Shown here: positions 1 through 64,000 of the stretch, piece after piece
Layout: every line of letters begins with the position of its first letter
Position numbering within the stretch: the stretch's first letter is position 1
Assembly (NCBI RefSeq): GCF_030128825.1
Contig: NZ_CP119127.1
Coordinates: forward strand, 2,232,001-2,296,000
Direction of reading: 5' to 3'
DNA from: Sphingobium sp. WTD-1
Lineage (GTDB): Bacteria; Pseudomonadota; Alphaproteobacteria; Sphingomonadales; Sphingomonadaceae
DNA: 64,000 nucleotides
Program-made: the position numbers and the translations under genes
Notes under the pieces: generated by a model
What the model was told of the DNA's origin: nothing
Seen by the model: the letters and a program-made list of their open reading frames with translations, nothing else
Databases searched by the model: none

Positions 1-80
1 CTCTTGCTGTTGTAGCGGCCGGTTTCGACCAAGCCGGCCACGAAGGCTTCCAGTTGCTTGCCCAGATCCGCGCTAATCAT
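1..80 (-). CDS. ParD-family antitoxin, N-terminal fragment (runs off left edge)
   Basis: Only the first 26 codons are in the window. The reverse-strand reading begins MISADLGKQLEAFVAGLVET and continues GRYNSKS, the N-terminal pattern of ParD/CopG-type ribbon-helix-helix antitoxins, where the GRY(N)S(A/K)SE turn leads into the DNA-binding dimer. An AAAGGA ribosome binding site lies about 6 bases before the ATG at position 80. ParD proteins neutralise a co-encoded ParE toxin and repress their own promoter; the toxin gene would lie outside the window to the left. Family assignment rests on a short stretch, so it is good but not certain. Confidence 0.6.
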   Translation of the reverse strand, partial: MISADLGKQLEAFVAGLVETGRYNSK

Positions 81-113
81 CCGATATCCTTTCGGAGTGG
101 CAATCTAGGCGCT

Positions 114-130
114 TTATCAACTGTTATCAA
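114..130. promoter_or_regulatory. Tandem TTATCAA repeats upstream of the parD-like gene
   Basis: TTATCAA occurs at 114-120 and again at 124-130, exactly ten bases apart, so both face the same side of the helix. They lie 34-50 bases upstream of the parD-like start. Ribbon-helix-helix antitoxins typically bind short repeated operators in this position; the operator role is inference from location and spacing only. Confidence 0.25.
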
Positions 131-148
131 TCGTGGCCGGCGCCATGG

Positions 149-1663
149 TCAGCGCGCGTTGATGAACGCCCTTATGTCCGCGCTCAGCTTGCGCAGGTCG
201 TCGGGGCGGACATACATCATGTGGCCGGCATCATAATAATGATACTGGATCCGCGCGGGGTCGAAGCCGGTGCGGCTCATCGCATATTCGGCACCGAAGA
301 AGGGCGTGGCAAAATCATACCAGCCCTGGCCGACGAACACCTTGAGCCCGCTATTCTCTCGCAAGGCCTTGCTGAGATAGGGGGCGACGCTGGCGTAAAC
401 TTCGCTGTCGCGACCGCGCTGGCCCTGCAGCTTCCAGTCCCAGCCGCTGACCCCGCCGATCGTCACATATTGACGCTCGGTCTTGTACTTCAGCTCGTCG
501 CGGGCGTAGCTGTTCATCGCGGCGGTATAGGCGCCGTCGATCGCGTAGAAGCTGGGATCATTGTCCGGCTCTTCGCCGGCCGCATCATAATCCTTGCCGG
601 TGTAGCGGGTGTCGAGGCGGCCGATGGAGACACCCCGATCGCGCAGCAATTCCTTGTAGAAACGGCCGGGCGAAATGCGCAGTTCGGCATGGTCGACAAA
701 GGCTTCCGACAGGCCAGTGAGGCGGGACAGTTCGGTGCGGATGCTCGCGCGTTCCTGGTCCGACAACTGATTGCCCTTCAGCAGCGCGGCGGCATAGGGA
801 CCGATCGCGAAGGCGCGCGCCTGCTGCGCAGCCTCGGCCACGGTCGCGGGCGGATTGCCCATCTTCTTGTGATACCAGGCGGTCGTCGCCATCGAGGGGA
901 GGTTGAGGATATAGGGCATTTCATTGCCCTGCACCTCGGCCGAGGCACCGAAGTCGAGGATCGACGAGATCAGGATGATGCCGTTGACCGAGACGTCGTT
1001 GTAGCTGCCCTCCAACTCGTTGATGAGGGCGACCGAACGGGTGGTGCCGTAGCTTTCGCCGCCGATATATTTGGGCGAGGACCAGCGGCCATTTTCGCCG
1101 AGCCACAGGCGGATATAGTCGGCGATCGACTTGGCGTCGGCGGAGACGCCCCAATAATCCTTGGGATCCTTCTTGCCGATGGCGTGGGAGAAGCCGGTGC
1201 CGACCGGATCGATGAAGACGAGGTCGGTGACGTCGAGCAGCGATTCCGCATTGTCGACCAGCGGATAGGGCGGCGCGCCGTCATCCTGCGCATCGGGCAG
1301 GACCACGCGCTTGGGACCGAAGGCGCCCATGTGCAGCCAGAGCGAGCCCGAGCCGGGGCCGCCATTATAGAGGAAGGTGATCGGCCGGGTCTTGTCGCCG
1401 CCATCCTTGACATAGGAGGTTGCGTAGATCGCCGCGAGCGGCTTGCCGTCCTTGTCCTTGATGTAGGTTTCGCCGGTGGTCGCGGTGTAGCTGATCGCCT
1501 TGCCGCCGAACACGCCCTTATGATGGGTGACCGAGACATTGGGGGCGGGCACGCCAGCTTCGGCGGCCGGCGCTTCGTCCTTCTTCCTGCCTTCGTCCTG
1601 GGCCTGGACGGCCAAGGGCATGATGGCCAGCGCGAGCGCGGCCAGCGAAATCGTCAAACGCAT
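149..1663 (-). CDS. Secreted serine carboxypeptidase, peptidase family S10
   Basis: A 504-residue exported peptidase. Residues 1-21 form a signal peptide ending in VQA. NGGPGSGS at 100-107 is the S10 oxyanion-hole segment, GESYG at 202-206 carries the nucleophile Ser204, Asp450 sits in GWYDFATP, and His481 in DAGHMMY, so the Ser-Asp-His triad is complete and in the family order. The enzyme should remove C-terminal residues from peptides in the periplasm or outside the cell. Length fits bacterial S10 enzymes. It is transcribed away from the flanking small gene at 1813, with 149 bases between the two starts, and has no evident operon partner. Confidence 0.9.
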   Translation of the reverse strand: MRLTISLAALALAIMPLAVQAQDEGRKKDEAPAAEAGVPAPNVSVTHHKGVFGGKAISYTATTGETYIKDKDGKPLAAIYATSYVKDGGDKTRPITFLYNGGPGSGSLWLHMGAFGPKRVVLPDAQDDGAPPYPLVDNAESLLDVTDLVFIDPVGTGFSHAIGKKDPKDYWGVSADAKSIADYIRLWLGENGRWSSPKYIGGESYGTTRSVALINELEGSYNDVSVNGIILISSILDFGASAEVQGNEMPYILNLPSMATTAWYHKKMGNPPATVAEAAQQARAFAIGPYAAALLKGNQLSDQERASIRTELSRLTGLSEAFVDHAELRISPGRFYKELLRDRGVSIGRLDTRYTGKDYDAAGEEPDNDPSFYAIDGAYTAAMNSYARDELKYKTERQYVTIGGVSGWDWKLQGQRGRDSEVYASVAPYLSKALRENSGLKVFVGQGWYDFATPFFGAEYAMSRTGFDPARIQYHYYDAGHMMYVRPDDLRKLSADIRAFINAR

Positions 1664-1812
1664 TAAGGATGCTCCCCTTTCTTTTGTAGCGGCTGCGCTA
1701 GCCCAGAGCGGGCTGCACTGGAAGGGGGAACGGGCGAGGGAGCCGCGATGGCGGGGCGACTGGCAGCACGCTTTTCCTTGATTTCCCGTCCGGCCGATGG
1801 TCTGGAAGGGCG

Positions 1813-2058
1813 ATGATTATCTCGACCATCCCCTGGGACCAGCCTGCCACCATGATCGACCTGGACGGTAAGGCGCCGCTGATCGCGACGGTGCGCGATT
1901 GCGTCATCCATTATGGCCTGTTCAAGCCCTTCGCCAAGGAACAGGCGCGGGTGCTGTTGACCCAGCCGGTGCATCGCGAGGGGCAGAAGACCCGGACCTG
2001 GCTGCTCAATCCCGATGAAATCCAGCAACTGGCGGACAAGCTGCGCGCCGAGGGCTGA
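1813..2058 (+). CDS. Small conserved-looking protein of unknown function
   Basis: An 81-residue protein with no signal peptide or membrane segment. A GGAAGGG ribosome binding site precedes the ATG at a normal distance and codon use matches the neighbours, which supports a real gene. The sequence contains IPWDQPATMIDLDG near the start and a charged C-terminal helix (NPDEIQQLADKLRAEG). I do not recognise a family. It converges with the small membrane-protein gene at 2060-2236, whose stop codon begins one base beyond this gene's stop. Confidence 0.6.
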   Translation: MIISTIPWDQPATMIDLDGKAPLIATVRDCVIHYGLFKPFAKEQARVLLTQPVHREGQKTRTWLLNPDEIQQLADKLRAEG

Positions 2059-2059
2059 G

Positions 2060-2236
2060 TTAACGGCGGCGGCCGGCCTGGAGCAGGGCGTAGAAGGTCA
2101 CCGCCGAAAAGCCGATCGCGCTCACGAGGCCGATGGCGGCGCCGATCCAGGCGCCGTCCATGCCGGCCAGAAGCTGGCCGGCGAGAAAGCCTATAATCGG
2201 CAATATCATCAGCAACAGGCAGCCGAGCGCCGCCAT
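2060..2236 (-). CDS. 58-residue two-helix membrane protein downstream of the chloride channel
   Basis: Reverse-strand frame of 58 codons. The predicted protein begins MAALGCLLLMILPIIGFLAG, a first hydrophobic helix, followed by a short turn with QLLAGMDGAW and a second helix (about residues 30-52), ending in QAGRRR. The ATG lies one base after the TGA of the ClC gene, so the two are almost certainly cotranscribed and translationally coupled. Function unknown. It could be an accessory subunit of the channel or an independent small protein; the helices and the tight spacing are what is seen, the rest is inference. Confidence 0.6.
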   Translation of the reverse strand: MAALGCLLLMILPIIGFLAGQLLAGMDGAWIGAAIGLVSAIGFSAVTFYALLQAGRRR

Positions 2237-2237
2237 G

Positions 2238-3560
2238 TCAGCGGTTCGCTTCGGCGGCCTTGGCCCGCTCCAGGAAGTTGCGGGACAGGCCGTGATAGAG
2301 GCGCTCGCGACAGAATATCTGCGCCGATGCGTCGGCGACCAGCGCGGCGCCGAGCAATGGCAGCATGAAGCCGCGGCTGCCGGTGGTTTCCGAAATGATG
2401 ATGACGGCGGTCAATGGCGCGCGCACCACGCCGGTAAAATAGGCGACCATGCCCAGCAGCACGACGGCGCTCGCCGGTTCGCCGGGGAAAATCCAGCGCA
2501 GCAGATTGCCGAAGCCGGCGCCGGTGGCGAGCGAGGGGGCGAAGATGCCGCCTGGAATGCCCGAGACGCTGGTGGCGAGGGTGCTGAGGAATTTGGCGGG
2601 GGCAAACCAGAGCGGCTGGTCGCCGCCCGCGATCATGGTGCGGGCCGGGGCATAGCTGGTGCCCCAGGTGAGGCCGGTGGCTACGCCGATCGCCGCCACC
2701 AGCAGGCCGCAGCCACCGGCGAACAGCACCGGATGGGCCCGCATCCAGTCGGTCATGCGATTGCGCGCGGTGGCGGCATCGAGCGCCAGCCGCGCGAACA
2801 GGCCGCCGGACATGCCGCCCAGCAGCCCGGCCAGTAGCGCGATCGGCACTGCCGATTGCAGCGGTAGATGGGCTGCGACCGCGCCGAAATAGACATAGTC
2901 GCCGGCCACGCCGAGGCTGACCATGCCCGAGATGATGACCGCGGTGATGACCAGCAGGGTCATGCGCTGCTCATAGGCGGAGGCCAGTTCCTCGATCGCG
3001 AAGGCAATGCCGGCGAGCGGCGTGTTGAAGGCGGCGGCGACGCCGGCCGCGCCGCCCGCGACCATGACGGACGCGCGCAGCGGCACGTTCAGCAAAGCGT
3101 GGACGCGGGCAAGGATGGCGGCGGAAATCTGGACGGTGGGGCCTTCGCGGCCGACCGAAGCGCCGACCAGCAGGCCGGCGATGGTCAGCACGACCTTCAG
3201 CAGCGCCATGCGCAGGTCAACCAGGCAGCGGCCGACCTTTTCCGGCAATTGGGTAGCGGCGATCACCTGCGGGATGCCCGATCCGCCGGCAAAGGGCGCG
3301 ACGCTGCGGGTGATCCAGGCGAGGGCGGCAAAGCCGAGCGGGGTCAGCAGCAGCGGCAGCCAGCGATTGGCGGTGGCCAGGCGATGGAAAGCCTCGGTCG
3401 CTTCGTCTGCGGCCCAGGCGAAGGCGAGCGCGGCGAGGCCGACCAGCACGGCGCCGCCGATCAGGGCGAGACGACGGCGGAACAGCAAGGATGTCGGCCC
3501 GCTATGGCGCAGCAGCGCGCGGGCGCGGCGGCGGTTCCAGCGCTGGCCGGGGCGGCTCAT
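2238..3560 (-). CDS. ClC-family chloride/proton antiporter
   Basis: A 440-residue membrane protein with the ClC signature segments in order: GSGIP at 93-97, GREGP at 137-141 containing the gating glutamate Glu139, the IEE pair with Glu190/Glu191 at the position of the internal proton glutamate, GIFAP at 338-342, and Tyr422 in a position matching the chloride-coordinating tyrosine. Possession of both glutamates suggests a Cl-/H+ exchanger rather than a passive channel (family knowledge). The start at 3560 (MSRPGQRW) is preferred over an upstream ATG that adds 38 arginine-rich residues lacking membrane character. No CBS domains are present, as usual for short bacterial ClCs. Confidence 0.9.
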   Translation of the reverse strand: MSRPGQRWNRRRARALLRHSGPTSLLFRRRLALIGGAVLVGLAALAFAWAADEATEAFHRLATANRWLPLLLTPLGFAALAWITRSVAPFAGGSGIPQVIAATQLPEKVGRCLVDLRMALLKVVLTIAGLLVGASVGREGPTVQISAAILARVHALLNVPLRASVMVAGGAAGVAAAFNTPLAGIAFAIEELASAYEQRMTLLVITAVIISGMVSLGVAGDYVYFGAVAAHLPLQSAVPIALLAGLLGGMSGGLFARLALDAATARNRMTDWMRAHPVLFAGGCGLLVAAIGVATGLTWGTSYAPARTMIAGGDQPLWFAPAKFLSTLATSVSGIPGGIFAPSLATGAGFGNLLRWIFPGEPASAVVLLGMVAYFTGVVRAPLTAVIIISETTGSRGFMLPLLGAALVADASAQIFCRERLYHGLSRNFLERAKAAEANR

Positions 3561-3730
3561 GAAGGACGTTGCGCGCCGGGGCGCGATTGACGCAGGACGC
3601 GGAAAGGGGGCGGCGCGGATGCCATGGCGCGAATATCGATCCCGGTGGGCTGGACGCGCCCTCCCTACCAGCAAAATGGGCGATGGCCAGTATTTTCCGG
3701 GCTATTTCTGCGGATAAAACCGGGCTGTGC

Positions 3731-4201
3731 TCAGAACATCACGCCGATGCCGAGAATGCCGACATTGGCATCGGGTTCGCCATTGCCGATCAGCAGCCTT
3801 TTATACTCGATCTTGAGATAGAGTTTTTCAGTCAGATTATGTTCCCAGCCGGTGCCGATGCCGATGGCGTCGCTGCATTCGCGACAATCCTTCGACTGCC
3901 AGTTCGCGCCGATGAACAGCTTGTTCTCGCGCACCAGTTCGACGCCGATACGGCCGCCAATGCCCCAGGCGACCCGCGTGTCGCGCACCAGTAGCTTTTC
4001 CGCGACCGCCTCGACACCGACGAAGAAGCGTTCGTCCAGATCGACGTCATAGCCGCCGGCGATGCCGCTGATTGCATCGGTGCCTTCGCCGTTCCAACTA
4101 AGGCCGCCGGTCAGTTCGACATAGGCTTCGTCGGCGCGCGCTGGACTGCTGGCCAGGGCCAGGGCCAGGGCGGTGGCGAGCAATAGAGCGGGCTTGCGCA
4201 T
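3731..4201 (-). CDS. Small outer-membrane beta-barrel protein
   Basis: A 156-residue protein with a signal peptide (MRKPALLLATALALALASS, cleavage after PARA) and then alternating aromatic/hydrophobic strands such as AYVELTGGLSW and KLYLKIEYKRLLIG, ending in GVMF. A C-terminal phenylalanine and strand alternation are typical of BamA-inserted barrels of the opacity/OmpX-like class. GGAG lies 9 bases before the ATG at 4201, supporting this start over one 22 codons upstream. The pair of cysteines in KDCREC could form a disulfide in an external loop. Ligand or function unknown. Confidence 0.75.
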   Translation of the reverse strand: MRKPALLLATALALALASSPARADEAYVELTGGLSWNGEGTDAISGIAGGYDVDLDERFFVGVEAVAEKLLVRDTRVAWGIGGRIGVELVRENKLFIGANWQSKDCRECSDAIGIGTGWEHNLTEKLYLKIEYKRLLIGNGEPDANVGILGIGVMF

Positions 4202-4292
4202 GCGGGATACTCCACGGCCGTCGATCCGATGACCTTCGAGGTGCATCCTACGGGACCATGGCGTCAATCGGGGTTTGTGCGGGGGGCGCCCC

Positions 4293-6062
4293 TCAGAGCC
4301 GGTCCATCCGCAGCCAGTCGGGATCGCCGGACCAGGCGCTGGTCAAGGCCTTGCGGGCGGCGGCGGCCTCTGCCTCATGCCCCTGGGCTGCCTCCGCGCG
4401 GGCGAGGCCGTAAAGCGCCCAGCCATTATTGGGAGCCTGGATCAGGGCCTGGCGGAAGGCGGCGCTGGCATCGTCGGGGCGGCCGACGAGAAAGAGGGCG
4501 GCGCCGAGCGACTGATGCACCGGATAATACCAGTAGGCCGGTTCCTGATAGGGTATCTTGCCCTCCAGCGCGATCGCGGCGCGATAATGATCGGCGGCCT
4601 GCGCATAGCGGCGCTGGGCGGTGGCGAGACGGCCGCGCGCGACCGCGGTGGCGAGCGCGATCAGGTCAGGGGCGGGGACGCCCTGCGCGATCATCGGGGC
4701 CAGTGCATCGGAGCGGGCGAGCACGCTCATCGCTGCGACCTCCGCATCGAAGCCGCGCTGGTCGCGCTGCTGGGCGAAGGCGACGGCGCGGGCATAATGG
4801 CGCATCGCGATGGCATAGGGCAGGCGCGGATCGGGCGCGGGCAGGGCGAGGATGTCGGCGGGCGCGGCGAACTGCGCCATGGCCAGATAGGGGGCGGCGT
4901 CGATTGCCTGGATCCAGGCGATGGCGGCCGAGGTTGCGGGATCGAGGATGGTGCGCAGGCGCCGCGCCTCCCGCATCGCGCCGTCCATGTCGCCCGCCAT
5001 CTGCGCGGAGGCGACGATGAAATGGACATTGTGCGGATAATAGCCGTAGCGCACCAGGCTGTGGTCGTCGGTGGCGCGGATGAAGGCTTCGTCGGCGCGG
5101 GCGGCAGCGATGTTGACGCGGATCGAGTCGCGATAGCGGCCCACGACCTGATAGATGTGGCTTGGCATATGGACGAGATGGGCGGCGCTGGGCGCGCCAT
5201 CAGCGGAGAGGCGATCGGCGGCAGCTTCGGCGCGTTTTGCATCGCTTGCTTCGAGCAGATGGATCATCAGATGCGCCGCCTGGACATGGGCGGGATTGCG
5301 GGCCTGCACCGTTTCGACCAGGCGGATGGCCGCGCCGGCGCGCCCGATCGGGGTCTTGCGGTCGGCCTCCCAATAATTCCACGGGCTGGTGTCCATCGCC
5401 GCCTCGGCGGCCAGCAGGGCGACATCGTCATCGGCCGGGAAGCGCGCGGCAAGTGCCAGCATCGCATCGGCATAGGCGGCGTCGAGCGCTGCGCGGTCGG
5501 CATCGGGATCACGGGCATAGCGTAGCGCCGCTGCCTCGATCAGACCGCGCTCCATCGGTGACGCTTGATCGTGCAGTATTATCGCCCGGTCCATCGCGGC
5601 GAGCGCGGCGCCCCGGTCGCCGGCATCCATCGGTGCATTGATATTGGGGCCGAGCGCCACCGCCTCGCCCCACCAGCAGAGCGCGCAGGCCGGATCGAGC
5701 CGCTGTGCCATCCGGAAGGAGCGGACCGCGCCGGCATGGTTGAAGCCGTACATGAGCAGCAGGCCCTGGCTGAAATAGCGGCGCGCCTGCGGATTGGCGG
5801 TGGTCAGCGGAAAGCGCGAATGGGTGAGATCGTCGAACAACGGGATCGGCGGGGCATGAGCGATCGGCTGGGCGGCGGCGGCCGCGATCAGCAATTCGCG
5901 GGCGAGGGCGGAGCCGACCCGCGGGCCGCTGCACAGGCTGCGGGCGAGGCGGACGGGATCAAGCGCGGCAAGCGTCGCGGGCGAGAAGGCGGGTTCGATC
6001 GATACGGAGGCGAGCGACAGGCCGATGCCCAGCGCGGTCGCTGCCCTTATCCAGTCAGCCAT
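4293..6062 (-). CDS. Exported TPR-repeat protein of unknown function
   Basis: A 589-residue protein. The N terminus (MADWIRAATALGIGLSLASV) resembles a signal peptide or anchor. Downstream are several degenerate tetratricopeptide-like helix pairs, including a segment with CALCWWGEA at about 126-134 and two late repeats with RPDDASAAFRQALIQAPNNG and WALYGLARAEAAQGHEAEAA. The WWGEA block is frequent in bacterial TPR proteins annotated only as hypothetical. The start at 6062 is chosen over an ATG ten codons upstream because it begins directly at the hydrophobic leader. It probably acts as a protein-interaction scaffold in the periplasm; no partner is evident from the neighbours. Confidence 0.75.
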   Translation of the reverse strand: MADWIRAATALGIGLSLASVSIEPAFSPATLAALDPVRLARSLCSGPRVGSALARELLIAAAAAQPIAHAPPIPLFDDLTHSRFPLTTANPQARRYFSQGLLLMYGFNHAGAVRSFRMAQRLDPACALCWWGEAVALGPNINAPMDAGDRGAALAAMDRAIILHDQASPMERGLIEAAALRYARDPDADRAALDAAYADAMLALAARFPADDDVALLAAEAAMDTSPWNYWEADRKTPIGRAGAAIRLVETVQARNPAHVQAAHLMIHLLEASDAKRAEAAADRLSADGAPSAAHLVHMPSHIYQVVGRYRDSIRVNIAAARADEAFIRATDDHSLVRYGYYPHNVHFIVASAQMAGDMDGAMREARRLRTILDPATSAAIAWIQAIDAAPYLAMAQFAAPADILALPAPDPRLPYAIAMRHYARAVAFAQQRDQRGFDAEVAAMSVLARSDALAPMIAQGVPAPDLIALATAVARGRLATAQRRYAQAADHYRAAIALEGKIPYQEPAYWYYPVHQSLGAALFLVGRPDDASAAFRQALIQAPNNGWALYGLARAEAAQGHEAEAAAARKALTSAWSGDPDWLRMDRL

Positions 6063-6140
6063 GCGTCCGGCCCTTCCCCAAAAGCCCGCCATCTGTGAGA
6101 CAGGCTATATCATCGGGGAAGGGGCCGGTAAATCAGGGCC

Positions 6141-7157
6141 TCAATGCGCCTGTTCGAGATAGGCGTCGATGGTCGCCAGATGGGTGTCCTTGGCCTGCTG
6201 CGGCAGGAAGGAACCGGTGATGCTGTTGCGCGCGAGCAGGGCGATCTGCTCGCGGGTCAGGTTGCGTGCGGCGGTGACGGCGCGATAATTGTCGTTGAGA
6301 TAGCCGCCGAAATAGGCCGGATCGTCGGAATTGACCGTCGCGCGCAGGCCCATCTCCAGCATCCGGTCGAGCGGATGGCTGGCGATATCGTCGATCACGC
6401 ATAATTTGAGGTTGGAGAGCGGGCAGACGGTCAGCACCATCTGCTCGTCCACCAGTCGGTCGACCAGGGCATCTTCCTCCAGCGCGCGATTGCCGTGGTC
6501 GATCCGGTCGACCTTGAGCAGGTCGAGCGCTTCCCAGACATAGGCGGGCGGGCCTTCCTCGCCGGCATGGGCGCACAGCTTGAGGCCGGCGTCGGCCGCA
6601 GCCGCGAAGACGCGGGCGAATTTCTCGGGCGGGTGGCCGACTTCCGACGAGTCCAGTCCTACCGCCTTGATCTGCGGCAGCCAGGGGGTAGCGGCGCGCA
6701 GCGTGTCGAACGCCTCTTCCTCGCTCAGATGGCGCAGGAAGCTCATGATCAGGTCGCTGGTGATGCCATGGCGTGCCTGCGCCTCGCGCATGGCCGACAG
6801 CAGTCCCTCGATCACATGGGCGAAGGGCACGCCGCGCGATGTGTGCGCCTGCGGATCGAACATGATTTCGGCATGGATGATATTGTCCTGCGCCGCGCGA
6901 TCGAAATAGGCGGCGGCGAGATCGCGGAAATCCTGCGGCGTGCGCAGCACATTGGTGCCGGCATAATAGATATTCAGGAAATCCTGGAGATTGCCGAAGT
7001 CATAAGCCTGGCGGATCTCGTCGATCGAGCCGTAAGGCAAGGTCACTTCGTTCCGCCGGGCCAGCGCGAACATCAGTTCGGGCTCCAGCGTCCCTTCGAT
7101 ATGGAGGTGCAACTCTGCCTTGGGCAGTCCGGTGATGAATTGGTCGACGTTGGTCAT
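6141..7157 (-). CDS. Adenine deaminase (fungal/Pseudomonas type of the adenosine deaminase superfamily)
   Basis: A 338-residue zinc hydrolase. Metal and catalytic residues are present: HLH at 17-19, HAGEE at 197-201, DH at 220-221 and SDDPA at 277-281. The sequence blocks LPKAELHLHIEGTLEPEL, VGLDSSEVGHPP, HAGEEGPP and CPLSNLKLCV match the adenine deaminase branch (yeast Aah1 and the Pseudomonas enzyme) better than true adenosine deaminases; this is recalled similarity, not a search. Such enzymes convert adenine to hypoxanthine for purine salvage. The start at 7157 gives the family's usual N terminus; the open frame extends 52 codons upstream without coding character. Confidence 0.8.
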   Translation of the reverse strand: MTNVDQFITGLPKAELHLHIEGTLEPELMFALARRNEVTLPYGSIDEIRQAYDFGNLQDFLNIYYAGTNVLRTPQDFRDLAAAYFDRAAQDNIIHAEIMFDPQAHTSRGVPFAHVIEGLLSAMREAQARHGITSDLIMSFLRHLSEEEAFDTLRAATPWLPQIKAVGLDSSEVGHPPEKFARVFAAAADAGLKLCAHAGEEGPPAYVWEALDLLKVDRIDHGNRALEEDALVDRLVDEQMVLTVCPLSNLKLCVIDDIASHPLDRMLEMGLRATVNSDDPAYFGGYLNDNYRAVTAARNLTREQIALLARNSITGSFLPQQAKDTHLATIDAYLEQAH

Positions 7158-7296
7158 GGGGCCTCTATACAGGATCGGCCACCATGGCACAGCTACGGGC
7201 CGCGTGAAACGGCCGGTGTCGTGCCGATCGATCCATGCACCATGGCGGGACTGCATGACACAGTCGAAACGGAATTTGAAAGTGCCGGCAACGCCA

Positions 7297-8214
7297 TTAG
7301 AGCAGCTTGGCAATCACCTCTTCGCCGATGCGGGCGGCATTATCGCACCATTCGGAACGGGTCTTGCCCTTGACCGTGACGCCGCAGGCGGTGACGCCCA
7401 ACTGCGCATAGGTTGCGATGCGGTCGACGATCTGCTGGTTGGACAGATCCTCGCCCGGCTTGTTGACGCCGCCCAGGATCACCTCGGGCAGCTTCGTGCG
7501 GCCGACCTGCGCGGCATAGTCGTTCATATAGGCGATGCCGGCCTGAAGATCGGCTTCATTCTCCATCGCGGCGGTGCGGGTGGTGGCGCTGTTGACGCCG
7601 CCGCCGGCGGTAAAGAAGGGGTTCCAGCCGTCGGCGAGATCGACCACGCGGCGGATGGCGCGTTTCGCATTGCCGCCGACATAGAGGGGCAGGCCGGGCT
7701 TTTGCGGTGATCCGGGGACGATGCGGTTGCCGAAGGCCTGATAGCCGGTGCCTTCGAAGGCGAATTCTTCGCCCGACGTGGCGGTACGGATGGCGCGCAG
7801 ATATTCGTCCATCAGTTCGTTGCGCTGGTCGAAGTCCACGCCGAGCGCGCGATATTCGCCCTTGAGATAGCCCGCACCCGCGCTGAGCGTCACCCGGCCG
7901 CCGGCAAAGGCGTCGAGCGTGGTGATGTCGCGCGCGACGATGAAGGGGTTACGATAGGGCAGGACGAGGATGCCGGTCTGCAGCCGCAGGGTCGTGGTGT
8001 GGGCGGCGAGCAGGGCGAGCATGACGAAGGGCGACTGGGCGTGGTGCCCGCCCGTGTCGAGCCAGCGGCCGGTGGGCACGGGATGGTCGGTGACGAGGCC
8101 GGCGTGGAAGCCCGCCTGCTCCACCGTGCGGCCGATTTCCGCGACCGCCGCCATCGTACCGAACTCGTCCGGGAGGTCGGCATGGTCGAAGGGCAGGGGG
8201 ACGTTGATCTTCAT
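7297..8214 (-). CDS. Luciferase-like flavin/F420-dependent oxidoreductase (LLM class)
   Basis: A 305-residue TIM-barrel oxidoreductase. Typical LLM segments are visible: VTDHPVPTGRW early in the barrel, LRLQTGILVLPYRNPF with the conserved strand after it, AGGRVTLSAGAGYLKGEY, and PLYVGGNAKRAIRRVVDLADGW. These resemble the group annotated as F420-dependent TIGR03619-type enzymes, although sphingomonads often use FMN, so the cofactor is uncertain. Its ATG overlaps the TGA of the upstream SDR gene (ATGA), so the two are translationally coupled and may act in one catabolic route. The substrate cannot be deduced. Confidence 0.8.
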   Translation of the reverse strand: MKINVPLPFDHADLPDEFGTMAAVAEIGRTVEQAGFHAGLVTDHPVPTGRWLDTGGHHAQSPFVMLALLAAHTTTLRLQTGILVLPYRNPFIVARDITTLDAFAGGRVTLSAGAGYLKGEYRALGVDFDQRNELMDEYLRAIRTATSGEEFAFEGTGYQAFGNRIVPGSPQKPGLPLYVGGNAKRAIRRVVDLADGWNPFFTAGGGVNSATTRTAAMENEADLQAGIAYMNDYAAQVGRTKLPEVILGGVNKPGEDLSNQQIVDRIATYAQLGVTACGVTVKGKTRSEWCDNAARIGEEVIAKLL

Positions 8215-9077
8215 GCGTCGGATACTCCATGCGGTTCGACCAGCACCCATTGGCCGGCGGCATTGCGGACCCAGCCGGACGAGGCCCAGCTGCCGCCATC
8301 GACCGGCAATATGGTCCCGGTGATGTAGCTGCTCATCGGCGAGGCGAGGAACAGGGCGGCCTGGCCGCATTCGCGGTCGACGCCGGGCCGTTGCAGCGGA
8401 ATGCGGCGGGCGGTGGCGTCGGCCATGGCGGGCGGCACCGGGAACCAGGTGGCTTCGTCTACCGGGCCGGGGGGATTGCCGCGTGTGCCGGGCGTGGTGG
8501 TGAAATCGGGCGCGATCGCGTTCACGCGGATGCCGTGGTCGGCCAGCTCCAGCGCCATGCTGCGGGTGAAGTTGTTCATCCCCGCCTTGCAGGCGGCATA
8601 GACGGCGTAGCCGGGTGCGGCGCGCGATCCTTCGATGCTGGAGACGTTGATGATGGCGCCGCCGCGCCCGCCCGCGATAATGTGCGGCACGGCGGCCGAG
8701 GTGGCGGCGAGCATCGAGACGAGGTTGAGGTCGATATGGCGACGCCAGCTATTCTGGCTCTGGTCGAGAAAGGCCTTCCGGCTGACGCCGCCGGCATTGT
8801 TGACGAGGATGTCGATCCGGCCAAAGCGGGCCTGGGCCGCATCGACCATCGCCGCGACCTGATCGGGCTGGGCCATGTCGGTCGGGAGGGCGAGGCAGGC
8901 GCGGCCATGCTCCGCGACCCGTGCCGCGACTTCGGTTCCGCGTTCGGGGAAGATGTCGGCAATGATGATATCTGCGCCGGCCTCTGCCAGCGCGAGCGCA
9001 ATGGCGCGACCTATGCCCGCGCCGCCGCCGGTGACGATGGCGACCTGATCGGTGATGCGGCATTGGTCTGGCGCCAT
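8211..9077 (-). CDS. Short-chain dehydrogenase/reductase
   Basis: A 288-residue classical-type SDR. The Rossmann motif TGGGAGIG is at 16-23, NNAG at 93-96, the catalytic serine pair near 146-147 and YxxxK as Tyr160/Lys164. An Asp-containing turn after the second strand (IIIADIF) suggests preference for NAD over NADP. The C terminus carries about 25 extra residues compared with minimal SDRs. It lies 94 bases downstream of bdhA on the same strand and overlaps the start of the luciferase-like gene. It probably oxidises a hydroxyl of a catabolic intermediate; the substrate is unknown. Confidence 0.85.
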   Translation of the reverse strand: MAPDQCRITDQVAIVTGGGAGIGRAIALALAEAGADIIIADIFPERGTEVAARVAEHGRACLALPTDMAQPDQVAAMVDAAQARFGRIDILVNNAGGVSRKAFLDQSQNSWRRHIDLNLVSMLAATSAAVPHIIAGGRGGAIINVSSIEGSRAAPGYAVYAACKAGMNNFTRSMALELADHGIRVNAIAPDFTTTPGTRGNPPGPVDEATWFPVPPAMADATARRIPLQRPGVDRECGQAALFLASPMSSYITGTILPVDGGSWASSGWVRNAAGQWVLVEPHGVSDA

Positions 9078-9171
9078 GGCGCGATCCTCTTCCCCTTTTG
9101 ACCGTCAGTTCGCGGCCAAGGGGGAAGGGGAGTCAATCGCGTGCCCGGTCATATCGACCGGGCGATGGCGC

Positions 9172-9963
9172 TTATTGCGCGGTCCAGCCGCCGTCGATCG
9201 AGAGATTGGCGCCGGTGATCTGGGCGGCGGCGTCGCTGCACAGGTAGAGGGCCGTGGCGGCGACCTGTTCGGCGGTAACGAACTGCTTGGTCGGCTGGCC
9301 GGCGAGCAGCACGTCGTTCATCACCTGCTCGCGGGTCATGTTCCGCGCCTTCATCGTGTCGGGAATCTGGTTTTCCACGAGTGGGGTCCAGACATAGCCG
9401 GGCGAGATGCAGTTGGCGGTGATGCCGAAGGTGGCGACTTCCAGCGCGACCGTCTTGGTGAAGCCGTTGAGGCCGTGCTTGGCGGTTACATATGCGCTCT
9501 TGAAGGGCGAGGCGACCAGCGAATGGGCCGAGGCGGTCTGGATGATCCGGCCCCACTTCTTTTCCTTCATGTAAGGAATGGCAAGGCGCGTGGTGTGGAA
9601 GGCGGCGTTGAGATTCAGCGCGATGATGAGATCCCATTTGTCGAGCGGGAATTCCTCGACCGGGGCGACATGCTGCATGCCGGCATTGTTGATGAGGATG
9701 TCGATGCCGCCGAAGGCAGTGGCTGCTTCCTGCATCATCGCCTCGATCTGGTCGACCTTGGTCAGGTCATGGCCGCTGTAGAGCGCCTTGGCGCCCGAGA
9801 GGGCTTCAAGGCCGAGCCGTTCCTGCTCGATTCCGTCCGCGTCGCCAAAGCCGTTGATCACGACATTGGCGCCTTCGCCGGCCAGCGCCTTGGCATAGGC
9901 CAGGCCGATGCCCGAGGTGGAACCGGTGATCAGGGCGGTCTTGCCAGCGAGGGACTTGCTCAT
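9172..9963 (-). CDS. bdhA: 3-hydroxybutyrate dehydrogenase
   Basis: A 263-residue SDR. TGSTSGIG lies at 13-20, NNAG at 92-95 and the Ser145, Tyr158 and Lys162 catalytic set is complete. The segments NAGMQHVAPVEEFP, SAHSLVASPFKSAYV and ANCISPGYVWTPLVE are characteristic of D-3-hydroxybutyrate dehydrogenases, which convert 3-hydroxybutyrate to acetoacetate during polyhydroxybutyrate turnover. The start is set at 9963 by a GGAG site nine bases upstream. The ATG overlaps the stop codon of the patatin-like gene. This patatin-BdhA pairing is common in Alphaproteobacteria and links lipid or storage-polymer mobilisation to ketone-body metabolism. Confidence 0.9.
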   Translation of the reverse strand: MSKSLAGKTALITGSTSGIGLAYAKALAGEGANVVINGFGDADGIEQERLGLEALSGAKALYSGHDLTKVDQIEAMMQEAATAFGGIDILINNAGMQHVAPVEEFPLDKWDLIIALNLNAAFHTTRLAIPYMKEKKWGRIIQTASAHSLVASPFKSAYVTAKHGLNGFTKTVALEVATFGITANCISPGYVWTPLVENQIPDTMKARNMTREQVMNDVLLAGQPTKQFVTAEQVAATALYLCSDAAAQITGANLSIDGGWTAQ

Positions 9964-11138
9964 GCCATTTTCTCCTTGAGATGATCCGGCGCGTCGAGAT
10001 CGAAGGTCGCGCTCTTTCCGTCGAGAATGTTGCGGGCGATGAGGTCGCCCTTGTGCATCACTTCTTCCACCGCCTCGCGACCCTGGCTCCAATGGTCAAG
10101 CATGGTCGCGCGGGAAAATTCGAAATCCTTCGCGCCGCTTTCCCAGGCGCGGGTGCGGTAGATGAGGTGGACGATATTGACCGAGCCGCCATCGAGCATG
10201 TCGCGCAGCTTCTGCGCCTCCGGCCCGTCCTGTAGTTCGGGCGGCAACTTGTCGAGCAGCGCCTTGATCGCGCCATGTTCGCGGCGCAGGCGCAGATACT
10301 GGTCGGTCACCTGGCGGGTGCGGCTGCTATACTGAATGTCCTTCATGCGCGAATAGACATCGGTCATCTGCCGCGGCATCGGCCCTTCGGCCGGGAAGAG
10401 ATCGACCTGGAACACCAGCATGTCGTCGGTCTGGTGGTTGAGCACATGGGCGAGCGGGGTGTTGGAAACGATGCCGCCATCCCAATACCAGCGCCCATCG
10501 ATCTCGACCGGAGGCAGGCCGGGCGGCAGCGCGCCCGAGGCCATGATATGGCGTGCGTCGATGCGGGTATTGCCGCCTGGGCCGCGCGTGTCCCAATAGG
10601 CGAAATTGCCGCTTTCGACATCGACCGCGCCGATGGACAGGCGGACCGGGCCGTCATTGAGCAGATCCCAGTCGACGCAGGCGTCGAGCGTGTCCTTGAG
10701 CGGCGCGCTGTCATAGAAGCTGATCGCGCCGGCCGATCCTTCGGGCATCAGCGGCGCGGGCCACAGGCGCGGGCGGAACATGCCCGGCACGCCCAGGGTC
10801 GCGACCGTGCCGGCGGCCATCAGATGGGCGGCTTCGCGGATATGGTCTATTTCCGGCAGGATCATGTTGGGCATGCCGCCCGAGACGGTGAGCCAGAATT
10901 TCTTGAGCTGGCTGAGCCGACGGTGCGGCGGGTTGCCGGCGATGATGGCGGCATTGACCGCACCGATCGAGATGCCCGCGACCCAGCTGACATCGACCCC
11001 GAGCTCATCGAGCCGCTGATAGACGCCGGCCTGGAAGGAGCCGAGCGCGCCGCCCCCCTGCAACAGCAATGCGACTTCGCGGGGGAGGGGGAGGGGCGTG
11101 GTGGCGCGGCGGCGCAGTCGGGATTCGGTGTCGGCCAT
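9960..11138 (-). CDS. Patatin-like phospholipase (DUF3734 type)
   Basis: A 392-residue predicted acyl hydrolase. GGGALG at 28-33 is the oxyanion loop, GISIG at 55-59 holds nucleophile Ser57, and WYWDGG farther on supplies the dyad aspartate. The long C-terminal part with FQVDLFPAEGP and an arginine-rich helix fits the DUF3734 extension found beside bdhA in many Alphaproteobacteria. It may act on membrane phospholipids or on granule-associated lipid; which one is not known. An ATG 11 codons upstream (11171) is an alternative start. The 3' end overlaps bdhA by ATGA, indicating coupled translation. Confidence 0.85.
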   Translation of the reverse strand: MADTESRLRRRATTPLPLPREVALLLQGGGALGSFQAGVYQRLDELGVDVSWVAGISIGAVNAAIIAGNPPHRRLSQLKKFWLTVSGGMPNMILPEIDHIREAAHLMAAGTVATLGVPGMFRPRLWPAPLMPEGSAGAISFYDSAPLKDTLDACVDWDLLNDGPVRLSIGAVDVESGNFAYWDTRGPGGNTRIDARHIMASGALPPGLPPVEIDGRWYWDGGIVSNTPLAHVLNHQTDDMLVFQVDLFPAEGPMPRQMTDVYSRMKDIQYSSRTRQVTDQYLRLRREHGAIKALLDKLPPELQDGPEAQKLRDMLDGGSVNIVHLIYRTRAWESGAKDFEFSRATMLDHWSQGREAVEEVMHKGDLIARNILDGKSATFDLDAPDHLKEKMA

Positions 11139-11210
11139 GTCGCACTGCAATATAGGTTTTGGTCCGGCCATTCCAACTTAATGTCTCGTAACAAACTCGT
11201 TCCTGTCGAT

Positions 11211-11236
11211 GGAACGTGCATCGCCGGCGGATGGTT
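11211..11236 (+). promoter_or_regulatory. Candidate EcfG-type promoter before the zinc metallopeptidase gene
   Basis: GGAAC at 11211-11215 is followed after 17 bases by GGTT at 11233-11236. The general stress sigma factor EcfG of Alphaproteobacteria recognises GGAAC, 16-17 bases, CGTT. The -35 match is perfect and the -10 differs at its first base. The predicted start site would leave a leader of about 45 bases before the GTG at 11291. Single-site pattern match only. Confidence 0.3.
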
Positions 11237-11290
11237 TGCAGCCAGCCGGTTATGCAGTAGGCACGGGAACAGGATGCGAGGGAGGCCAGG

Positions 11291-12184
11291 GTGCGGCTCG
11301 ACGACGAACAGGAAAGCAGCAATTTCGAGGTGCAGGACGGACGCGGCGGCGGCTTTGGCGGCGGCGGCGGGATGGGCGGTCTGGGATTGCTGCTGCCGCT
11401 GATCGGCAGTCGCTTCGGCTGTGGCGGCATCGTCGTGGTGCTGATCATCCTGGCGGTGATGGGCGTCAATCCGCTGAGCCTGCTGGGCGGCGGTGGCGGC
11501 GTGCAGCAGCAGGCGCCGCAGAGCGCGCCAACAGGCAGCCAGGATGCGAGCAAGCTGACCGAGATCCAGCATTGGTCGTTGAAGGTGCTGGGATCGACCG
11601 AGCGGGTCTGGGGCCAGATATTCAAGGAAGCCGGCCAGACCTATCAGCCGACCATCCTGTCCTTCTATGCGCAGAGCGGCACGTCGGGCTGTGGCGCGGC
11701 ACAGAGCGCGATGGGGCCATTTTACTGCCCGAACGACCAGAAGGTCTATCTCGACACCGATTTCTTCACCGAATTGCGCGACCGCTTCGGCGCGCCGGGC
11801 GATTTCGCGCAGGCCTATGTGATCGCGCATGAGGTAGGCCATCATGTCCAGGATCTGGAAGGCACGCTGGGTCAGGTGAACCAGCAGCAGCGCCGCGTCA
11901 GCGAGGCGCAGGGCAATGCGTTGCAGGTGAAGGTGGAGCTGCAGGCGGACTGCTATGCTGGCGTCTGGGCCAAGCGCACCGGGCTGATGGAAGCGGGCGA
12001 CCTGGAAGAGGGGATGAAGGCGGCGCAATCGATCGGCGACGATACACTGCAGAAATCGGCCGGGCGCCGGCCGGTGCCCGAAAGCTTCACCCACGGCACC
12101 AGTGAGCAGCGCATGAGCTGGCTGCGAAAGGGGCTGGACAGTGGCGATCCGGCCCAGTGCGATACGTTCAAGGGGACGCTGTAG
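11291..12184 (+). CDS. YpfJ-type neutral zinc metallopeptidase
   Basis: A 297-residue membrane-anchored protein of the neutral zinc metallopeptidase family. A glycine-rich N terminus is followed by a transmembrane segment at about 44-60. HEVGHH at 180-185 is the HExxH zinc site, and QADCYAGVWA about 40 residues later fits the third-ligand region. Four cysteines flank the catalytic part. The start is GTG at 11291, fixed by a GGAGG site at 11281-11285. It faces the patatin gene across a shared promoter region. Substrates of this family are not established; periplasmic proteolysis is the usual suggestion. Confidence 0.85.
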   Translation: MRLDDEQESSNFEVQDGRGGGFGGGGGMGGLGLLLPLIGSRFGCGGIVVVLIILAVMGVNPLSLLGGGGGVQQQAPQSAPTGSQDASKLTEIQHWSLKVLGSTERVWGQIFKEAGQTYQPTILSFYAQSGTSGCGAAQSAMGPFYCPNDQKVYLDTDFFTELRDRFGAPGDFAQAYVIAHEVGHHVQDLEGTLGQVNQQQRRVSEAQGNALQVKVELQADCYAGVWAKRTGLMEAGDLEEGMKAAQSIGDDTLQKSAGRRPVPESFTHGTSEQRMSWLRKGLDSGDPAQCDTFKGTL

Positions 12185-12190
12185 GCGCGA

Positions 12191-12502
12191 TCAATGTTCG
12201 GCGTTGGGGGAGCCTGGCGGGGGCGAGCCCGCCGACCCCGGACTGACGGACGCGGCCGTGTCCAGCGGCGGCATGATGCTCGGCTGGCCGGCATCGGCCA
12301 TGGGCTCCCCCGAGGACGGGGCGGCAAAGTCCTGCGGCGCACTGGGGGCGACGGGTGGAGGTGGCGGCGCAACCGGCGTGGCGACCGGCTGTGCTTCGCT
12401 AGACTGGGGAAGCGGCTGGTGATGCGGTGCGAAATTCTGCAGCGCCAGGACGATCATCGGTGCGACCACCAGCGTGCCGCCGGCAAAGACCTTATACATC
12501 AT
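12191..12502 (-). CDS. Short anchored proline/alanine-rich protein
   Basis: A 103-residue protein beginning MMYKVFAGGTLVVAPMIVLA, one hydrophobic helix that would act as a signal anchor, followed by about 80 residues rich in Pro, Ala and Ser with no predicted fold. The second methionine is an equally good start. GC-rich third positions support coding. It converges on the metallopeptidase gene, whose stop lies 6 bases away, and lies downstream of the NepR-like gene on the same strand, separated by 85 bases with a weak 6-bp hairpin (AGACAT/ATGTCT). Function unknown. Confidence 0.5.
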   Translation of the reverse strand: MMYKVFAGGTLVVAPMIVLALQNFAPHHQPLPQSSEAQPVATPVAPPPPPVAPSAPQDFAAPSSGEPMADAGQPSIMPPLDTAASVSPGSAGSPPPGSPNAEH

Positions 12503-12587
12503 CGACTGACCCGCATTCCTGCCTAGAAAATGGAAAGAGATTCGGGCCTTAACGGCAAGACATGAAAAAATGTCTGCGCTTTATTGG

Positions 12588-12779
12588 TTAATGCTGATCA
12601 AGCTTCGCCAACAGCGCCAGCATGTCGTCCGGCAGAGTGTCGCGCTGCGCGGAGAAGCTGGACCGCAGCGCCTTGCCCACGCCCTCATAGGGCAGGGGCA
12701 GGGCGACGTTGACGACTCGGGCACCGCCGCCGTCCTGTCCCGGTGCCGATCGGCCAAGAGGTTTGCGCTGCATTTCCAT
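12588..12779 (-). CDS. nepR: NepR-like anti-sigma factor (orphan)
   Basis: A 63-residue frame. Its C-terminal half reads YEGVGKALRSSFS then TLPDDMLALLAKLDQH, matching the NepR core pattern (I/VGxxLRxxY/F, a linker, then LPxxxxxLLxxLD) that wraps around EcfG and blocks it until PhyR-P sequesters NepR. Third positions are strongly GC in this part, as in real genes here. Unlike the usual nepR-ecfG arrangement, no ecfG follows and no phyR is adjacent; glnE diverges upstream. A longer start at 12797 would add six residues. An EcfG-type promoter overlaps the start region. Family call is from recalled pattern, not a profile search. Confidence 0.6.
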   Translation of the reverse strand: MEMQRKPLGRSAPGQDGGGARVVNVALPLPYEGVGKALRSSFSAQRDTLPDDMLALLAKLDQH

Positions 12780-12788
12780 GAGAGACAG

Positions 12789-12813
12789 AACGGCCATGTA
12801 AGCCAAAAGTTTC
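12789..12813 (-). promoter_or_regulatory. EcfG-type promoter of the NepR-like gene
   Basis: On the reverse strand GAAAC (12813-12809) is followed by 16 bases and CGTT (12792-12789). Consensus is GGAAC, 16-17 bases, CGTT, so one base differs in the -35. Transcription would begin about 10 bases on, almost at the ATG of 12779, implying a very short or absent leader. Auto-activation of nepR by EcfG is the known pattern in this bacterial group, which supports both calls mutually. Confidence 0.4.
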
Positions 12814-12865
12814 TGGATTTCGTCGCATTCGGACGCGATATCGCCGTCAACAAGGAGACGGAAGC

Positions 12866-15559
12866 GTGACGGACTGGATCGACCTGGAAGCGCGGATACG
12901 CGCGCATTCGCCATTTCTGGCGCGGCAAATGGACCGCTATCCGGCCGTCGTCGCGCTGCTGGCTGCGGGCGATTTCGACGCGGCGATGGCGGCGGCGCAG
13001 GTGCAGGGCCTGCCAGAGGATGGGGTGGCCAAATCGCTGCGGCGGCGGCGCGGGGCAATCGCGCTAGTGACGGCGGCGGCGGACCTGGCCGGGGCCTGGG
13101 ACATGGACCGGGTGACGCGCACCCTGTCCGACTTTGCCGACCAGGCGCTGGCGGAGGCGCTGGCGGCAACCTTTGCCGAACGCTATCCCGATGCCCTGCC
13201 GCAGGGCTTCGTCGTGCTGGCGCTGGGCAAGCACGGCAGCCGGGAACTCAATTATTCGTCCGATATCGACCCGATCCTGCTCTATGACCCCACCACCCTG
13301 CCACATGGCGAGCGGGAGGATGTGGCGGACGCGGCGGTACGGATCGGCCGGCGGGTCAGCGAGATACTGAACGCGCGCGATGGCGACGGCTATGTCTTCC
13401 GCGTCGACCTGCGGCTGCGGCCGTCGCCCGAAGCCACGCCGATCGCGCTGCCGGTGGAGGCGGCAATCGGCTATTATGAATCGACCGCGATGGGCTGGGA
13501 ACAGGCGGCCTTCATCCGCGCCCGGCCGGCGGCGGGTGACATGGCGCTGGGCGATTATTTCCTGCGCCAGATCCGCCCCTTCGTGTGGCGACGCAGCCTG
13601 GACTTCGGCGCGATCGATGCGATCACCGATATCAGCCGGCGCATCCGCGACCATTATGCGCAGGGGCAGGCATTCGGGCCGGGCTATGACCTGAAGCGCG
13701 GGCGCGGCGGCATTCGCGAGGTGGAGTTTTTCGCCCAGGTTCATCAGCTGATCCATGGCGGGCGCGACCCGTCATTGCGGTCGGGCCATACGCGCACGGC
13801 GCTGCGCGCCTTGGCGGCGGCGGGCGTGATCGAGGCGGAGGTAGCCGCGCGGCTGGACGAGGCTTATGTCCTGTTCCGCACGATCGAGCATCGACTGCAG
13901 ATGGTCGAGGATCGCCAGACCCATGAATTGCCCAAGAATCCGGACTCGCTGGACAATGTCGCGCGCTTGCACGGCCTGGCGGACGGGGCGGCGCTGCTGG
14001 ACCTGTTGCGGCCCCATGTCGAATGGGTTGGCGCCAATTATGACCGGCTGACCGCCGCGCCCGACGATGGCAGCCTGTCGCATGACGAGGACAGACTGAA
14101 GGCGCAGCTCAAGGAGATGGGCTTTGCCGATGCCGACTGGGCGGCGGCGCGGCTGCTCCATTGGCGCGACGGCACGATCCGCTCGCTGCGCAGCGGGGCG
14201 TCGCGCGAGGCGCTGGAGCGGCTGTTGCCGGTGCTGATGCCCGCGATCGCCGCCGCGCCCGATCCGGGGCGGGCGCTCAACCGGCTGGACGACATGATCG
14301 GCCGGCTGCCGAGCGCGATCAATTTCTTCAAGCTGCTGGGCGCGCGACCGGGGCTGGTCGAACTGCTGGCCGAGATATTGAGCCATGCGCCCGCGCTGGC
14401 CGATGTGCTGAGCCGCCGGGTCGAACTGCTCGAAGGGCTCATCGACGCGTCGGCCTTCGATCCCGTGCCGCCGGTCGATGTCCTGGCGCAGCAATTTTCC
14501 GCGCTGGAGGCGGGCGAGGATTATCAGGCGCTGCTCGACCGGGTGCGGCAGCGGGTGAATGATCGCCGCTTTGCGCTGGGCGTGCAGATCGTGCGCGGTG
14601 GCGATCCGCTGGAGGCCGGGCGCGGCTATGGCCGGGTGGCGGAGGCGGCGATCGAGGCGCTGGCGGGCGCCACCGTGGCCGAGTTCGAGAGCGCGCATGG
14701 CAAGGTGCCGGGCGGCGAGATGGTGATCCTGGCGCTGGGGCGGATGGGTGGCGGGGTGCTGACCCATGCGTCGGACCTGGACCTGGTCTATCTCTTCACC
14801 GGCGATTTCCTGGCGGAATCGGACGGGGCGCGGCCACTGGGCGCGACCCAATATTTCAACCGCCTGGGCCAGCGGATCACCAATGCGCTGTCGGTGTCGA
14901 CGGCGGCGGGGCCGCTTTATGAGGTGGATACGCGGCTGCGGCCGTCGGGCGCGCAGGGGCTGCTGGCGGTCAGCCTCGACAGTTTCGCTAAATATCAGCG
15001 CGAGGAGGCCTGGACCTGGGAGCATCTGGCGCTCACGCGGGCGCGGCCGGTATTCGGATCGGCGCAGGCGCGTAGCGCGCTGGAGGCGATCCTGACCGAG
15101 ACGCTGCAGCGTCCGCGCGATTTCGACGAACTGGCACGGCAGGCGGTGAAGATGCGCGGCGACATTGCCCGGCACAAGCCGCCGGCAAGCGAGTTGGACG
15201 TCAAGCTGGTGCCCGGCGGGCTGGTCGACATCGAGTTCCTGATCCACATCAGCCAGTTCCATTATCGCCTGGGTTTCGACCCGGATCTGGGCGAGGCGCT
15301 GGCCGAGCTGGTGGCGGCCGGCCATCTGCCCGCCGAGCTGATCCCGGCGCAGGAGCTGATCACCCGCTTCCTGATCGTGTCGCGGCTGGTATCGCCCAAG
15401 TCGACCGAGCCGCCGGAGGCGACCCGGCCGCTGGTGGCGCGGGCCTGTGGCGCGGCCGATTGGGACGCGCTGCTTGAAAGCTATGCCAAGGCCCGGCAAA
15501 GCGTCGGCGACGCATGGCGCGCGCTGGCCGCGCCCTATCAGGAGGATCAAGATGCTTGA
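12866..15559 (+). CDS. glnE: Bifunctional glutamine synthetase adenylyltransferase/adenylyl-removing enzyme
   Basis: An 897-residue protein with two nucleotidyltransferase domains. The first has GKHGSRELNYSSDID at 121-135 and the second a matching block with GRMGGGVLTHASDLD at about 625-639; each carries the SDxD metal-binding pair. GlnE adds AMP to glutamine synthetase when nitrogen is plentiful and removes it when scarce, under PII control. Length is normal for the alphaproteobacterial enzyme. The start is GTG at 12866, placed by AAGGAG about eight bases upstream. The 3' end overlaps bcp by eight bases, so the two are probably coexpressed. Confidence 0.95.
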   Translation: MTDWIDLEARIRAHSPFLARQMDRYPAVVALLAAGDFDAAMAAAQVQGLPEDGVAKSLRRRRGAIALVTAAADLAGAWDMDRVTRTLSDFADQALAEALAATFAERYPDALPQGFVVLALGKHGSRELNYSSDIDPILLYDPTTLPHGEREDVADAAVRIGRRVSEILNARDGDGYVFRVDLRLRPSPEATPIALPVEAAIGYYESTAMGWEQAAFIRARPAAGDMALGDYFLRQIRPFVWRRSLDFGAIDAITDISRRIRDHYAQGQAFGPGYDLKRGRGGIREVEFFAQVHQLIHGGRDPSLRSGHTRTALRALAAAGVIEAEVAARLDEAYVLFRTIEHRLQMVEDRQTHELPKNPDSLDNVARLHGLADGAALLDLLRPHVEWVGANYDRLTAAPDDGSLSHDEDRLKAQLKEMGFADADWAAARLLHWRDGTIRSLRSGASREALERLLPVLMPAIAAAPDPGRALNRLDDMIGRLPSAINFFKLLGARPGLVELLAEILSHAPALADVLSRRVELLEGLIDASAFDPVPPVDVLAQQFSALEAGEDYQALLDRVRQRVNDRRFALGVQIVRGGDPLEAGRGYGRVAEAAIEALAGATVAEFESAHGKVPGGEMVILALGRMGGGVLTHASDLDLVYLFTGDFLAESDGARPLGATQYFNRLGQRITNALSVSTAAGPLYEVDTRLRPSGAQGLLAVSLDSFAKYQREEAWTWEHLALTRARPVFGSAQARSALEAILTETLQRPRDFDELARQAVKMRGDIARHKPPASELDVKLVPGGLVDIEFLIHISQFHYRLGFDPDLGEALAELVAAGHLPAELIPAQELITRFLIVSRLVSPKSTEPPEATRPLVARACGAADWDALLESYAKARQSVGDAWRALAAPYQEDQDA

Positions 15560-16013
15560 ACAGGGAGCGATGCTGCCCGAGGTGGCGCTGAAAGATGCGG
15601 ATGGCGTGGACTTCAGTTTGGCGCGCTATCGCGGCAAGCCGGTGGTGGTCTATTTCTATCCCAAGGCGGACACGCCCGGCTGCACCAGCGAGGCGAAGGA
15701 CTTCACCGAACTGGCGAACGAATTCGCGGCGCTCGGCGTGGCGGTGGTCGGCGTGTCGAAGGACAAGCCGGCAAAGCTCAAGAAGTTCGGCGACAAATAT
15801 GGGCTGGCGGTGACGCTGGCGTCGGACGAGCCAGGCACGGCCTGTGAGGCGTTCGGCACCTGGGTCGAAAAGTCGCTCTATGGCCGCCAATATATGGGGA
15901 TCGCGCGGGCGACCTTCCTGGCGGACGGCGACGGCAAGGTCGAGCGGGTCTGGCCCAAGGTGAAGGTCAAGGGCCATGCCGCCGAGGTGCTGGAGGCGGC
16001 GAAGGCGCTTTGA
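15552..16013 (+). CDS. bcp: Thioredoxin-dependent peroxiredoxin, BCP/PrxQ family
   Basis: A 153-residue peroxiredoxin that reduces hydrogen and organic peroxides. The peroxidatic Cys44 sits in KADTPGCTSEAKDF, with the conserved Pro and Thr before it. The resolving cysteine found five residues later in many BCPs is absent here; another cysteine in GTACEAFG could play that role or the enzyme may work as a one-cysteine type. GGAGG precedes the ATG at 15552. The gene overlaps glnE at its start and the DUF455 gene at its end, suggesting one transcript. Confidence 0.9.
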   Translation: MLEQGAMLPEVALKDADGVDFSLARYRGKPVVVYFYPKADTPGCTSEAKDFTELANEFAALGVAVVGVSKDKPAKLKKFGDKYGLAVTLASDEPGTACEAFGTWVEKSLYGRQYMGIARATFLADGDGKVERVWPKVKVKGHAAEVLEAAKAL

Positions 16014-16819
16014 CCTTGCCACCTGCCATCGATTCCGTGGGCGCGGGGTGCGCCCATGTGCTGACCATTGCCGACCCGACCGCCAAGCTGATGGCGGCGC
16101 GGGCGGTGGCGCGTCGCTGGCGGCTGGGACGGCTGGCGCATCGGTTCGACACAGTGATGCCCGACCGGCCGGCCCGGCCCGATGCACCCGAACTGCTGCC
16201 GCCGGGGCAAATGCCCAAGCGCAGCAAGATGGGTACGGATCGCGGGCGGATCGCGATGCTGCACGCACTGGCCCATATCGAGTTTGTCGCGATCGACCTG
16301 GCGTTCGACCTGATCGGGCGGTTCGGCGGCGAATTTCCGGCGGGCTTCACCGACGAATGGATGCGGGTCGGCGCGGACGAGGCGATGCATTTCGCGCTGC
16401 TCGACCGGCGGCTGCGGCAGTTGGGCAGCCATTATGGCGCGCTGCCGGCGCATGACGGGCTGTGGCAGGCGGCGAGCGAGACGGCGGGCGATGCGCTGGC
16501 CCGGCTGGCGGTGGTGCCAATGGTGCTGGAGGCCCGCGCGCTGGATATCACACCGTCCACGATCGCGCGGTTCGAAGGGGTGGGCGACCATATATCCGCG
16601 AAGATGTTGCAGCGGATTATGACGGATGAGATTCGCCATGTGTCGGCGGGGACGACATGGTTCAACCAGGCGACGAACCGATTGGGGCTAGACCCCGTCA
16701 AACATTACCAAATCCTTGTGAAACGCCATTTTCGGGGGAGCGTTAAGCCACCGTTCAACGACTCGGCGCGTCGGCAGGCCGGTTTGACGCGGGATTTCTA
16801 CGACGCGCTTGCAAGCTGA
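16010..16819 (+). CDS. DUF455 ferritin-like protein
   Basis: A 269-residue four-helix protein with a carboxylate/histidine set suited to a di-metal site: His89 and Glu91 (AHIE), Glu124/His127 (DEAMH), Glu174, and Glu207/His210 (DEIRH). This is the ferritin-like pattern of DUF455. Function is unknown; oxidase or hydroxylase chemistry is possible. The open frame begins with TTG overlapping the bcp stop (TTGA), preceded by GAAGG, so coupled translation from TTG is likely, though a later start cannot be excluded. Third in a glnE-bcp-DUF455 cluster. Confidence 0.75.
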   Translation: MTLPPAIDSVGAGCAHVLTIADPTAKLMAARAVARRWRLGRLAHRFDTVMPDRPARPDAPELLPPGQMPKRSKMGTDRGRIAMLHALAHIEFVAIDLAFDLIGRFGGEFPAGFTDEWMRVGADEAMHFALLDRRLRQLGSHYGALPAHDGLWQAASETAGDALARLAVVPMVLEARALDITPSTIARFEGVGDHISAKMLQRIMTDEIRHVSAGTTWFNQATNRLGLDPVKHYQILVKRHFRGSVKPPFNDSARRQAGLTRDFYDALAS

Positions 16820-16928
16820 GCGGCGATTTGCAGTCTGCATCCAGCGGGGGCGATCCAGGTCGCCATTTTATTGAACATGGGGAACCCACGAGAGGCAAAA
16901 GCCTTCGCGGGCATAAGTCGGGGTCGGC

Positions 16929-17657
16929 ATGTTGATTCTTCGTACTGTGAATGCGCTGGGTGCGCGTTGGTTCCAATCGGCCAGCAAGACGGCCAAGATT
17001 TTCGGGATGGTCGGCATGGTAGGCGTGATGTGCGCCGCAGCCCCGGCTAACGCCAAGGATGAAGATGATCCTTATGGCGATGCATCGGAAATCAACACCA
17101 GCGCGCTCGGCCCGGCCGATGTCGGCTTCTCGAACATCTTCTCCAGCCTGCAGCGCATGGACGGCAACGCCAAGACGGCAGCCTATATCCCCTCGGGCCG
17201 CCCGGTCGAAAAGCTGTCGCTGACCTCGAACTTCGGCGTGCGTTCCGACCCGTTCAACCGCAGCGCCCGCATGCACAAGGGCATCGATATTCCGGGGCCC
17301 ATCGGCACCCCGATCCACGCGACCGCCGACGGCATCATCAGCCGCGCCGGCTGGGCCAGCGGTTATGGCAACCTGGTCCAGATCTCGCACGGCAACGGCA
17401 TGGAAACCCGCTACGGCCATATGTCGAAGCTGCTGGTTGCGCCCAACAGCTATGTTCATCGCGGCCAGGTGATCGGCCTGATGGGGTCGACCGGCCGTTC
17501 GACCGGCAGCCACCTCCATTATGAAGTCCGCGTCGATGGCGCGGCGATCAACCCGATCCCGTTCGTCGCCGGTCCCGATTATCTGATCGCGATGAACACC
17601 AAGCCGCCGGTCGCCATGGGCGGCCCGACCAAGGCGGACGAAAAGGCCGTCGACTGA
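16929..17657 (+). CDS. M23-family (LytM) peptidase
   Basis: A 242-residue exported protein. A hydrophobic leader ends near PANA (residue 42). The zinc site is complete: His116 and Asp120 in HKGID, and His195/His197 in SHLHYE, with GYGNLVQISHGNG and YGHMSKL between them. Enzymes of this type cut peptide cross-links in peptidoglycan, while some degenerate relatives only activate amidases; the intact metal ligands favour an active endopeptidase. The gene stands alone and is followed by a strong terminator. Confidence 0.9.
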   Translation: MLILRTVNALGARWFQSASKTAKIFGMVGMVGVMCAAAPANAKDEDDPYGDASEINTSALGPADVGFSNIFSSLQRMDGNAKTAAYIPSGRPVEKLSLTSNFGVRSDPFNRSARMHKGIDIPGPIGTPIHATADGIISRAGWASGYGNLVQISHGNGMETRYGHMSKLLVAPNSYVHRGQVIGLMGSTGRSTGSHLHYEVRVDGAAINPIPFVAGPDYLIAMNTKPPVAMGGPTKADEKAVD

Positions 17658-17684
17658 TCGGCCGCTTTTGATCACGACTTTTCC

Positions 17685-17718
17685 AAAGCCCCGGCGCCCA
17701 TGGGTTGCCGGGGCTTTT
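17685..17718 (+). terminator. Rho-independent terminator after the M23 peptidase
   Basis: A perfect 11-bp stem (AAAGCCCCGGC paired with GCCGGGGCTTT) with an 11-base loop, followed by TTTTGC. It starts 28 bases after the stop codon. The A-rich left arm also gives a T run on the other strand, but no minus-strand gene ends here. Confidence 0.85.
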
Positions 17719-17739
17719 GCTTGATCCTATCTAGGCGCC

Positions 17740-18066
17740 ATGGCCGATATTGACCTCACCCCCTCCGCTGCCGCGCGCGTCGCGGCGATCGCCGCCAAGC
17801 AGGGCAAGCCCGCCATATTGCGGCTGGCCGTGGAAGGCGGCGGCTGTTCGGGCTTCCAATATCGCTTTGGCCTGGCCGAGCAGGTGGAGGCCGAGGATCT
17901 GGCGGTGGAGCGCGATGGCGTGACGCTGGTGGTGGACGATGTCAGCCTGGACCTGGTGCGCGGCTCTGCGGTCGATTTCGTGTCGGACCTGGGCGGCGCG
18001 GCGTTCAAGGTGACCAATCCCAACGCGACCGCCGGTTGCGGCTGCGGCACCAGCTTCTCGGTCTGA
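17740..18066 (+). CDS. erpA: A-type iron-sulfur carrier protein
   Basis: A 108-residue HesB/IscA-family protein. The three cluster-binding cysteines are present: Cys36 in GGGCSGFQY and Cys100/Cys102 in GCGCGTSF. It delivers Fe-S clusters to apoproteins. ErpA is preferred over IscA because no other isc or suf gene is nearby, but this distinction is not firm. The ATG follows the preceding terminator by about 20 bases, so the promoter probably overlaps that hairpin region. Confidence 0.9.
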   Translation: MADIDLTPSAAARVAAIAAKQGKPAILRLAVEGGGCSGFQYRFGLAEQVEAEDLAVERDGVTLVVDDVSLDLVRGSAVDFVSDLGGAAFKVTNPNATAGCGCGTSFSV

Positions 18067-18137
18067 TCGGCGCATTGGCTTGTAGACGCAGCCCACTTCT
18101 CTAAAGGGAAGTGGACAGCGAAAGAGACAGGTCCATT

Positions 18138-18914
18138 ATGCGTATCGCCACCTTCAACATCAACGGCATCAAGGCGCGGCTGCCGCGCCTGCTGGAATGG
18201 CTGGACGAGACCCGGCCCGACATCGCCTGCCTGCAGGAAATCAAGACGTCCGACGAGACCTTTCCGGTCAAGGATATCGAGGATGCCGGCTATGGCGTGA
18301 TCTGGCACGGGCAGAAGGGCTTCAACGGCGTGGCCATCCTGGCGCGCGGCGACCAGCCGGTGGAGGCGCGCCGGGGCCTGGAGGGCGAGCCCGAGGACGA
18401 GCAGAGCCGCTATCTGGAAGCCGATGTGAAGGGGGTGCGGGTCGCCAGCATCTACCTGCCCAACGGCAATCCCCAGCCGGGGCCGAAATTCGATTACAAG
18501 CTGCGCTGGATGAAGCGGCTGCGGGAACGGGCGGCGGAAATCTGGGCGGAGGAAGTGCCCGCCATCCTGGCCGGCGACTATAATGTCATCCCGCGCGACG
18601 TGGATATCTATTCGCCCAAGGCGATGGCGGACGATGCGCTGATGCAGCCCGAAAGCCGGGAGGCCTATCGCCGGCTGCTGGGCGATGGCTGGACCGATTC
18701 GATCCTGACCCGCCATCCGGCCGGGGGCGTGTGGACCTATTGGGACTATCAGGCCGGCGCCTGGCCGCGCGACGCGGGCTTCCGCATCGATCATCTGCTG
18801 CTGAGCCCGGCAGCGGCCGATCGGCTGGTCGATGCCCAGGTCGACAAGGCGTTTCGCGGCCGGGAAAAGGCGAGCGATCATGCGCCGACCTGGGTCGAGC
18901 TGCGCGATATCTGA
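18138..18914 (+). CDS. xthA: Exodeoxyribonuclease III (AP endonuclease)
   Basis: A 258-residue enzyme of the exonuclease/endonuclease/phosphatase fold. Asn7 in TFNING, Glu34 in LQEIKT, GDYNVIP and SDHAPTW near the C terminus are the metal and catalytic segments of ExoIII. It cuts DNA at abasic sites and degrades 3' ends during base-excision repair. The ATG at 18138 gives the standard N terminus MRIATFNING; an upstream ATG adding nine residues lacks conservation. It follows erpA by 71 bases. Confidence 0.95.
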   Translation: MRIATFNINGIKARLPRLLEWLDETRPDIACLQEIKTSDETFPVKDIEDAGYGVIWHGQKGFNGVAILARGDQPVEARRGLEGEPEDEQSRYLEADVKGVRVASIYLPNGNPQPGPKFDYKLRWMKRLRERAAEIWAEEVPAILAGDYNVIPRDVDIYSPKAMADDALMQPESREAYRRLLGDGWTDSILTRHPAGGVWTYWDYQAGAWPRDAGFRIDHLLLSPAAADRLVDAQVDKAFRGREKASDHAPTWVELRDI

Positions 18915-18921
18915 ATTTAAT

Positions 18922-18950
18922 CCGGATATTATTGACTCTATTATATCCGG
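18922..18950. promoter_or_regulatory. Dyad CCGGATAT/ATATCCGG before the DUF2239 gene
   Basis: CCGGATAT at 18922-18929 and its exact complement ATATCCGG at 18943-18950 are separated by 13 AT-rich bases that include TTGACT. The site lies 32 bases upstream of the DUF2239 start and 8 bases after the xthA stop. It has no T run, so an operator over the DUF2239 promoter is more likely than a terminator. The regulator is unknown. Confidence 0.35.
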
Positions 18951-18981
18951 GTAATAAATCCTGTGTCGAAGGAGATTCGGC

Positions 18982-19497
18982 ATGGACCGCACATTGACGG
19001 CCTTTTCGGGCGACTATTGGATCGCGACCGGCGACGAGGATGAGGTGCGCGCGGCGCTGCGGGTCATGGGGGATGACGCGCAGAATATCCTGCTGTTCGA
19101 CGATCGCACCGGGCGACAGGTGGATATCGACCTGCAGGTCGATGCGGCGCCGCGGGGGCGGGGGCGACCCAAGATGGGGGTGCAGGCGCGCGAGATCACC
19201 CTGCTGCCGCGCCATTGGGACTGGCTGGCGGCGCAGCCGCGCGGCGCCTCCGCCACGTTGCGGCAACTGGTGGAGGATGCGGTGAAGGCGAGCGCGGACA
19301 AGCCTTCGCCGCGTGCGGCGATGGATGCGGCCTATCATTTCCTGACCGCGATGGCGGGCGACCGGCCCGGCTATGAAGCGGCGATCCGTGCGCTTTATGC
19401 CGGGGACAGGGCGGCGTTCGAGGCGGCGGCGGAAGGCTGGCCCGGCGCGATCCGGGCGCATGGTCTGGCGCTGGCGGAGCCGGCCTTTTCCGCCTAG
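18982..19497 (+). CDS. DUF2239 family protein
   Basis: A 171-residue soluble protein. The segments LLFDDRTGRQVDIDL, GRGRPKMGVQAREITLLPRH and WDWLAAQPRGASATLRQLVE are the DUF2239 signature. Function is unknown; the basic RGRGRPK stretch is AT-hook-like and might contact nucleic acid, which is speculation. An AAGGAG site lies 9 bases before the ATG. A dyad operator-like element upstream suggests dedicated regulation. The YdeI-like gene follows 31 bases later, probably in the same transcript. Confidence 0.85.
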   Translation: MDRTLTAFSGDYWIATGDEDEVRAALRVMGDDAQNILLFDDRTGRQVDIDLQVDAAPRGRGRPKMGVQAREITLLPRHWDWLAAQPRGASATLRQLVEDAVKASADKPSPRAAMDAAYHFLTAMAGDRPGYEAAIRALYAGDRAAFEAAAEGWPGAIRAHGLALAEPAFSA

Positions 19498-19527
19498 CCT
19501 GCGCATCGCAATGATCGGAGAGGCTGG

Positions 19528-19839
19528 ATGACGGACGATTTCCTCCAGGGCACGGTGCATGAGGCGGCCGATGACATGCAGGCGGCGATCCGGGCCGACG
19601 CCGGCATCTTCGCACTGTGGCAGGGGCTGACGCCGCTTGGCCGCAACGAGATCATCTGCTGGGTCGAGGATGCCAGGCAGGCCGCGACCCGCGCGCGGCG
19701 CATTGCACGCACTGTCGAGGAATTGCAGGAAGGCAAGAAGCGGCCCTGCTGCTGGGCCGGCTGCATCCACCGCACCGACAAGGCGCCGAGCCGCTGGCAG
19801 CAGGCGGTGCTGATCGAGGGGAAGGGGAAACGGCGCTAG
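19528..19839 (+). CDS. YdeI/OmpD-associated (OmdA-type) protein
   Basis: A 103-residue protein with the C-terminal module of the YdeI/OmdA family: LGRNEIICWVEDARQAATR then RRIARTVEELQEGKKR and PCCWAGCIHR. Members have been linked to bacteriocin or peptide resistance, but the molecular role is unclear. The double-cysteine plus cysteine-histidine cluster (CCWxGCxH) could bind metal. GGAGAGG precedes the ATG. It is the last gene of the ordinary high-GC block before the repeat- and IS-rich patch. Confidence 0.75.
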   Translation: MTDDFLQGTVHEAADDMQAAIRADAGIFALWQGLTPLGRNEIICWVEDARQAATRARRIARTVEELQEGKKRPCCWAGCIHRTDKAPSRWQQAVLIEGKGKRR

Positions 19840-20021
19840 GTCGGCGTGGACAGATTCAACGCACGCCGAAGGGCGGGGAGGGTGGATTTCAGTCAGTCAG
19901 CTTTTGGGGAGAGGGCCTGCAATAGCTGACGCTGCACGGAAAAAGGTGTTATCCAGCAATCGCCCAATTGCGGACCTGCCTTCAGGTGATAGAACATCCT
20001 TGGGAGATAAGGGGAAGCCAA

Positions 20022-20273
20022 TTGTTGAAGCGTCGAAAACCGAAGGTCAGCCTTGAGGACGCAATGTCGCTCGCAAAAAGCTACCTTTCCAGACAAGACC
20101 TAAAAGGCTGGCGTTTTGAAGTTGCGGAGGCGCAACGCCACCCTACTGACGCCGCAAACTGGTCAGTAATTGTTGATCGGTTTTCGCCGGAGGGTGGACT
20201 GGTTGATGGCCCACAAATTCTGATCGTCAACGGCGAGACCGGCGATGTTCGCACCTTCGAAGAATTCTATTAG
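20022..20273 (+). CDS. Small hypothetical protein, possibly YrhB/Imm35-like
   Basis: An 83-residue frame of moderate GC. It reads SLEDAMSLAKSYLSRQDLKG early and ILIVNGETGDVRTFEEF at the end. The layout (an early helix AxxLAxxYL, a middle strand, a final (V/L)N(x)xTGxVR strand) resembles small YrhB/Imm35-type domains, but this is a loose impression. TTG at 20022 is chosen because GGGGAAG lies just before it; the upstream in-frame TTG at 19968 has no such site. It lies in a patch of lower-GC, possibly acquired sequence before the first IS copy. Confidence 0.4.
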   Translation: MLKRRKPKVSLEDAMSLAKSYLSRQDLKGWRFEVAEAQRHPTDAANWSVIVDRFSPEGGLVDGPQILIVNGETGDVRTFEEFY

Positions 20274-20389
20274 CGGCAAATGAACGATCGCTTCCAACCA
20301 AAGTTCTCCTTCGACCTTCGGCTTGCTGTCTAATTGAATGACCAGTATCGGGCTACGGACGGCAATGGTCGATTGACCAGAAATGGTCG

Positions 20390-20635
20390 TTAGCTGCGCG
20401 TCTCAACAACATGCAGCGTAAAATCCTCGCCTGATATTTCTCGGCGGCATGTCCACGTCCTTTCCGCACCAGGTACAGGTTCTGGCCGCATTCGCATGAG
20501 ATCACCGAACGCCGGTTTGAGGTTCGGAAAAGCCTCCGCAATCGGTGTGAGCAGAAACCCCGAATAATTGCTATGTTTATGCTGGGACACTTTGGTCGTG
20601 CCCTTGTATGACATGACGTAGGTGTAGAGGGGCAC
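20390..20635 (-). CDS. Small hypothetical protein
   Basis: An 81-residue protein beginning MPLYTYVMSYKGTTKVSQHK from a GTG codon at 20635, with AAAGGA seven bases upstream. It contains PIAEAFPNLKPAFGDLMRM and a C-terminal strand DFTLHVVETRS. The clear ribosome binding site and ordered amino-acid composition suggest a real gene; no family is recognised. It is transcribed toward the small gene at 20022-20273 and downstream of the IS-interrupted membrane protein on the same strand. Confidence 0.45.
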   Translation of the reverse strand: MPLYTYVMSYKGTTKVSQHKHSNYSGFLLTPIAEAFPNLKPAFGDLMRMRPEPVPGAERTWTCRREISGEDFTLHVVETRS

Positions 20636-20900
20636 TGCGTTATCCTTTCGAGCCGCGCTTTATCCCCGTAATCTGCCCTGTGAATGGCTGCAACTAGGGG
20701 CGACGAAGTTGCTCATCGACGGCAAGAAATGGTCGATATTGGCTGCGTGTATAAAGTTCAGCGCCTCTTGAGCGTTTTGATGCGAGCGAGACTATCGGAA
20801 AAGCGAAGAACAGCGAGGGTAGCACCAAAGTAAGCGATAGCGCCGCCCATTGCCAGTCGCTTGGTTATGGCAGGCCAGCCAATTTCTGTCGGTAGGCCTA

Positions 20901-21749
20901 GGCGGCGTTGACAAAAGGGATTCCCAATCGGTGCGTGTTCTGATTCAAGGCTGCTCTTTGGGGAGCGGTCATGGATCGAGGGGATTTGTCGGACGCGGAG
21001 TGGGAGTTGATCGGGCCGCTACTCCCGTCCGAGCGTGGGAGGCATGCCCGACCGGCCGGCGATAACCGGCGCTTTCTCAATGGCATGCTGCATGTGCTGC
21101 GGGTCGGTTGCCCGTGGCGCGACATGCACGAGCGCTATGGCAAGTGGAACTCGGTCTATGTCCGGTTCCGGCGCTGGGCGGAGCAAGGCGTCTGGGACGC
21201 CATGCTGCAAACGTTGGTCGATCTGGGCCTCACCGACGACTGGCAGCACATGATCGACAGCACCACGGTTCGCGGCCACGTCTCGGCAGCGGGCGGAAAA
21301 GGGGGGCTTGTGCGCAGGCTTTTGGTCGATCACGCGGCGGCTTTACGAGCAAGATCCACGCCCGCTGTGACAATCAGGGCCTCCCTGTCGGCTTCATCCT
21401 TACCGGCGGCGAGGCATCGGACTATACGGCGGCCGACGATCTGATGAACCTGCCGCTGCCCAAGCCCAGGGCGCTGCTCGCCGACAAAGGCTATGATGGC
21501 GACAGGTTCCGGGAGAACCTGCTCATGCGAGGCATCCTGCCCGTCATCCCGCCGCGCTCCAACCGCAAGGTGCCGGCCCATCCCGACTACCGGCGCTACA
21601 AGGATCGCAATCGTGTCGAGCGCATGTTCGCCAAACTCAAGCAGCAGCGCCGCATCGCCACCCGCTACGACAAGACCGTCCTGTCGTTCGAGAGCTTCAT
21701 CAACCTCGCTGCCGCGCGACTATGGCTGAAAGCTTTTGTCAACACCGCC
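20901..21749 (+). mobile_element. IS5-family (IS427-like) insertion sequence, copy 1
   Basis: An 849-bp element. The ends are imperfect inverted repeats: GGCGGCGTTGACAAAAG on the left and, read inward from the right, GGCGGTGTTGACAAAAG. It is flanked by a TA on each side (20899-20900 and 21750-21751), the target duplication expected for this IS group. A single transposase in two overlapping frames fills it. The second copy at 50395-51243 has the same length and the same encoded protein in opposite orientation, so transposition was recent. Confidence 0.9.
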
Positions 21750-21752
21750 TAG
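20971..21752 (+). CDS. IS5-family transposase, two frames joined by -1 frameshift (copy 1)
   Basis: The first frame (20971-21444, 157 residues) begins MDRGDLSDAEWELIGPLLPS and contains the first catalytic aspartate in MIDSTTVRGH. The second, offset by -1, supplies GRSRGGFTSKIHARCDNQG, the second aspartate in LADKGYDGD and the glutamate in RNRVERMFAKLKQQ. The frames connect at the AAAAGGGGGG run at about 21297-21306, a plausible slip site, giving a complete DDE enzyme. The stop codon TAG uses the target TA plus the next flanking base, so the element itself carries no stop for this frame. Confidence 0.85.
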
Positions 21753-21970
21753 AGCCACGAACCCGAATAAGACAAATAGCATGAGGCCAAACCAAACCGG
21801 AATGGCGACCAAGGCTGCTCTGCGCACTGTCATTCTGACATTTCCAAGGTTCTATGATTGGCTAGCGGATTACATAATTCTTACCGGCATAGGGAATGTC
21901 CGCAAGTGGCATTCATAAAGTTGCTGGCGAACGGCAAGAAATGGCCGTTAGCCGCTAAAATCCGACATCG

Positions 21971-22035
21971 TCATTGCGAGCGTAGCGAAGCAATCCACCG
22001 GCGCGAGATGGATTGCTTCGCTACGCTCGCAATGA
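21971..22035. repeat. Perfect 27-bp inverted repeat (long palindromic element)
   Basis: The arm at 21971-21997 (starting TCATTGCGAGCGTAGCGAAG) is matched without mismatch by its complement at 22009-22035, leaving an 11-base loop. Both strands translate to the well-known misleading peptide HCERSEAIH. It would fold into a very stable hairpin in DNA or RNA. Elements of this kind are dispersed in many alphaproteobacterial genomes between genes. Confidence 0.9.
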
Positions 22036-22055
22036 CGGGAGATGGTCGCTTCCAG

Positions 22056-22190
22056 ACCATCCTCCCCTAGAAGAGGAGGTGGCTGGCCGAAGGCCAGACG
22101 GAGGGGTGTCCTCCTCTCGATAGAGCGGCACCCCTCCACCACTTCGTGGTCCCCCTCCCCTTGCAGGGGAGGATTTTACCTCCGCAAGTG
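22056..22190. repeat. CTCCCC/GGAGG intergenic repeat complex
   Basis: A run of short dyads: CCTCCCCTAGAAGAGGAGG, then CTGGCCGAAGGCCAG, ACGGAGGGGTGT answered by CACCCCTCCACCA, and CCCCTCCCCTTGCAGGGGAGG. The pieces pair with each other across the region. This composition is a common dispersed repeat in sphingomonads. No ribosome binding site-driven gene is seen in it. Confidence 0.6.
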
Positions 22191-22290
22191 GTCGAAACCC
22201 GTTGATCCCTGTCGGCGTCATCCTGGCGAAAGACTTTCCTGGACACGCGAAGGATCCGGGATTCGTTCTGTGCTACGAGGGCGCGCTGAA

Positions 22291-22318
22291 TGGATCCCGC
22301 ATCGAATGCGGGATGACG
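22291..22318. repeat. GATCCCGCAT palindromic repeat unit
   Basis: ATCCCGCAT and ATGCGGGAT form a 9-bp dyad around TCGA, followed by GACG. This unit lies 27 bases beyond the bestrophin stop codon and could serve as that gene's transcription end, although no T run is present. It resembles REP-like units seen elsewhere in related genomes. Confidence 0.5.
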
Positions 22319-22344
22319 GCAGGATTGGTGGGCGATCTTTGGCT

Positions 22345-23241
22345 TTACCAGAGTACGCCGTCGACCGGCTGGACCGGCGGAGGCCCTTCGCGGCCGAGCG
22401 TGTCGCACATGTCCGCCTCGATCGTGGTGGTGATGCTGTCGAGCGGCAGGTCGTGGACGTCGTTACCGAACGGATCGACCAGGTCGTCGCCGATCTGCAG
22501 CACGGCGAGATACATGAAGCCCGCGACCGCCGATCCCACCGGGGTGGCGATGCCCAATGTCTCGACCAGGCCGATCGGCAGCAAGATGCAGAAGAGCCGG
22601 GTGAAGAATTTGGGGAAGCTGCGATACTGGGCGGGCAGCGGGGTGTTCTTGATCCGCTCCATGCCGCCCTGCGCGTTCGACATGTCGACCAGCAGGCGTT
22701 CGATCTGGGTCTGCTGGATGCTGTCGATCCAGCCATCCGCGCGCGCCTGTTCGACCCGGCGCCCCGATCCGTCGAGCAGGCCGTTGGCGGGATTGCGGCG
22801 GCCCAGTTCCGGAATCTCCTCCGGAATCTCCGGGCCGGCGAGCACGCGGCGCACATCGGGCGCGGGATCGATCCGGCGGAGCTGGCAGCGCAGCGCTTGG
22901 ACATAGGCGATATGGCGTTCGACCAGGGTCTGGCGCAGGTTCGCCGTTTCGGCCCGGTCGGGGATGAAGTTCATCACCGCGCGTGCCCAGCTGCGCGAGA
23001 CATTGACCATCGCCCCCCACAGGATGCGGCCTTCCCACCAGCGCTGATAGGCGGAGTTGACGCGGAAGCCGAGTACCAGGGCGAGCGCGGTGCCGAAGAT
23101 GGTCAGCGGCAGGGCCGGCGCCTTGAACGGCGATATGAAGTAGAAGATGGTGACCGCCAGATCCCAGAAGAACAGCGCGATCAGCGCGCGCCATGCGGTC
23201 TGGAAACTCTGGCGGATACGTGGGGCACGTCCGACGATCAT
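22345..23241 (-). CDS. Bestrophin-family anion channel protein
   Basis: A 298-residue membrane protein of the bacterial bestrophin (UPF0187/YneE) family. The segments FRVNSAYQRWWEGRILWG, NTPLPAQYRSFPKFF and DDLVDPFGNDVHDLPLDSI are characteristic, the last being the conserved calcium-site region in the eukaryotic proteins. Bacterial homologues form pentameric channels; some conduct cations rather than chloride, so selectivity is not assigned. Four hydrophobic helices are visible. The small membrane gene just upstream on the same strand ends 23 bases before this start and may be coexpressed. Confidence 0.9.
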   Translation of the reverse strand: MIVGRAPRIRQSFQTAWRALIALFFWDLAVTIFYFISPFKAPALPLTIFGTALALVLGFRVNSAYQRWWEGRILWGAMVNVSRSWARAVMNFIPDRAETANLRQTLVERHIAYVQALRCQLRRIDPAPDVRRVLAGPEIPEEIPELGRRNPANGLLDGSGRRVEQARADGWIDSIQQTQIERLLVDMSNAQGGMERIKNTPLPAQYRSFPKFFTRLFCILLPIGLVETLGIATPVGSAVAGFMYLAVLQIGDDLVDPFGNDVHDLPLDSITTTIEADMCDTLGREGPPPVQPVDGVLW

Positions 23242-23264
23242 AGGGGGAGCGGTTCTCTACAGAG

Positions 23265-23519
23265 TCAGGCGATGTCCGTGCCGTCGGCTTCATCCAGTTT
23301 CAGCCAGGCATGGCGCAGCGCCATGCCGCCGATGATGCCAACGGCCTTCAGGATCGTCGCATAGATGGTGGGGGTGCTGTCGCTGATCGCCAGCCAGGCG
23401 CAGGCGAAGCAGAGCGCCATGGCGGCATAGATGGGCAGCGCCTCGATATCGTTCCAGGCAAGACGCTGATTGGTCTTGGGCGTGGGCGCGGCGCGCGTTG
23501 CGGCGAGCGTGCGGATCAT
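23265..23519 (-). CDS. Small two-helix membrane protein
   Basis: An 84-residue protein: a basic N terminus, then helices at about 30-47 (LPIYAAMALCFACAWLAI) and 53-70 (TIYATILKAVGIIGGMALRH), with a charged C terminus. AAAGGA precedes the ATG at 23519. Located directly upstream of the bestrophin gene on the same strand and divergent from the LysR-type regulator gene, it may be a target of that regulator, which is inference from position. No family recognised. Confidence 0.65.
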   Translation of the reverse strand: MIRTLAATRAAPTPKTNQRLAWNDIEALPIYAAMALCFACAWLAISDSTPTIYATILKAVGIIGGMALRHAWLKLDEADGTDIA

Positions 23520-23750
23520 GGCGGTCCTTTCCGAAATGGAGCCGACGGGCGGCCTTTGTTCGAAAAATGATGCGACGCACAAGCGACGGTCAACGTGGTC
23601 CACGCCATGCAAGCCAGCCTTGCGGTAGCGGTAACGCCAGCAAAATTCCGTCGCATTTCCGTGCCGTTCGGGAGACGTGGCAATGTTTTCACACGGAACT
23701 GCAACCTTGCGCCTATTGCAATGCAGCGTAACGCGCATAGCTTTTTGCGC

Positions 23751-24659
23751 ATGGCCGATCGCTATGCTGAAATCCTGTCCTTCGTGAAAATTGCCGAATC
23801 GGGCAGCCTGTCCGAAGCGGCCAGACGACTGGACCTGTCGCTTGCCGCGACCAGTCGCCGCCTGTCGCAACTGGAGTCGCGGCTGGGGGTGATGCTGGTG
23901 CGCCGCAACAGCCGGCACATGACGCTGACGCAGGAAGGCCAGATATTCTACGAGAAGGCGGGGCAGGCGCTGTCCGACATCGATCAGGCGGAAAATGTCG
24001 TGATGCGCAACGCCACCGAGCCGGTCGGAGCATTGCGCGTGGTGACGACGCTGCATTCGGGTCGCAGCCGGTTGGCGCCGCTGTTCCAGCATTATGCCAC
24101 GCTGCACCCGGAGGTGGCGGTGCATCTGGAGGCGGCGGGGCAGGCGGCCAATATCGTCGAGACCGGCCATGACATCGCCATCTGTTTCGATCCGCCGCCC
24201 GACAGCGGCCTGATCATGAAGCGGCTGGCCGACAATCCGCGCATGCTCTGCGCCTCGCCCGAATATCTCAGCCGGCGCGGCGTGCCGCGCACGATCGAGG
24301 ATCTGGCCAGCCATGACCGGATCGTCATTGGCGGCGGGCAGGATATGTGGCGCGCGATCGACATGGACATGGGGCGGGACAACAGCCGGGCGAGCCGGGT
24401 GCTGAGCACCAATGATGGCGAACTGGCACGGCTATGGGCGCTCAATGGCGCCGGTATCGTCATCAAGTCGCTATGGGCGGTGTCGGACGATCTGGAAGAG
24501 GGGCGGTTGCAGACGGTGCTGCCCGCTGTCGCGCTGCCGGAATCGCCTATCGTTGCCCTCTATCTGCCGGCGCAGGGGGACAGCGCCAAGGTGCGCAGTT
24601 GCCTCGACTTCCTGGCGCGCCATCTGAAGCCGGCCGAGGCGACCCCGGCCGCCGCCTGA
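23751..24659 (+). CDS. LysR-family transcriptional regulator
   Basis: A 302-residue regulator. Residues 1-60 form the winged helix-turn-helix (FVKIAESGSLSEAARRLDLS, ATSRRLSQLESRLGVMLVRR) and the remainder a periplasmic-binding-protein-like effector domain. The start at 23751 gives the standard N terminus; the frame extends upstream without conservation. It is divergent from the small membrane protein and bestrophin genes, the classic arrangement for a LysR regulator and its target. The inducer is unknown. A perfect 15-bp hairpin follows the stop codon. Confidence 0.9.
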   Translation: MADRYAEILSFVKIAESGSLSEAARRLDLSLAATSRRLSQLESRLGVMLVRRNSRHMTLTQEGQIFYEKAGQALSDIDQAENVVMRNATEPVGALRVVTTLHSGRSRLAPLFQHYATLHPEVAVHLEAAGQAANIVETGHDIAICFDPPPDSGLIMKRLADNPRMLCASPEYLSRRGVPRTIEDLASHDRIVIGGGQDMWRAIDMDMGRDNSRASRVLSTNDGELARLWALNGAGIVIKSLWAVSDDLEEGRLQTVLPAVALPESPIVALYLPAQGDSAKVRSCLDFLARHLKPAEATPAAA

Positions 24660-24679
24660 TCCGATTTTGAAAATGCGCG

Positions 24680-24721
24680 ATCGGCGCGATCGACTGTCTG
24701 CGGACCGTCGATCGCGCCGAT
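24680..24721 (+). terminator. Long hairpin after the LysR gene
   Basis: ATCGGCGCGATCGAC at 24680-24694 pairs perfectly with 24707-24721 around a 12-base loop. It begins 20 bases after the lysR stop. There is no T run, so it would be an atypical terminator or a transcript-stabilising structure. Confidence 0.5.
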
Positions 24722-24791
24722 GCTGATTCATGGCGGCCCGCGTCCGCCGGAGCGCAGCCATCCGCCATGGCCATCGACCTGTCAGGCCAAT

Positions 24792-24834
24792 TTGTCTGAC
24801 AAGTACCGTGTTCACCAATATTGGTTTGACCAAT
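24792..24834. promoter_or_regulatory. Operator-like palindromes upstream of the TonB receptor operon
   Basis: TTGTCTGACAA (24792-24802) is a perfect odd palindrome. A second cluster at 24814-24834 has three half-sites, ACCAAT, ATTGGT and ACCAAT, giving both ACCAATATTGGT and ATTGGTTTGACCAAT. Such sequences resemble operators of GntR-family regulators of the FadR/UxuR type. The cluster lies 155 bases upstream of the receptor start, within a 329-base gene-free stretch. Which protein binds is unknown. Confidence 0.45.
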
Positions 24835-24988
24835 ATGTTGCGCTGGCCTGATCTGTCGGTTACAGCCTTTTCGAAATCTGGAGTCGAGTCCCGCAATGTG
24901 GGCTTTGTGATGGATGCAGTCGGGCAAACCGGCGCATCGGCCGATGGCTCCTGGTGGCAGCTTTGGAACACAGGATCGGGAGAGGTTG

Positions 24989-27211
24989 ATGAAGGGGCAG
25001 TCGAAAATGGCCGTCGTGATGGCGAGCCTGCTGGTAGGCGTCGCATCTGGGACGCTGGCGGGCGTGGCCCATGCGCAGGATATGTCGGCCGGCGACATCA
25101 TCGTGACGGCGCAGAAGCGCGAACAGAATGTGCAGGATGTGCCCTTGTCGGTGCAGGTGCTGGGCGAGGCCCAGTTGCAGGCCAATGCGGTGCAGGATTT
25201 CAACGATCTGAGCCGCGTGTCGCCGTCGCTGAGCATCCGGCCGGCGGAAAATCCGGCGAGCGCCAATGTCGCGATCCGCGGTGTCGGCACCCTGGCCTTC
25301 AGCCCCGGCGTCGAGCCGAGCGTCGCGGTGATCCTGGACGATGTGGCGCTGGCCTTCCAGTCGCGCGCCTTCACCGATCTTTCCGATATCGAGCGGATCG
25401 AGGTGCTGCGCGGGCCGCAGACGACGCTTTATGGCAAGTCGGCCTCGGCCGGCCTGATCAATATCGTGTCCAAGGCGCCGACCAAGACGCTGACCGCGTC
25501 GGTGCGGGGCATGATCACCACCGATGACGAGCAACAGATCGGTGCGGTTCTTTCCGGGCCGCTGACCGACACGCTGGGTTTCCGCACCAGCGTCAACTAT
25601 GATGATTTCAAGGGCAATTCGCGCAACCTGGCCGATGGCAAGACGCTGAATGGGCGCCGCTATTTCTCCACCCGCAACAAGCTGCGCTGGAACCCGACGG
25701 CCGAGTTGCAGGCCGATCTGGCGATCGATTATGCCGATGGGCGGACGACAGCGACGCGGCCCTTCATCGAACTGGGCGACAATGCGGTCCTGCGCGGCAA
25801 TCCGGCCTTCACCCAGGATGTGTTCGCGCCGGGTATCACCGTCGGCAAGGACAATACGGACGTGTCGATCGATTTTCCGACCGGCAACACCTATAATGAT
25901 TTCGCCCAGTCGCTGCGGCTGAGCTATGATACGGGCGGGCCGACGATCATGTCGATCACCGCGCATGACCGCTACAAGTCGCATGACTGGTTCGACAGCG
26001 ACGATTCCGCGATCACCAGCTTCCAGAATTTCCAATATGGCCATTTCGACAGCGAGCAGTTCAGTCAGGAACTGCGGCTGATTTCGCCTGGCAAGGACCG
26101 GTTCCGCTATACGCTGGGTGCCTATTACAGCAATGTCGACATTGGCCGCGACTTCTATCGCGGGCCGCTCTTTTCCAACGCCAATTGGGATGCGACCAAC
26201 GGCAGCGACCTGATCGCGGGCTTTGGCCAGCTGGAATATGATCCGCTGCCCGGCACGACGCTGATCGCCGGTGGCCGCTACAGCCGGGAGAAGATCGATT
26301 ATGTGTTCACCGATCTGGCGGCCAGCCGGGTCTATGCGGGGCGCAGCAGCGACGGTTTCGGCACCTACAAGCTGGGCATCAAGCAGGATGTCGCACGCGA
26401 CATGAACCTCTATCTCACCTATGCGACCGGGCATAAGGGGCAGGCCTATGATATCTCGTCGGGCTTCAACCAGGCGCGCGCCGATGCCGGCCCGGTGAAC
26501 CCGGAAAAGTCCGACAGCCTGGAACTGGGCTTCCGGTCGCAGTTGCTGGATCGCAAGGTGACGCTGAACGTCACCGTCTTCAGTTCCAACTTTCGTGATT
26601 TCCAGACCCAGGCGGTGGAAAACCTGGCCGACGGGACGCAGAATTTCCGCCTGACCAATGTCGGCAAGGTGCGCATCCGGGGGCTGGAAATGGAAACCAG
26701 CATCCGTCCGGTGGCCGGGCTGACGATCAATGGGTCGCTCACCTATCTGGACGCCAAGTTCAGGGAATTTGCCGGCGCGGCCTGTTATGTGAACCAGACC
26801 GCGGCGCAGGGATGTGTCGGCACGCCGCCGCGCCAGGATCTGAGCGGCAAGGCGATGCTGATCTCGCCCAAGTGGAAGCTGGCGGGCAATATCGATTATG
26901 CCCAGCCGCTGGGGCAGGGGCCGCTGGAACTGGTCGCGCAGGGCGCCGTTACATGGCAGAGCAAGGTCGTGCCGCTGGACCAGAATCCGCGCACCATCCA
27001 GCCGGAATATGCGATGGTGAACATCGCGCTGGGCCTGCGCAGCGCCGACAAGTCCTGGCAGGTGATGGGCTTCATCAACAATCTGTTCGACCAGCATTAT
27101 CGCTACCTGATCAACGATGTGTCGAACCGCTACGGGACGACGGCGATCCAGGGCTATGTGCCGCGTGATTTCCATCGTTATGGCGGCATCCGCCTGAGCT
27201 ACAGCTATTGA
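24989..27211 (+). CDS. TonB-dependent outer-membrane receptor
   Basis: A 740-residue receptor with a signal peptide ending at AHAQ, a plug domain beginning IIVTAQKREQNVQDVPLSV, IERIEVLRGPQTTLYGKSAS in the plug core and a 22-strand barrel ending in aromatic residues (RLSYSY). The start at 24989 follows GGGAGAGG. A TonB box is not obvious, although the segment before the plug is where it would lie. Because it is coupled to an acetylesterase-type gene, an acetylated carbohydrate or oligosaccharide is a reasonable substrate guess; many sphingomonad receptors of this class import sugars or aromatics rather than iron. Confidence 0.85.
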   Translation: MKGQSKMAVVMASLLVGVASGTLAGVAHAQDMSAGDIIVTAQKREQNVQDVPLSVQVLGEAQLQANAVQDFNDLSRVSPSLSIRPAENPASANVAIRGVGTLAFSPGVEPSVAVILDDVALAFQSRAFTDLSDIERIEVLRGPQTTLYGKSASAGLINIVSKAPTKTLTASVRGMITTDDEQQIGAVLSGPLTDTLGFRTSVNYDDFKGNSRNLADGKTLNGRRYFSTRNKLRWNPTAELQADLAIDYADGRTTATRPFIELGDNAVLRGNPAFTQDVFAPGITVGKDNTDVSIDFPTGNTYNDFAQSLRLSYDTGGPTIMSITAHDRYKSHDWFDSDDSAITSFQNFQYGHFDSEQFSQELRLISPGKDRFRYTLGAYYSNVDIGRDFYRGPLFSNANWDATNGSDLIAGFGQLEYDPLPGTTLIAGGRYSREKIDYVFTDLAASRVYAGRSSDGFGTYKLGIKQDVARDMNLYLTYATGHKGQAYDISSGFNQARADAGPVNPEKSDSLELGFRSQLLDRKVTLNVTVFSSNFRDFQTQAVENLADGTQNFRLTNVGKVRIRGLEMETSIRPVAGLTINGSLTYLDAKFREFAGAACYVNQTAAQGCVGTPPRQDLSGKAMLISPKWKLAGNIDYAQPLGQGPLELVAQGAVTWQSKVVPLDQNPRTIQPEYAMVNIALGLRSADKSWQVMGFINNLFDQHYRYLINDVSNRYGTTAIQGYVPRDFHRYGGIRLSYSY

Positions 27212-28023
27212 ACTGGCGGGTTGTCGGACTGGGCCTGATCGCGCTGATCGGCGCGGCTGGCTCGGCCGGCGGCGCGGCGCCCTTGCCCGACATCTATGTG
27301 CTGGCCGGCCAGTCCAACATGTCCGGGCGCGGCGCCCTGACGGACCTGACCGAGGCGGAAAGGGCGCCGGTGCCGGGCGTGATGATGCTCGGCAATGACG
27401 GCATCGTCCGGCCGGCGGTGGAACCGATCGACAGTGCGGAGGGGCAGCAGGACATGGTGTCGGCGGACCGGCTGGCGACGGTCGGGCCGGGCCTGTTCTT
27501 TGGCCGCGCGCTGATCGCGCGGCAGCGGCGGCCGATCCTCCTGATCCCCTGCGCCAAGGGTGGTAGCACGATCGCGCGCTGGCGACCCGGCGGGGACCGG
27601 ACGACGCTCTATGGATCGTGCCTGGCGCGGGTGCAATCGGTTCGCGGACGGCTGGCCGGCATCCTCTGGTATCAGGGCGAGAGCGACACGGAGAATATGG
27701 CGACGGCAACCGGCTATGGCGCTGCGCTGGCCGATCTGGTCGGGCATTTCCGGCGGGATCTGGGACGGGCAGAGCTGCCGTTCCTCTTTGCGCAGATCGC
27801 CGATCGGCCGGCGGCGCCGGTGTATGTCGCGCGCTATCCGGGATGGGCGATGGTGCAGACGGCGCAGCGCGACATCGCCCTGCGCTGCGCCTATATGGTG
27901 CCGACCGGCGGCCTTGAGCGGCAGGCGGACGAACTGCATCTGGTGACCGATGCCCAGCGCCGGCTGGGCATGGCGATGGCGCGGGCGATGATGGCCTTGC
28001 AGGCGGATGGATGCGGGCGCTGA
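27208..28023 (+). CDS. SASA-family (sialate O-acetylesterase-like) carbohydrate esterase
   Basis: A 271-residue exported esterase. After a signal peptide (to about residue 24), VLAGQSNMSG at 31-40 provides nucleophile Ser36, WYQGESD is the block III-type segment, and ELHLVTDAQ near the end supplies the acidic and histidine residues. The family removes acetyl groups from sialic acids, xylan and related sugars. Translation starts at TTG overlapping the receptor's stop (TTGA), a direct coupling of the two products that suggests outer-membrane uptake followed by periplasmic deacetylation of the same ligand. Confidence 0.75.
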   Translation: MNWRVVGLGLIALIGAAGSAGGAAPLPDIYVLAGQSNMSGRGALTDLTEAERAPVPGVMMLGNDGIVRPAVEPIDSAEGQQDMVSADRLATVGPGLFFGRALIARQRRPILLIPCAKGGSTIARWRPGGDRTTLYGSCLARVQSVRGRLAGILWYQGESDTENMATATGYGAALADLVGHFRRDLGRAELPFLFAQIADRPAAPVYVARYPGWAMVQTAQRDIALRCAYMVPTGGLERQADELHLVTDAQRRLGMAMARAMMALQADGCGR

Positions 28024-28038
28024 GGCGCGCCCGCGACC

Positions 28039-29196
28039 TTATAGCGTCTTTTCGTAGACCTGATAGATCTTGTTGACCCTGGATTCGATGGCGTCGGCGA
28101 TCGCGTTCATGCCCTGATTATCGTCCAGCACCCAGCCGATCTCGCCGCGCGTCGCACTGTAATGGGCCAGAGCGTTGCGACGGATATATTCGATCATCAT
28201 GAAGGCGAGCTGGCTGGCCATGCGGGTCGATTGCAGCCGCTGGACCACGCCCATCAGCGGCACGCGCATCGTGCTGACCTGCGGCTTGCGCAGCCAGCGC
28301 AGCAGCTTGATCCAGCCGAACGGGAAGAGTGAACCGTTGAGCGGCTTCAACGCCTCGTTGAGGTCGGGCAGGGTCATCATGAAGGCGACGGGTTCGCCTT
28401 CCAGCTCCGCGATCATGATCAGATCCTCGAACACCAGCGGCTTGAGCTTCTTGCCGGTGAAGGCGACTTCGGCGTCGGTGATCGGCACGAAGCCCCAATT
28501 CTTGCCCCAGGCGTCGTTGAGGATGCCCAGGATGATCGCGGCTTCCTGATCGAATTTCGACTTGTCGACCTTGCGGATGGTGATGCGCGCGCTTTTTTCG
28601 CCCGAAGCGACGATGCGCTCGATTAGCGGCGGGAAATTCTTCGTGATGTCGAGTTCATAGGTCTTGAGCTGCTTGACCGGCTGATAGCCGGCGCCCTCGA
28701 CCATCGGCTGATAGGCGGCGCTGTTATGACCCATCATCACCGTCGGCGGATGGTCATGGCCCTGGATCAGCAGGCCGGGCTCTTCCCAGATCGACAGCGA
28801 GATCGGGCCGAGCACGCGGGTCATCCCCTTGGCCTTGAGCCAGCCTTCGGCCGCGGCGATCAGGGCGGCGCCGGTTTCGGCATCTTCCGCCTCGAACAGG
28901 CCGAAATTACCGGTGCCCGGACCCATGCCCTGTTCGACCGGCTGGGCCAGCGCCAGCTTGTCGAAATGCGCGGAAATGCGGCCGACCACCTTGTTTCCGC
29001 GCCGGGCGAGGAAATATTGGGCCTCGGCATGGTCGAAGAAGGGATTCTTGCCCGGCGTCAGCAGGCCGTAGACTTCGGACTTGAGCGGCGGCACCCAATT
29101 GGGATCATTGGCGTAGAGCCGCCAGGGCAGGTCGACAAAGGCCTTGAGATCGGCCTTGGAGGAAACGGGGGTGATGAGGAGATCGGTTGATGCCAC
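28039..29196 (-). CDS. GNAT-like acyltransferase family protein
   Basis: A 385-residue soluble protein. The N-terminal part (AFVDLPWRLYANDPNWVPPL, then AQYFLARRGNKVVGRISAHFD) has the beta-strand layout of GNAT N-acyltransferases, and the C-terminal part carries a second such half (EDLIMIAELEGEPVAFMMTLPDLNEAL, then RGEIGWVLDDNQGMNAIADAI). Proteins of this size are usually annotated only as N-acetyltransferase or hypothetical. The substrate is unknown. It converges on the esterase gene (15 bases between stops) and is transcribed away from the desaturase gene. Confidence 0.65.
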   Translation of the reverse strand: MASTDLLITPVSSKADLKAFVDLPWRLYANDPNWVPPLKSEVYGLLTPGKNPFFDHAEAQYFLARRGNKVVGRISAHFDKLALAQPVEQGMGPGTGNFGLFEAEDAETGAALIAAAEGWLKAKGMTRVLGPISLSIWEEPGLLIQGHDHPPTVMMGHNSAAYQPMVEGAGYQPVKQLKTYELDITKNFPPLIERIVASGEKSARITIRKVDKSKFDQEAAIILGILNDAWGKNWGFVPITDAEVAFTGKKLKPLVFEDLIMIAELEGEPVAFMMTLPDLNEALKPLNGSLFPFGWIKLLRWLRKPQVSTMRVPLMGVVQRLQSTRMASQLAFMMIEYIRRNALAHYSATRGEIGWVLDDNQGMNAIADAIESRVNKIYQVYEKTL

Positions 29197-29293
29197 GGCG
29201 CAGGCCCTTGAAGAAATGTGTCGAGCAGTTCGGCGCTTGTTTGCGGAATGTCAATCTCGGGCCGGGGCAGGGGCGCTAAGAGTCGGTCTGGAA

Positions 29294-29424
29294 ATGCGCC
29301 TCTGGCGCATCTGTACCGGCCTACATCCGCACCCGGCCACCCAGACATGGTAACCTGATGGGAGGTCGGGTGGGGGTGTGGGCCGGTGCGGCGCTTGAAA
29401 ATGCGCTCTTTCGCGCATTTTCAA
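29294..29424. repeat. Two ATGCGC hairpins between the acyltransferase and desaturase genes
   Basis: A first dyad, ATGCGCC/GGCGCAT, lies at 29294-29310. A second, perfect 12-bp dyad TTGAAAATGCGC/GCGCATTTTCAA with a 6-base loop, lies at 29395-29424. The 5' UTR of the desaturase would contain the second if transcription starts upstream of it. Both share an AAATGCGC core, so they may be related repeat units. Confidence 0.6.
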
Positions 29425-29497
29425 ACAGCCCAAGCCGGGGTGAATATGTCACGTTGCTGCCACGATTGCAGCGCATTTGGAGTGTAGGGAAGGCAGC

Positions 29498-30565
29498 ATG
29501 ACTGTGCATGATCCCATATTGGCCGCCGCGTCGCGCACGCGGTCGGCTATACCCGACGATACGAAGATGCTGCGCGCTGCCGCGGATCTGACGCGCACCC
29601 TGTCGACCGCGAACCCGGCCATATACTGGCCGGACATGCTGGCGTCGGCGCTGATCGGCTATGGCGCGCTGGCCGGCGCGATTCTGGTCCAGAATGTGGC
29701 GATCGCGATCGGCTGCGCCCTGTTGTCAATGATGGCGCTCTATCGCGCGGCCAGCTTCATCCACGAGCTGACCCATATCCGCAAGGGCGCGCTGCCCGGC
29801 TTCCGCTTCGGCTGGAACCTGCTGGTCGGCATTCCGCTGATGATCCCGTCCTTCCTGTATGAAGGCGTGCATACCCAGCATCATGCCCGCACCCGTTATG
29901 GCACGGCGGAAGACCCGGAATATCTGCCGCTGGCGCTGATGAAGCCCTGGTCGCTGCCCTTGTTCATCGTGGTTGCCGCGCTGGCGCCGATCGGCCTGAT
30001 CCTGCGCTTCGGCGTGCTGACGCCGCTCAGCCTGATCATCCCGCCGCTGCGGCGCAAGGTGGTGGCGGAATTTTCGGCGCTGTCGATCAATCCCGCCTAT
30101 CGCCGCCGCGCGCCCGAGGGCGAGTTCGCCCGCATGTGGCATTGGCAGGAAGCGGGCGCCTGCCTGTTCGCGCTGGCGCTGGTCGGCAGCGTGTTTGCCT
30201 TCGGCTGGAAGCCTTTGCTCGTCTATATGGCGATCCATTCGGCGATGACCGTCATCAACCAGTTGCGCACTCTGGTCGCTCATCTGTGGGAGAATGAGGG
30301 CGAGGCGATGACCGTGACGGCGCAATATCTGGATTCGGTCAATGTGCCGCCGCCCGGCACGCTGCCCGAACTGTGGGCGCCGGTCGGCCTGCGCTATCAT
30401 GCGTTGCACCACCTGCTGCCGAGCGTGCCCTATCATAATCTGGCGGCCGCCCATCGCCAGCTGATGGCGACGCTCGACATCGACTCGCCCTATCGCCAGG
30501 GCAATTATACCGGGATGTTCCCGCTGGTCGCCAAGATCGCCCGGAGCACGATGCACGCGCGCTGA
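29498..30565 (+). CDS. Membrane fatty acid desaturase
   Basis: A 355-residue membrane protein with the three histidine boxes of desaturases: HELTH at 89-93, HTQHH at 125-129 and HALHH at 301-305, coordinating a di-iron site. Four hydrophobic spans are visible. It introduces a double bond or related modification into an acyl chain and so adjusts membrane fluidity; position and substrate cannot be told. The start at 29498 follows GGGAAGG; an upstream ATG adding seven residues is less likely. A rho-independent terminator follows. Confidence 0.85.
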   Translation: MTVHDPILAAASRTRSAIPDDTKMLRAAADLTRTLSTANPAIYWPDMLASALIGYGALAGAILVQNVAIAIGCALLSMMALYRAASFIHELTHIRKGALPGFRFGWNLLVGIPLMIPSFLYEGVHTQHHARTRYGTAEDPEYLPLALMKPWSLPLFIVVAALAPIGLILRFGVLTPLSLIIPPLRRKVVAEFSALSINPAYRRRAPEGEFARMWHWQEAGACLFALALVGSVFAFGWKPLLVYMAIHSAMTVINQLRTLVAHLWENEGEAMTVTAQYLDSVNVPPPGTLPELWAPVGLRYHALHHLLPSVPYHNLAAAHRQLMATLDIDSPYRQGNYTGMFPLVAKIARSTMHAR

Positions 30566-30585
30566 TCGCGGCGGATCGGGACAGG

Positions 30586-30616
30586 AAAAAGGTCGGTGGA
30601 AACGCCGGCCTTTTTT
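30586..30616 (+). terminator. Rho-independent terminator after the desaturase
   Basis: AAAAAGGTCGG pairs with CCGGCCTTTTT (one G-T wobble) around a short loop (TGGAAACG), ending in six T residues. It begins 20 bases after the stop codon. Confidence 0.85.
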
Positions 30617-30815
30617 GTGGGTGACGGGGGCTGAGGCGGCGCGACATGGCGGATCTCGTCGCGATCATATGCGCTTCGCGCTTCCAGGCCTGCGCCCTAT
30701 CTGTCTGCTTTTATTGCGAACGATGTGCAGATGATTCATGACAAATCGGATCGGATCGGCAACAAAGGCGGGTCTGTAGCGTTCGCGCAGTTGTTTCCGT
30801 GATCGGGAGTTTGCC

Positions 30816-31352
30816 ATGAAGACCGCCGCCTTGTTCCTTGCCCTGCCTCTGCTCGCTGCCGTGACGGCCTGTGCCGCGACCAGCCAGAGCGCGCCCGCTG
30901 CGCCGACCGCCAAGGCCAAGCTGGCCGCTGGCGATGGCAGCGCGCGTGGTACTGCCGTCGTGACCCAGGCCGGCGACGGACTGCATGTGGTGGTGAAAGC
31001 TCAGGGTCTGACGCCGGGCATCCATGCGGTGCATATCCACACCACCGGCGTCTGCACCGGTCCGGACTTCACCAGCGCGGGTGGCCATTGGAACCCGACC
31101 AGCCACCAGCATGGCAAGGATAATCCGCAGGGCATGCATATGGGCGACATGCCCAACATGCAGGCCAAGCCGGATGGCAGCGGCGAGATCGAATATGTGG
31201 TGCCGGGCGGCACGATCAGCGACGGCGCAACGCCGCTGCTGGATGCCGACGGCGCGGCCATCGTGATCCACGCCCAGGCCGATGATTACAAGAGCGACCC
31301 GACCGGCAATGCCGGCGGCCGCGTCGCCTGTGGCGTGCTGAGCGTCGGCTGA
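30816..31352 (+). CDS. sodC: Periplasmic Cu/Zn superoxide dismutase, lipoprotein type
   Basis: A 178-residue SodC. The leader ends in VTAC, a lipobox placing the lipidated cysteine at 19. Copper and zinc ligands are present: His73/His75 (VHIH), His91 (GGHWNP), a histidine in SHQHG, Asp111 and His152 (VIHAQADD), and Cys80 with the cysteine in GGRVACGV forms the usual disulfide. It removes superoxide in the periplasm. The histidine/methionine-rich loop MHMGDMPNMQ may help metal loading. It stands alone, about 200 bases after the desaturase terminator. Confidence 0.92.
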   Translation: MKTAALFLALPLLAAVTACAATSQSAPAAPTAKAKLAAGDGSARGTAVVTQAGDGLHVVVKAQGLTPGIHAVHIHTTGVCTGPDFTSAGGHWNPTSHQHGKDNPQGMHMGDMPNMQAKPDGSGEIEYVVPGGTISDGATPLLDADGAAIVIHAQADDYKSDPTGNAGGRVACGVLSVG

Positions 31353-31376
31353 GGCCTGATTGCCCCGGCGCCTGCG

Positions 31377-31934
31377 TCAATCGTCGCGGGTGCCGGCATT
31401 GCCGTCGGCACGATAGGTTTCGACCGCATGATAGCTGGAGCCGGCATGGCCGAGCCGGCTTTCATAGAGGCTGAATTGGTTCACCGTGAACGCGGGTGAG
31501 GCAAAGCTGGCATGCAACGCCAGGAAAGGCGCGATGTCGCCGCCGTGCCGGCTGAAGCGGGCGACGGTGATGTGCGGCAGATAGGCGCGGGTTTCGGGCG
31601 CAATGCCGGCCGATACGCAGGCGCGATCCACCTTGGCATGAAGATGGGCGAGCGGATCGCGTGGCTGCACCCCGGCCCATAATGTGTCGACCACGCCCCG
31701 CCGGTCGAAATAGCCGGCCCCGGCAAGCGCAATGTCGAACGGCGTGAAGCGGACGCCGGCAAGGGCATCGGCGATATCGCCCGCCTGATGGCGGTCTACC
31801 TCTCCGATGAAACGCAGGGTCAGGTGAAGCTGGCTGTCATCCTGCCAGCGCGCGCCGGGGACGCCGGCCATCTGGGCCAGAAGCTGGCTACGGATGGTGG
31901 CGGGCGGCCGGATGGCAATAAACAGGCGGTGCAT
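31377..31934 (-). CDS. thpR: RNA 2',3'-cyclic phosphodiesterase (LigT/ThpR)
   Basis: A 185-residue 2H phosphoesterase. The two catalytic motifs HLTL (37-40) and HITV (121-124) are present with family spacing, and MHRLFIAIRPP is the usual N terminus. ThpR opens 2',3'-cyclic phosphates to 2'-phosphates on RNA and can ligate tRNA halves in vitro. It converges on sodC with 24 bases between stops. The next gene on this strand, lptG, ends 81 bases upstream. Confidence 0.88.
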   Translation of the reverse strand: MHRLFIAIRPPATIRSQLLAQMAGVPGARWQDDSQLHLTLRFIGEVDRHQAGDIADALAGVRFTPFDIALAGAGYFDRRGVVDTLWAGVQPRDPLAHLHAKVDRACVSAGIAPETRAYLPHITVARFSRHGGDIAPFLALHASFASPAFTVNQFSLYESRLGHAGSSYHAVETYRADGNAGTRDD

Positions 31935-32015
31935 GAAGGATAGATAGGGACGCAGAGGTGGCGCGAATAGGGGGCGATTGGGGTGTCCAGAGGCGATCGA
32001 GGATGGAATGCTGCG

Positions 32016-33116
32016 CTATTCCTCGGTTCTGAACAGCACCGTCTCGCCGAGCAGCAGGAAGAGGAGGAAGGGCGCCCAGGCGGCGAGGATCGGCGGGTAG
32101 GCACCGAGATTGCCCATGGCGAGCGAGAAATTGTCGGCGACGAAATAGGCGAAGCCCAGCGCCATGCCCATTACCGCGCGCAGGAAGAGCTGGCCCGAGC
32201 GGGCGAGGCCGAAGGCGGCGACCGAGCCCAGGATCGGCATCAGCACCGCCGAGAGCGGCCCGGACAGCTTGTGCCACAGACTGCCTTCCAGTTCGGCGGT
32301 CGGACGGCCAGCATCGTGCAAGTCGCCGATCGCCGCCTGCAACTCCCTGAAAGTCAGGGCATCGGGATCAACCTTGGCCAGGGTAAACTGGTCGGGTCGG
32401 ATATCGCTGCCGAAGCGGACGGTGCCGACACTCTGGAGCGTGCCGCGGGCGACATCGAACTGGCGCGCGCCTTCCAGCACCCAGCCTTTGCTGGCAGCGT
32501 CATAATGGCCCTTGGGCGCGGTGATGATGGTGGTAAGGCTGTTGTTGATGCGATTGAAGATCTCGACCCCGCGCAATTGCACATTCTGGCCATGGCCGGC
32601 GACGATTTTGGCCGTGACCAGATTATTGCCGTCACGCACCCAGGGGTTTGTCTTGATGCCGCTGTCCGTCGGCACCGGGCCGAAGTCCACCGCCTGCCAA
32701 GCGCTGAGCATCGCGGTCGAGCGGGCGACGATCCGTTCGTTGAAGGCGTAGCTGAGCAGCGCGACGCCGAAGGCCGCCGCGACCAGAGGCGCGAGGATCT
32801 GTTGGGCGGAAAGACCCGCCGCCTTCATCGCGATGATCTCGCTATTCTGGTTGAGTGTCGCCAGCATGATGAGCGTGCCGAGCAGCACCGAGAAGGGCAG
32901 GAAACGGGCGACGATCTGGGGCGCGCGCAGGCCGACATAATGCCAGAGTTGCGCGTCGCCATTGCCCGGATAGGCAAGGATGTCGCCCGAATTGCCGAGC
33001 AGGTCGAGCATCTGGAGCACGACCACCAGCATAGCCAGCACGGCGAGCGTGCGGGTCAGGAACAGGCGCACCATGTACCAGCTGACCTGGCGCGAGGGGA
33101 AGAAATCGAACTGCAT
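32016..33116 (-). CDS. lptG: LPS export ABC transporter permease LptG
   Basis: A 366-residue permease with six membrane helices, three on each side of a periplasmic beta-jellyroll domain (about residues 130-260). The blocks MLDLLGNSGDILA, LPFSVLLGTLIMLATLNQNSE and the C-terminal GMALGFAYFVADNFSLAMG fit LptG. With LptF and LptB it extracts lipopolysaccharide from the inner membrane. The start at 33116 (MQFDFFPSRQ) lies four bases after the lptF stop, so the two subunits are translated together. Confidence 0.92.
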   Translation of the reverse strand: MQFDFFPSRQVSWYMVRLFLTRTLAVLAMLVVVLQMLDLLGNSGDILAYPGNGDAQLWHYVGLRAPQIVARFLPFSVLLGTLIMLATLNQNSEIIAMKAAGLSAQQILAPLVAAAFGVALLSYAFNERIVARSTAMLSAWQAVDFGPVPTDSGIKTNPWVRDGNNLVTAKIVAGHGQNVQLRGVEIFNRINNSLTTIITAPKGHYDAASKGWVLEGARQFDVARGTLQSVGTVRFGSDIRPDQFTLAKVDPDALTFRELQAAIGDLHDAGRPTAELEGSLWHKLSGPLSAVLMPILGSVAAFGLARSGQLFLRAVMGMALGFAYFVADNFSLAMGNLGAYPPILAAWAPFLLFLLLGETVLFRTEE

Positions 33117-33120
33117 GGGG

Positions 33121-34332
33121 TCAGGCTGCTCCCTTGGCGGGCTCGCCACGTCGCGTCACGAAGCGCAGCAGGCGGCCGACCTGCTTGCCGAGCTTGGCAA
33201 AGGCGAATTCGAGCGCCGCGATCGGCTGGCCACCGGGGCGATGGGCGATGACATGATACATCCAGAAGATCAGGCCCGATGCCAGCAGGAACGGCCCCCA
33301 TAGCGCGATGATCGGATCGATCTTGCCGAGCGAGCCGATGCTTTCGCCATATTGGTTGATCTTGTGATAGGTGACGATGAAGACGATCGAGAGGAATACG
33401 CCGAGCGCCGAGGTCGAGCGCTTGGGCGGGATCGCGAAGGCGAGCGCGGCCATCGGCAGCAACATCATCATCACCACTTCGACCATGCGGAAATGGAAGT
33501 TGGAACGGATTTCGTTGCGCAGCTTGATCGGCGTAGCGGGATCACGCCCCATCGAGAAGAGTTCGGGCAGGGTCTTTTCCCGATCGACGTCGCGGCCACG
33601 GAAATTCTCGATCTGCGGCAGGTCGATCGGCAGATCGTGGCTGGAGAAAGAGAGGACGCGCGGCGTCTTGTACTTGGGCGCGTCGTTCACCAGCACGCCG
33701 TCACGCAGGCGGAAGATGATGGTGTCGGGATCGTCAGTGGCGAGGAAGGCCCCCTGGGCAGCCGTGACCGCGACCGACTGTCCATCCTTGCCGACGGCGC
33801 GGACGAAGATGCCGCGCAGGTTGCGTCCTTCGTCCAGGCTGCGTTCGATCCGCATGGTCATGCGCTTGCCCAGGCTGGTGAACTCACCGACCTTGATTGA
33901 GGCGCCGAGCGCGCCCGAGCGCAATTCGAAGCGCAGCGCTTCATAGGCGTGGCGGGACAAGGGCTGGACCCAGCCGACAATGCCGAGGTTCAGCAGGGCA
34001 AGGGCGAAGGCGAACATGTAGGGGACGCGCAGCAGCCGGCCATAGGACAGGCCAACGGCGCGCATCACGTCGAGTTCGGACGATGTGGCGAGCTTGCGGA
34101 AGGCGAGCAGGATGCCGAGCATCAGCCCGATCGGAATGCCGAGCGAGAGATATTCGGGCAGCATGTTGGCGAGCATGCGCCACACGACGCTGACGGGGCC
34201 GCCCTCGGCCGCGACAAAATCGAACAGGCTCAACATCTTGTCGAGCACCAGCAGCATCGCGGCGATCACCAGGGTGCCAAGCAGCGGCAGCGCGATCAGG
34301 CGGGCGAGATATCGGTCGATGGCGGTCAGCAT
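33121..34332 (-). CDS. lptF: LPS export ABC transporter permease LptF
   Basis: A 403-residue permease paired with LptG. The N-terminal MLTAIDRYLARLIALPLLGT and the following helices, the large periplasmic domain, and the C-terminal AFAIPPKRSTSALGVFLSIV match LptF. The ATG at 34332 is chosen by similarity to the family N terminus; ATGs at 34353 and 34359 are alternatives with equally poor ribosome binding sites. The gene is divergent from a DUF2141 gene and leads the lptF-lptG operon. Confidence 0.9.
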   Translation of the reverse strand: MLTAIDRYLARLIALPLLGTLVIAAMLLVLDKMLSLFDFVAAEGGPVSVVWRMLANMLPEYLSLGIPIGLMLGILLAFRKLATSSELDVMRAVGLSYGRLLRVPYMFAFALALLNLGIVGWVQPLSRHAYEALRFELRSGALGASIKVGEFTSLGKRMTMRIERSLDEGRNLRGIFVRAVGKDGQSVAVTAAQGAFLATDDPDTIIFRLRDGVLVNDAPKYKTPRVLSFSSHDLPIDLPQIENFRGRDVDREKTLPELFSMGRDPATPIKLRNEIRSNFHFRMVEVVMMMLLPMAALAFAIPPKRSTSALGVFLSIVFIVTYHKINQYGESIGSLGKIDPIIALWGPFLLASGLIFWMYHVIAHRPGGQPIAALEFAFAKLGKQVGRLLRFVTRRGEPAKGAA

Positions 34333-34469
34333 TTCTCTATGTCGTCGTCCCATCACCATGTTTTGGCCGCAAACCCCGCCCATATGCGAGTCAGCTAATA
34401 AAAGAGTCGCGGGGCGAACAGGGGCTCGCCGCTCGATCATGTCGGGCGGCTATAGCTTCCAGGAGTCTG

Positions 34470-34964
34470 ATGGTCATGTTGAAAGTTGCAGTGGGTCTGA
34501 TGCCGGTGGCGGTCCTGTTGGCCGCAACGCCTGCGCTGGCCCATGGTCAGGAAATCACGAACGATCTGTCCCGTTGCGCCGCATCGGCCAAGGGACCGGC
34601 GGTGCTGGTCGATGTGCGCGGCTTTGCCGAGGCGACGGGTCGCGTGCGCCTGCAGTCCTATCGCGCCACCAAGGCGAGCTGGCTGACCAAGGGTGAATGG
34701 CTCTATCGGATCGACAATGTCGTCCGTCCGTCCGACGGCGCGATGCGTTTCTGCATGCCGGTGCCCGAGGCGGGCAAATATGGCATCGCCGTGCGCCATG
34801 ATCGGGACGGCAATGGCAAGACCGACATTTCGCGAGATGGCGGCGGCTTTTCCAACAATCCGTCGATCAACATCTTCAATCTGGGCAAGCCGTCGGTCGA
34901 CAAGGCCGCCTTCTATGCTGGACCGGGCGTGACCCGGATCACCATCAACCTCAAATATATGTAA
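34470..34964 (+). CDS. Secreted DUF2141 protein
   Basis: A 164-residue exported protein with a signal peptide ending at ALAHG and then a small beta-sandwich of the DUF2141 family: MRFCMPVPEAGKYGIAVRHD, RDGNGKTDISRDGGGFSNN. Function unknown. The aspartate-rich DRDGNGKTD loop resembles a calcium-binding loop. AGGAG lies just before the ATG at 34470; the second ATG at 34476 has better spacing. It is seven bases upstream of the lipid kinase gene, so the two form a pair. A second DUF2141 gene occurs at 53794. Confidence 0.8.
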   Translation: MVMLKVAVGLMPVAVLLAATPALAHGQEITNDLSRCAASAKGPAVLVDVRGFAEATGRVRLQSYRATKASWLTKGEWLYRIDNVVRPSDGAMRFCMPVPEAGKYGIAVRHDRDGNGKTDISRDGGGFSNNPSINIFNLGKPSVDKAAFYAGPGVTRITINLKYM

Positions 34965-34971
34965 GGTCGTC

Positions 34972-35937
34972 ATGGTCCGCGTCGCGCTCCTGTCCAATCC
35001 CAAGTCCACGGGCAACCGGCAGACCCTGCCGCGCGTGCGCAGTTTTTGTGCCAACAACCCGGACATCTTCCATTATGAGGTCGAGCATGTCGACCAGATC
35101 GGCCGCGCGCTGCAGACGATTGCGCGGGTCGATCCGGCCGTCATCGTCATCAATGGCGGCGACGGGACGGTGCAGGCGGCGCTGACCGAACTCTATCAGG
35201 GCGAGCATTTCTGCGGTCGGGTGCCCCCGATCGCGGTGCTGCCCAATGGCAAGACCAACCTGATTGCGCTGGACCTGGGCATCCATGGCGACCCGATCAA
35301 GGCGCTGGAGCGCATCGTCGAGATCGCCAAGTCGGGGCTGGGCGACCATGTCGTGCAGCGCGAACTGATCGCGCTGACCGACGGGCAGACGACCCGTCCG
35401 GTGCTGGGCATGTTCCTGGGCGGTGCGGGCCTGGCCGACTATATCCTCTATTGCCGGGACAAGATCTATCCGCTGGGCCTGTCCAACGGGTTCAGCCATT
35501 TCCTGACCGCGCTGGCCGTGCTGGCGTCGCTGGTCTTCGGCATTCGTGCCCGATTCCTGCCACAATCCAGCCACCCGGTCAGCATCTCGCTGATGCGCGA
35601 GGGGCAGTTGGCGGGCCGCTTTTCGGTGCTGATCGTGACCACGCTGGAGCGGCTGCTGCTGGGCGTCGATCCGGGTGACAGCCGCCGTGGCAACATGAAG
35701 CTGATGGCGGTCGACCAGAGCGTCTCGGCGCTGCTGCGCCTGGTGTGGGCCAGCGTCTTCCGCCGGATGGGCAAGCAGCAGATGCAGGGCATCCATCTGG
35801 AGCAGGGCGACACGATCCGCATCGAGGGCGCGCAGAGCAGCGTGATCCTGGACGGCGAAATCTTCCGCGCGTCGGAAGGCAAGCCGATCCTGCTGCGTTC
35901 GACCGAGCCGGTGCCCTTCCTGCGCCTGGCCGCCTGA
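34972..35937 (+). CDS. Diacylglycerol-kinase-family lipid kinase
   Basis: A 321-residue soluble kinase with NGGDGT at 61-66, the nucleotide-binding motif of the DAGK catalytic domain, and VLPNGKTNLIALDLG, the variant of the substrate loop. The C-terminal beta-rich half (IHLEQGDTIRIEGAQSSVIL and DGEIFRASEGKP) completes the YegS-like fold. It probably phosphorylates a diacylglycerol or sphingosine-like lipid; the choice is open, though sphingolipid chemistry is a known trait of this bacterial group. Coupled to the upstream DUF2141 gene. Confidence 0.85.
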   Translation: MVRVALLSNPKSTGNRQTLPRVRSFCANNPDIFHYEVEHVDQIGRALQTIARVDPAVIVINGGDGTVQAALTELYQGEHFCGRVPPIAVLPNGKTNLIALDLGIHGDPIKALERIVEIAKSGLGDHVVQRELIALTDGQTTRPVLGMFLGGAGLADYILYCRDKIYPLGLSNGFSHFLTALAVLASLVFGIRARFLPQSSHPVSISLMREGQLAGRFSVLIVTTLERLLLGVDPGDSRRGNMKLMAVDQSVSALLRLVWASVFRRMGKQQMQGIHLEQGDTIRIEGAQSSVILDGEIFRASEGKPILLRSTEPVPFLRLAA

Positions 35938-35995
35938 GATCGCCTGAGCGGGGCTGGGCGGGTCGGGGACGACCGGAAACAGCCCTCACCATCAT

Positions 35996-36085
35996 CGTCA
36001 CCCTGAACTTGTTTCAGGGGCCATTCCCCCATAAGACCAATAGTTTGTCGGGCCCGATAGATGCTGAAACAAGTTCAGCATGACG
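35996..36085. repeat. REP-like inverted repeat (CTGAACTTGTTTCAG type)
   Basis: The 22-base arm at 35996-36017 containing CCTGAACTTGTTTCAG is matched with two mismatches by its complement at 36064-36085 (CTGAAACAAGTTCAGCAT). It lies between the convergent lipid kinase and ppx genes, the usual setting for this dispersed sphingomonad element. Confidence 0.8.
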
Positions 36086-36160
36086 TTGGAGGGGTGGCCG
36101 CTATCCATCCATCTCAGCCTTCGCCGGGCTGACGATATACCCACCGGGCCGTGATTGCCC

Positions 36161-37684
36161 TTATCCCTGTCCGCCGAGCAGCTGATATTTGAGGCCCATG
36201 GCCTGGGCGAGGTTGCGAAGGCGGCGTTCGACCGCTTCGCCATAGAGATCGGCATCCTCGTCGCGCAGGTGGAGGTCGATGCGGTCGCCATGCCGTTCCA
36301 GATGGGAAATGGCGAGCGGGCCTTCGACGCCGCCCGACAGGCGCTGGGCGAGGCGGATGGCAAGGCCCCAGAGCGCGGCGCGGCGCAGCGCGTCGGGGCT
36401 GGCCATGCGGTCAAGGTTGGGCAGCGTGCCGACATCGCCGCCGAAATGGGTGTGCAGCGCCTGGCCCAGCATCGCCCGCTCGGCAGCGGTGATGCCGACC
36501 CAATTGCTGTGCAGGGCGATTTCGACGCCGCGTTCGGCGCGGAAATCGGGATTGGCGCGCCAGCTGACATCGGCCAGCAGGCAAGCGGCGCGGCGGATAC
36601 GGCGGGCATCCTTGTCATCGTCGGGGAAGAGCGGCGCGATCCAGCGGTCGATACGGTCGCCATGGCCGCGGAAGCGGGCCTGCGCCTCGCCCTCCGCCTC
36701 GGCGGCGACCAGCAGCGGGTCATGGGCACGGATGTCGTCGGGCAGATTTTCGTAGAGCAGCCCTTCGCGCAGGCCATAGGCCGACACGATCATCCGGCTG
36801 GACTTGAGCTGGCGCACGACCACCGACAGCAGCGCGGCAGCATCCGGCAGGGTCGGCACGCGCGATCCGGTCATGGCCGGGATCTGCTTCAGCCGGCCCT
36901 TGTCGACATGGGAGATGATGCGGGTGAGCTGTTCGGCACGGGCCGCGCTCATCTCATATTGATGCACCACCGGCAGCGGGAAATGGGTGAGTTGCATGTC
37001 GAAGCGGGCGAGCGAGCGCCAGGAGCCGCCGACGAGATAGAAGGGCAGGTCCGGTTCCGCCTGCCAGCCGGCCTTTTCCAGCATCTTGGCGACGCAGCGA
37101 TCAAGCGCGCGCGGCCCCTTGGCCCGGATCTGCGGCAGGCGCAGCACGCCCAGCGGCAGCGAGATGGTCTGTTCGACCGCGCCCTTGCGCACGCGGGCCA
37201 GTTCCAGGCTGCCGCCGCCCAGGTCGCCGACAATGCCGTCGGCATCGGGAATGCCCGACAGCACGCCCATGGCGGCGCCGATCGCCTCCTGCGCGCCCGA
37301 CAGCAGTTCGACGGTCAGGCCCATCGTCTTGGCACGGGTGATGAATTCGGCGCCATTGGTGGCATCGCGCACGGCGGCCGTCGCCACGCAGCGTATGTCG
37401 GTGACGCGCATGTCGCGGCACAGATGGGCGAAGCGGCCGATGGCGCGCAGGCCGCGTTCCATCGCCTCCGCTTCGATCGCACCGGTCTTGGCGAGCGAAG
37501 CACCCAGGCCCGCCATCACCTTTTCATTGAACAGGATGAAGGGGATGCGGCGCGGCCCGTCATAGACGACCAGGCGGACGCTGTTGGAGCCGATGTCGAT
37601 GATCGCCGAGCGCGCCGTGGCGGGTTCGGGCGAGGTCGCCATGGTCTCCGCCATGGCGCGCACGCGGCTGAGCATCGAGTTCAT
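36161..37684 (-). CDS. ppx: Exopolyphosphatase / Ppx-GppA family
   Basis: A 507-residue member of the ASKHA-fold Ppx/GppA family. DIGSNS at 30-35 and GDLGGGS at 152-158 are the two phosphate-binding loops, and the C-terminal HD-like helical region is present. It hydrolyses polyphosphate from the ends, or pppGpp to ppGpp; the adjacent ppk gene favours polyphosphate. The ATG at 37684 is seven bases after the ppk stop. Last gene of the DUF2066-hdaA-ppk-ppx operon. Confidence 0.9.
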   Translation of the reverse strand: MNSMLSRVRAMAETMATSPEPATARSAIIDIGSNSVRLVVYDGPRRIPFILFNEKVMAGLGASLAKTGAIEAEAMERGLRAIGRFAHLCRDMRVTDIRCVATAAVRDATNGAEFITRAKTMGLTVELLSGAQEAIGAAMGVLSGIPDADGIVGDLGGGSLELARVRKGAVEQTISLPLGVLRLPQIRAKGPRALDRCVAKMLEKAGWQAEPDLPFYLVGGSWRSLARFDMQLTHFPLPVVHQYEMSAARAEQLTRIISHVDKGRLKQIPAMTGSRVPTLPDAAALLSVVVRQLKSSRMIVSAYGLREGLLYENLPDDIRAHDPLLVAAEAEGEAQARFRGHGDRIDRWIAPLFPDDDKDARRIRRAACLLADVSWRANPDFRAERGVEIALHSNWVGITAAERAMLGQALHTHFGGDVGTLPNLDRMASPDALRRAALWGLAIRLAQRLSGGVEGPLAISHLERHGDRIDLHLRDEDADLYGEAVERRLRNLAQAMGLKYQLLGGQG

Positions 37685-37691
37685 CGCGCGA

Positions 37692-39830
37692 TCAGGCCCG
37701 GCCACGCAGGCGCAGGGTCGGCACCGCGCCATGCTCCTGCGCTGCACCACGCCCGGACAGCGACGGGTTGGTCATGAAATAACGGTGCAGGTTGAATGGC
37801 CGGTCGCCCGGCTCCAGCCGGGTATAATGGCCGTCGCTGTCCAGCACCCAGCTCTGTTCGGTGTCGATCAGATTGGCGACCATCACCTGGTCCAGAATCT
37901 GGTCATGGACCGTCGGATTTTCGACCGGTGCGAGGAATTCGACGCGGCGGTCGAAGTTGCGCGGCATCCAGTCGGCCGAGCTGATATAGACCTTCGCGCC
38001 ATTATTGGGCAGCGCCTTGCCATTGCCGAAGACGGTGATGCGGCTATGTTCCAGGAAGCGGCCGACGACCGACTTCACCCGGATATTTTCCGACATGCCC
38101 GGAACGCCGGGCCGCAGGCAGCAGATGCCGCGCACGATCAGGTCGATCTGCACCCCGGCATTGCTGGCGGCATAGAGCTTCTCGATGATCGCCGGGTCGA
38201 CCAGGCTGTTCATCTTGGCCCAGATGGTGCCGGGGCGGCCGGCGCGGACATGGTCGATCTCCGCATCGATGCAGGCGCACAGCGTGTCGCGCAGGTCGCG
38301 CGGGCTCATGACCAGCTTTTCCAGCCGCTGCGGTTCGACATAGCCGGTGATGTAGTTGAACAACGCGGTGGCGTCCCGGCTATAGGCGGGGTCAGCGGTG
38401 AAGAAGCTGAGATCGGTATAGATGCGCGCGGTGATCGGGTGGTAATTACCGGTGCCGAAATGACAGTAGCTGCGGAACTGGTCGCCCTCGCGCCGGATCA
38501 CCATCGACACCTTGGCATGGGTCTTCCAGTCGATGAAGCCATAGACGACCTGCACGCCCGCGCGTTCCAGCGCGTCGGCCCACATCAGATTCTGTTCTTC
38601 GTCGAAGCGCGCCTTGAGCTCGACCACCGCGGTCACCGACTTGCCGGCCTCGGCCGCGTCGATCAGGGCGCGGATGATCGCCGACTGCTTGCCCGCGCGG
38701 TAGAGAGTCTGCTTGATCGCGACCACGTCCGGGTCGGACGCGGCCTGTTTCAGGAAGGAGATGACGACGTCGAACGCCTCATAGGGGTGATGGACGACGA
38801 TGTCCTTGGCGCGGATCGCGGCGAAACAGTCGCCGCCATATTCGCGGATGCGCTCGGGGAAGCGCGGCGCATAGGGTTCGAACTTGAGGTCCGGCCGGTC
38901 GGCGTCGACGATGCCGGACAGGTCGCCGATGCCGATGAAGCCCTCCACCTCGACCACGATCGCTTCATGGCCCTGGAGCATGTCCTGGAGCATTTCCTCG
39001 ACCGGTTCGGGGATGCGTTCCTCTATCTCCATGCGGATCACCCGGCCGCGGCGGCGGCGCTTGATGGCGCTGCGGAAATAGCGGACCAGATCCTCCGCCT
39101 CTTCCTCGATCTCGATGTCGCTGTCGCGGATGATGCGGAACACGCCGCTGTTGCGGACGCGATAGCCGGGGAAGAGATCGGCCGAGAAGCGACGGATCAC
39201 CGCCTCCAGCGCCATGTAGCGCATCGGTTCGCCCGGAATGCGCACGAAGCGGGCGAGCGAGGAGGGGATCATCACCAGTTCGCGGATCGGCTGCTTGTCC
39301 GACAGACGCTCCAGATCGAAGACGATCGACAGGCCCTGGTTGGGGATGAAGGGGAAGGGATGTGCCGGGTCGAGCGCCTGGGGGGTCAGGATCGGGAAGA
39401 TCTGGGTCAGGAAATGTTCGCGCAGCCACCCCGCGCAGCCGGCATCCATTTCCGCGGATGGACCGATCACCTCGATCCCGACCTGCACCAGCTCGCCATG
39501 CAGCGCGCCCCAGACCTTCTGCTGGGCGCGCATCAGGCTGGCCGTGGTCTCGGTGATCGCGCCGAGCTGCTGCGCCGGGGTCAGGCCGTCGGCCGACCGC
39601 AGATCGACATCCTGCAACTGCTGGCCCTTGAGCCCGGCAACCCGGACGGAGAAGAATTCGTCGAGATTAGCGCCCGAAATCGACAGGAAGCGGAGCCGTT
39701 CGAGCAAGGGATGCGCCCGGTTCATCGCCTCTTCCAGCACCCGCTGGTTGAAGGCCAGCCAGGACAGCTCACGGTTGAAATAGCGCTCGCCCGCGGGCGA
39801 AAGGCTGGCGATGGGATCGGCTTCGGCCAC
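37692..39830 (-). CDS. ppk: Polyphosphate kinase 1
   Basis: A 712-residue enzyme with the complete Ppk1 architecture: N-terminal helical domain (YFNRELSWLAFNQRVLEEA), head domain and two phospholipase-D-like catalytic domains. His438 in DWKTHAKVSM is the autophosphorylated histidine and His595 in LEHSRITVF the second conserved one. It builds polyphosphate reversibly from ATP. The start is four bases after the hdaA stop. Pairing with ppx allows joint control of polyphosphate level, which in Alphaproteobacteria also affects cell-cycle progress. Confidence 0.95.
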   Translation of the reverse strand: MAEADPIASLSPAGERYFNRELSWLAFNQRVLEEAMNRAHPLLERLRFLSISGANLDEFFSVRVAGLKGQQLQDVDLRSADGLTPAQQLGAITETTASLMRAQQKVWGALHGELVQVGIEVIGPSAEMDAGCAGWLREHFLTQIFPILTPQALDPAHPFPFIPNQGLSIVFDLERLSDKQPIRELVMIPSSLARFVRIPGEPMRYMALEAVIRRFSADLFPGYRVRNSGVFRIIRDSDIEIEEEAEDLVRYFRSAIKRRRRGRVIRMEIEERIPEPVEEMLQDMLQGHEAIVVEVEGFIGIGDLSGIVDADRPDLKFEPYAPRFPERIREYGGDCFAAIRAKDIVVHHPYEAFDVVISFLKQAASDPDVVAIKQTLYRAGKQSAIIRALIDAAEAGKSVTAVVELKARFDEEQNLMWADALERAGVQVVYGFIDWKTHAKVSMVIRREGDQFRSYCHFGTGNYHPITARIYTDLSFFTADPAYSRDATALFNYITGYVEPQRLEKLVMSPRDLRDTLCACIDAEIDHVRAGRPGTIWAKMNSLVDPAIIEKLYAASNAGVQIDLIVRGICCLRPGVPGMSENIRVKSVVGRFLEHSRITVFGNGKALPNNGAKVYISSADWMPRNFDRRVEFLAPVENPTVHDQILDQVMVANLIDTEQSWVLDSDGHYTRLEPGDRPFNLHRYFMTNPSLSGRGAAQEHGAVPTLRLRGRA

Positions 39831-39833
39831 GGA

Positions 39834-40466
39834 TTACTCGCGCTGGTCGTTGGTGGGATCGGGCGGGACTATAGGCAAGATTCCTGCAGATTGCAGGGCC
39901 TCTTTCGCCAGTGCGACCGAAATCTTACGTCCAGATGACAGCGACGCCTCATCCAGCAGCGCCGTCACCGCCGCAATCGCGCCATAGCTGCGCTCGATCC
40001 GCCGAAGCAGCCAGGGCGCAAGGTCGGGTGCGAAGCTGGCGCCCGACGCGCCCAGCCGCCGCTCGATCAGCGCCAGCGCCAGCGCCTCGTCCGGTTCCTC
40101 GATCGCGACATGGGGCGATCCGGCCAGCCGCGATCGCAGGTCGGGCAGCGCCACCGTCCAGCGCAGCGGCGAGGTGCGGCCGATCATCAGCAGCGGCCGA
40201 TGCTCGGTCTGCGCCTCGTTCCAGGCGTGGAACAGCATATGCTCGTCCTGCCCCTCGGCATCGTCGATCACGCTGCCGCCGCTCATCGCCACGAACTGGC
40301 GGCCCAGCGCCGAACGGCCCGAGAGGGGCGGGCCGGTCAATATCGTTACCGACACGGGCCAGTCGCGCCAGCGTTCCAGATGGGCGACGGCCAGTTGATT
40401 GGCCCCGCTCACCAGAAACTCCTCGCCCTGGCCCTGCCATTCGAAGGGCAGGCTGATCTGGCTCAT
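39834..40466 (-). CDS. hdaA: HdaA-like regulator of DnaA inactivation
   Basis: A 210-residue AAA+ protein of the DnaA/Hda family. The N terminus [10 protein letters not shown] carries a QL/IxLPF clamp-binding motif (QISLPF), the Walker A region is GPPLSGRS at 45-52, and the arginine-finger helix follows VAIEEPDEALALALIERRL. HdaA stimulates ATP hydrolysis by DnaA after replication starts, bound to the sliding clamp. Walker A is degenerate compared with DnaA, as usual in this clade. ATGA overlap with the upstream gene and four-base spacing to ppk show one operon. Confidence 0.85.
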   Translation of the reverse strand: MSQISLPFEWQGQGEEFLVSGANQLAVAHLERWRDWPVSVTILTGPPLSGRSALGRQFVAMSGGSVIDDAEGQDEHMLFHAWNEAQTEHRPLLMIGRTSPLRWTVALPDLRSRLAGSPHVAIEEPDEALALALIERRLGASGASFAPDLAPWLLRRIERSYGAIAAVTALLDEASLSSGRKISVALAKEALQSAGILPIVPPDPTNDQRE

Positions 40467-41743
40467 GGCTGTCCTGCGGGCGCCTGTCGGCGCGTGATGC
40501 GCATGGTGTTGCCGGAAGCGGCGACGCTGTAGCCGCGCGCCTGCAATCCGGTGCGCAGCGCGTCGGCCGTGCCTTCGAAGCTGACCTGCATCACCGACGT
40601 GCCGCCCAGCGCCAGGCTGCTGGTCGCAGCGGAGCGCACGCCCGGAATGGCCCGCACCGCCGATTCGCCTGCGCTCGCCGATCCGACGTCCGGTGTGTCG
40701 AACTGGATCGCGAAGCTGGCGACGCTAGTGGCGGTCGGCACCGGTGCGTCGATCGCCTCGATCGGTGTTTCGGCTGCATTCTCGATCGCCAGCGCATTGG
40801 GGTCGACCGGTTCCTCGATCACCAGCGACGGGTCGGGGCGCAGGCGACCGTCATTGAGCGCGCGAATATAGAGTTCGTCGACCCTGCGGGCGCCTTCGTC
40901 CAGCATCTGCGGGATACCGCTGTCGTTCGAGGCGCGCAGCGCGAAGCTGCCGATCAGGCTGTTGTCGGGGCCATAACGGGCGGTGAAATTGGCCGTCACC
41001 GGGCCGCCGGGCCATTGCCGGTCGAGCCGCACCATCGGGATCACCACATCGGCCGCGCCATATTGGTCGAGCAGCACGCGCCACCACAGGCGGCCGCGCC
41101 GCCCGGTCTGGCCTGCGTTGAGCAATACCGGGTCGGCGACCGAGCCCGCGACGCGGACATAGTCGATCGCGCTGTCACCGGTGCGATAACGCGCCCAGGC
41201 CTTCTGCCATTCATTGACCCGTTCATAGGATACGGCGGAGCCGCCATCCCACATCACTGGGATCACCAGCAGCGGCGGCGAGCGCATGACGTTGCCGGAA
41301 ACGCCCAGAAGCTGGCCGGTGCGCGCACGGTCGAACAGGATGCCGAGCGTCGCGACATAGCGACCGGGGCCGGCCTGTTCATATTCGACCTCGATGCCCG
41401 AGATCATGGCTTCGAGCTGCGAATCGGACAGGCTGGGCACGCCGGCGGCGCCATGGGTGCGGGTCCACAGCATCTTCCACGCCTGGCGCTGGGCCAGCCG
41501 CCAGCCGGCATAGCGGGCCGCATCGGCGCTGCTGGCCTGGACGTCGACCTTCACGCCGCGCACCTCATAATCGCCGCCGCTGGCGATCGGCGGGACGCCG
41601 CGTTCACCCTCCATCTGGGCGAACAGCGCGGCGCCGACCAGGCCGATTCCCACCGCGCCGGCGATCTGCGCCGGGCGGGAAAGGGCGTGGAGAGCAAGCG
41701 CTGGCGGGAACGACAGGCGACGAAGAGTCTTGGCAAGGATCAC
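40463..41743 (-). CDS. DUF2066-like exported protein
   Basis: A 426-residue protein with an N-terminal hydrophobic anchor ([19 protein letters not shown]) and a DUF2066-like region starting [34 protein letters not shown]. The C-terminal 70 residues ([20 protein letters not shown]...GYSV) resemble a small ferredoxin-like fold. Function unknown. The start is GTG at 41743 because AAAAGGA lies six bases before it; an in-frame ATG farther upstream overlaps the purM leader. It heads the hdaA-ppk-ppx operon and is divergent from purM, a conserved arrangement as far as I recall. Confidence 0.75.
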
Positions 41744-41834
41744 GGGCGTCCTTTTGGCGAGTTTAGCCCCGCATGCCAAGCGTGAACCCATGCAGCCTTC
41801 CGTTTTCGACGCTATTGCTCTAGGGCGCTGGCCC

Positions 41835-42929
41835 ATGAGCGACAACGAATCCTACAGCTACGCCAAGGCTGGCGTCGACATCGCCGCGGGCAACGCCCTT
41901 GTCCGTGCCATCGCCCCCCTGGCCAAGGCCACCCGACGCCCCGGCGCGGATGCCGAACTGGGCGGTTTCGGTGGCTTTTTCGACCTCAAGGCGGCGGGCT
42001 ATGACGACCCGTTGCTGGTCGCGGCCAATGATGGTGTAGGCACCAAGCTGAAGCTGGCGATCGACCATGACCGCCATGATGGCGTGGGTATCGACCTCGT
42101 TGCCATGTGCGCCAACGACCTGATCGTGCAGGGTGCCGAGCCGCTCTTCTTCCTTGACTATTATGCCACCGGCAAGCTGGAGTCGGGCGTCGCCGAGCGC
42201 GTCATCGCCGGCATCGCCGAGGGTTGCCGCCAAGCCGGCTGCGCCCTGATCGGTGGTGAGACCGCCGAAATGCCCGGCATGTACAGCGATGGCGACTATG
42301 ATCTGGCCGGCTTCTGCGTCGGTGCGGTGGAACGTTCCAAGGCGCTGACCGGCAACAAGGTGAAGGCCGGCGACGTCCTGATCGGCCTCGCCTCTTCCGG
42401 CGTTCACTCCAACGGTTTCTCGCTGGTCCGCCGCCTCGCCGCCGACAAGGGCTGGAAGCTCGATCGCCCGGCGCTGTTCGACAATGAAGTGCTGCTGATC
42501 GACGCGCTGATGGCGCCGACCAAAATCTACGTGAAGAGCCTGTTGCCGCTGGTCCGCGCCGGCATGATCAATGCGCTCGCCCACATTACCGGCGGCGGCC
42601 TGCTGGAAAATATCCCGCGTGTCCTGCCCGAGGGCACCCATGCCACGGTCGATGCCGACGCCTGGGAACAGCCACGCCTGATGGCCTTCCTCCAGGCGCA
42701 GGGCAATATCGAGCCGGAAGAAATGGCACGCACCTTCAACTGCGGCATCGGCATGATCCTGGCGGTGGACGAGGCGCATGTCGCCGGCGTGACCCAGGCG
42801 CTGGAGGATGCGGGCGAAACCGTGTTCCGCGTCGGCACTGTCAGCGAAGGCGACAAGGGCTGCACCGTCAAGGGCAGCGCCGAAACCTGGAGCGCGAAGG
42901 CCGACTGGTCGGCCACGCATCTGGGCTGA
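41835..42929 (+). CDS. purM: Phosphoribosylformylglycinamidine cyclo-ligase
   Basis: A 364-residue AIR synthetase, step five of purine synthesis. [40 protein letters not shown] and [15 protein letters not shown] are the family's ATP and substrate-binding blocks. The start at 41835 ([10 protein letters not shown]) matches the usual N terminus. The product feeds the pathway near purN, which follows 25 bases downstream, so both are cotranscribed. The 91 bases between this start and the divergent GTG at 41743 must hold both promoters. Confidence 0.95.
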
Positions 42930-42954
42930 CAAGCACCACGACCGGAGTGGGATA

Positions 42955-43905
42955 ATGACCAAGGCAAAGATCGGCGTCCTGATTTCCGGCCGTGGCTCGA
43001 ACATGGCGGCTTTGCTCTATGCGGCGAAGGCGCAGGACTGTCCGTTCGAGATCGTGCTGGTCGCCGCCAACGACCCGGAAGCCCCCGGCCTGGCGCTCGC
43101 CGCGGCCGAGGGCATCGCCACCTTCGGCCAGAGCCACAAGGGCATGAAGCGCGCGGAGTTCGACGCGGTGATCGACGCGGAGCTGCGTAAGGCCGGCATC
43201 CAATATGTCGCGCTCGCCGGCTATATGCGCCTTCTGTCGCCCGAGTTCGTGTCCGGCTGGGAAGAACGGATGCTCAACATCCATCCCAGCCTGCTACCCA
43301 AATATAAGGGCCTCGATACCCATCAGCGCGCGATCGACGCGGGCGACAGTCATGCTGGCTGCTCGGTCCATATCGTCACGGCCGAACTCGACGATGGCCC
43401 GGTGCTGGGCCAGACCCCGGTGGCGATCCTGCCCGGCGACACGGCCGACAGTCTGGCCGGGCGCATCCTGATCGCCGAGCATCAGCTCTATTCGCGCACG
43501 CTGGCCGATTTCGTCACCCGTGAGCGTCAGCCCGACTGGCTGCTGAACAAGGTGCGCGAAGCGGCGCTGGCCCTGCCGCAGGCGGACGAGATCGTTTCGC
43601 ATGGCATGCCCTGCTTCGGCGTCGTCAAGGGCAAGAAATTCGCCTATTTCACCCGCGACCATCATGGCGACGGCATCATCGCCGTGCTGGTGAAGACCAC
43701 CGCGCCGGAGGAACAGGCGACGCTGATGGAAGCCGACCCGGAACGCTATTATCGCCCCGCCTATTTCGGCAATGACTGGGTCGGCATCCGCCTCGACCTG
43801 GGCGACACGGACTGGGAGCATATCGCGGAACGGCTGCGCGCCAGCTGGCGCCAGATCGCGCCGAAGAAGCTGCTTGGCCTGATGGATATCGCCGACCAGT
43901 TCTGA
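42955..43905 (+). CDS. purN: Phosphoribosylglycinamide formyltransferase fused to a YjbR/MmcQ-like domain
   Basis: A 316-residue protein. Residues 1-190 are a full PurN: SGRGSN at 11-16 for phosphate binding, NIHPSLLP with Asn108 and His110, and the DDGP loop with its aspartate at 146-147. Residues 193-316 are a separate domain (PDWLLNKVREAALALPQADE, HGMPCFGVVKGKKFAYFT, YFGNDWVGIRLD) matching YjbR/MmcQ proteins with a CyaY-like fold. PurN alone is normally about 190-220 residues, so this is a fusion. The frame between the halves is continuous and well coded. GGAGT precedes the ATG. Confidence 0.9.
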   Translation: MTKAKIGVLISGRGSNMAALLYAAKAQDCPFEIVLVAANDPEAPGLALAAAEGIATFGQSHKGMKRAEFDAVIDAELRKAGIQYVALAGYMRLLSPEFVSGWEERMLNIHPSLLPKYKGLDTHQRAIDAGDSHAGCSVHIVTAELDDGPVLGQTPVAILPGDTADSLAGRILIAEHQLYSRTLADFVTRERQPDWLLNKVREAALALPQADEIVSHGMPCFGVVKGKKFAYFTRDHHGDGIIAVLVKTTAPEEQATLMEADPERYYRPAYFGNDWVGIRLDLGDTDWEHIAERLRASWRQIAPKKLLGLMDIADQF

Positions 43906-43940
43906 TTGCGCGCGCTGCGAAGGACAGTGCGCGCAATCAG
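43902..43940. terminator. Bidirectional hairpin between purN and the luciferase-like gene
   Basis: CTGATTGCGCGC at 43902-43913, overlapping the purN stop codon, pairs perfectly with 43929-43940. The genes on either side converge here. No long T run is present, so efficiency is uncertain. Confidence 0.6.
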
Positions 43941-43950
43941 CGGGGATGCG

Positions 43951-44970
43951 TTAGCGCCAGCCCAGGGCGGGGGCGATGTGCTTCAAGATAGAATCGATCA
44001 CATGGACATTATAGGCAACGCCCAGTTGGTTCGGCACGGTCAGTAGCAGCGTGTCCGCTTCGGCGATCGCCTCGTCGGCCCGGAGCTGTTCGATCAACTG
44101 TTCCGGCTCGGCCGAATAGGAGCGGCCGAAGACGGCGCGCATGTTGTCGATCACGCCGACATGGTCGCTGCTGTCGCCCCGGCCGAAATAGTCGTGATCC
44201 TCCTGATTCATCAGCGCGAAGATCGAGCGGGATACGGAGACGCGCGGTTCGCGTGCGTGGCCGGCCGCTTTCCAGGCTTCCTTATAGGCGCGGATCTGTT
44301 GGGCTTGCTGGACGTGGAAGGGCTCCCCGCTCTCATCGGCCTTCAGGGTCGAGCTTTGCAGGTTCATGCCCATCTGGGCCGCCCAGACCGCGGTAGCGTT
44401 CGAGGCCGATCCCCACCAGATGCGGTCGCGCAGCCCGTCCGAATGGGGTTCCAGCCGCAACAGGCCGGGCGGATTGGGGAACATCGGGTTGGGGTTGGGC
44501 TGGGCAAAGCCTTCGCCGTTCAGCAGCCGCAGGAAGACTTCGGCATGGCGGCGCCCCATGTCGGCATCGCTCTGTCCTTCGGCCGGGGCATAGCCGAAAT
44601 GGCGCCAGCCATCGATCACCTGTTCGGGCGATCCCCGGCTGATGCCCAGTTGCAGGCGTCCGCCGCTGATCAGATCGGCCGCGCCCGCATCTTCGATCAT
44701 GTAGAGCGGATTTTCGTAGCGCATGTCGATGACGCCGGTGCCGATCTCGATCCGGCTGGTCTTGGCGCCGATCGCGGCGAGCAGGGGGAAGGGCGAGCCG
44801 AGCTGGCGCGCGAAATGATGGACCCGGAAATAGGCGCCGTCCGCGCCCAGTTCCTCGGCCGCGACCGCCAGATCGATCGATTGGAGCAGCACGTCGCTGG
44901 CCGAACGGGTGGCGGAATAGGGGGCCTGCGACCAATGGCCGAAGGAAAGGAAACCGATCTTCTTCATCAT
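43951..44970 (-). CDS. Luciferase-like flavin-dependent monooxygenase (LLM class)
   Basis: A 339-residue TIM-barrel enzyme. The N terminus KKIGFLSFGHWSQAPYS, RVHHFARQLGSPFPLLAAIGAKTSRIEIGTGV and GGRLQLGISRGSPEQVIDGW are typical of bacterial luciferase-like monooxygenases. It probably uses FMNH2 supplied by a separate reductase. The substrate is unknown. It converges with purN and is followed upstream by a gene-free 139 bases before the OmpA-type lipoprotein gene. Confidence 0.85.
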   Translation of the reverse strand: MMKKIGFLSFGHWSQAPYSATRSASDVLLQSIDLAVAAEELGADGAYFRVHHFARQLGSPFPLLAAIGAKTSRIEIGTGVIDMRYENPLYMIEDAGAADLISGGRLQLGISRGSPEQVIDGWRHFGYAPAEGQSDADMGRRHAEVFLRLLNGEGFAQPNPNPMFPNPPGLLRLEPHSDGLRDRIWWGSASNATAVWAAQMGMNLQSSTLKADESGEPFHVQQAQQIRAYKEAWKAAGHAREPRVSVSRSIFALMNQEDHDYFGRGDSSDHVGVIDNMRAVFGRSYSAEPEQLIEQLRADEAIAEADTLLLTVPNQLGVAYNVHVIDSILKHIAPALGWR

Positions 44971-45109
44971 AGCCCTTCCAGTTTGAACTTTGGGCTATGA
45001 GCTGGGCCTTGGCGATCCCGCCTGCAACCGCCTGATTGGAATTGGATAGTTTCCAATCTGATGTCTGGCTGTCAGGGGGCCGGGCCACCCCAGGCGGCCC
45101 GGCGCTCGA

Positions 45110-45790
45110 TCAGCTACGCACGTCGGATTCGGTGACGGGCGAGATCTTGATTTCGACGCGGCGGTTGGCGGCCTTGCCTTCCTCGGTCGCGTTCGACGCG
45201 ATCGGCTGGGTTTCGCCAAAGCCGCGGGTGGCGATGCGCGCCGACTGGACGCCATGGCTGGTCAGGTAACCGGCGACCGACTGGGCGCGGCGTTCCGACA
45301 GCGTCTGGTTATAGGCGTCCGACCCGTCGCTGTCGGTGTGACCATATACGTCGATATAGGTCTTGGGATATTGCGACAGGATAGACGAGACCTCGTCCAG
45401 CGTGGGGCGGAACTGCGGCTGGACGCTGGCGTCGTTGAAGGCGAAGGTGATGCCCGAGGGCATGCGTAGCAGCAGGTCGTCGCCCTGGCGGATCACGTCG
45501 ACGCCGCTGCCGGCGGTCTGCTGGCGCAGCTTGCGTTCCTGTTCGTCCATATAGGAGCCGATGCCGGCGCCCGCGATCGCGCCGATGCCGGCGCCCAGGA
45601 TCTTTTCGGTGCGGTCATGCCGGCCGCCGACCAGATCGCCCAGCAGATAGCCGCCGAGCGCGCCGCCGATGCCGCCGATCGCCGCCTTCGACATGCGCTT
45701 CTGCCCGGTTTCCGGGTCGGTGGTGCAGGCCGTGGTGGTCAGCATCGCGGCAAGGCCGGCGGCCATCATGATCCGGTGCGAAATCCTCAT
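45110..45790 (-). CDS. OmpA-family lipoprotein with glycine zipper
   Basis: A 226-residue lipoprotein: signal sequence with lipobox TTAC (Cys22), a glycine-zipper segment at about 38-88 (IGGIGGALGGYLLGDLVGG and AGIGAIAGAGIGS), and a C-terminal OmpA domain with IDVYGHTDSDGSDAYNQTLS, which binds peptidoglycan. The product would tether the outer membrane to the wall. The zipper part resembles YmgG/YiaD-type proteins. It is divergent from the CNNM-family gene at 45938. Confidence 0.9.
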   Translation of the reverse strand: MRISHRIMMAAGLAAMLTTTACTTDPETGQKRMSKAAIGGIGGALGGYLLGDLVGGRHDRTEKILGAGIGAIAGAGIGSYMDEQERKLRQQTAGSGVDVIRQGDDLLLRMPSGITFAFNDASVQPQFRPTLDEVSSILSQYPKTYIDVYGHTDSDGSDAYNQTLSERRAQSVAGYLTSHGVQSARIATRGFGETQPIASNATEEGKAANRRVEIKISPVTESDVRS

Positions 45791-45937
45791 TCTTCTATTC
45801 CCTTGTCCTTGGCATCCGCGTGGATGGATGCGTCCCTAATTACCCAGACGATGGATTGTTCCACAAGTGAACTGAACGGATGATGATGGGATGGTTGTGA
45901 AAACGAAAGAATAAAGGTTATAGGGGAGGGGACCACC

Positions 45938-47254
45938 ATGGCCACGATCCCCCCTCCCGCTCCGACGCCCTTCCCTTGGGTAGACCTCATCATCATCCTC
46001 GCGCTGGTCGCGCTGAACGGCGTCTTCGCGATGTCGGAGCTGGCCATCGTGTCCGCGCGCAAGCCACGGCTGCAGGCGATGGAGAAGGCCGGCAAGCGCG
46101 GCGCCAAGTCGGCGTTGCAGCTGGCGGCGGACCCCGGCAAGTTCCTGTCGACGGTGCAGATCGGCATCACCCTGATCGGCATCATTTCGGGCGCCTATTC
46201 CGGCGCCAGCCTTGGCGGGCCGACCGGCGAGCGGCTCGCGGCGCTGGGCCTGTCGCCCAATATGGCGGAAAATCTGGGCTTTGCGCTGGTCATCGGCCTC
46301 ACCACCTATGCCTCGCTGATCATCGGCGAACTGGTGCCCAAGCAGTTCGCGCTGCGCCAGCCCGAGCCGATCGCCGTGCTGGTGGCGACGCCGATGTTGT
46401 ATCTGGCCAAACTGACCGCGCCGGTGGTGTGGGTGCTCGACAAGTCGAGCAGCCTGATCTTCAAGCTGCTGGGGCTGGACCGCGAATCCGAACATCATGT
46501 CACGGTCGAGGAACTGCACCTGATCGTCGCCGAGGCGAGCCGGTCGGGCATCATTGAGGAAAGCGAGCGGGCGATCATCTCCGGCGTGGTGCGGCTGGCC
46601 GACCGGCCGGTGCGCGAGGTGATGACCCAGCGCATGGATGTCGACTGGATCGACATCAACGCCGACGAGGACACAGTACGCCTGCGGCTGCTGGAAACGC
46701 CGCATACCCGCCTGCCGGTGGGGCGCGGATCGGTGGAGGACATTATCGGCATCGTTCAGGCGCGCGACATCATGACCGCGCTGTTCCGGGGCGAGGCGCT
46801 GAATATCGAGGCGCTGCTGCGCAAGGCGGAGGTCGTGCCCGACCAGGTCGACGCGATGGATGCGCTGGAGGTGCTGCGCAAGTCCGATGTGCCGATGGTG
46901 ATGGTGCATGACGAATATGGGCATTTCGAGGGGATCGTGACCCCGGCCGACCTGCTGTCGGCGATCGCCGGCCATTTCGCGTCCGACCGCGACGTCTATG
47001 ACGAGCCCGATCTGGTCGAGCGCGAGGATGGCAGCCTGCTGGTGTCGGGGCAGATGCCGATCGACCAGCTGGCCGAGAAGATCGACATCAACCTGTCCGA
47101 GGACCGCGATTATGCGACGGTCGCGGGCCATGTGCTGTGGCTGCTCAAGCGCCTGCCCGAAGTCGGCGACTATGCCGAGGATCAGGGCTGGCGTTTCGAG
47201 ATTGTCGACATGGACGGGCGCAAGATCGACAAGCTGCTGGTCGCGCAGCTCTGA
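45938..47254 (+). CDS. CNNM/CorC-type transporter-associated protein (hemolysin family)
   Basis: A 438-residue protein with an N-terminal DUF21 transmembrane domain (four helices, residues 1-190, including ALNGVFAMSELAIVSARKPRL and GELVPKQFALRQPE), a pair of CBS domains (about 205-330) and a C-terminal CorC_HlyC domain (to 435). Such proteins bind nucleotide and are linked to magnesium and other cation transport; hemolysin is a historical name. The stop is two bases before the kinase ATG at 47257, so both genes are coupled. Confidence 0.88.
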   Translation: MATIPPPAPTPFPWVDLIIILALVALNGVFAMSELAIVSARKPRLQAMEKAGKRGAKSALQLAADPGKFLSTVQIGITLIGIISGAYSGASLGGPTGERLAALGLSPNMAENLGFALVIGLTTYASLIIGELVPKQFALRQPEPIAVLVATPMLYLAKLTAPVVWVLDKSSSLIFKLLGLDRESEHHVTVEELHLIVAEASRSGIIEESERAIISGVVRLADRPVREVMTQRMDVDWIDINADEDTVRLRLLETPHTRLPVGRGSVEDIIGIVQARDIMTALFRGEALNIEALLRKAEVVPDQVDAMDALEVLRKSDVPMVMVHDEYGHFEGIVTPADLLSAIAGHFASDRDVYDEPDLVEREDGSLLVSGQMPIDQLAEKIDINLSEDRDYATVAGHVLWLLKRLPEVGDYAEDQGWRFEIVDMDGRKIDKLLVAQL

Positions 47255-47256
47255 CC

Positions 47257-48063
47257 ATGGCGGCGTCGGCGCTCGATGCGGTCGATCGCCTGGCGCTGTG
47301 CCTGCTGGAAGAAAAGGGCGGCCTGGCCGTGCTGGGCCTGTGTGGGGCGCAGGGCAGCGGCAAGAGCACATTGGCGCAGGCGCTGCTGGCGCGCATGGGC
47401 GCGCGGGGCGTGGCGAGCGCGATCCTGTCGATCGATGATCTGTATCTGACGAAGGCCGAGCGGCAGGCGCTTGCCGGGAGCGTGCATCCGCTGCTGCGGA
47501 CGCGGGGCGTGCCGGGGACGCATGATGTCGCGATGGGCTTGCGGGTGCTGGATGCGCTGGCGGCGGGGCGGGCAGTGCGCTTGCCGCGGTTCGACAAGGC
47601 GGTGGACGATCGCTTGCCTGAAAACGCGTGGCCGGAGGCAGGGGCGGGGCTGCGGTTGTTGATCCTGGAGGGCTGGTGCGTGGGCGCGCGGGCGCAGGAG
47701 GCAGGCGCACTGGACGCTCCGGTCAATGCGCTGGAGCGGGACGAGGATGGCGACGGGCGCTGGCGGCGTTTCGTCAATGCGGCGCTGGCGGGGGACTATC
47801 AGACGCTGTTCGGGCGGATCGACGCGCTGGCGCTGCTGGCGGCGCCGGGCTTCGACGTGGTCCAGGGCTGGCGGACGCAGCAGGAGGCCGAATTGCGCGC
47901 GGCCGGCGGCGGCAGTGGGGTGATGAACGATGCGCAGGTCGCCCGCTTCATCCAGCATTATGAGCGGCTGACCCGGCATATCTTGGACGAGATGCCGGCG
48001 CGGGCCGATCTGGTCGTGGCACTGGATGCCCAGCGCGGCGTGACGGCGGTTCGCGGCCGATAG
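47257..48063 (+). CDS. P-loop kinase, D-glycerate 3-kinase-like
   Basis: A 268-residue kinase. GAQGSGKST at 30-38 is a Walker A loop, followed by SIDDLYLTKAERQALA with the family's DD(L/F)YLT motif and RGVPGTHD, LPRFDKAVDDRL, GWCVGARAQ. These are the segments of the plant and bacterial D-glycerate 3-kinase group related to phosphoribulokinase and uridine kinase. It would phosphorylate glycerate to 3-phosphoglycerate. Start by position: two bases after the upstream stop. Converges on cytochrome c gene. Confidence 0.8.
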   Translation: MAASALDAVDRLALCLLEEKGGLAVLGLCGAQGSGKSTLAQALLARMGARGVASAILSIDDLYLTKAERQALAGSVHPLLRTRGVPGTHDVAMGLRVLDALAAGRAVRLPRFDKAVDDRLPENAWPEAGAGLRLLILEGWCVGARAQEAGALDAPVNALERDEDGDGRWRRFVNAALAGDYQTLFGRIDALALLAAPGFDVVQGWRTQQEAELRAAGGGSGVMNDAQVARFIQHYERLTRHILDEMPARADLVVALDAQRGVTAVRGR

Positions 48064-48094
48064 CTCAAGCCACCGGCTGCGCCCTTCCAGAAAT

Positions 48095-48700
48095 TTACTG
48101 CGCCGCGTTCTCGGCCGGGGCCTCGGTCGCGTTGGCGGCATTGTCGCCGTCTTCGGCCGGCGCCGCATTGTCGGCGGCGGCGGGCAGGGGGAGGTTGGAC
48201 CCCTGCGTGTTGAGCCAGGCGATCAGGTTGGCGCGATCGGCCGGGTTGGAGAGGCCGGCAAAGGTCATCTTGGTGCCGGGGGCAAATTCACGCGGGCTTT
48301 TCAGCCAATGGTCGAGATTCTCGAAGCTCCATTCGCCGCCCTTGCTCTTGAGCGCTTCGGAGAAGGCGAAACCGCCCTTGCCCTGGCCGATCGCCTCGCC
48401 GACGGTGGCGTAGAGATTGGGGCCGATGCCGTTGGCGCCGCCCTGGTTGACGGTGTGACAGGCGGCGCACTTGGCGAACACCTTTTCGCCCGCCGCGACA
48501 TCCGCGCTGGCGAGCAGCGTGTTGAGGCCGGGGCCGCTGTCGCCGCCGCCTTCGCCTTCAACTTCGATGCCTTCGATGGCGTAGCCCATCTTTTCGGGCC
48601 GTTCGTCGTGGAAATATTTGGAACTGACGATCGCGCCACCCAGCGCGATGATGCCTGCAAACAACGCCCACCCTGCAACGGTGTTGAAACGATCGCCCAT
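48095..48700 (-). CDS. cycM: Membrane-anchored cytochrome c (CycM type)
   Basis: A 201-residue protein with an uncleaved N-terminal helix (WALFAGIIALGGAIVS), the heme-binding CAACH at 78-82 and Met145 in GTKMTF as the sixth ligand. An acidic/alanine-rich tail follows the cytochrome fold. CycM-type cytochromes link the bc1 complex to terminal oxidase in alphaproteobacteria. It is divergent from prephenate dehydratase with 172 bases between starts. Confidence 0.9.
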   Translation of the reverse strand: MGDRFNTVAGWALFAGIIALGGAIVSSKYFHDERPEKMGYAIEGIEVEGEGGGDSGPGLNTLLASADVAAGEKVFAKCAACHTVNQGGANGIGPNLYATVGEAIGQGKGGFAFSEALKSKGGEWSFENLDHWLKSPREFAPGTKMTFAGLSNPADRANLIAWLNTQGSNLPLPAAADNAAPAEDGDNAANATEAPAENAAQ

Positions 48701-48872
48701 CCGCAGAATTCCCTCGCATCTTTGTTATGGAGGCTGTCTTGCGCTCCCCCACTTAGGGCCTTGCCATAATGGGGCTTCCGCGATGGCGCAACCCGCCGTG
48801 GCGCTTTTCACGCCCCGCCGCCCCGCCGATGCTTGCGCGCGCTGCCCCAACTGCCTAAGCGCGCAGGCACGC

Positions 48873-49763
48873 ATGGAAAATTACCCCGCCCCCGCTCGCG
48901 CGCTGGTCGCCGACATGTCGCAAAAGGCCGCTGCCGATCCGGCGCGCGCCGTCGCCTATCAGGGCGCGCCCGGTGCCAATTCGCACCTGGCCGCGCTTGG
49001 CTACGCCCCCGATTGCGTGCCGCTGCCCAGCTTTGCGTTCGAGGATGCGATCGACGCGGTGCGGAACGGTCTTGCCGCCCGGGCGATCATTCCGATCGAG
49101 AACAGCCTGCACGGCCGCGTCGCCGACATGCATTTCCTGCTGCCCGAATCCGGGCTGCACATCGTCGACGAATATTTCCTGCGCATCCGCCACTGCCTGA
49201 TGGCGCCCGACACGGTGCCGGTGAAGAGCGCGATCAGCCATCCGCAGGCGCTGGGCCAGTGCCGCCATTATCTGCGCGAGCGCGGCATCCAGCCGGTCGC
49301 CTATGCCGACACCGCCGGCGCCGCTGCGCTGGTGGCGGAGACGCGGGCGCCGGGCGAGGGGGCGATCGCCCCCTATCTGGCCGCCGAAATCTATGGCCTG
49401 CGCCTGATCGCCGAGAATATCGAGGATAGTGACGACAATATGACCCGCTTCCTGGTGCTGGCGCGCGAGCCCAAGGCGCCGGCGGCGGGCGTCGGCCCGG
49501 TCATGACCACCTTCCTGTTCGAGGTGAAGAATATCCCGGCCGCGCTCTACAAGGCGATGGGCGGCTTTGCGACCAATGGCGTCAACATGACCAAGCTGGA
49601 AAGCTACCAGCGCGGCGCCAGCTTTGCCGCGACCGAATTCTACTGCGATATCGAAGGGATGCCGGGCGACCCGGCGGTCGACCGCGCGCTCGCCGAGCTG
49701 GAATTCCACACCAAATGGGTGCGCGTGCTGGGCAGCTACCGCCAGGCCCGCCCCCGCACCTGA
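48873..49763 (+). CDS. Prephenate dehydratase with ACT domain
   Basis: A 296-residue monofunctional enzyme for phenylalanine synthesis. The catalytic domain contains VAYQGAPGANSHLAALGY, IPIENSLHGRVADMHFLL and the threonine-arginine-phenylalanine block NMTRFLVLARE. The regulatory ACT domain follows with ALYKAMGGFATNGVNMTKLE and SYQRG, the site where phenylalanine binds. The ATG at 48873 (MENYPAPARA) fits related proteins; an upstream ATG at 48783 adding a cysteine-rich stretch is possible. Last gene before the repeat- and IS-rich island. Confidence 0.88.
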   Translation: MENYPAPARALVADMSQKAAADPARAVAYQGAPGANSHLAALGYAPDCVPLPSFAFEDAIDAVRNGLAARAIIPIENSLHGRVADMHFLLPESGLHIVDEYFLRIRHCLMAPDTVPVKSAISHPQALGQCRHYLRERGIQPVAYADTAGAAALVAETRAPGEGAIAPYLAAEIYGLRLIAENIEDSDDNMTRFLVLAREPKAPAAGVGPVMTTFLFEVKNIPAALYKAMGGFATNGVNMTKLESYQRGASFAATEFYCDIEGMPGDPAVDRALAELEFHTKWVRVLGSYRQARPRT

Positions 49764-50128
49764 TTGGTGTGCCCGGCAGAGGGCGGTTTCAGGGTCACTC
49801 CTGGGTCGCTCCAGGGTCATGGCGCGAAGTTCACAGTGTCGTGACGCGATGATATCGGCGTTTTGTGGCCTTTTCGCGCCTGAAACGCACCGCCGACGCG
49901 CCTGTTGGATCACATCCGGGTCATGGCGAAGCGACACCAGGGTCACGGTGACGCGCCTGTTGGGTTGCGGGGGTGGCGGCGTATCGGTGCGCGCGCTGGG
50001 GCGGGATCGCGGCTGGTCCATCGCTGAGGATAGATCAGAGATTGCGCGAGTAGGAAAGGGCGGGCCGATGGTCGGTAGGCAAGCGTCCGGCAGGTTTGCG
50101 GTTTTAACGGCAGGATTGGAGGCGGCGA
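49764..50128. repeat. Gene-free stretch with degenerate direct repeats
   Basis: No supported gene in 365 bases. GGGTCATGGCG occurs at 49814-49824 and 49918-49928, 104 bases apart; GACGCGCCTGTTGG occurs at 49895-49908 and 49950-49963, 55 bases apart; and GGGTCA or GGGTCG recurs about every 13-50 bases between 49794 and 49945. The pattern suggests a decayed tandem array with a unit near 52 bases. It marks the left edge of the island that carries the second IS copy. Confidence 0.5.
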
Positions 50129-50391
50129 CTAGGCGGCTTTGTAGGTCTGCAAGACAACGTGATTTTCGAGGGCGTCTGCGAAAGATCGCATCAATTCGAC
50201 GGTTCCATTCGCTACCTCATTGAGATCTTCCATGGCGATAAGTGTCTCCTCTCCATGTGCAATGGAATTTCGACGTTTGAGCAGCACTACATCAATGAAG
50301 GTCGATGCGTCGGAAAATGGCTTTGTATCCACACAGCAGATGACACAAATATCTGAAAAAACTTCGAAATTTAGGTTTGCCTTTGTGTTGA

Positions 50392-51173
50392 TTAGGCGGT
50401 GTTGACAAAAGCTTTCAGCCATAGTCGCGCGGCAGCGAGGTTGATGAAGCTCTCGAACGACAGGACGGTCTTGTCGTAGCGGGTGGCGATGCGGCGCTGC
50501 TGCTTGAGTTTGGCGAACATGCGCTCGACACGATTGCGATCCTTGTAGCGCCGGTAGTCGGGATGGGCCGGCACCTTGCGGTTGGAGCGCGGCGGGATGA
50601 CGGGCAGGATGCCTCGCATGAGCAGGTTCTCCCGGAACCTGTCGCCATCATAGCCTTTGTCGGCGAGCAGCGCCCTGGGCTTGGGCAGCGGCAGGTTCAT
50701 CAGATCGTCGGCCGCCGTATAGTCCGATGCCTCGCCGCCGGTAAGGATGAAGCCGACAGGGAGGCCCTGATTGTCACAGCGGGCGTGGATCTTGCTCGTA
50801 AAGCCGCCGCGTGATCGACCAAAAGCCTGCGCACAAGCCCCCCTTTTCCGCCCGCTGCCGAGACGTGGCCGCGAACCGTGGTGCTGTCGATCATGTGCTG
50901 CCAGTCGTCGGTGAGGCCCAGATCGACCAACGTTTGCAGCATGGCGTCCCAGACGCCTTGCTCCGCCCAGCGCCGGAACCGGACATAGACCGAGTTCCAC
51001 TTGCCATAGCGCTCGTGCATGTCGCGCCACGGGCAACCGACCCGCAGCACATGCAGCATGCCATTGAGAAAGCGCCGGTTATCGCCGGCCGGTCGGGCAT
51101 GCCTCCCACGCTCGGACGGGAGTAGCGGCCCGATCAACTCCCACTCCGCGTCCGACAAATCCCCTCGATCCAT
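50392..51173 (-). CDS. IS5-family transposase, two frames joined by -1 frameshift (copy 2)
   Basis: Identical in translation to the transposase at 20971-21752. First frame 51173-50700, second frame entered by -1 slippage at the poly-A/G run near 50838-50847. The stop codon of the second frame is TAA, made of the target TA plus one flanking base; at copy 1 the same position reads TAG. Aspartates in MIDSTTVRGH and LADKGYDGD and the glutamate in RNRVERMF form the DDE triad, so the enzyme should be active. Confidence 0.85.
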
Positions 51174-51243
51174 GACCGCTCCCCAAAGAGCAGCCTTGAA
51201 TCAGAACACGCACCGATTGGGAATCCCTTTTGTCAACGCCGCC
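50395..51243 (-). mobile_element. IS5-family (IS427-like) insertion sequence, copy 2
   Basis: 849 bp, the same length and ends as copy 1 but in opposite orientation, flanked by TA at 50393-50394 and 51244-51245. It lies inside the HEPN-like gene. The two copies, 28.6 kb apart on inner edges, are long enough to recombine and invert the intervening DNA. Confidence 0.9.
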
Positions 51244-51623
51244 TAGGTCTTCGTTGACACGGTTGAACCGTCGGTCGGAAGAGGTAAGTATCTCTTCGAC
51301 TAAGGTGCATCGTTCGGCAATGCTCAGCTTTCCACCGTTGGTGTACGCAAGTTTGGGAAGGAAATAATTTTTGAAAAATTGAGGGCCGAGCTGGCTATAT
51401 GGGAATTTCCGCAACGCGATATGTTCGAGATATTTTTTTGCAGTGAAGCGAACATATCCTTCCCAATGGGCATAGCAGATGGTGACAAGTGCTCTTAATA
51501 GCACTCGCCGTACCCCGCTGTCCCCTTGGCGTATTGCTGCCTTGAGATCGGAAATCTCCTTCATCCGCCAATTACGATCTTCAGTGATCTGGGCCGAAAA
51601 ATCGGCTTCCGAATATGGTTTGC

Positions 51624-52736
51624 TCACGGCATGAACCACGCTTCACCAAACGGAACCGTTCGTTGAATGCGAACAGTACCGCGTAGTCCCGGTGATGTGA
51701 AAGATGCCACATTAGGCTGTTCCCAGAAGGTCTCGATCTTTTGTTTCACAAAATCTTTGGCGGCCTGATCTCCGAGCGCCTGAATGGCTGCAAGATTCTT
51801 AGCGACGCCAACAGCGATTGCTTCGAGACCAACTAAGCCAACTCTACCGGTGTGTTGGCCGTTTTCAAAACGCCGAAGTGCATTGCCTGCCGCTATCTCG
51901 TGCAACAGGCCAAAGGTGCTATTAATTAAATTCACCGCTTGAGCAGCATCGCCCTCTCTCGCAAGGGTAACGGCACTCTCATCGATATACTCTTCGACGT
52001 CTAATCGGCCATCGTAAGGTACAAGTGTATGAGCGAGGAACCGCATCGCAAGTTCCATATGTCGTTGTTTTTCTTGTTGATCATCGCTCAATGAAATAAC
52101 TGCTTGAAATGAAGCTTGTTCAGCTGCCATCTTAATGGCGCGATAGTATACGCCATTTACCATAAGAACAACGCAATTGCGAAGTTCTTGAGCATTCGCT
52201 TGGGTTCCGCCTGCGTTTAGACGTTGAAACAGATCGTACTTCGTTTGATCATCGCTTGGACGTTTCAATATTTCAACTGCGATCCTGCTTCGGCGAATTG
52301 CAAGTTGCAGGCTTTTGTCGATGCTAGACTGATCGACTTCCGGAACATCCTCGATCCGGTCTGATTTTTGCCAAACCGCATTATGCAATGAGGGCAGGTA
52401 CTTTGTGGCCTCAAGGATCGACGGCGGGCGTAGCCCGCCACCTTCGCGCAAACGCCCCATAAATTCCAAAATGGTTGAAATTCTTTGTAGGCCGTCGATC
52501 AGCTCCCAGGTGCCATCCTCTTTTTCAAAGACAAAAATGGATGGAATCGGAATTCCTAGCAGTAGAGATTCAATTAATTTCGATTTCTGACCAATCTCCC
52601 ATCGGAATAGTCGCTGAAATTCTGGATCTATTGTTATTTCTTCATCTTCATACATCGTAACAATTTCGCCGATAGACATTTGATAGGCGTCGGTCTTCAC
52701 TAAACGCTGTGCCTGCTCAATTTCATTCAGAAGCAT
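51624..52736 (-). CDS. DUF262 (ParB/Srx-fold) protein
   Basis: A 370-residue protein. The N-terminal DUF262 domain has PEFQRLFRW at 38-46 and IDGLQRIST with Asp81, Gln84 and Arg85, the DGxQR motif of the ParB-like nucleotide-binding or nuclease fold, followed by LFQRLNAGGTQANAQELRN. A helical C-terminal region completes it. DUF262 is the N-terminal half of GmrSD type IV restriction enzymes and occurs in many predicted defence genes. GC content is clearly lower than the neighbours, suggesting transfer. It overlaps the HEPN-like gene downstream by 4 to 16 bases, so both were translated together. Confidence 0.85.
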   Translation of the reverse strand: MLLNEIEQAQRLVKTDAYQMSIGEIVTMYEDEEITIDPEFQRLFRWEIGQKSKLIESLLLGIPIPSIFVFEKEDGTWELIDGLQRISTILEFMGRLREGGGLRPPSILEATKYLPSLHNAVWQKSDRIEDVPEVDQSSIDKSLQLAIRRSRIAVEILKRPSDDQTKYDLFQRLNAGGTQANAQELRNCVVLMVNGVYYRAIKMAAEQASFQAVISLSDDQQEKQRHMELAMRFLAHTLVPYDGRLDVEEYIDESAVTLAREGDAAQAVNLINSTFGLLHEIAAGNALRRFENGQHTGRVGLVGLEAIAVGVAKNLAAIQALGDQAAKDFVKQKIETFWEQPNVASFTSPGLRGTVRIQRTVPFGEAWFMP

Positions 52737-53068
52737 TGGATGGCCCTCAGAGATAATCTTGCGTTGCCGCTTTCGATATCGGCGTTTCTGTACACACTAA
52801 CAGGGATGGGATGGTCGGCAAGAAGCGGTGGCGCAATGATTTGAAGATCGCGAGGCGGATCGCCGGGAAGCCGGCACCCGCGATTGTGTTCGGAGGCTGC
52901 GACTTTGTGCCAAGCTCAGTCATTCCTAGCCAGGCGGCTTGCACGAGAATGTCCGCTGTTGGGACAGGTAATCGCATCACCAAACGATCAGCTTTGGCGC
53001 CAACCAGCATCCACCCCCTCCCCACCCCTCCGCTTCCGCTCCCCCGCAATCACCGCTATAGCCCCGCC
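52737..53068. other. Gene-free stretch right of the DUF262 gene
   Basis: 332 bases with no supported gene. Open frames on both strands run through it but lack ribosome binding sites and have mixed codon use. A C-rich tract (CCACCCCCTCCCCACCCCTC at about 53011-53030) precedes the desaturase start. The promoter of the DUF262 gene should lie in the left part, which is AT-richer. It marks the return to high-GC core sequence. Confidence 0.5.
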
Positions 53069-53797
53069 ATGGTCGCTGCGATCCTCTTGTCCGCGCTGGC
53101 GATGACGCTGATCGTCGGGGTGCGCTATCTGATTGCCAGTGGCGGCTTTGCGCTGGCGACGCGGGTGCGGCAGCCGGGCCTCTATCGCGGGCAGGGGCGG
53201 CAGATATCGCGGGAGATTGGCTGGTCGCTGGCGTCCGCGGCCATCTATGGCATCCCCGCCGGTATCGTCGCCTGGGGCTGGCAGGCGCGGGGCTGGACGC
53301 GCATCTATGAGGATGTCGGCGGCTATCCGCTCTGGTATCTGCCGGTGTCGGTGCTGCTCTATCTCGCCGCGCATGACACATGGTTCTACTGGACGCACCG
53401 GTGGATGCACGCGCCCCGGCTGTTCCGCATCGCCCATGCCGTCCATCATGCGAGCCGGCCACCGACCGCCTGGGCGGCGATGAGCTTTCATCCGTGGGAG
53501 GCGCTGACCGGGGCGGTGGTGATCCCGGCGCTGGTCTTCCTGATCCCGATCCATGTCGGCGCGCTGGGCGTGGTGCTGTCGATCATGACGATCATGGGCG
53601 TGTCCAACCATATGGGGTGGGAGATGTTTCCGCGCTGGATGGTGCGCGGGCCGATCGGCCGCTGGCTGATCACCGCCAGCCATCATCAGCGGCATCATGA
53701 GCAATATCGGTGCAATTATGGCCTCTATTTTCGTGTCTGGGACCGGCTGTGCGGCACCGACCGGGGGCTGGGTGAATTCAGGGAGAAGCAGGCGTGA
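53069..53797 (+). CDS. Sterol-desaturase / fatty-acid-hydroxylase family protein
   Basis: A 242-residue membrane protein with the histidine clusters of this di-iron family: HDTWFYWTHRWMH, HAVHH and, near the end, HHQRHHEQY. Four hydrophobic helices. In related bacteria one such enzyme hydroxylates carotenoids (CrtZ-like) and others act on lipids; the sequence does not decide. The ATG at 53069 begins the first helix. Its stop overlaps the GTG of the following DUF2141 gene (GTGA). Confidence 0.8.
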   Translation: MVAAILLSALAMTLIVGVRYLIASGGFALATRVRQPGLYRGQGRQISREIGWSLASAAIYGIPAGIVAWGWQARGWTRIYEDVGGYPLWYLPVSVLLYLAAHDTWFYWTHRWMHAPRLFRIAHAVHHASRPPTAWAAMSFHPWEALTGAVVIPALVFLIPIHVGALGVVLSIMTIMGVSNHMGWEMFPRWMVRGPIGRWLITASHHQRHHEQYRCNYGLYFRVWDRLCGTDRGLGEFREKQA

Positions 53798-54231
53798 TCG
53801 GTCGGGTGGTGTTTGCAGCGGTGGCGTTGATCGGGCTGGCGGGGGCGGCGCCGGTGGACCTGGCCCAGCCGATCAGCATGACGGCCGAGGGGCTGCGATC
53901 GGCCAAGGGGCGCATCCTGATCTGCGTGGCGCGATCGGCCGATTATTTCCCCGATTGCAGCAAGGATCCGGACAAGCGCCACCTGATCGTGGCGACGACG
54001 GGCAATGCCATCCCGCTCGGCAATCTGGCGCCGGGCGACTATGCGATCGCGATCATCCATGACGAAAATGGCAATGGCAAGCTGGACACCTTTGCCGGCA
54101 TTCCGCGCGAGGGGGTGGGCTTTTCGCGCAATCCGGTGCTGCGCTTCGGCGCGCCCAGCTTCCGGTCGGCCGAGTTCGTGGTGAGCGGCGCGCCGGTGCG
54201 GCAGGCGATCCGGCTCAAATATTTCCTGTAA
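53794..54231 (+). CDS. Secreted DUF2141 protein, second copy
   Basis: A 145-residue exported protein with a short signal peptide (ending at GAAPVDLA) and the DUF2141 core: APGDYAIAIIHDENGNGKLD and the following GIPREGVGFSRNP. The DENGNGKLD loop resembles an EF-hand-like calcium loop. The GTG start overlaps the preceding hydroxylase stop (GTGA) with GGGAGAAG upstream, so translation is coupled. Function unknown; coupling with a membrane lipid hydroxylase here and with a lipid kinase at 34470 hints at an envelope role. Confidence 0.78.
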   Translation: MIGRVVFAAVALIGLAGAAPVDLAQPISMTAEGLRSAKGRILICVARSADYFPDCSKDPDKRHLIVATTGNAIPLGNLAPGDYAIAIIHDENGNGKLDTFAGIPREGVGFSRNPVLRFGAPSFRSAEFVVSGAPVRQAIRLKYFL

Positions 54232-54342
54232 GGCGGCGCGCGCGCCCCGACTTGTCCGCCAACTCTGGCAGGGGTGGGGGTGACGCCCCACATAAGGCGC
54301 TGTATGACGGCGGCGACTAACCGCATTGCAGGAGAATGAAGC

Positions 54343-55254
54343 GTGGCGACCCTGGGACTGAGCGAGGCCGACAAGGCGGCCGTGGAGGCGTTTCGCCAGG
54401 ATGTGGTGGAGCCTTCGCGCACGAGCCTGGTGATCGTCGACTTCTGGGCCGAATGGTGCGGCCCGTGCAAGCAGCTGGCGCCGGTGATCGAGAAGGTGTG
54501 CGCCGACTATGCCAGCAAGGGCGTCAAGCTGGTGAAGGTGAATGTCGATGAAAATGGCTTCATCGCCAGCCAGTTCCGCGTCCAGTCGATCCCGACCGTC
54601 TATGCCGTGTTCCAGGGCCAGCCGGTCGCGGACCTGAGCCAGGCGCGCACCGAAGGGCAGTTGAAGCAATATCTGGACCAGCTGCTGAGCCAGCTGCCGA
54701 TCGAATCGGACGAGAAGGCGCAGGCGGAAGAGATCGCGCCGCTGATCGCCATGGGCGAGGAGATGCTGGCCGGCGGCGAGGCGGAGCGCGCCCTGTCGGT
54801 GTTCCAGCAGATTGCCGACATTGCGCCCGACAATGCCGAGGTGCTGAGCGGCCTGCTGCGCGCGCTGGTGGCGCTGGGCCAGCTGGACGAGGCCGATGCG
54901 CTGCTCGCCGAACTGCCCGCCGAGATGCAGAAGGACCAGGCGATCGAGCGCGCCAAGGCGGCGCTGGCGCTGGCCCGCAATGCGAAGCCCGTGGCCGACC
55001 TGTCTGGGGTCGAGGCGCGGCTGGCGGCCGATGCCGACGATCATGAAGCACGCTTCGAGCTGGCGACCGGGCTGATGGGCAATGGCGACCGCGACGGCGC
55101 GGCCGAGCAGCTGCTGGAGATCGTGCGCCGCGACCGGGCCTGGAATGACGGCGCCGCGCGCACCCAGCTTCTGACCCTGTTCGAGGCGGTCGGGCTGGAA
55201 GATCCGTGGGTGGCGGCGCAGCGCCGCAAGCTGTCGCAGATCCTCTTCTCCTGA
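54343..55254 (+). CDS. cnoX: Thioredoxin-TPR co-chaperone (CnoX/YbbN)
   Basis: A 303-residue protein: thioredoxin domain at 1-115 with WCGPC at 38-42, then tetratricopeptide-like helices to the end. CnoX holds unfolded or oxidised proteins and passes them to GroEL. Unlike E. coli CnoX, which lacks a functional CxxC, this one retains both cysteines and may have redox activity, as in Caulobacter. The start is GTG at 54343 behind AGGAG. It heads a cluster with the Lon-domain and Trm112-like genes. Confidence 0.88.
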   Translation: MATLGLSEADKAAVEAFRQDVVEPSRTSLVIVDFWAEWCGPCKQLAPVIEKVCADYASKGVKLVKVNVDENGFIASQFRVQSIPTVYAVFQGQPVADLSQARTEGQLKQYLDQLLSQLPIESDEKAQAEEIAPLIAMGEEMLAGGEAERALSVFQQIADIAPDNAEVLSGLLRALVALGQLDEADALLAELPAEMQKDQAIERAKAALALARNAKPVADLSGVEARLAADADDHEARFELATGLMGNGDRDGAAEQLLEIVRRDRAWNDGAARTQLLTLFEAVGLEDPWVAAQRRKLSQILFS

Positions 55255-55268
55255 GGATCGGTGAGCCG

Positions 55269-55880
55269 GTGAACCGCGCGCGCATCTCGATCTTTCCCTT
55301 GTCCGGCGCGCTGCTGCTGCCGGGCATGGAGCTGCCGCTGCATATCTTCGAGCCGCGTTATCGCGCGCTGGTGCAGGATGCGTCCGCGCGCGACCGGCGC
55401 ATCGGCATGATCCAGCCGCGCAGCGAGGGGCCGAAGCCGCCGCTGTTCGATGTCGGCTGCCTGGGCCGGATCAGCCATATCGAGGCGCTGGACGATGGCC
55501 GGTTCAACATCATCCTGACCGGGCTGGCCCGGTTCCGGCTGGTGCGCGAGCTGGAGGTGTCGACCCTGTTCCGCCAGATCGAGGCGGAGGTCGAGCAGGC
55601 GCCGGAGGACGAGGTGCTGCATCTGGTCGAGCGGGCGGCGCTGGAGCAGGAATCGCGGCGCTTCGCCGATGCGCTGGGCTATGCGGTCGACTGGACGGCG
55701 GTGTCGCGGCTGGACGACATGGCGCTGGTCAACGGCATCGCCCAGATCGCGCCGTTCGACCCGGCGGCCAAGCAGACCTTGCTGGAGGCGGACACGCTGA
55801 GCGAGCGGGCCGACCGGATCATCCAGCTGATGCAGATCGTCGGCCGCGCCGAGCGCGACGGCGGCGCGACGATGCAGTGA
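55269..55880 (+). CDS. Lon substrate-binding-domain protein
   Basis: A 203-residue protein consisting of only the N-terminal (LAN/PUA-like) domain of Lon protease: ISIFPLSGALLLPGMELPLHIFE, RYRALV, IGMIQPR, DDGRFNIILTGLARFRLVRE. The ATPase and protease domains are absent, as in the stand-alone family. The start is GTG at 55269, 14 bases after the cnoX stop. It may be an adaptor for substrate recognition; its place next to cnoX supports a proteostasis role. Function not established. Confidence 0.82.
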   Translation: MNRARISIFPLSGALLLPGMELPLHIFEPRYRALVQDASARDRRIGMIQPRSEGPKPPLFDVGCLGRISHIEALDDGRFNIILTGLARFRLVRELEVSTLFRQIEAEVEQAPEDEVLHLVERAALEQESRRFADALGYAVDWTAVSRLDDMALVNGIAQIAPFDPAAKQTLLEADTLSERADRIIQLMQIVGRAERDGGATMQ

Positions 55881-55887
55881 ACGGGCA

Positions 55888-56085
55888 ATGAGCGAGATTA
55901 TGAGCGAAGAGACGGCCCCGATCGATCCCTGGCTGCTGGCCAAGCTGGTCTGCCCGGCGACGCGCACGCCGCTGCGCTGGGACGGCGCGCGCCAGGCATT
56001 GGTGTCGGACGCGGCGGGCCTCGCCTATCCGGTGCGCCATGGCGTGCCCGTGCTGGTCGCGCGGGAAGCGGTGTCGTTGGGCTGA
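55888..56085 (+). CDS. Trm112-family (UPF0434/YcaR-like) protein
   Basis: A 65-residue protein of the Trm112/YcaR type, with LLAKLVCPATRTPLRW, a middle strand, GLAYPVRHGVPVLV. The usual CPxCK zinc knuckle is reduced to a single cysteine. Bacterial members are thought to stabilise or assist methyltransferases; the partner is unknown. It lies 7 bases after the preceding stop, in the same transcript. MSEETAP at 55900 is an alternative start. Confidence 0.8.
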   Translation: MSEIMSEETAPIDPWLLAKLVCPATRTPLRWDGARQALVSDAAGLAYPVRHGVPVLVAREAVSLG

Positions 56086-56113
56086 TATCATGGCGCTCTA
56101 CGTTTTTGTTGTC

Positions 56114-56182
56114 GCATCATTTTAAGCGCAAACCCGAGCCGGAGGCACGCGGCTCCGGCCCGCCCACTTTTGCGCATGATGC
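56114..56182. repeat. Three-stem nested hairpin between convergent genes
   Basis: Nested dyads share one axis: GCATCAT/ATGATGC (outer), GCGCAAA/TTTGCGC (middle) and CCGGAG/CTCCGG (inner). The 69-bp element fills the space between the Trm112-like gene and the lipoprotein gene that converges on it, so it may end transcription from both sides. Confidence 0.5.
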
Positions 56183-56183
56183 G

Positions 56184-56588
56184 CTAAAAGCCCAGCGCGC
56201 GCATATGCTCCCGCTCGGCGCCTTCATCCATGGGAAAGAGCGCAACATGATGCACTTTGGTGACCAATAGTCGCTGTCCTGCAATCCTGCCGGATAGCGA
56301 GGCCCGGATGATGCCTGCTTCGGTCCATTCGCGTCTGATCGGCGCTTCCAGGGCATGTCCCGCTTCGTCGGACCTCCAGTCCAGCGGGATGCCGCGGTGT
56401 CGGCATTTTTCCGTAACCAGAATGAAGCCGTGGTCAAAAGTGCCGATGATGATGCCGGACCAACGCACATCGGTCCCGTTCCAGCTTGCGAGATGTTTCG
56501 GCATTTCGCAGAGATCGGAGGGCGCTGGAACGGGCGCGGCACATGACGCCATCATTGTCGCGATCAGCAGGGCAATGTATTTCTTCAC
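56184..56588 (-). CDS. Small lipoprotein of unknown function
   Basis: A 134-residue protein from GTG at 56588: KKYIALLIATMMASCAAPV has a signal sequence with lipobox MASC (Cys at 16). The mature part contains CEMPKHLASWNGTDVRWSG and GHALEAPIRREWTE and has the size of a small periplasmic domain. No clear ribosome binding site is visible. The reading frame continues 70 codons upstream into the RidA gene without coding signal there. Function unknown. Confidence 0.55.
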   Translation of the reverse strand: MKKYIALLIATMMASCAAPVPAPSDLCEMPKHLASWNGTDVRWSGIIIGTFDHGFILVTEKCRHRGIPLDWRSDEAGHALEAPIRREWTEAGIIRASLSGRIAGQRLLVTKVHHVALFPMDEGAEREHMRALGF

Positions 56589-56635
56589 CGCGATTGCATA
56601 GGCGTGGCCGAAAGGCGCGCAAAGCGCCCCTCGCC

Positions 56636-57064
56636 CTATTTGAACGACGCCAGGCATTCCACTTCGAGCGGGGCGCCGAGCGCCAGGCCATCGGCGCCGA
56701 AGGCGCTGCGGGTGGGCAGGCGCTTGCCTTCGAAATAGCTGACATAGATGCTGTTGAAGCGCGGCCAGTCGGCCATGTCGTCCAGCATCACCGTGCATTT
56801 GACGACATGGCCGAAGTCGAGGCCATTATCCTTCAAGATCTTGCCGATCGAATCCATCGCGTTCTTCACTGCCGCGTCGAACCCTTCCTTGTGCGGGTCC
56901 ATGCCGTCGGGCACCTGGCCGATCTGGCCCGACATGTAGAGCATGTCGCCGACCCGGATCGCCGGCGAGAAGGGCAGCTTGGCCGGCAGCGGCTTCTGCG
57001 CGCCGGCGGGGGCGGCGATCATGAGGCTGGCCAGAAGGGCGGGGGCGAGCAGCTTTTTCATCAT
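56636..57064 (-). CDS. Exported RidA/YjgF-family protein
   Basis: A 142-residue protein. Residues 1-22 (MMKKLLAPALLASLMIAAPA, cleaved at AGA) are a signal peptide, unusual for this normally cytoplasmic family. The mature part has the RidA core: GDMLYMSGQIG, VKCTVMLDDMADWPRFNSIY, PTRSAFGADGLALGAPLEVE, including the arginine in PTRSA needed for imine deamination in active RidA proteins. RidA hydrolyses reactive enamines and imines made by PLP enzymes. It lies 16 bases after the class V PLP enzyme, in the same operon. Confidence 0.85.
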   Translation of the reverse strand: MMKKLLAPALLASLMIAAPAGAQKPLPAKLPFSPAIRVGDMLYMSGQIGQVPDGMDPHKEGFDAAVKNAMDSIGKILKDNGLDFGHVVKCTVMLDDMADWPRFNSIYVSYFEGKRLPTRSAFGADGLALGAPLEVECLASFK

Positions 57065-57080
57065 AGGGCTCCGAAAAGGA

Positions 57081-58340
57081 TCAGACGCGGGGCAGGGCGG
57101 CGATCAGCCGTTCGACATCCTTGTCATCGTTGAACACCGATGGCGAGATGCGGAAATAATTGTCGTGGACGGACAGGCGGACCTGCGCTCGCGCCAGCGG
57201 GTCGGTGAGCAGGCCCTTCGCATTGGGCAGGACGCAGCTCAAGAGCGGGCTGGTCGTGCCCGGCGGGGTGATGAGGCGATAGCCCTTGCGCGGCAGTTCG
57301 TCGCGCAACTGGCCGATCAATTGCTGGGCATGGGCCTGGATCGCCGGCACGGTGAGGGTCGAGATGTAGCTGATCGAATGATCGAGCATGGCGCTGATCG
57401 CCTGGGCATAGGTGCCGGTGCCGAAATGGCCGAGTGCGCCGGGGCGGGCGACATAGCTGGTCGGCGCATCGCCGGGCGGATCGAGCGGGAAGACATGGGT
57501 CTGCGGCGGCGAGAGGCCGATGCCGGGCGGCGCACCGGGCGCGGCAAAACCATAATAGCCATATTCGGTCCGGGGCAGCGGGTCCGCGATGCCGCGCCGG
57601 ACATAGAGGAAGCCCAGGCCAAAATCGCCCATCAGCCATTTATAGGTGGCGCAGGCGGCGAAATCGACGCCGCTGTCATGCAGGTCGATTGGCACCGCCC
57701 CGGCGGCATGGATGATGTCGGCATAGACGAGCGCGCCGACCTTGTGCGCCATCGCGCTGATCGCCTTCAGGTCATGCTGGAAGCCATTATAGGTGGAGAC
57801 GGCCGAGACGCTGACCAGCTTCGTCCCCGGCGTGATGGCGCGGGCCATGTCCTCGGGTGCGATGCGGCCCTCGCGCGCCTGCACCCAGGCGACGTCGACG
57901 CCCTGTTTCGCCATTTCCTGATACATGGGGAAGGCGGCGTAGAAATGGAGCGTGTCGGTGACGATGCGGCCGCCATCCTGGGGAAAGCCGAGTGCGCGCA
58001 GCACCGCCTGCTCGCCCATGGTGGTGGACTGGACCCAGGTGATCTCGTCCGCATCGGCGCCCATCAGCGCGGCGAATTTCGCGATCAACGCGGCGCGGTC
58101 GACCGGCTTGCGCGCGGTCGCGACGGGATCGAGCGTGCGGCCGGCGAGATAGGCGTCGGCGGCGGCCCTGGCGCCCAGGCTCACCGGATGGGTGGAGGCG
58201 CTGTCGAGATAGGCGGCCGGGGTGGCGGCGAAGCTGGCCTTGTCGGGCGGCGATGCCGGTGCGGCGACGGCGCGGACGGCCTGTGCCGCCAGCGGCACGG
58301 CAAGCGCTGCGCCCAGCGCCTGGCGCCGGCTGAGACTCAT
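57081..58340 (-). CDS. Tat-exported class V PLP-dependent enzyme
   Basis: A 419-residue protein of the class V aminotransferase fold (isopenicillin N epimerase/cysteine desulfurase group). The N terminus LSRRQALGAALAVPLAAQ, with Arg5-Arg6, is a twin-arginine signal, apt for a protein that folds around its cofactor before export. Asp208 (VYADIIHAAG) and Lys234 (TYKWLMG) are the PLP residues. Its ATG overlaps the stop of the upstream PLP gene (ATGA). PvdN of fluorescent Pseudomonas, a periplasmic PLP enzyme acting on pyoverdine, is of the same general type. Substrate unknown. Confidence 0.8.
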   Translation of the reverse strand: MSLSRRQALGAALAVPLAAQAVRAVAAPASPPDKASFAATPAAYLDSASTHPVSLGARAAADAYLAGRTLDPVATARKPVDRAALIAKFAALMGADADEITWVQSTTMGEQAVLRALGFPQDGGRIVTDTLHFYAAFPMYQEMAKQGVDVAWVQAREGRIAPEDMARAITPGTKLVSVSAVSTYNGFQHDLKAISAMAHKVGALVYADIIHAAGAVPIDLHDSGVDFAACATYKWLMGDFGLGFLYVRRGIADPLPRTEYGYYGFAAPGAPPGIGLSPPQTHVFPLDPPGDAPTSYVARPGALGHFGTGTYAQAISAMLDHSISYISTLTVPAIQAHAQQLIGQLRDELPRKGYRLITPPGTTSPLLSCVLPNAKGLLTDPLARAQVRLSVHDNYFRISPSVFNDDKDVERLIAALPRV

Positions 58341-59473
58341 GCCATGATCCGGGCGAGGGCAGTCTTGAACGCCTGCATCTCCGCCGGCGTGCCGAAGGAG
58401 ACACGGACCCAGTCGTCCATATGCTTGCGCGGGCCGCCGATGAAGATCTTTTCCTTCGCCAGCGCGGCGGTGATGTCGGCGCCGGGGCGGCCGACATGGA
58501 TCATCGCGAAGCTGGTCTGCGAAGGGAGATATTTGAGGCCGCGCGCGTCGAGCCAGGCGAAGAGATCGTCGCGCACCGCCTTGTTATAGGCCTTGCGCTG
58601 GGGCAGCAGCGTGGGATCGAGCAGGCTGGCCTCGGCCGCGACCACGGCGGGCATCGGCGTGATGTTGACGCCATAGTCGGCCATGCCGTCGAGCAGATCC
58701 TTGCGCCCGGCGATCAGGCCGCAGCGCAGGCCGGCAAGGCCGTAGATTTTCGAGAAGGTGCGGGTGACGAGGATGTCCGCGCCCTTCGCCACCAGGTCGA
58801 GGCAGCTCTGCGCGTCGCTATAATGGATATAGGCCTCGTCGACGAGCAGCACGGAGCCGGCCGGCTTGTTGGCGAGCAGCCATTCGATGTCGGCGCGCGG
58901 GATCGGCAGGCCGGTCGGGTTGTTGGGATTGCAGAGATAATAGACGCCGGCGTCCGGCGCGGCGGCGAGCAGCTTGCGGACATCGGCGGTGAAGTCGCCG
59001 TCCAGCGGCAGGGCGACGGCGCGGGTGACCGGCTGGTTGCCCTTGCCCAGGAACCCCTGGTCGAAGGTCGGCTCGAAATAGGCGATCGGGCGGGTCTTGG
59101 ACGAGTAGGTCAGTGCGACCGAGCGCAATGGCATGAAGGAGCCGGGATGGACCTGAACCTGGTCGGGCGACAGGCCGTTCTGGCGCGCGAACAGGTTTTC
59201 CAGCTTCGAGGCGAAGGCCATGCCATAGCGGCCGGCGAGCGGATCGAGCCCGGACAGTGCCTGCAGCGCGGCGGGCGCGGGGCCGAGCGGATTTTCGTTG
59301 CTGTTGATGAAGATGCCGTCGGTGAGGGTGGCGACCATCGCTTTGGGATCATCGCTCATCGCCACCTTGCGATCGCGCTGGGTGAGGGCGGGCGCCGCAC
59401 CGGCTATTGCCGCCGCGCCCATGGCGCCGCGCATCAGCATGCGGCGGCTGAGAGTGTCCGGACGGTCGGTCAT
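58337..59473 (-). CDS. Tat-exported aminotransferase, HisC-like (class I/II)
   Basis: A 378-residue PLP enzyme of the histidinol-phosphate aminotransferase type. The N terminus has a twin-arginine motif (SRRMLMRG, Arg10-Arg11) followed by a hydrophobic run, indicating export in folded state. NPNNPTG at 182-188, DEAY at 212-215 and Lys242 in FSKIYGLAGLR are the cofactor and catalytic residues. HisC itself is cytoplasmic, so this is a periplasmic relative with a different substrate. It is coupled by ATGA to the class V enzyme and separated from the TonB receptor gene by a terminator. Confidence 0.82.
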   Translation of the reverse strand: MTDRPDTLSRRMLMRGAMGAAAIAGAAPALTQRDRKVAMSDDPKAMVATLTDGIFINSNENPLGPAPAALQALSGLDPLAGRYGMAFASKLENLFARQNGLSPDQVQVHPGSFMPLRSVALTYSSKTRPIAYFEPTFDQGFLGKGNQPVTRAVALPLDGDFTADVRKLLAAAPDAGVYYLCNPNNPTGLPIPRADIEWLLANKPAGSVLLVDEAYIHYSDAQSCLDLVAKGADILVTRTFSKIYGLAGLRCGLIAGRKDLLDGMADYGVNITPMPAVVAAEASLLDPTLLPQRKAYNKAVRDDLFAWLDARGLKYLPSQTSFAMIHVGRPGADITAALAKEKIFIGGPRKHMDDWVRVSFGTPAEMQAFKTALARIMA

Positions 59474-59497
59474 GCTGGCTGCTTCCCCCGAAGATCA

Positions 59498-59533
59498 CAA
59501 AAAAAAGGGCCGGTCCTTGGCGGACCGGCCCTT
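59498..59533 (-). terminator. Rho-independent terminator after the TonB receptor gene
   Basis: Read on the minus strand, AAGGGCCGGTCC pairs perfectly with GGACCGGCCCTT around a 5-base loop, followed by a run of at least eight T. It begins 14 bases after the receptor stop at 59547 and sits just upstream of the HisC-like start, so it separates the two transcripts or attenuates read-through. Confidence 0.9.
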
Positions 59534-59546
59534 CATTTTTACGCGC

Positions 59547-62183
59547 TTAGAACCTGAAGTCGATGCGCGCGTAATAATAGCCGCCGGCCGTGCCATAGGG
59601 GCCATGGCCATAGGGGCTGTCATAGGAACCCGAGCCGTTGATGTAGGGCGACTGGCTGACCGGTACGGTCACGCCCTTGAGCAGCTTGGGCACTTCCGGC
59701 TTCTGGTTGAACAGATTGTTCGCACCCAGCGAGAAGGTGACAGCGTCGGTGAAGTCGTAGCTCACTTCCAGATCGGTGATCGGAGCGGCCTTGACCACGC
59801 CCTTGAAGTAGAGCTGGTCTGCACCGCCGGCGCCGTCCTGGATCAGGAAGCCGCCTTCGGGGACGATGATCGCACCGCTACTGTCGCGTGCGGTGAAGCC
59901 CGGCCGGATCAGCATGCTGGTCTTGCCATAATAGGTTTCACGCAGGTTCAGGCTGAACGGGCCGCTCTTGAACAGGGCGCCGAATACGACCTTATAGTCG
60001 GGCGTCGAGTCTTCGATATTGCTTTCCGATGCCGCGTTGAACAGCGGATAGCCGACCTTGTTGTTGGTGATCTTCGTCTTGTTATAGTTGGCGTTGAGCG
60101 ACAGGTTGAGCGAACCGAAGTCCAGCGCCACCGGATAGGAGGCCGAGAAGTCGATACCCATCGTCCGGGTGTTGATGCCGTTGGTGAAGCTCTGCACGCC
60201 GACGGTCTGGAGCGCGGTATCAAGCACGATGCCCGCCGCCGCCAGCGCATCGAAGATCGCAGCCGCGCCCGGCTGGACAACGCCACCCTGAACCGCGTTA
60301 CGCGATGCTGTAGCGGTGATGCGATCCTTGATCTTGATCATATAGGCATCGACCGTGACTGCCAGCTTGGGCACCGGACGCACGACGAAACCGGCCGAGA
60401 AATTCTTCGACTTTTCCGGGCCGAGCGGACCGAAGCCGAGCAGCTGGGCGGCCGGGGTGCCGGCAGGCAGCTGGGCGACGGCGCTGGTCGGGCCGACGTT
60501 GATGGTCGAATATTTCTGTTCGGCCAGCGTCGGTGCGCGGAAGCCGGTGCTGGCCGTGCCGCGGATCGCGAAGGCATCGCTGAAGTCGTAGCGGGTGGTG
60601 ATCTTGCCGATCAGCGTGTCGCCAAAGTCGCTATAATCTTCATAGCGGCCGGCAAGGTCGACGCTCCAGCCATCGACCGGCTCGGCGATGAAGTTGACAT
60701 AGCCGGCCTTGGAATTGCGGGTGTAGCGGCCCGCGTCGGTCGCCTTGTAGCCCGGGAAGGACTGAACACCGGTCTTGTAGGTCGAGTAGAAATCGCCCTG
60801 GACGATTTCATACATGTCCTTGCGATATTCACCGCCGAAGGCGAAGGTCAGCGGACCGGCCATGCCGACGTCGAATTCCTTGCGTATGTCGGCGTTGACC
60901 GTGGTCTGGCTCAGGCGGAAGCCGCCGTCATAGGCCTTGTCGGGCGTGTTGGGCGTGCCGATGCCGGCGAGCGCTGCGGCATAGCTTTCCTGCCAGACTT
61001 CGCGATGGGCCGACTTCTCGGTCCAGATCTCGTTCTTCTGATAGCCATAGGTGCCGCTGACGTCATAGGTCCAGTCACTGCCGAAATCGCCCTTGGCGCC
61101 GACGGTGAAGCTATATTCATCCTCGATCACATGCTGAAGCGGGACCATGCCGTAGGTGCCGGTGTCGCCATAGCAGATGCTGGGATCATAGGCGGCAGAG
61201 GTGACGCTGCCGCCCAGGTTGCCGGTTTCGTAACAGATGCGCTTGGGATGGCGATAGCCCTGCTTGGCCCAGCCTTCGCGGCGGGAGACATCACCGAAGG
61301 CATAGAGTTCGACGCCGCCGAAATCATAGCCGGCGTTGAAGAAGGCGACGTTCAGTTCCGACTTGGGCTGGCCGCCATTGATGTTGGCCAGCGCGTCGCC
61401 GGCCAGGTTCGACCATTGGGCCGGGGCGTTGGGCTGGAGCGTGCCGTCGAGCTGGGTGACCTGGACCTGGCCCTTGCCGAGCGTGGTATAGTCCTGGCGG
61501 CGATGGAACAGGGTGAGGTCGAAATAGCCGTCCTCGCCCAGTTTGAAGCCGACATTGCCCGAGGCGGAGAAGAGTTCGCCCTGGCTGTTATAATATTGAC
61601 CGCCGGTCACCTTGAAGGTGCCGCCTTCGGTCTGGTCCTTGAGGATGAAGTTGATGACGCCGGCGATCGCGTCGGTGCCATAGACGGCGGCGGCGCCTTC
61701 CTGGAACACTTCGACCTGCTTGATCGCGTCTGGCGGAATGAGGTCGATGCTGGGCGCGGCCGAGCCGGAGAAGGCGCCGAGCACCTGAAGGATGCCGTTG
61801 CCGTGGCGGCGCTTGCCGTTGACCAGAACCAGCGTGTGGTTCGGCGACAGGCCGCGCAGACGGGCCGACAGCGAGAAGCTGGACATGTCGGTGCCCTGCG
61901 TCTGCGCCGTGAAGCTGGGCACGATCTGGGTCAGCACCTGATTCATGTTGGGCTGGCCGACGCGGCTGATCGCGTCTTCGCTCAGCACCTGGATCGGCGC
62001 TGCGGATTCCGCGGCGGACATGCCGATGGCGCGGGTGCCGGTAACGATGATGGCGGCGCCGTCGTCGACCTGCGGTTGCTGCGGTGCTTCCTGCGCAATT
62101 GCAGCAGCGGACCAGGACGAAGCGGCGATCAGTGATAGTTTAAGAGCGGATAATCTTGTCATTCTATGCCCCCTGTTATGCAT
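59547..62183 (-). CDS. TonB-dependent outer-membrane receptor
   Basis: An 878-residue receptor. A signal peptide (to about residue 30) is followed by a plug domain beginning AAIIVTGTRAIGMSAAESAAPIQ, with FSLSARLRGLSPNHTLVLVNG and QVEVFQEGAAAVYGTDAIAG, and a barrel ending in RIDFRF, the aromatic C-terminal signature. The RGLSPNHTLVLVNGKRRH type of plug is typical of large sphingomonad and xanthomonad receptors for unknown ligands. The neighbouring Tat-exported PLP enzymes and RidA suggest an amino-group-containing ligand. Upstream, a 228-base AT-rich stretch (62184-62411) holds the promoter region. Confidence 0.88.
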   Translation of the reverse strand: MHNRGHRMTRLSALKLSLIAASSWSAAAIAQEAPQQPQVDDGAAIIVTGTRAIGMSAAESAAPIQVLSEDAISRVGQPNMNQVLTQIVPSFTAQTQGTDMSSFSLSARLRGLSPNHTLVLVNGKRRHGNGILQVLGAFSGSAAPSIDLIPPDAIKQVEVFQEGAAAVYGTDAIAGVINFILKDQTEGGTFKVTGGQYYNSQGELFSASGNVGFKLGEDGYFDLTLFHRRQDYTTLGKGQVQVTQLDGTLQPNAPAQWSNLAGDALANINGGQPKSELNVAFFNAGYDFGGVELYAFGDVSRREGWAKQGYRHPKRICYETGNLGGSVTSAAYDPSICYGDTGTYGMVPLQHVIEDEYSFTVGAKGDFGSDWTYDVSGTYGYQKNEIWTEKSAHREVWQESYAAALAGIGTPNTPDKAYDGGFRLSQTTVNADIRKEFDVGMAGPLTFAFGGEYRKDMYEIVQGDFYSTYKTGVQSFPGYKATDAGRYTRNSKAGYVNFIAEPVDGWSVDLAGRYEDYSDFGDTLIGKITTRYDFSDAFAIRGTASTGFRAPTLAEQKYSTINVGPTSAVAQLPAGTPAAQLLGFGPLGPEKSKNFSAGFVVRPVPKLAVTVDAYMIKIKDRITATASRNAVQGGVVQPGAAAIFDALAAAGIVLDTALQTVGVQSFTNGINTRTMGIDFSASYPVALDFGSLNLSLNANYNKTKITNNKVGYPLFNAASESNIEDSTPDYKVVFGALFKSGPFSLNLRETYYGKTSMLIRPGFTARDSSGAIIVPEGGFLIQDGAGGADQLYFKGVVKAAPITDLEVSYDFTDAVTFSLGANNLFNQKPEVPKLLKGVTVPVSQSPYINGSGSYDSPYGHGPYGTAGGYYYARIDFRF

Positions 62184-62411
62184 TATCGTGACACAGGGGA
62201 AAACGAGGCTTGGCGAAATAACCTCTATTGCAGTGCAAAAATTATGACGTGAAATGAAATATTTCTGCTTTGTATCTAATGCCGGATTCGCCAGGTTATT
62301 TTAGATTCGCAATGTTTTTCAAATGACAAGGTTGGATGCATCGTGATGCATTTTGCAATCAACTGGTATGGCGGGTTTTTGGTCGTTGTTCGTTGTTGAT
62401 TTACTTGTGCC

Positions 62412-63038
62412 TCATTCGCCCTTGGCCATGGCGATGAGCTTGCGGGCTTCCGCGCCGGTCCAGTCCATGGCTCCGACCACGCGCGCAACCTCCTTGCCCT
62501 TGGCATCATAAAGGACGGTGGTCGGCAGGACGCCGGTGGCATAGCCCAGGCCCAGCTTGTTCTCGGGATCGGTCCAGCCCTTGAGGTGGGGCAGCTTGTG
62601 CTTGGCGAAGAAGGGCCTGATCGCGGCCTGGCCCTGCACGTCCTGCGAGATCGTCAATACCGCCAGACTCCTGTCACCTTCGCTGTCACTTTGCGCGGCG
62701 AAGGCGTCGAGCGTCGGCATCTCCGCCACGCAGGGCGCGCACCAGGTCGCCCAGAGATTGACCAGCAGCGGCCGGCCGGCAAAGTCCTGCAGGGTTGCTG
62801 TGCCGCCCTGCGGATTTTCGAACGCGAAGGTCGGCGCGGGCGTGCCCGCCTTGCTGCGGTCGATCGTGTAGTTGAATTCGCCCTTGGCGCTGCCGCCGGC
62901 AGCGGGTTGCACTTCGTCGCCCGTCACCTCGCCGCTGGCGCTCGCATTGGCTTGCCCCGCGGGCGGGGATTGCCTATCGCATGCCGCCAGCCCAGCCAGC
63001 AGGAGCAGTGTCATTACCGAGCGCAAGGACGATATCAT
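62412..63038 (-). CDS. TlpA-like thiol-disulfide oxidoreductase lipoprotein
   Basis: A 208-residue lipoprotein: leader [12 protein letters not shown] with the lipidated cysteine at 20, a low-complexity linker, then a TlpA/ResA-type thioredoxin fold with [13 protein letters not shown] (Cys100 and Cys103) and [17 protein letters not shown] containing the cis-proline TT loop. It reduces disulfides in the periplasm, often for cytochrome c maturation. The ATG at 63038-63036 shares CATG with the argH start on the other strand; GGAG lies 10 bases upstream. An internal ATG at 63014 has no ribosome binding site. Confidence 0.85.
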
Positions 63039-64000
63039 GGAAGCAGGCTCCAACAGCATGTGGGGTGGCCGGTTCGCGGCCGGCCCGGCATCGATCATGC
63101 GTGAGATAAATGCCTCCATCCCCTTCGACAAGCGCTTGTGGAAACAGGATATCGCCGGCTCCAAGGCGCATGTCGCGATGCTGGCCAAGCAGGGCATCGT
63201 CGATGGCGAGGATGCGCAGGCGATCACCGAGGGTCTGAACCGGATCGCGGCGGAATATGAAGCCAATGGCGTTCCGGTCAATCTGGACCTGGAAGATATC
63301 CACATGGTCACGGAGTCGCGGCTGGCCGAACTGATCGGCCCGGCCGCCGGCCGCCTGCACACCGCGCGCAGCCGCAACGACCAGGTTGCGACCGATTTCC
63401 GCCTGTGGGTCCGCGATGCCATGGATGAAGTGATGGCGGGCCTGGCCGGGTTGCAGCAGGCGCTGCTCGCTCGCGCCGAGGAGCATGTCGATGCGGTGAT
63501 GCCGGGCTTCACCCATCTCCAGTCGGCGCAGCCGGTGACTCTGGGCCATCATCTGATGGCCTATTATGAAATGGTGCGCCGCGACCGCAGCCGCTTTGCC
63601 GATGCGCGCGTGCGCCTGGACGAATGTCCGCTGGGCGCCGCTGCGCTGGCCGGCACCGGCTTCCCGATCGACCGCCATGCCACGGCGGCGGCGCTGGGCT
63701 TTGCCAAGCCGACCGACAACAGCCTGGACAGCGTGTCCGACCGCGACTTCGCGCTCGACTATCTGATGGCCGCGACCCAGGCATCGCTGCATCTGTCGCG
63801 CCTGGCCGAGGAATTCATCATCTGGGCGAGCCAGCCCTTCGGCTTCGTCAAGCTGCCCGACGCCTATTCGACCGGCAGCTCGATCATGCCGCAGAAGCGC
63901 AATCCCGACGCGGCCGAACTGGTGCGCGGCCATGCCGGCCGCATCATGGGCTGCATGAATGCGCTGTGCGTGACGATGAAGGGCCTGCCCCTCGCCTATT
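63037..64000 (+). CDS. argH: Argininosuccinate lyase, N-terminal part (runs off right edge)
   Basis: 321 codons lie in the window and continue beyond it. The protein starts [17 protein letters not shown], includes [37 protein letters not shown] and the fumarase-family signature [11 protein letters not shown] at 280-290, so it is argininosuccinate lyase, the last enzyme of arginine synthesis. AAGGA at 63025-63029, inside the divergent TlpA-like gene, is the ribosome binding site with seven-base spacing. A second ATG at 63058 would remove seven residues, but an N-terminal tail before MWGGRF is common in Alphaproteobacteria. Confidence 0.95.

What the first reader, a model, noticed from the sequence alone, without database searches (positions are those of the whole stretch)
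50129..52736. DUF262 plus HEPN two-gene module with the HEPN gene cut by an IS
A lower-GC pair: an intact DUF262 gene (DGLQR motif) and, overlapping it, a gene with a predicted HEPN fold (YAHWEGYVRF and RRNSIAHGEE). The IS falls between the N-terminal half and the RxxxxH motif. Deleting the IS and one TA restores a seamless 219-codon frame, so the interruption is recent and the ancestral protein can be reconstructed exactly. DUF262 is the nuclease-like half of GmrSD and HEPN proteins are predicted RNases, so the pair looks like a toxin-guard or phage-defence module. Selective loss of the effector while the partner stays intact is what relief from a costly toxin would give. Whether this pair is already named among defence systems I cannot tell.
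Basis: partly seen in the sequence, partly recalled or inferred. Interest (0 to 1): 0.8.

Follow-up and report, generated by a model that had tools for sequence, protein, structure and literature searches.

The report
Phage-defence gene pair in swap site
A two-gene unit that probably protects bacteria from viruses, its second gene split by a jumping gene, sits in a small chromosomal slot where close relatives carry other, mostly defence-like, genes; related pairs are widespread and a similar one was already known to stop a virus.

Summary
DUF262 (PF03235, 3.5e-26) overlaps a downstream HEPN gene (PF18735/PF18737), which an 849-bp IS5-family element splits, TA on both sides; the genome holds 13 identical copies. 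In 21 of 21 named homologous loci the two halves align to adjacent residues, so the split is clean.

The pair is real: HEPN follows DUF262 in 21 of 21 named loci and 77 of 80 IMG/VR loci (the other 3 end at the contig edge). The closest named system is PD-T4-2, a DUF262+HEPN system that blocks T4. This is a separate lineage whose HEPN no PADLOC-DB 2.0.0 model recognised here.

New here: the pair occupies a slot between pheA and a desaturase-like gene. It is empty in 54 of 60 measured genomes of the genus; six occupied copies hold six different contents, mostly resembling defence or toxin-antitoxin genes.

"Selective loss of the effector" is not supported: breaks fall on either gene, and the low-GC pair has about ten times the density of the element's target sites. 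DUF262 is the NTP-binding half of GmrSD, not the nuclease. Defence by an NTPase-gated RNase remains an inference; no structure could be predicted.

The parts
51624..52736 (-). DUF262 (GmrSD_N) protein, 370 aa, motif DGLQR; predicted NTP-binding sensor/regulator
   Evidence: PF03235 3.5e-26; PADLOC NsnA 3.9e-55, PD-T4-2_A 8.3e-36; D81 G82 Q84 R85 invariant in 22 aligned
51244..51627 (-). N-terminal part of the split HEPN gene (likely start GTG 51627, overlapping the DUF262 stop)
   Evidence: PF18735 1.1e-16, PF18737 7.2e-17 for the piece 51244-51639; start position from 21 homologues
50129..50392 (-). C-terminal part of the split HEPN gene with the RNSIAH (RxxxxH) motif
   Evidence: PF18735 5.6e-12, PF18737 1.4e-9; R169 N170 H174 G175 invariant in 26 aligned homologues
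50395..51243 (-). IS5-family insertion sequence, 849 bp, two overlapping transposase ORFs
   Evidence: 19-nt inverted repeat pair 50393-50411 / 51227-51245, which includes the flanking TA; NF033580; 13 identical copies in the genome, this one included
50393..50394 (.). TA, one flank of the IS (target duplication)
51244..51245 (.). TA, other flank of the IS
49764..50058 (+). intergenic leader shared by the five sister strains, left of the cassette
   Evidence: alignment of five strains
50028..50058 (+). 31-bp dispersed repeat motif whose end coincides with the cassette edge; 10 copies in the genome at up to 3 mismatches
   Evidence: reversed-pattern control 0
50059..53022 (.). variable cassette: other genes stand here in four sister strains
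48852..49763 (+). prephenate dehydratase gene (pheA), left flank of the slot (start as used for the query)
   Evidence: PF00800 homologues, some named prephenate dehydratase
53069..53797 (+). right flank of the slot; a desaturase/hydroxylase-like membrane gene (name recalled, not scanned; start as used for the query)
   Evidence: match at 1e-60 in 82 of 94 genomes of the genus, own included

Best explanation
This is a horizontally moving two-gene anti-phage module: DUF262, an NTP-binding sensor, translationally coupled to a HEPN RNase. It landed in a clade-specific defence slot and was then inactivated by a chance IS5-family insertion in the HEPN gene. Inferred mechanism: DUF262 recognises a sign of infection (modified or foreign DNA, as in GmrSD, BrxU and SspE), its NTPase cycle releases or activates the HEPN partner, and the HEPN cuts RNA, stopping phage growth or the cell. 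Shown here: domains, pairing, gene overlap, conserved motifs, co-evolution, site and insertion. Inferred: NTPase, RNase, trigger and defence.
For: Domains. Adjacency in 21 of 21 named loci, 77 of 80 IMG/VR loci, the other 3 ending at the contig edge, and 7 of 7 other genomes of a 398-genome phylum sample with a DUF262 match at 1e-40. Start/stop overlap in 21 of 21. Distance matrices of the two proteins correlate: r 0.875 in 20 close pairs, 0.981 in 26; 0 of 10000 permutations reach this. DGxQR in 80 of 80 IMG/VR copies; R[ND]xxxH in 69 of 77 HEPN matches, six of the other eight having RxxxxH with another second residue and two being cut short. Pair carried on plasmids and phages. Six occupied slots among 60 measured, all with different contents. 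PD-T4-2, of the same two domains, blocks T4 and its deletion restores plaquing (PMC9519451 section 7; domain table passages of PMC10952713).
Against: No experiment on this lineage was found. No defence enrichment in the flanks of 21 homologous loci (8 PADLOC models, one member each, among 118 ORFs at 1e-20, against 2 models, one member each, among 64 control ORFs), though the ORF picking was crude and biased against low-GC genes. Of 15 intact HEPN homologues scanned with PADLOC, 13 had no hit, among them all 7 close ones; one more distant (L079) hit PD-T4-2_B at 4.4e-4 and one (L032) Cas13a at 1e-4. Eleven more distant DUF262 proteins of the genus have no HEPN match within about 1.5 kb, so DUF262 alone does not imply the pair. 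In N. capsulatum the HEPN ORF survives with DUF262 broken. No structure was obtained.
Confidence: 0.62

Rival explanations
1. Classical toxin-antitoxin pair: HEPN is a toxin held by DUF262 as antitoxin, kept for stabilisation of mobile DNA rather than phage defence.
For: Two coupled genes on plasmids and viral contigs; a ParE-type gene lies in the same slot in one relative.
Against: DUF262 precedes HEPN and is 370 aa with a conserved DGxQR motif, unlike a small antitoxin; one genome keeps an intact HEPN ORF with a broken DUF262, although polarity could silence it; PD-T4-2 is a defence system.
Confidence: 0.2
2. Direct restriction-like immunity: DUF262 guides HEPN onto phage nucleic acid, and the cell survives.
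For: DUF262 in GmrSD and BrxU goes with cleavage of modified DNA; 9 of 21 systems in the E. coli screen act by direct inhibition.
Against: Most HEPN domains are described as RNases (start of the PMC3710099 abstract); the text that I read does not say which class PD-T4-2 belongs to.
Confidence: 0.15
3. The HEPN gene was lost under selection because the toxin is costly.
For: HEPN is the broken half in the window and in Massilia arenae.
Against: DUF262 alone is broken in N. capsulatum and apparently in L168; no HEPN-only break among 76 IMG/VR loci. YTAR sites are 16 in 1.76 kb of module against 51 in about 61 kb of other window sequence, and the IS has 13 identical copies, so a chance hit is enough.
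Confidence: 0.1

Closest known systems
PD-T4-2 (Vassallo et al. 2022)
   Same: Two genes, DUF262 and HEPN, DUF262 first in the three loci seen; blocks T4; similar DUF262 length (362-377 aa).
   Different: Judged on three genomes that match the PD-T4-2_B model, not on the original E. coli genes: DUF262 25-27% identical, in a separate clade (100/100); HEPN 165-169 aa with no meaningful BLAST match to this family, against 215 aa here.
MAE_28990 and RiboL-PSP HEPN families in operon with ParB-like genes (Anantharaman et al. 2013)
   Same: Same HEPN families (PF18737, PF18735); the paper's table lists operons with a ParB nuclease (passages).
   Different: A genomic prediction in the passages seen; the table adds DNA methylase genes for MAE_28990, whereas the window's cassette holds none.
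GmrSD, BrxU, SspE
   Same: DUF262 domain with the DGxQR-type NTP pocket; sequence matches to a solved DUF262 protein, 7p9k, 4.1e-5 (that it is BrxU is recalled), and weakly to SspE 6jiv, 0.021.
   Different: Their effector is DUF1524 (HNH-like); here a separate HEPN.
Menshen / PADLOC NsnA
   Same: The best PADLOC hit of the DUF262 protein is NsnA, 3.9e-55.
   Different: No NsnB-type ATPase in the cassette. That Nsn is PADLOC's label for Menshen is recalled, not from a call.
Core defence hotspots of P. aeruginosa; mobile defence islands of E. coli
   Same: A fixed site between core genes holding varying defence genes (PMC10250203 passages; PMC10121019 abstract).
   Different: Very small cassettes (2.2-3.0 kb in the five sister strains, one or two main genes besides IS); no integrase recognised; among 60 genomes occupied in one clade and one other genome.

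Membership tests
PD-T4-2 | DUF262 gene matching PD-T4-2_A | tested here: met
   8.3e-36, 121.8 bits, but NsnA scores higher, 185.7 bits
PD-T4-2 | HEPN gene matching PD-T4-2_B | tested here: not met
   No hit for the window pieces at E up to 10 or for 7 of 7 close intact homologues
PD-T4-2 | DUF262 groups with PD-T4-2 DUF262 in a tree | tested here: not met
   Separate clades, 100/100 and 100/99; PD-T4-2 represented by three genomes found with its HEPN model
PD-T4-2 | Protects against T-even phages | not testable with these tools
   Needs bench work
MAE_28990 / RiboL-PSP HEPN (PF18737, PF18735) | Profile match above gathering score | tested here: met
   Both halves; intact Labrys homologue 1.8e-36 (PF18735) and 9.9e-32 (PF18737)
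MAE_28990 / RiboL-PSP HEPN (PF18737, PF18735) | RxxxxH catalytic motif | tested here: met
   RNSIAH in the window; R, N, H, G invariant in 26
GmrSD | DUF1524 nuclease domain | tested here: not met
   Only PF03235 in the DUF262 protein
Menshen (NsnABC) | NsnB/NsnC partner genes | tested here: not met
   The cassette holds DUF262, HEPN and IS ORFs; no NsnB or NsnC among the 8 models hit by 118 neighbour ORFs of 21 loci at 1e-20. The window's wider flanks were not scanned
Defence hotspot | Same flanks, empty in most relatives, different defence cargo | tested here: met
   54 of 60 empty; six occupied with different contents, one of them (G093) only weakly defence-like and one (G064) ParE-like
Defence hotspot | Carried by a recognisable mobile element | tested here: inconclusive
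   Six cassette ORFs of the four sister strains were scanned and none is a recombinase; G036 has an IS5-like transposase by DNA similarity. The way of exchange was not tested

The most novel reading that the evidence does not exclude
A distinct, widespread lineage of DUF262-HEPN defence whose DUF262 NTPase gates a 215-aa RNase, sitting in a slot where one- and two-gene defence cassettes replace each other exactly at the end of a dispersed intergenic repeat, the repeat serving as a landing or exchange sequence without an integrase.
Probability: 0.15. Interest if true: 0.7.

Novelty: new variant of a known kind. Interest (0 to 1): 0.48.

Why it matters
It extends the DUF262-HEPN kind of defence, for which PD-T4-2 is the one validated example that I found, to a lineage present in Proteobacteria, Acidobacteria and Nitrospinota, with relatives on IMG/VR viral contigs, and whose HEPN no PADLOC-DB 2.0.0 model recognised. 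The slot gives a ready comparison: five closely related strains that differ at one site by one or two genes each, mostly defence-like.

Tried and rejected
Selective loss of the effector: rejected (breaks on either side, target-site density). Strict PD-T4-2 membership: rejected (PD-T4-2_B not matched, separate clade). Menshen: rejected (no partner in the cassette). Defence-island enrichment in the flanks of the 21 named loci: tested, not found. Repeat motif as a general marker of defence loci: 64 ORFs around nine other copies in the genome gave two PADLOC models with one member each at 1e-20, both in my judgement generic, so rejected as a general rule. Rfam on 49700-53200: nothing above gathering score. 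Solved structures: no sequence match for the HEPN profile at E up to 1. The phylum sample of 398 genomes gave only 8 with a DUF262 match at 1e-40 and 3 with a HEPN match at 1e-15, own genome included in both, too few for a survey of breaks. Paper searches for NsnA and Menshen gave nothing useful. Structure prediction was tried 18 times and each time the queue was full, so no fold was obtained and no fold search was made.

Full report
Host. The window lies in a 5.67-Mb genome in 6 contigs.

What is there. On the minus strand a 370-aa DUF262 protein (51624-52736) matches PF03235 at 3.5e-26. Its stop codon overlaps the start of a HEPN gene. The HEPN gene is cut by an 849-bp IS5-family element (50395-51243) with TA on both sides. 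Searched apart, its halves match PF18735 (1.1e-16 and 5.6e-12) and PF18737 (7.2e-17 and 1.4e-9), all above the curated cut-off. The genome holds 13 full-length identical copies of the element; in 10 of the 10 copies whose flanks I read, TA stands on both sides of the element within a YTAR target.

Is the split clean? In all 21 named loci found with the DUF262 protein the two HEPN halves align to adjacent residues, and in 20 of these 21 the HEPN frame is open to its end; the exception is Massilia arenae, with a stop at codon 26. The start used by the family is the NTGA overlap in 21 of 21.

Is the pair real? HEPN follows DUF262 in 21 of 21 named loci. In IMG/VR, 156 stretches encode a relative and the best 80 were kept, some near-identical; 76 have a HEPN profile match within 400 bp downstream, one more (L140) has it in a longer overlapping frame, and the remaining three end 0-45 bp after the DUF262 gene. 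In a sample of 398 genomes of the phylum, 8 have a DUF262 match at 1e-40; the seven besides the window's all have a HEPN match beside it. In the genus, 4 of 4 other genomes with a DUF262 at 38% identity or more over nearly its whole length have the HEPN, and 0 of 11 with more distant or partial DUF262 matches do, within about 1.5 kb. Distances between the two proteins correlate (r 0.875 for 20 close pairs; r 0.981 for 26; 0 of 10000 permutations; the broken loci, the window's and L032-L034 were not included). RefSeq already names such neighbours "DUF262 domain-containing protein" and "MAE_28990/MAE_18760 family HEPN-like nuclease" on two plasmids that I opened. The module is low in GC in most of the high-GC hosts looked at: 0.485 against 0.658 in Labrys, 0.474 against 0.693 in Alsobacter, but 0.574 against 0.582 in Mesorhizobium (7 loci). 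Copies above 60% identity are present in 2 of 94 genomes of the genus, own included. All this fits horizontal movement.

How it probably works. DUF262 in GmrS, BrxU and SspE is linked to NTP binding or hydrolysis and, with DUF1524, to cutting or nicking of DNA (PMC10952713 passages). Here the DGxQR motif is kept in 80 of 80 IMG/VR copies. Of 77 HEPN matches, 69 have R[ND]xxxH; six of the other eight have RxxxxH with another residue in second place, and two are cut short. Most HEPN domains are described as RNases (start of the PMC3710099 abstract). I therefore propose a sensor NTPase that switches on an RNase. The trigger, the RNA target and the outcome for the cell are not shown.

Relation to PD-T4-2. 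PD-T4-2 combines DUF262 with a HEPN (table in PMC10952713, passages), protects E. coli against T4, and its deletion in ECOR65 raises plaquing of T4 dramatically (PMC9519451 section 7). I did not have the original genes. Three of 398 sampled genomes match PD-T4-2_B; in all three a DUF262 gene lies directly before it, 25-27% identical to the window's over 235-323 residues, and no meaningful BLAST match joins the two HEPNs. In a tree of 29 DUF262 proteins, the three PD-T4-2 proteins form one clade (100/100) and 13 with PF18735/PF18737-type partners, the window's among them, another (100/99); four further HEPN-paired proteins (L077 on a plasmid, L076 and L081 on phages, L079 on a small plasmid) fall elsewhere, so HEPN pairing is not one group.

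The slot. Of 94 genomes of the genus, 82 have the right-flank gene and 93 have pheA at 1e-60; in 60, the window's included, both lie on one contig in the same order. The other 34 could not be measured. The gap is 33-205 bp in 54 of the 60, 710 bp in one and 2589-3308 bp in five. The five are the window's genome and its four closest relatives by the right-flank protein. They share both edges but not the contents: DUF262-HEPN with the IS; a TIR protein (PADLOC TIR-TM 1.3e-68) with an IS5-like element and a 138-aa ORF without match; a 662-aa ATPase (best hit AriA 4.4e-19, generic); an AriA-like ATPase (1.7e-36) with a weak AriB match beside it (3.4e-7; DUF4435 just below cut-off); and an Mrr-type enzyme (7.3e-67). 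The sixth, G064, only 60% complete, holds two short ORFs, the second a ParE toxin (2.7e-9), the first without a match. Of eight cassette ORFs of the five strains, IS excluded, 4 hit PADLOC at 1e-20, against 2 of 64 ORFs elsewhere in this genome (Fisher p 9e-4); the comparison was chosen after seeing the cassettes, and the control ORFs lie near other copies of the repeat. The left edge coincides with the end of a 31-bp motif present 10 times in the genome at up to 3 mismatches (0 in the reversed-pattern control), preceded, by eye, by GCGACA-like repeats. Whether this repeat matters for exchange is open.

Against. The flanks of the 21 named loci show no excess of defence genes: 8 PADLOC models, one member each, in 118 ORFs, against 2 models, one member each, in 64. 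ORFs were picked by length and GC3, which works against low-GC accessory genes. PADLOC models hit 2 of 15 intact HEPN homologues scanned, weakly, and none of the 7 close ones. No structure was obtained, and no test of function for this lineage appears in what I read. My paper searches for DUF262 with HEPN and phage found two papers, DUF262 with HEPN from 2022 on one, and MAE_28990 with HEPN one, in a library that lacks most subscription journals. Of these papers I read passages, plus one whole section of PMC9519451.

Selective loss. HEPN alone is broken in the window and in M. arenae; DUF262 alone in N. capsulatum (insertion of about 3.1 kb, IS66-like by my recall, 8-bp duplication). Of the 80 IMG/VR loci four are cut by a contig edge; of the other 76, 74 have both genes long enough in one frame, L168 has an apparent frameshift in DUF262 alone and L199 in both. 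YTAR sites: 12 in DUF262, 4 in the HEPN pieces (the occupied site not counted), 51 in about 61 kb of other window sequence. Chance explains the insertion.

Verdict. A real, mobile, probably anti-phage pair, new as a lineage but of a known kind, inactivated here most likely by chance; the most interesting part is the small slot in which mostly defence-like cassettes replace one another.

Noticed in passing
window 50028-50058 and nine other places in the genome: A 31-bp motif ending GAGTAGGAAAG, preceded by GCGACA-type repeats, recurs 10 times in the genome (up to 3 mismatches) and ends exactly at the cassette edge in five strains.
   Followed up: partly
window 20901-21749: A second identical copy of the same IS, opposite strand, with CTA/TAG flanks.
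   Followed up: no
L027:2486-6762: Novosphingobium capsulatum: an element of about 3.1 kb (IS66-like by recall) with an 8-bp duplication splits the DUF262 gene while the HEPN stays open.
   Followed up: yes
L026:7104-7739: Massilia arenae: HEPN with an in-frame stop at codon 26 and intact DUF262.
   Followed up: yes
L129:91-1350: A PD-T4-2-type pair in another genome lies beside an Mrr-type gene that by eye resembles the one in the slot of sister strain G092.
   Followed up: no
L079: A 3.9-kb E. coli plasmid with four annotated genes: a DUF262-HEPN pair, a VbhA-family antitoxin and a replication gene; its HEPN weakly matches PD-T4-2_B.
   Followed up: no
L080:2992-5724: Psychrobacter plasmid: the DUF262-HEPN pair next to a BsuBI/PstI-family type II restriction gene.
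   Followed up: no
L125:876-1449: A ParE-type gene and a short upstream ORF occupy the same slot in genome G064.
   Followed up: partly
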